Shown here piece by piece: positions 1-7,057 of a stretch of 7,057 nt of DNA; positions within the stretch are counted from its first letter, which is position 1; every line of letters starts with the position of its first letter. Origin of the DNA: Alcaligenaceae bacterium (GTDB lineage: Bacteria > Pseudomonadota > Gammaproteobacteria > Burkholderiales > Burkholderiaceae_B); the NCBI GenBank assembly GCA_012512545.1, contig JAAZDZ010000260.1, forward strand, positions 1 through 7,057, given 5' to 3'. The notes under the pieces were generated by a model. That model ran no database searches. It worked only from the letters and a program-made list of their open reading frames with translations, and was not told where the DNA came from. The position numbers and the translations under genes were made by a program.

Positions 1-31
1 CCACAACCGTACCTCGTTCTATTGATTTCAT
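1..31 (-). CDS. Possible 5' end of an off-window gene downstream of a sigma-54 promoter
   Basis: A leftward reading frame opens at an ATG at 31-29 and stays open to the window edge for ten codons (MKSIERGTVV). It lies about 29 bases after the transcription start predicted for the sigma-54 promoter at 86-72, which is a sensible leader length. There is no good Shine-Dalgarno sequence before this ATG. A GAGG at 15-12 lies seven bases before an in-frame GTG at 4-2, so the true start could be that GTG, or could lie beyond the edge. Ten codons are too few to identify a product. The call rests only on position and the open frame. Confidence 0.25.
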   Translation of the reverse strand, partial: MKSIERGTVV

Positions 32-71
32 TGGCTTATATAAGAAATGCGAGTTGACCTGCCTGCAACTA

Positions 72-86
72 GCATATTCCGTGCCA
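72..86 (-). promoter_or_regulatory. Predicted sigma-54 (-24/-12) promoter P1, firing leftward off the window
   Basis: Read on the minus strand the site is TGGCACG-N4-ATGCT. The -24 block matches the sigma-54 consensus TGGCACG-N4-TTGCW completely, and only the first T of the -12 block is changed. The invariant GG (85-84) and GC (73-72) are separated by the required 10 bases. The -24 block begins at the first base after the TAA of the response regulator gene. The predicted start point is near position 60. No transcription terminator is visible between the regulator gene and this site, so read-through could also supply the downstream gene. Confidence 0.72.
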
Positions 87-1445
87 TTACCGCACGCTGG
101 ACGATGGCTCGTCAACGTCACCCTGCGCGCCATATTCCTCGAGGCGGTTGTAGAGTGTCTTGAGACTGATGCCCAGCATCTCGGCCGCCGCTTTCTTGAC
201 GCCGCCACACTGCTGGAGCGTGGCCAGTATCAGTTGCCGGTTCGCGTCGGCCAGCGGCACCCCCACAGGCACCGTGACTTCAGTCCCCCACCCGGTGGAG
301 TGGGAATCCAGGGAGAAAGAATTGAAATTGCCTTCTATCACGTCATCGGCCAGGATATAGCTGCGGTATACATAGTTGCGCAGTTCCCGGACGTTGCCCG
401 GCCAGGCATAGGTGATCATGGCCTGCCTGGCTTCCGCCGCAAAACGCTTGGTTGTGCCGTATTCCCGGTTCAATGCCTGAAGGAAATGATCGGCGATCAA
501 TAAGATGTCGCCCTCACGCTCGCGCAGTGGCGGCAGAACGAGCGGAAAGACGCTGAGGCGGTGGTAAAGGTCTTCGCGCAGGGTGCCCTTGGCCACGACC
601 TGCTCCGGGTTGCGGTTGGTTGCGGCGATGACCCGCACATCAGTCACAATCTCTTCGTGGGCGCCCACTCGCATGAAGCGGCCGGTTTCCAGCACCCGCA
701 ACAGCCTGACCTGCATCTCCATGGACATTTCCGTGATTTCGTCCAGGAACAGCGTGCCGCCGTGCGCCTGTTCAAAATACCCCTTGTGCTGCCGGTCAGC
801 GCCGGTAAAGCTGCCCTTTTCGTGACCAAACAGCTCGCTTTCAATCAGGTTGGGAGAAATCGCCCCACAGTTCACCGCCATGAAAGGCTGCTGATGCCGG
901 GCACTGGCCAGATGAATCGCTTCGGCAGCCAGTTCTTTGCCCGTACCGCTTTCCCCCACAAGCAGAACGGTGGCCTGGGTAGGCGCCACTTTTTCTACAT
1001 AGGCGCAAAAAAGCTGTATGGCTGGAGAAGAACCGACAATGCGGGAGAAAGCATTCTTGCCAGGCTCTCCTGCCGGCTTCTTCACCGCAGGGGCGGCGGT
1101 TTTGAGTTCGCCAAGAATATTTCGCAAGCGACGCAGAGCGATCGGCTTGGTCAGATAATCGGCTGCCCCGCAGCGTAGAGCCTCGATGGCGCTGTCTACG
1201 CTGGAATGCCCTGTAATGAATACAACCTGGCAATCATCCAGAGCCAGCCGTTTCCATAACTCAATGCCATTGCCGTCGGGCAGACTCATGTCAAGCAACA
1301 GGACATCCGGCTTATGCCGTTCAATCTGGATGCGGGCTTGCCGGATATCACCCGCCTGCGCCACGGTATACCCTTCTTCAACTGCAATTTCGGCAATAAG
1401 CTCACGGATGGCCGGCTCATCGTCGGTAATCAGTAGATGCGGCAT
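87..1445 (-). CDS. Sigma-54-dependent response regulator, NtrC family
   Basis: This is a 452-residue activator that would couple a phosphorylation signal to sigma-54 RNA polymerase by ATP hydrolysis. It has three domains. Residues 1-115 are a receiver with the acidic pair D8-D9, phospho-acceptor D52, T78 and K100. Residues 132-370 are an AAA+ domain with Walker A GESGTGKE (164-171), the sigma-54-contacting loop GSFTGA (211-216, the common A-to-S variant of GAFTGA), Walker B LFLDEI (232-237), REDLYHRL (290-297) and WPGNVREL (348-355). Residues 400-438 are a Fis-type helix-turn-helix (ANRQLILATLQQCGG and AAEMLGISLKTLYNRL). I chose the ATG at 1445 because the receiver begins there (MPHLLITDDE) and AGAGGT lies just upstream; the frame continues 41 codons further, but those encode no recognisable domain. 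No histidine kinase gene is in the window. It lies 138 bases downstream of the small-protein gene and is probably cotranscribed with it from P2. The specific role is unknown, so no symbol is given. Confidence 0.95.
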   Translation of the reverse strand: MPHLLITDDEPAIRELIAEIAVEEGYTVAQAGDIRQARIQIERHKPDVLLLDMSLPDGNGIELWKRLALDDCQVVFITGHSSVDSAIEALRCGAADYLTKPIALRRLRNILGELKTAAPAVKKPAGEPGKNAFSRIVGSSPAIQLFCAYVEKVAPTQATVLLVGESGTGKELAAEAIHLASARHQQPFMAVNCGAISPNLIESELFGHEKGSFTGADRQHKGYFEQAHGGTLFLDEITEMSMEMQVRLLRVLETGRFMRVGAHEEIVTDVRVIAATNRNPEQVVAKGTLREDLYHRLSVFPLVLPPLREREGDILLIADHFLQALNREYGTTKRFAAEARQAMITYAWPGNVRELRNYVYRSYILADDVIEGNFNSFSLDSHSTGWGTEVTVPVGVPLADANRQLILATLQQCGGVKKAAAEMLGISLKTLYNRLEEYGAQGDVDEPSSSVR

Positions 1446-1583
1446 AGTTACCTCTAAGGGTTGGAAAAGCCACTGCCCGATTGATGTTACAGGTTTTCCA
1501 GCCCTTTCCCCGGTAAGAAAGCATCTCATTTGCAACGATATACCAAACGGCCCCGCTGCCCGGCGCATCCTGTCAGCGCAGGC
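1446..1583 (-). other. 138-base spacer between the small-protein gene and the response regulator
   Basis: I see no gene and no terminator of the hairpin-plus-T-run type here. An inverted repeat with five-base arms (GCGCA / TGCGC) spans the end of the small-protein gene, but no T-run follows it. A sigma-54-like string (TGGTAT, then TTGCA) sits near 1531-1544, but its GG-to-GC spacing is one base short. The spacer is long for an operon junction, so an additional weak promoter for the regulator is possible, but I cannot support one. Confidence 0.5.
1450..1455 (-). promoter_or_regulatory. Ribosome binding site of the response regulator
   Basis: AGAGGT on the minus strand ends four bases before the ATG at 1445. 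It favours this start over the longer in-frame extension to 1568. Confidence 0.7.
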
Positions 1584-1946
1584 TCAACCAGGCTTGCGCG
1601 GCGGAGTCGGATGGTCGCTCGCGCGTTCGCCCGGGCGCTTGGGTAATTGCTGGTTATCGCGTCTTTGCGGAGGCGGCTGCTGGCCGTGTTCCGTCAGTTC
1701 CTCACGCACTTGCTGGCTGGCGATCTGGCCTGCGCTGCCATGCTGATTGCCACGCGCCACTTCACGGGTGTCCGGTTCGGGCGGCGCCTGATCGGCGGCC
1801 TCCCCGCGCGCGCCGCTCTCCTGCCAGTGGCGCGGCATATGCTGGACATCTTTCGTAACGTCCCTCTGCGCATTCTTCAATTGCGCCTTTCCGGCGCCGA
1901 TTCCCTTATCCTGATTGCGTTTTTCTTCTCTATCGGTCTGCCGCAT
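1584..1946 (-). CDS. Small hydrophilic protein of unknown function (120 aa)
   Basis: I do not recognise this protein. It has 120 residues, is dominated by Q, R, E, D, P, G and A, contains no cysteine and one tryptophan, and has no hydrophobic run long enough for a signal peptide or membrane segment. It looks largely disordered, with proline-rich stretches (QAPPEP, GQQPPPQRR, PTPPRKPG) in its second half. It is probably real. The ATG at 1946 has a perfect AAGGAG seven bases upstream, and the gene lies about 65 bases downstream of the start point predicted for sigma-54 promoter P2. The frame extends upstream to 2054, but a start there would lie upstream of the promoter, so the shorter form is preferred. 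It is the first gene of the probable unit with the response regulator. Possible roles are a stress-related or regulatory accessory protein, but nothing in the sequence decides this. Confidence 0.68.
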   Translation of the reverse strand: MRQTDREEKRNQDKGIGAGKAQLKNAQRDVTKDVQHMPRHWQESGARGEAADQAPPEPDTREVARGNQHGSAGQIASQQVREELTEHGQQPPPQRRDNQQLPKRPGERASDHPTPPRKPG

Positions 1947-1953
1947 CTCTGGT

Positions 1954-1959
1954 CTCCTT
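1954..1959 (-). promoter_or_regulatory. Strong ribosome binding site of the small hydrophilic protein
   Basis: A perfect AAGGAG on the minus strand, followed by seven bases and then ATG (1946). This is the main evidence that the short, low-complexity frame is translated, and it fixes the start. Confidence 0.75.
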
Positions 1960-2022
1960 GAGTTCGGCCTGCACCCGCCGTCATGGCTGGCGGCTGCCTC
2001 GGCCCATAATCCCTTGAATTGA

Positions 2023-2037
2023 GCAAACCCTGTGCCG
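2023..2037 (-). promoter_or_regulatory. Predicted sigma-54 (-24/-12) promoter P2 for the small protein and response regulator
   Basis: The minus strand reads CGGCACA-N4-TTGCT. The invariant GG (2036-2035) and GC (2024-2023) are 10 bases apart and the -12 block TTGCT is perfect. The -24 block deviates at its first base (C for T) and last base (A for G). The predicted start point is near 2011, giving a leader of about 65 bases before the ATG at 1946. If used, it would make production of the sigma-54 activator itself sigma-54-dependent. Confidence 0.6.
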
Positions 2038-2044
2038 CGCCCGC

Positions 2045-2059
2045 TTGCCGACACGGCAA
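2045..2059. repeat. Perfect inverted repeat TTGCCG-N3-CGGCAA
   Basis: Two perfect six-base arms surround ACA. The centre lies about 41 bases upstream of the start predicted for P2 and about 217 bases upstream of that for P3. Its length and symmetry suit a dimeric helix-turn-helix protein such as the neighbouring Fis-type activator. Close to P2 it could also act negatively. That it binds a protein is inference. Confidence 0.45.
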
Positions 2060-2111
2060 AGCACCGCGTAGAACTTACAAAGACGGGACGGAACTGCTTC
2101 TCTCCTTATCT

Positions 2112-2136
2112 ATGCCACAGGGCGGAAAGTCGGCAT
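2112..2136. repeat. Spaced inverted repeat ATGCC-N15-GGCAT
   Basis: Five-base perfect arms lie at 2112-2116 and 2132-2136 in the divergent intergenic region. The right arm is part of CGGCAT, which shares its core with the palindrome at 2045-2059. Arms this short can arise by chance, so this is a weak operator candidate. Confidence 0.25.
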
Positions 2137-2143
2137 GAGCTGC

Positions 2144-2159
2144 TTCAAACGACTTTGAA
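2144..2159. repeat. Perfect inverted repeat TTCAAA-N4-TTTGAA, candidate upstream activator site
   Basis: A 16-base perfect dyad lies almost midway between the two divergent sigma-54 promoters. Its centre is about 117 bases upstream of the predicted P3 start and about 140 bases upstream of the predicted P2 start. Both distances are usual for enhancer sites of NtrC-family activators, so one site could serve both promoters. I found no good IHF consensus between it and either promoter. The binding protein is inferred from position only. Confidence 0.45.
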
Positions 2160-2242
2160 AAACGTGCGGAGCAGCCCGCAATGCCGCAGCCTGCCTGGCC
2201 TCACACATGCCGAAACACAACCCAGACCCGGTTACGAAAAAC

Positions 2243-2257
2243 TGGCACGGTCATTGC
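2243..2257 (+). promoter_or_regulatory. Predicted sigma-54 (-24/-12) promoter P3, upstream of rpoN
   Basis: TGGCACG-N4-TTGC matches the sigma-54 core consensus at every defined position, with GG (2244-2245) and GC (2256-2257) exactly 10 bases apart; only the following W is G. The predicted start point is near 2269, leaving a 29-base leader that contains the AAGGAG of rpoN. A -24/-12 promoter here implies that this sigma-54 gene is transcribed by sigma-54 polymerase, either its own or a paralogue's. Confidence 0.82.
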
Positions 2258-2286
2258 GTGAACCTCTTTGCCGATAAACCCCTCGG

Positions 2287-2292
2287 AAGGAG
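2287..2292 (+). promoter_or_regulatory. Ribosome binding site fixing a GTG start for rpoN
   Basis: AAGGAG is followed five bases later by GTG at 2298. The alternative upstream TTG at 2268 has no ribosome binding site and lies at the predicted transcription start. The downstream in-frame ATG at 2319 also lacks a binding site. Confidence 0.8.
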
Positions 2293-2297
2293 ATGTT

Positions 2298-3800
2298 GTG
2301 GCACAACTTATTCATGAAATGAGGGCCAAGCAGCAGACTACGCTGACGCCCCGACTTCAACAGTCTGTCAAGCTTCTGCAGATGTCCACACTGGATTTCA
2401 GCCAGGAAGTCGCCGAAGCGATCGCCAACAACCCTTTTCTGGATGAAGAAGACGGGCTGTCTGCCGAAGAGACTATGACCGACGCCCCTGCCCATGCCGC
2501 AGCGCAAGAACCGCCGCCCGCCGATCTGGAAAGCAACCCCCTGCCTGCCTCCAATGCGGAAGACAGCGCAGAGTATGATCAGGTTGTCCAGGCTGACTAC
2601 GACGCCAGCGCGGAAACCAGCAGCGGGTATTCTGGCGACTACCCCACGAGCCGCCCTGCGGACCAGCCCGAAACCGATGTCGGCCAGTGGGCCCGCAGCG
2701 AAACATCCTTACAGGATGCGCTGCGCAGCGACCTGCGCAGCTACCCGCTCAGTGAACGCGACCTTTGCCTGACCGAAGTCATTATTGAAGCGCTCGACAG
2801 CGACGGCTATCTGCGCATCCCGCTTGACGACCTGATCAAGAAGGGCCAGTTGGAACCCATGCCTGCAGCCAGCGAATGGGAAACGGCATTGCAGCTGGTG
2901 CAGCACTTGGGCACACCCGGAATCGGCGCTCGCAACCTCCAGGAGTGCCTCAGCCTGCAACTGGCCGCCTTACCAGAGGAAACCGAAGGGCGGCAACTGG
3001 CGCTGCGCATTGTGGAAAATGCCCTTGAGCGGCTGGGCCGTTGCGATTATGCGGGGCTGGCCCGCTGCCTGAAGGTGTCGGAATCTGCCATCCATCGGGC
3101 ATGCCTGCTGATTCGCAACCTGGAGCCCCGCCCCGGCGCGCGCTTCAGCAGCGTAGACCCTTCTTGCTATGTCATCCCTGATGTCTACGTGCGCAAAGCG
3201 GGGCATTTATGGGTTGCAACATCCAATGACAGCGCTATACCGCGCGCCAGAATCAACACGGTATACGCGCAGCTGTTTCGCCAGAGCCGTTATGATGAAC
3301 GGCCGCTGATGGCGCAGGCGCTGCAGGAAGCGCGCTGGCTGATGCGCAGCCTGGAGCAACGCAGCCATACCATTACCCGGGTCGCGCAAGCCATTGTGGC
3401 GCGCCAGCAAACCTTCTTCGATTATGGCGATGTGGCGCTGCGGCCCATGATGCTGAGCGAAATCGCGGAAGAACTGGGCATGCATGAATCCACGGTGTCG
3501 CGCGCCACCAGCAATAAATACCTGGCCTCGCCCCAGGGAATTTTTGAATTCAAGTATTTTTTCTCCCGGGAACTGTCCACGCATTCTGGCGGCACCTGCT
3601 CAGCCGTGGCTGTGCGCGCCCTGATACAGGAAATGATTGAAACCGAGAACCCGGCCGCCCCGCTGTCTGACGTCATGCTGGCCCAGCGCCTGGCGCAGGA
3701 AGGCGTGCAGGTCGCGCGCCGCACGGTATCCAAATACCGCGCGCAGATCAGGTTTCCGCCTGCCGAACAGCGCCGTCGCCCCACTGCGGCCCTGCAATGA
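2298..3800 (+). CDS. rpoN: RNA polymerase sigma-54 factor (RpoN), probable accessory copy
   Basis: A 500-residue sigma-54 factor (GTG start) that directs RNA polymerase to -24/-12 promoters and needs an AAA+ activator. Region I is the glutamine/leucine-rich segment TLTPRLQQSVKLLQ and onward (about 15-50). Region II is acidic (about 50-130). The core-binding region includes GIGARNLQECL (208-218). The helix-turn-helix region includes EIAEELGMHESTVSR (388-402) and GIFEFKYFFS (414-423). The RpoN box is ARRTVSKYR (473-481). All regions are present at full length, so it looks functional. The family box usually reads ARRTVAKYR, and the segment after HESTVSR is ATSNKYL instead of the common VTTNKYM, which suggests a divergent paralogue. 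It lacks lptB upstream and hpf/ptsN downstream, the usual proteobacterial neighbours, and is divergent from a sigma-54-dependent regulator. P3 predicts sigma-54-dependent expression. That a second, housekeeping rpoN exists elsewhere is inferred. Confidence 0.96.
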   Translation: MAQLIHEMRAKQQTTLTPRLQQSVKLLQMSTLDFSQEVAEAIANNPFLDEEDGLSAEETMTDAPAHAAAQEPPPADLESNPLPASNAEDSAEYDQVVQADYDASAETSSGYSGDYPTSRPADQPETDVGQWARSETSLQDALRSDLRSYPLSERDLCLTEVIIEALDSDGYLRIPLDDLIKKGQLEPMPAASEWETALQLVQHLGTPGIGARNLQECLSLQLAALPEETEGRQLALRIVENALERLGRCDYAGLARCLKVSESAIHRACLLIRNLEPRPGARFSSVDPSCYVIPDVYVRKAGHLWVATSNDSAIPRARINTVYAQLFRQSRYDERPLMAQALQEARWLMRSLEQRSHTITRVAQAIVARQQTFFDYGDVALRPMMLSEIAEELGMHESTVSRATSNKYLASPQGIFEFKYFFSRELSTHSGGTCSAVAVRALIQEMIETENPAAPLSDVMLAQRLAQEGVQVARRTVSKYRAQIRFPPAEQRRRPTAALQ

Positions 3801-3825
3801 AGAGGCCAGACGGAGGGGTTAACCT
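3801..3825. other. Convergent 25-base gap between rpoN and the pseudouridine synthase gene
   Basis: The two stop codons face each other across 25 bases. A small palindrome GGTTAACC (3818-3825) and five-base arms GCCAG/CTGGC flanking the gap are the only symmetry. No hairpin with a T-run is visible on either strand, so no intrinsic terminator can be claimed. Overlapping convergent transcripts are possible. Confidence 0.5.
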
Positions 3826-4755
3826 TCAGCCTGGCACGCCTGATTCCACGCACGATAGAACGCGCTGGCTTTCAAAGCGGCGCGTGCGCCCATCGACAGG
3901 ATCTCGAAACTCGATGGCACGCGCCAGGAGCTGCAACGGCCGCTGGAAGTCTTCTTCAATGCGCTCCTCATTGTGCTCGTCGTATGGCTCGGGCGGGTAG
4001 AAGCCGTCATTCAGTATCGGCATGCCCAACGCATTCAAATGAACACGCAACTGATGCTTGCGCCCGGTCAGGGGACTGAGCCGCAGATGCGCCAGCCCGC
4101 CTGTACCCAGCCAGCGCAGCAGTTCGATGCGGGTTTCGCTGTTGGCCGGGCCAGCCACTTCGTGCATGAGAAACCGCCCCGGCATTTCTTCCATGCGGCT
4201 GCGATACACCAGAGGGAATTCGAGGCTGGCTGGCGGCACGGCCACGGCTTCGTATTCTTTGATCACTTCACGCGCCTGGAACAATGCCTGATAGCGGCCC
4301 CGGCAGGCAGGATCAGCGCAGAACACGAGTATTCCCGCCGTTTCGCGATCAAGCCTGTGAATGGGAGAAAGCGTTGACAGGCCCAGTTCGTTGCGCAGGC
4401 GCACCAAAGCCGTGTGGCGCAGATAACGGCCAGATGGCGTGGTCGCCATGAAGTGCGGCTTATCCACTACAACCAGACGCTCATCGCGATACAGCACCGG
4501 CAGCTCAAAAGGCACCGGGACTTCATCAGGCACCTCGCGGTGATACCAGAGCCAGCGACCCGCGCGGTATGGCGTATCCGGGCGCTGGGCGACACCGTGA
4601 TCATCGACGATGTCGCCCGCTTCCAGGCGGCTGTGCAAGAGCGCCTGCGGCATACGCGGAAAACGCTCACTGAGAAAATCCAGCAGGCGTTCCCACGGCC
4701 CTTCCGGCAAGTACACCCGGCTGGGCGGTATGCCGTCGCGTTCAGGCAGCGGCAT
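3826..4755 (-). CDS. RluA-family RNA pseudouridine synthase
   Basis: A 309-residue enzyme predicted to isomerise uridine to pseudouridine in rRNA or tRNA in the cytoplasm. An N-terminal part resembling an S4-type RNA-binding region (about 20-75, WERLLDFLSERF through DDHG) precedes the catalytic domain. The catalytic motif is HRLDRETAG (133-141) with D136 as the expected nucleophile. Other family blocks are VVVDKPHFMATTPSG (95-109), KEYEA (166-170) and GRKHQLRVH (231-239). Length and motif order fit an intact RluA-type protein; the target base and RNA cannot be read from the sequence, so no rlu/tru symbol is given. The ATG (4755-4753) follows the TGA of the TRAP permease gene with no gap (TGAATG) and no good ribosome binding site of its own, so translation is probably coupled to the upstream gene. 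The functional link to transport is not evident. Confidence 0.93.
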   Translation of the reverse strand: MPLPERDGIPPSRVYLPEGPWERLLDFLSERFPRMPQALLHSRLEAGDIVDDHGVAQRPDTPYRAGRWLWYHREVPDEVPVPFELPVLYRDERLVVVDKPHFMATTPSGRYLRHTALVRLRNELGLSTLSPIHRLDRETAGILVFCADPACRGRYQALFQAREVIKEYEAVAVPPASLEFPLVYRSRMEEMPGRFLMHEVAGPANSETRIELLRWLGTGGLAHLRLSPLTGRKHQLRVHLNALGMPILNDGFYPPEPYDEHNEERIEEDFQRPLQLLARAIEFRDPVDGRTRRFESQRVLSCVESGVPG

Positions 4756-7057
4756 TCAGCTTGTCGCTGCAGTGGTGGGGGCATCCCCCGAACCACTGCT
4801 ACGCATACGGCGTCCCTGCAGCGTCCAGATCAACAACAGCAGGGCAAGTGCCGGAATGTAAACCCAGAACGCGGAAGGGCGGCTGGTATTGGAAACCAGG
4901 ATTTCTTCAACATCCCAGCCTTGTTCCCACCCTGCGCGACGGGCCGGGCTGCCAAAGCGCACAGAGGCGATCTGCGTGAAGTCGCCCATGGACATAATCG
5001 TCAGGCCGGAATCCGACAGACGCTGCCGCCCGATATCATCGCCTGTGGCTTCGGTATCTTCGGGTTTATCGGCAATCGCAACGGCAACTGTCTTGCGCAG
5101 TTCGTCCCCTTCGATATTCATGCCCGAAAGCACTGCCACAAACCGGCCGTTTTCGGGCAGTTCAGCTGCAATGCTGTAGATCTCGGAGGCAGGCCGTGCC
5201 TCATACTTGGGCGCCAGATGGTTCATGAACCAGTCTGGGCGGAACAGCGCAAACGTGACCGCCAGCAGCAGAACGATTTCAAGCCAGGAGCACTTGCTGC
5301 GGAACCAGGCCATGGTAGCGGCGGCAAAAGTCATGGACGCCAATGTTGCGCCCAGGACCACCAACACCAGTTCAGCCCAGCCCGACACATCAATGAGCAG
5401 CAGCATGGGATTGAAGATGAACATGAAGGGCAGAACCGCAGTACGCATGGCATACGTCACGCCCTGTACACCAGTAGCCAGGGGACTTTCACCTGATATG
5501 GCCGCCGCCGCAAATGTAGCCAACCCCACCGGAGGCGTGATGTCGGCCATGATGCCGTAATAGAAGACAAACATGTGTACGGCAATCAGCGGGATCACCA
5601 TGCCGCTTTGCGCGCCCAGTTCGACCACAACCGGCGCCATCAGGGTAGCCATCAGAATGTAGTTGGCAGTGGTGGGCATGCCCAGGCCAAGAACCAGACA
5701 AACCGCAGCGGTGAAGAACAGCATCACCAGCACATTGCCCATGGAGACAAGCTCCACAAAGGCCGTCATGCGCAGGCCCAGACCAGTCAGTGTAATGGCG
5801 CCGACAATCAAACCTGCGGTACCGCAGGCAATGGCGATGCCCACCATATTGCGGGCGCCTTCCTGCAAGCCGACCACAGCCTCATAGAAACCCTGCATCA
5901 TGGGCTCGACGACCGATTGCTTCCTGAAGAAGGCGATGAGCGGCCGCTGGGTGACCATCTGGAACAGCATGGCCATGACAGCCCAGAAAGCCGACAGCCC
6001 CGCCGAGAGCTGATCGACCGCCAGGCACCACACCAGAATGCCGATGGGTATCAGGTAATAAAGACCAGCGCGTACAGTAGGCCAGGCTTCCGGGCGCACC
6101 GGGTTGGTGACGTTGATATCGGTGGGCAGATCGGGGTGACGCGCGGCAATACGCAGCAGCCACACATACAACACCAGCAGCAGCGCCAGCAGCAGTGGCG
6201 TGGCGGCACCGCCCGCCACTGCGCGCACGCCGATGCCTATCCAGTACACCAGCCCCATAACCACCAGCGTGCCCGCGATAGCCATGCCCCACCCTGCGAC
6301 CTTTTGCAGCGGTGTTTTGGGCGCGCCGGCGGACATCATGGGGTTGATGCCCAGCTTCAGGGCTTCCAGGTGAACAATATAGAACAGAGCCACGTAGGAA
6401 ATCGTGGCAGGCAGCAGCGCATGGCGGATGATGTCGGTATAGGGAATGCCTACGTATTCGATCATCAGGAAGGCCGCGGCCCCCATTACGGGCGGCATGA
6501 TCTGCCCATTGACCGATGAGGCGGTTTCAATGGCCCCGGCCCGCACCCCCCCATAGCCCGCTTTTTTCATGAGAGGAATGGTGAAAATGCCACCTGTAAC
6601 CACGTTGGCGACGGACGAAGCCGAGACGATGCCGTTGACAGCGGAACTGACCACCGCCACTTTGGCCGGACCGCCACGCAGGTGGCCCAGCAGGGCGAAC
6701 GACACCTGCATCATGTAGTTGCCGGCGCCGCAGCGATCAAGCAGCGAGCCCAGCAGCACGAAAATGAAAATGTAGGATACCGAAACGCCGACCGCCACGC
6801 CGTAGACCCCTTCGGTCGTCAGCCACATGTGCGACACCAGGCGCTCAATGGAGGCGCCACGGTGAGCCAGGGCTTCTGGCAGCCACGGCCCCAGGAAGAC
6901 ATAAGCAACGAATACGGTACCCAGTATGGCCATGGGCGCGCCCAACGCGCGACGCGTGACTTCAAGCAGCAGCACCAGGCCGATTGCAGCGCAAACGACA
7001 TCCGTGGTGGTCGGGATACCGGGCCGCATCGCCAGTTCGGCATAGAAAATATAAAGG
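4756..7057 (-). CDS. TRAP transporter fused permease, TAXI type (5' end beyond the window)
   Basis: An inner-membrane permease of the tripartite ATP-independent periplasmic family with small and large subunits fused, powered by an ion gradient and fed by a TAXI-type solute-binding protein. An internal ATG at 7029 exists, but the frame stays open to the right edge (LYIFYAELA precedes it) and the family's N-terminal segment is missing, so the gene is cut by the window. Numbering from that Met, conserved blocks are SSVNGQIMPPVMGAAAFLM (171-189), LGLGMPTTANYI (447-458) and ADITPPVGLATFAAAAIS (495-512). Numerous hydrophobic segments run from about 10 to 595. A soluble C-terminal stretch (about 600-718) follows, then a last membrane segment (721-736) and a short basic tail. 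The soluble part resembles the extra C-terminal domain known in some TRAP permeases (DUF3394) and has a PDZ-like signature (SPARRAGWEQGWDVEEI, 694-710). The substrate is unknown; the binding-protein gene would lie to the right. Confidence 0.93.
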   Translation of the reverse strand, partial: LYIFYAELAMRPGIPTTTDVVCAAIGLVLLLEVTRRALGAPMAILGTVFVAYVFLGPWLPEALAHRGASIERLVSHMWLTTEGVYGVAVGVSVSYIFIFVLLGSLLDRCGAGNYMMQVSFALLGHLRGGPAKVAVVSSAVNGIVSASSVANVVTGGIFTIPLMKKAGYGGVRAGAIETASSVNGQIMPPVMGAAAFLMIEYVGIPYTDIIRHALLPATISYVALFYIVHLEALKLGINPMMSAGAPKTPLQKVAGWGMAIAGTLVVMGLVYWIGIGVRAVAGGAATPLLLALLLVLYVWLLRIAARHPDLPTDINVTNPVRPEAWPTVRAGLYYLIPIGILVWCLAVDQLSAGLSAFWAVMAMLFQMVTQRPLIAFFRKQSVVEPMMQGFYEAVVGLQEGARNMVGIAIACGTAGLIVGAITLTGLGLRMTAFVELVSMGNVLVMLFFTAAVCLVLGLGMPTTANYILMATLMAPVVVELGAQSGMVIPLIAVHMFVFYYGIMADITPPVGLATFAAAAISGESPLATGVQGVTYAMRTAVLPFMFIFNPMLLLIDVSGWAELVLVVLGATLASMTFAAATMAWFRSKCSWLEIVLLLAVTFALFRPDWFMNHLAPKYEARPASEIYSIAAELPENGRFVAVLSGMNIEGDELRKTVAVAIADKPEDTEATGDDIGRQRLSDSGLTIMSMGDFTQIASVRFGSPARRAGWEQGWDVEEILVSNTSRPSAFWVYIPALALLLLIWTLQGRRMRSSGSGDAPTTAATS

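Follow-up and report, generated by a model that had tools for sequence, protein, structure and literature searches.

A second sigma54, probably with its own promoter dialect and probably the second step of a relay from the nitrogen sigma54, in Burkholderiales

An accessory sigma54 module from a bacterium near Pusillimonas is best read, with a probability of roughly 0.62 and on comparison of promoter spelling across relatives, as the lower tier of a relay with two steps: transcription of rpoN2 would be turned on by the housekeeping RpoN1, and RpoN2 would go on to read a small private gene set whose promoters use a second dialect. The window, meaning the whole stretch of 7,057 nucleotides analysed, is one short contig of a metagenome genome (2.65 Mb and 81.7% complete, so that gene absences from it are weak evidence). 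Its module consists of rpoN2, the gene of an NtrC-type response regulator (RR) and a small gene for a hydrophilic protein, together with three −24/−12 sites, P1, P2 and P3, in each of which 10 bases separate GG from GC, as an earlier sequence-only reading had described.

The rpoN2 gene (2298 to 3800, plus strand) has a GTG start and encodes a protein of 500 amino acids with the Pfam AID, core-binding (CBD) and DNA-binding (DBD) domains. RR (87 to 1445, minus strand, reading from an ATG at 1445 to 87) is a sigma54 activator with receiver, AAA+ and Fis-type HTH domains (Pfam) and a GSFTGA loop, and so the complete sigma54 gene and the sigma54-dependent regulator of that reading are borne out. 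In a tree taken without the Ralstonia RpoN2 sequence, RpoN2 and RpoN1 fall into separate clades (support 100/100), and their DNA-binding domains differ. A match to rpoN1 is also present in all 22 genomes with a full rpoN2, and the RpoN1 of the source genome is encoded on a separate contig (C42). The accessory module is supported as real, with a second complete sigma54 distinct from the housekeeping one and with linked activators.

RR falls short of the NCBIfam equivalog cut-off for NtrC itself (NR(I)), scoring 374.1 bits against 558.6, and is the one strong match to the sigma54 activator family in the source genome. A second linked activator, EBP2, is present in most relatives' loci and was not found in the source genome; in genus relatives it separates the small gene from RR, and its place there corresponds to the RR upstream region of the window (1446 to 1583, minus strand), where homology to the block that precedes RR in relatives is kept. 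The GSFTGA loop occurs in two of the 38 readable unlinked activators (40 fetched), both RR paralogues, and GAFTGA stands instead in 8 linked activator copies from five genus members. Pairs of RR and EBP2 with no rpoN2 nearby are found in Cupriavidus sp. EM10 (locus L218) and in genome G057, the latter having one rpoN match. Plasmid searches also returned a looser rpoN and activator pair (L217), which sits on a long branch next to the rpoN2 clade.

P3, before rpoN2 (2242 to 2258, plus strand; consensus match at 2243 to 2257, TGGCACGGTCATTGC), has no mismatch to TGGCAC-N5-TTGC, while P1, directly behind RR (71 to 87, minus strand; match at 72 to 86, TGGCACGGAATATGC), and P2, before the small gene (2022 to 2038, minus strand; match at 2023 to 2037, CGGCACAGGGTTTGC), have one mismatch each. 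With an approximate consensus matrix P3, P1 and P2 score 16.1, 16.6 and 13.2; shuffles give 0.13 sites of at least 16 per window, the benchmark for P1 and P3, and P2 alone is unremarkable, since 0.68 sites of at least 13 are expected. At the 2-mismatch level the window holds no excess (13 sites against 12.66 expected), and it is conservation across loci that raises P1 to P3 above chance. Conservation in relatives, the test set beforehand, was seen at 23 of 23 loci for P3 (a site scoring at least 11, at −55 to −116 before rpoN2), in 17 of 22 regions for P2 and in 16 of 20 for P1. The P1 and P2 counts refer to a core score of at least 9, which random stretches of the same length reach in 7% and 13% of cases respectively; the P3 region reaches it 22 times out of 22, against 6%. 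All these counts include the window, and a site at the P1 position is listed in the window and 11 relatives. Before rpoN1 a site such as that before rpoN2 appears at one of 19 usable loci, at −217, two of the 21 loci (L211 and L214) having been dropped for a misread reading frame.

The three sites are spelled in two ways. For this comparison sites were chosen with −27, −26, −11 and one −15 column blanked, and the reference was the promoter of glnK, glnK promoters being NtrC targets expected to be read by RpoN1. Within the genus and near genera glnK has T at −26 and G at −11 in 12 of 12 sites, and P3 has the same bases in 13 of 13 and 12 of 13. P1 and P2 mostly carry C or G at −26 and T at −11: T at −26 occurs in one of 11 P2 sites and two of 11 P1 sites, and T at −11 in 10 of 11 and 11 of 11 (two of 13 P2 regions and one of 12 P1 regions are without a site). 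In the window P3 is spelled in dialect 1, with T at −26 and G at −11, and P2 in dialect 2, with C at −26 and T at −11, while its P1 has T at both positions, so that only −11 of the two diagnostic bases separates it from P3. Across all genomes T at −26 is found in 25 of 25 glnK sites (five of 30 regions without a site, and 19% of random stretches of glnK-region length reaching the cut-off), 22 of 22 P3 sites, one of 17 P2 sites (five of 22 regions without) and three of 16 P1 sites (four of 20 without). Beyond the near genera the −11 base of P3, and mostly that of glnK, is T or A, and so only −26 separates the classes there; −11 of P3 mostly tracks that of glnK from genus to genus, though in G020 and G025 P3 has T where glnK has G, and P1 and P2 mostly stay T. 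G at −11 among the distant picks (three of 17 for P2, two of 16 for P1) may be chance. Fisher values are overstated, because related sequences are not independent, and dialect 1 is established in relatives rather than in the source genome, in which no amtB match was found.

Upstream of P3 lies a putative enhancer (2069 to 2096), a degraded TTAC-N8-GTAA dyad with one half intact and a score of 15.1. Across 44 loci totalling 740,652 bases there are 10 exact dyads of this form, all 10 upstream of rpoN2, and most relatives have a dyad there, though the enhancer matrix fails at six of 23 loci and in one genus member (G001) two matches elsewhere outscore the one at rpoN2. NtrC as the activator of P3 was considered and set aside, because few of the regions upstream of P3 have an NtrC box (three of 23, at up to 2 of 10 mismatches); at the same threshold glnK promoters have them in 19 of the 20 examined from 30 loci.

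P1 was said to read off the left edge, and it does so into the start of a family-2 glycosyltransferase gene (1 to 31, minus strand, ATG at 31 to 29), cut by the contig end, whose first 10 codons, MKSIERGTVV, resemble the gene behind RR in relatives, assigned to that family with Pfam. In genus relatives GlgE and TreS-like genes follow the glycosyltransferase on the same strand; queries with relatives' glycosyltransferase and GlgE proteins gave no match in the incomplete source genome, an empty answer that is uninformative. P2 faces the small hydrophilic protein gene (1584 to 1946, minus strand, ATG at 1946, 120 amino acids), which has AAGGAG upstream, is conserved in alignment in the genus and is present in seven of eight genus genomes, source genome included; a search of 5.8 billion proteins returned 32 homologues, and the protein is known only within this genus and among unnamed metagenome proteins. 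P2 had been proposed to read the regulator as well as the small protein. RR lies 138 bp behind the small gene with no terminator-like site in between, and with EBP2 missing from that interval P2 could read through to RR in the window, but no site of RR's own scoring at least 11 reads it within 350 bp at any of 26 loci (weaker ones, 9.2 to 10.2, occur at two).

Counts over wider sequence agree with a division of promoters. In 1.19 Mb of G001 there are 11 dialect-1 sites, eight of them intergenic, and six of these eight precede nitrogen-type genes (for a NirC-like transporter, UrtA, allophanate hydrolase, an NMT1-like binding protein, GlnK and GlnA), the remaining two preceding a TorF-family porin gene and rpoN2. 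Dialect 2 has seven sites there, of which the two intergenic ones both lie at the rpoN2 locus, and the reversed pattern has two, none intergenic. In 541 kb of rpoN2 loci the dialect-2 pattern gives 39 matches (36 distinct, 35 intergenic) where the reversed pattern gives two, and control loci of 339 kb contain two dialect-2 matches. Thus a small private set of sites around rpoN2 is supported. A common enhancer upstream of the 36 dialect-2 sites was not found, the commonest dyads occurring at five of 36 and being equalled by shuffles. In the source genome P3 is one of five exact TGGCAYR-N4-TTGC matches, three others lying inside predicted genes and the fifth, on contig C577, being intergenic and 81 bases before a 151-codon frame.

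In the proposed relay P3 would be fired by RpoN1 together with a linked activator on the dyad, either RR or, at loci that have it, EBP2, and RpoN2 would then fire P1 and P2 with the same activators and read a small private gene set in the second dialect. The predicted output comprises the family-2 glycosyltransferase, GlgE, TreS-like genes, GlgA, small hydrophilic proteins and proteins of stress type, which judged by gene family may serve carbon storage, trehalose or desiccation protection; its tie to nitrogen control would come from the promoter of rpoN2, which is spelled in the dialect of nitrogen genes.

The sequence-only reading had instead proposed a self-reinforcing circuit, in which RpoN2 and RR activate P3 and, through P2, RR itself. 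P3 is indeed a conserved −24/−12 site, P2 could reach RR, and RR is the sole strong activator match in the source genome. However, P3 is spelled as glnK is and not as P1 and P2 are, which speaks against RpoN2 reading its own promoter, RR lacks a site of its own at 26 of 26 loci, an rpoN1 match accompanies full rpoN2 in all 22 genomes, and an rpoN1 mutant of Ralstonia solanacearum is reported to have lost rpoN2 expression altogether (PMC4371752). Self-activation of rpoN2 is therefore disfavoured as far as promoter spelling goes, although RpoN2 may read P3 as well, and the loop seems unlikely; of a private regulon with positive feedback the small private set is supported and the feedback is not. 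Slightly less probable again is one pooled sigma54 system, in which every site would be read by either factor, with promoter strength or the activator used behind the spelling of P1 and P2. That RR and EBP2 occur without a nearby rpoN2 suggests such activators can work with ordinary sigma54, yet the tracking of glnK by P3 at −11, with P1 and P2 mostly T, and the differing DNA-binding domains argue against pooling, as does a −11 discrimination between sigma54 paralogues reported for R. sphaeroides (PMC11999139).

It is improbable that the module is a decaying remnant, drifting in a lineage from which EBP2, one half of the enhancer and perhaps the nitrogen regulon have disappeared. The missing EBP2 and amtB, the weak enhancer copy, the single strong activator match and a RpoN2 branch longer than its sister's (0.24 vs 0.097) would fit, but the reading frames are intact, P1 to P3 are kept, the small protein is conserved, the RpoN1 branch is likewise longer than its relative's (0.26 vs 0.2), and absences count for little at such completeness. 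Least credible, and hardly to be expected, is that RpoN2 mainly antagonises RpoN1 at shared promoters, as the part of PMC4676750 consulted suggests for Ralstonia; GSFTGA activators might favour one factor, but the intergenic promoter set around rpoN2 loci is a distinct one.

The relay has partial counterparts. R. solanacearum also has a second rpoN (RSp1671) with a −24/−12 site before it and, according to the sections used of PMC4371752 and PMC4676750, two GSFTGA activators (RSp1667 and RSp1668) a few gene numbers away, of which the window has one counterpart, RR; the dependence on rpoN1 reported there is proposed for the window from promoter dialect, and those sections describe no output genes or second dialect. 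In Mesorhizobium loti and Rhizobium etli rpoN2 of prxS-rpoN2 likewise lies behind a −24/−12 promoter, and in the excerpt relied on (PMC3538637) the authors suggest that RpoN1 or basal RpoN2 starts rpoN2 and that an atypical nifH promoter is possibly read by RpoN2 and not RpoN1; unlike the window, these are symbiosis genes with NifA as activator and nitrogen fixation as output. Rhodobacter (Cereibacter) sphaeroides RpoN1 and RpoN2 are similarly paralogues with their own activators, distinguished at −11 (Poggio 2006 via PMC11999139, PMC3538637 and PMC3162934), but their output is flagella and nif, and the extracts used describe no relay onto an rpoN gene. Burkholderia pseudomallei RpoN2, likened by description and not by orthology, is a second rpoN product with a stress-type output (catalase E), its promoter dialect and rpoN2 control not being treated in the part cited of PMC4745423.

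Why some bacteria have two sigma54 genes was called an "intriguing question" in work on Ralstonia, in the part cited (PMC4676750). For Burkholderiales one answer, to which we give about even odds, is a second sigma54 with its own language, VGGCAC-N5-WTGCT (T at −11, and at −26 G or C in place of T), which the nitrogen sigma54 would turn on by way of a dyad with bound activator; carbon storage and stress protection would in this way come under nitrogen control. A natural misreading is also corrected: autoregulation need not follow from the presence of a −24/−12 site in front of an rpoN gene. If the dialects hold, two bases would assign each −24/−12 site in these genomes to one factor, the two signals would be separable in vivo, and a sigma54 to sigma54 relay would be a testable design.

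The accessory sigma54 module is real and conserved. The window is the complete contig C148 (7,057 bases) of a 2.65-Mb metagenome genome (G000; 580 contigs, 81.7% complete), and the genes and three −24/−12 sites that the sequence-only reading had listed are present in it as described, namely the accessory sigma54 gene rpoN2 (2298..3800, +) with P3 before it, a small gene (1584..1946, −) with P2 before it, and an NtrC-type response regulator (RR; 87..1445, −) with P1 directly behind it. An RluA-type pseudouridine synthase is encoded right of the module at 3826-4755 and a fused TRAP permease at 4756-7029, and the ATG of a family-2 glycosyltransferase gene, truncated by the contig end, stands 40 bp past the end of P1. 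Shuffles yield 0.13 sites per window with scores such as those of P1 and P3; by the same comparison the score of P2 taken alone is unremarkable. Full rpoN2 orthologues occur in six of the seven other genus members and across many genera of the family, and the seventh member (70% complete) has a fragment. The closest named RpoN2 proteins among the matches listed are those of Pollutimonas, Candidimonas and Pusillimonas, names which suggest that the host is an uncultured betaproteobacterium of Alcaligenaceae type. In a tree of 49 RpoN proteins 20 RpoN2 rows form one group and 19 rows of the housekeeping RpoN1 another, each with 100/100 support, and ten rows fall in neither. All 22 genomes listed with a full rpoN2 also have an rpoN1 match (G000, G001, G003-G007, G009, G010, G012, G016, G018, G020, G022-G025, G027, G028, G031, G035, G036). 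A plasmid of Comamonadaceae bacterium OTU4NAUVB1 carries an rpoN close to a sigma54 dependent regulator (locus L217, 5681-9017), and its RpoN is a long branch adjoining the rpoN2 clade.

Most relatives have a second activator lacking a receiver domain, EBP2, between RR and rpoN2 and divergent from RR (for example at 7855-8847 of locus L053). It is absent from the window, and an EBP2 query against the whole genome, at its 81.7% completeness, matched RR only; the block upstream of RR (1446-1583) is retained despite this absence. By Pfam search the genome has one strong sigma54 activator, RR, plus four weak matches, compared with 5 to 9 matches at E 1e-30 in each of six other genus members and 3 in the 70%-complete one. 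No amtB was found in the window's genome, itself only 82% complete. RR and EBP2 also occur as a pair without rpoN2 nearby in Cupriavidus sp. EM10 (L218, 5192-7870) and in genome G057, which has a single rpoN match (L113, 8116-10519). In five genus members (L050-L054) at least one of the linked activators has GAFTGA in place of GSFTGA, with GSFTGA retained in the EBP2 of L054. Immediately behind RR in two loci (L037, 6905-8926; L038, 3558-5567) is a large frame resembling, by eye, a PAS-type sensor kinase, which would make it a candidate partner for RR, otherwise an orphan. Among the neighbours in relatives are GlgE, a TreS-like alpha-amylase, GlgA and a family-2 glycosyltransferase, and further PRC-barrel, BON, CsbD, DJ-1/PfpI and DUF883 proteins; these families are of carbon-storage and stress type, and they suggest such a function for the module.

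P3 is conserved: a site scoring at least 11 lies 55-116 bases upstream of rpoN2 in 23/23 loci, the window included, against one of 19 usable loci upstream of rpoN1, there at −217. A site immediately behind RR recurs within the genus and in further genera, and many loci have one divergent from rpoN2. The P1, P2 and P3 sites are not spelled alike: T at −26 is found in 23/23 P3 against 4/23 P1 and P2 sites combined, and T at −11 in 7/23 against 22/23 (Fisher 4e-9 and 7e-6, both too small because the sequences share kinship). To counter choice bias, the matrix used for picking sites ignored −26, −11 and two further columns, and the glnK-amtB promoters of the same genomes were included as nitrogen targets. 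The cut-off was reached in 22/22 P3, 17/22 P2, 16/20 P1 and 25/30 glnK regions, and in 6%, 13%, 7% and 19%, respectively, of random same-length stretches of these same loci (1,500 draws per class). So picked, within the genus and the genera near it, glnK has T(−26)/G(−11) in 12/12 and P3 has T(−26) in 13/13 and G(−11) in 12/13 (dialect 1); P2 has T(−11) in 10/11 and T(−26) in just 1/11, and P1 has T(−11) in 11/11 and T(−26) in just 2/11 (dialect 2), with 2/13 P2 and 1/12 P1 regions having no site. The window's P1 retains T at −26.

Among genomes having both, the −11 base of P3 mostly tracks that of glnK, G going with G in ten and T or A with T in seven, the exceptions being G025 and G020 (G in glnK, T in P3). 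The RpoN1 DNA-binding region reads KYAQTPWG in lineages with G at −11 (KFLQSPWG in G035) and, in the part of the set read, KYMLTPFG or KFMLTPFG in T lineages (KYVQTPWG in G027); in the window's genome RpoN1 (L034) has KYAQTPWG and RpoN2 KYLASPQG. By eye, these RpoN1 residues (L034, L197-L216) seem to vary with the glnK −11 base across genera. NtrC boxes, by a consensus assumed here and allowing up to 2 mismatches of 10, are present at 19/20 glnK promoters examined and at 3/23 P3. In 740,652 bases (44 partly overlapping loci) there are 10 exact copies of the dyad TTAC-N8-GTAA, always just upstream of rpoN2; about 11 would be expected anywhere at equal base frequencies, and therefore it is their position that counts as evidence rather than their number. 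A dyad matrix reaches 12.9 in 17/23 rpoN2 upstream regions, a count not independent as the matrix was built on them. The window's copy (15.1) has a single intact half. Over the rest of the 855 kb of loci scanned, five matches score 12.9-14.7 and none at least 15, and in 1.19 Mb of the same-genus genome G001, with a prefilter, four score at least 12.9, that at rpoN2 with 16.6 and two elsewhere higher (17.0 and 17.3). P3 thus resembles promoters of the RpoN1 dialect and would have a putative enhancer of its own, distinct from that of NtrC.

The G001 survey (1.19 Mb of about 5 Mb) found TGGCAY-N5-TTGCG 11 times, the eight intergenic matches preceding genes for a NirC-like transporter, UrtA, allophanate hydrolase, an NMT1-like binding protein, GlnK, a TorF-family porin, GlnA and rpoN2; by our count six are nitrogen-type, the porin and rpoN2 excepted and the NMT1-like protein least certain. 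TGGCAY-N5-TTGCW occurs once, outside intergenic DNA. VGGCAC-N5-WTGCT, derived from P1 and P2 sites, occurs seven times, and its two intergenic matches fall at the rpoN2 locus, one being P1 and the other a site (GGGCACGCAGCTTGCT) ahead of an unlisted frame of 71 codons, rich in Pro/Asp and with AGGAGG upstream (L053, 5041-5256, +); the reversed pattern occurs twice, neither time intergenic. Across 541 kb of rpoN2 loci of many genera the forward pattern has 39 matches (36 distinct, of which 35 are intergenic) where the reversed one has 2; 339 kb of control loci give 2 and 1. By manual count 22 of the 36 are other than known P1/P2 sites. In G000 itself a further strict −24/−12 match lies in intergenic DNA 81 bases ahead of a 151-codon frame (C577, 2970-2984, −; L121).

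The sequence-only reading had proposed a self-reinforcing circuit. The accessory module is borne out; the loop looks improbable. In 26/26 loci no site scoring at least 11 reads RR within 350 bp. Among the loci examined RR lies behind the small gene, with neither gene nor terminator-like site between, only in the window, where EBP2 is gone. We infer from promoter spelling which sigma factor would read which site, and the module is best read as a putative relay from RpoN1 to rpoN2 to private genes. Titles and abstract openings among the matches listed, a scope mostly outside subscription journals, mention neither two promoter dialects nor such a relay in Burkholderiales. In Ralstonia solanacearum, loss of rpoN1 abolishes the expression of rpoN2 (PMC4371752). 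Related papers describe Ralstonia RSp1667 and RSp1668 as GSFTGA activators with rpoN2 listed as a potential target (PMC4676750), a Mesorhizobium loti model in which NifA2 with RpoN1 or basal RpoN2 starts rpoN2, together with an atypical promoter possibly read by RpoN2 alone (PMC3538637), a difference at −11 between Rhodobacter sphaeroides sigma54 paralogues (PMC11999139) and a Burkholderia pseudomallei rpoN2 mutant without catalase E activity (PMC4745423).
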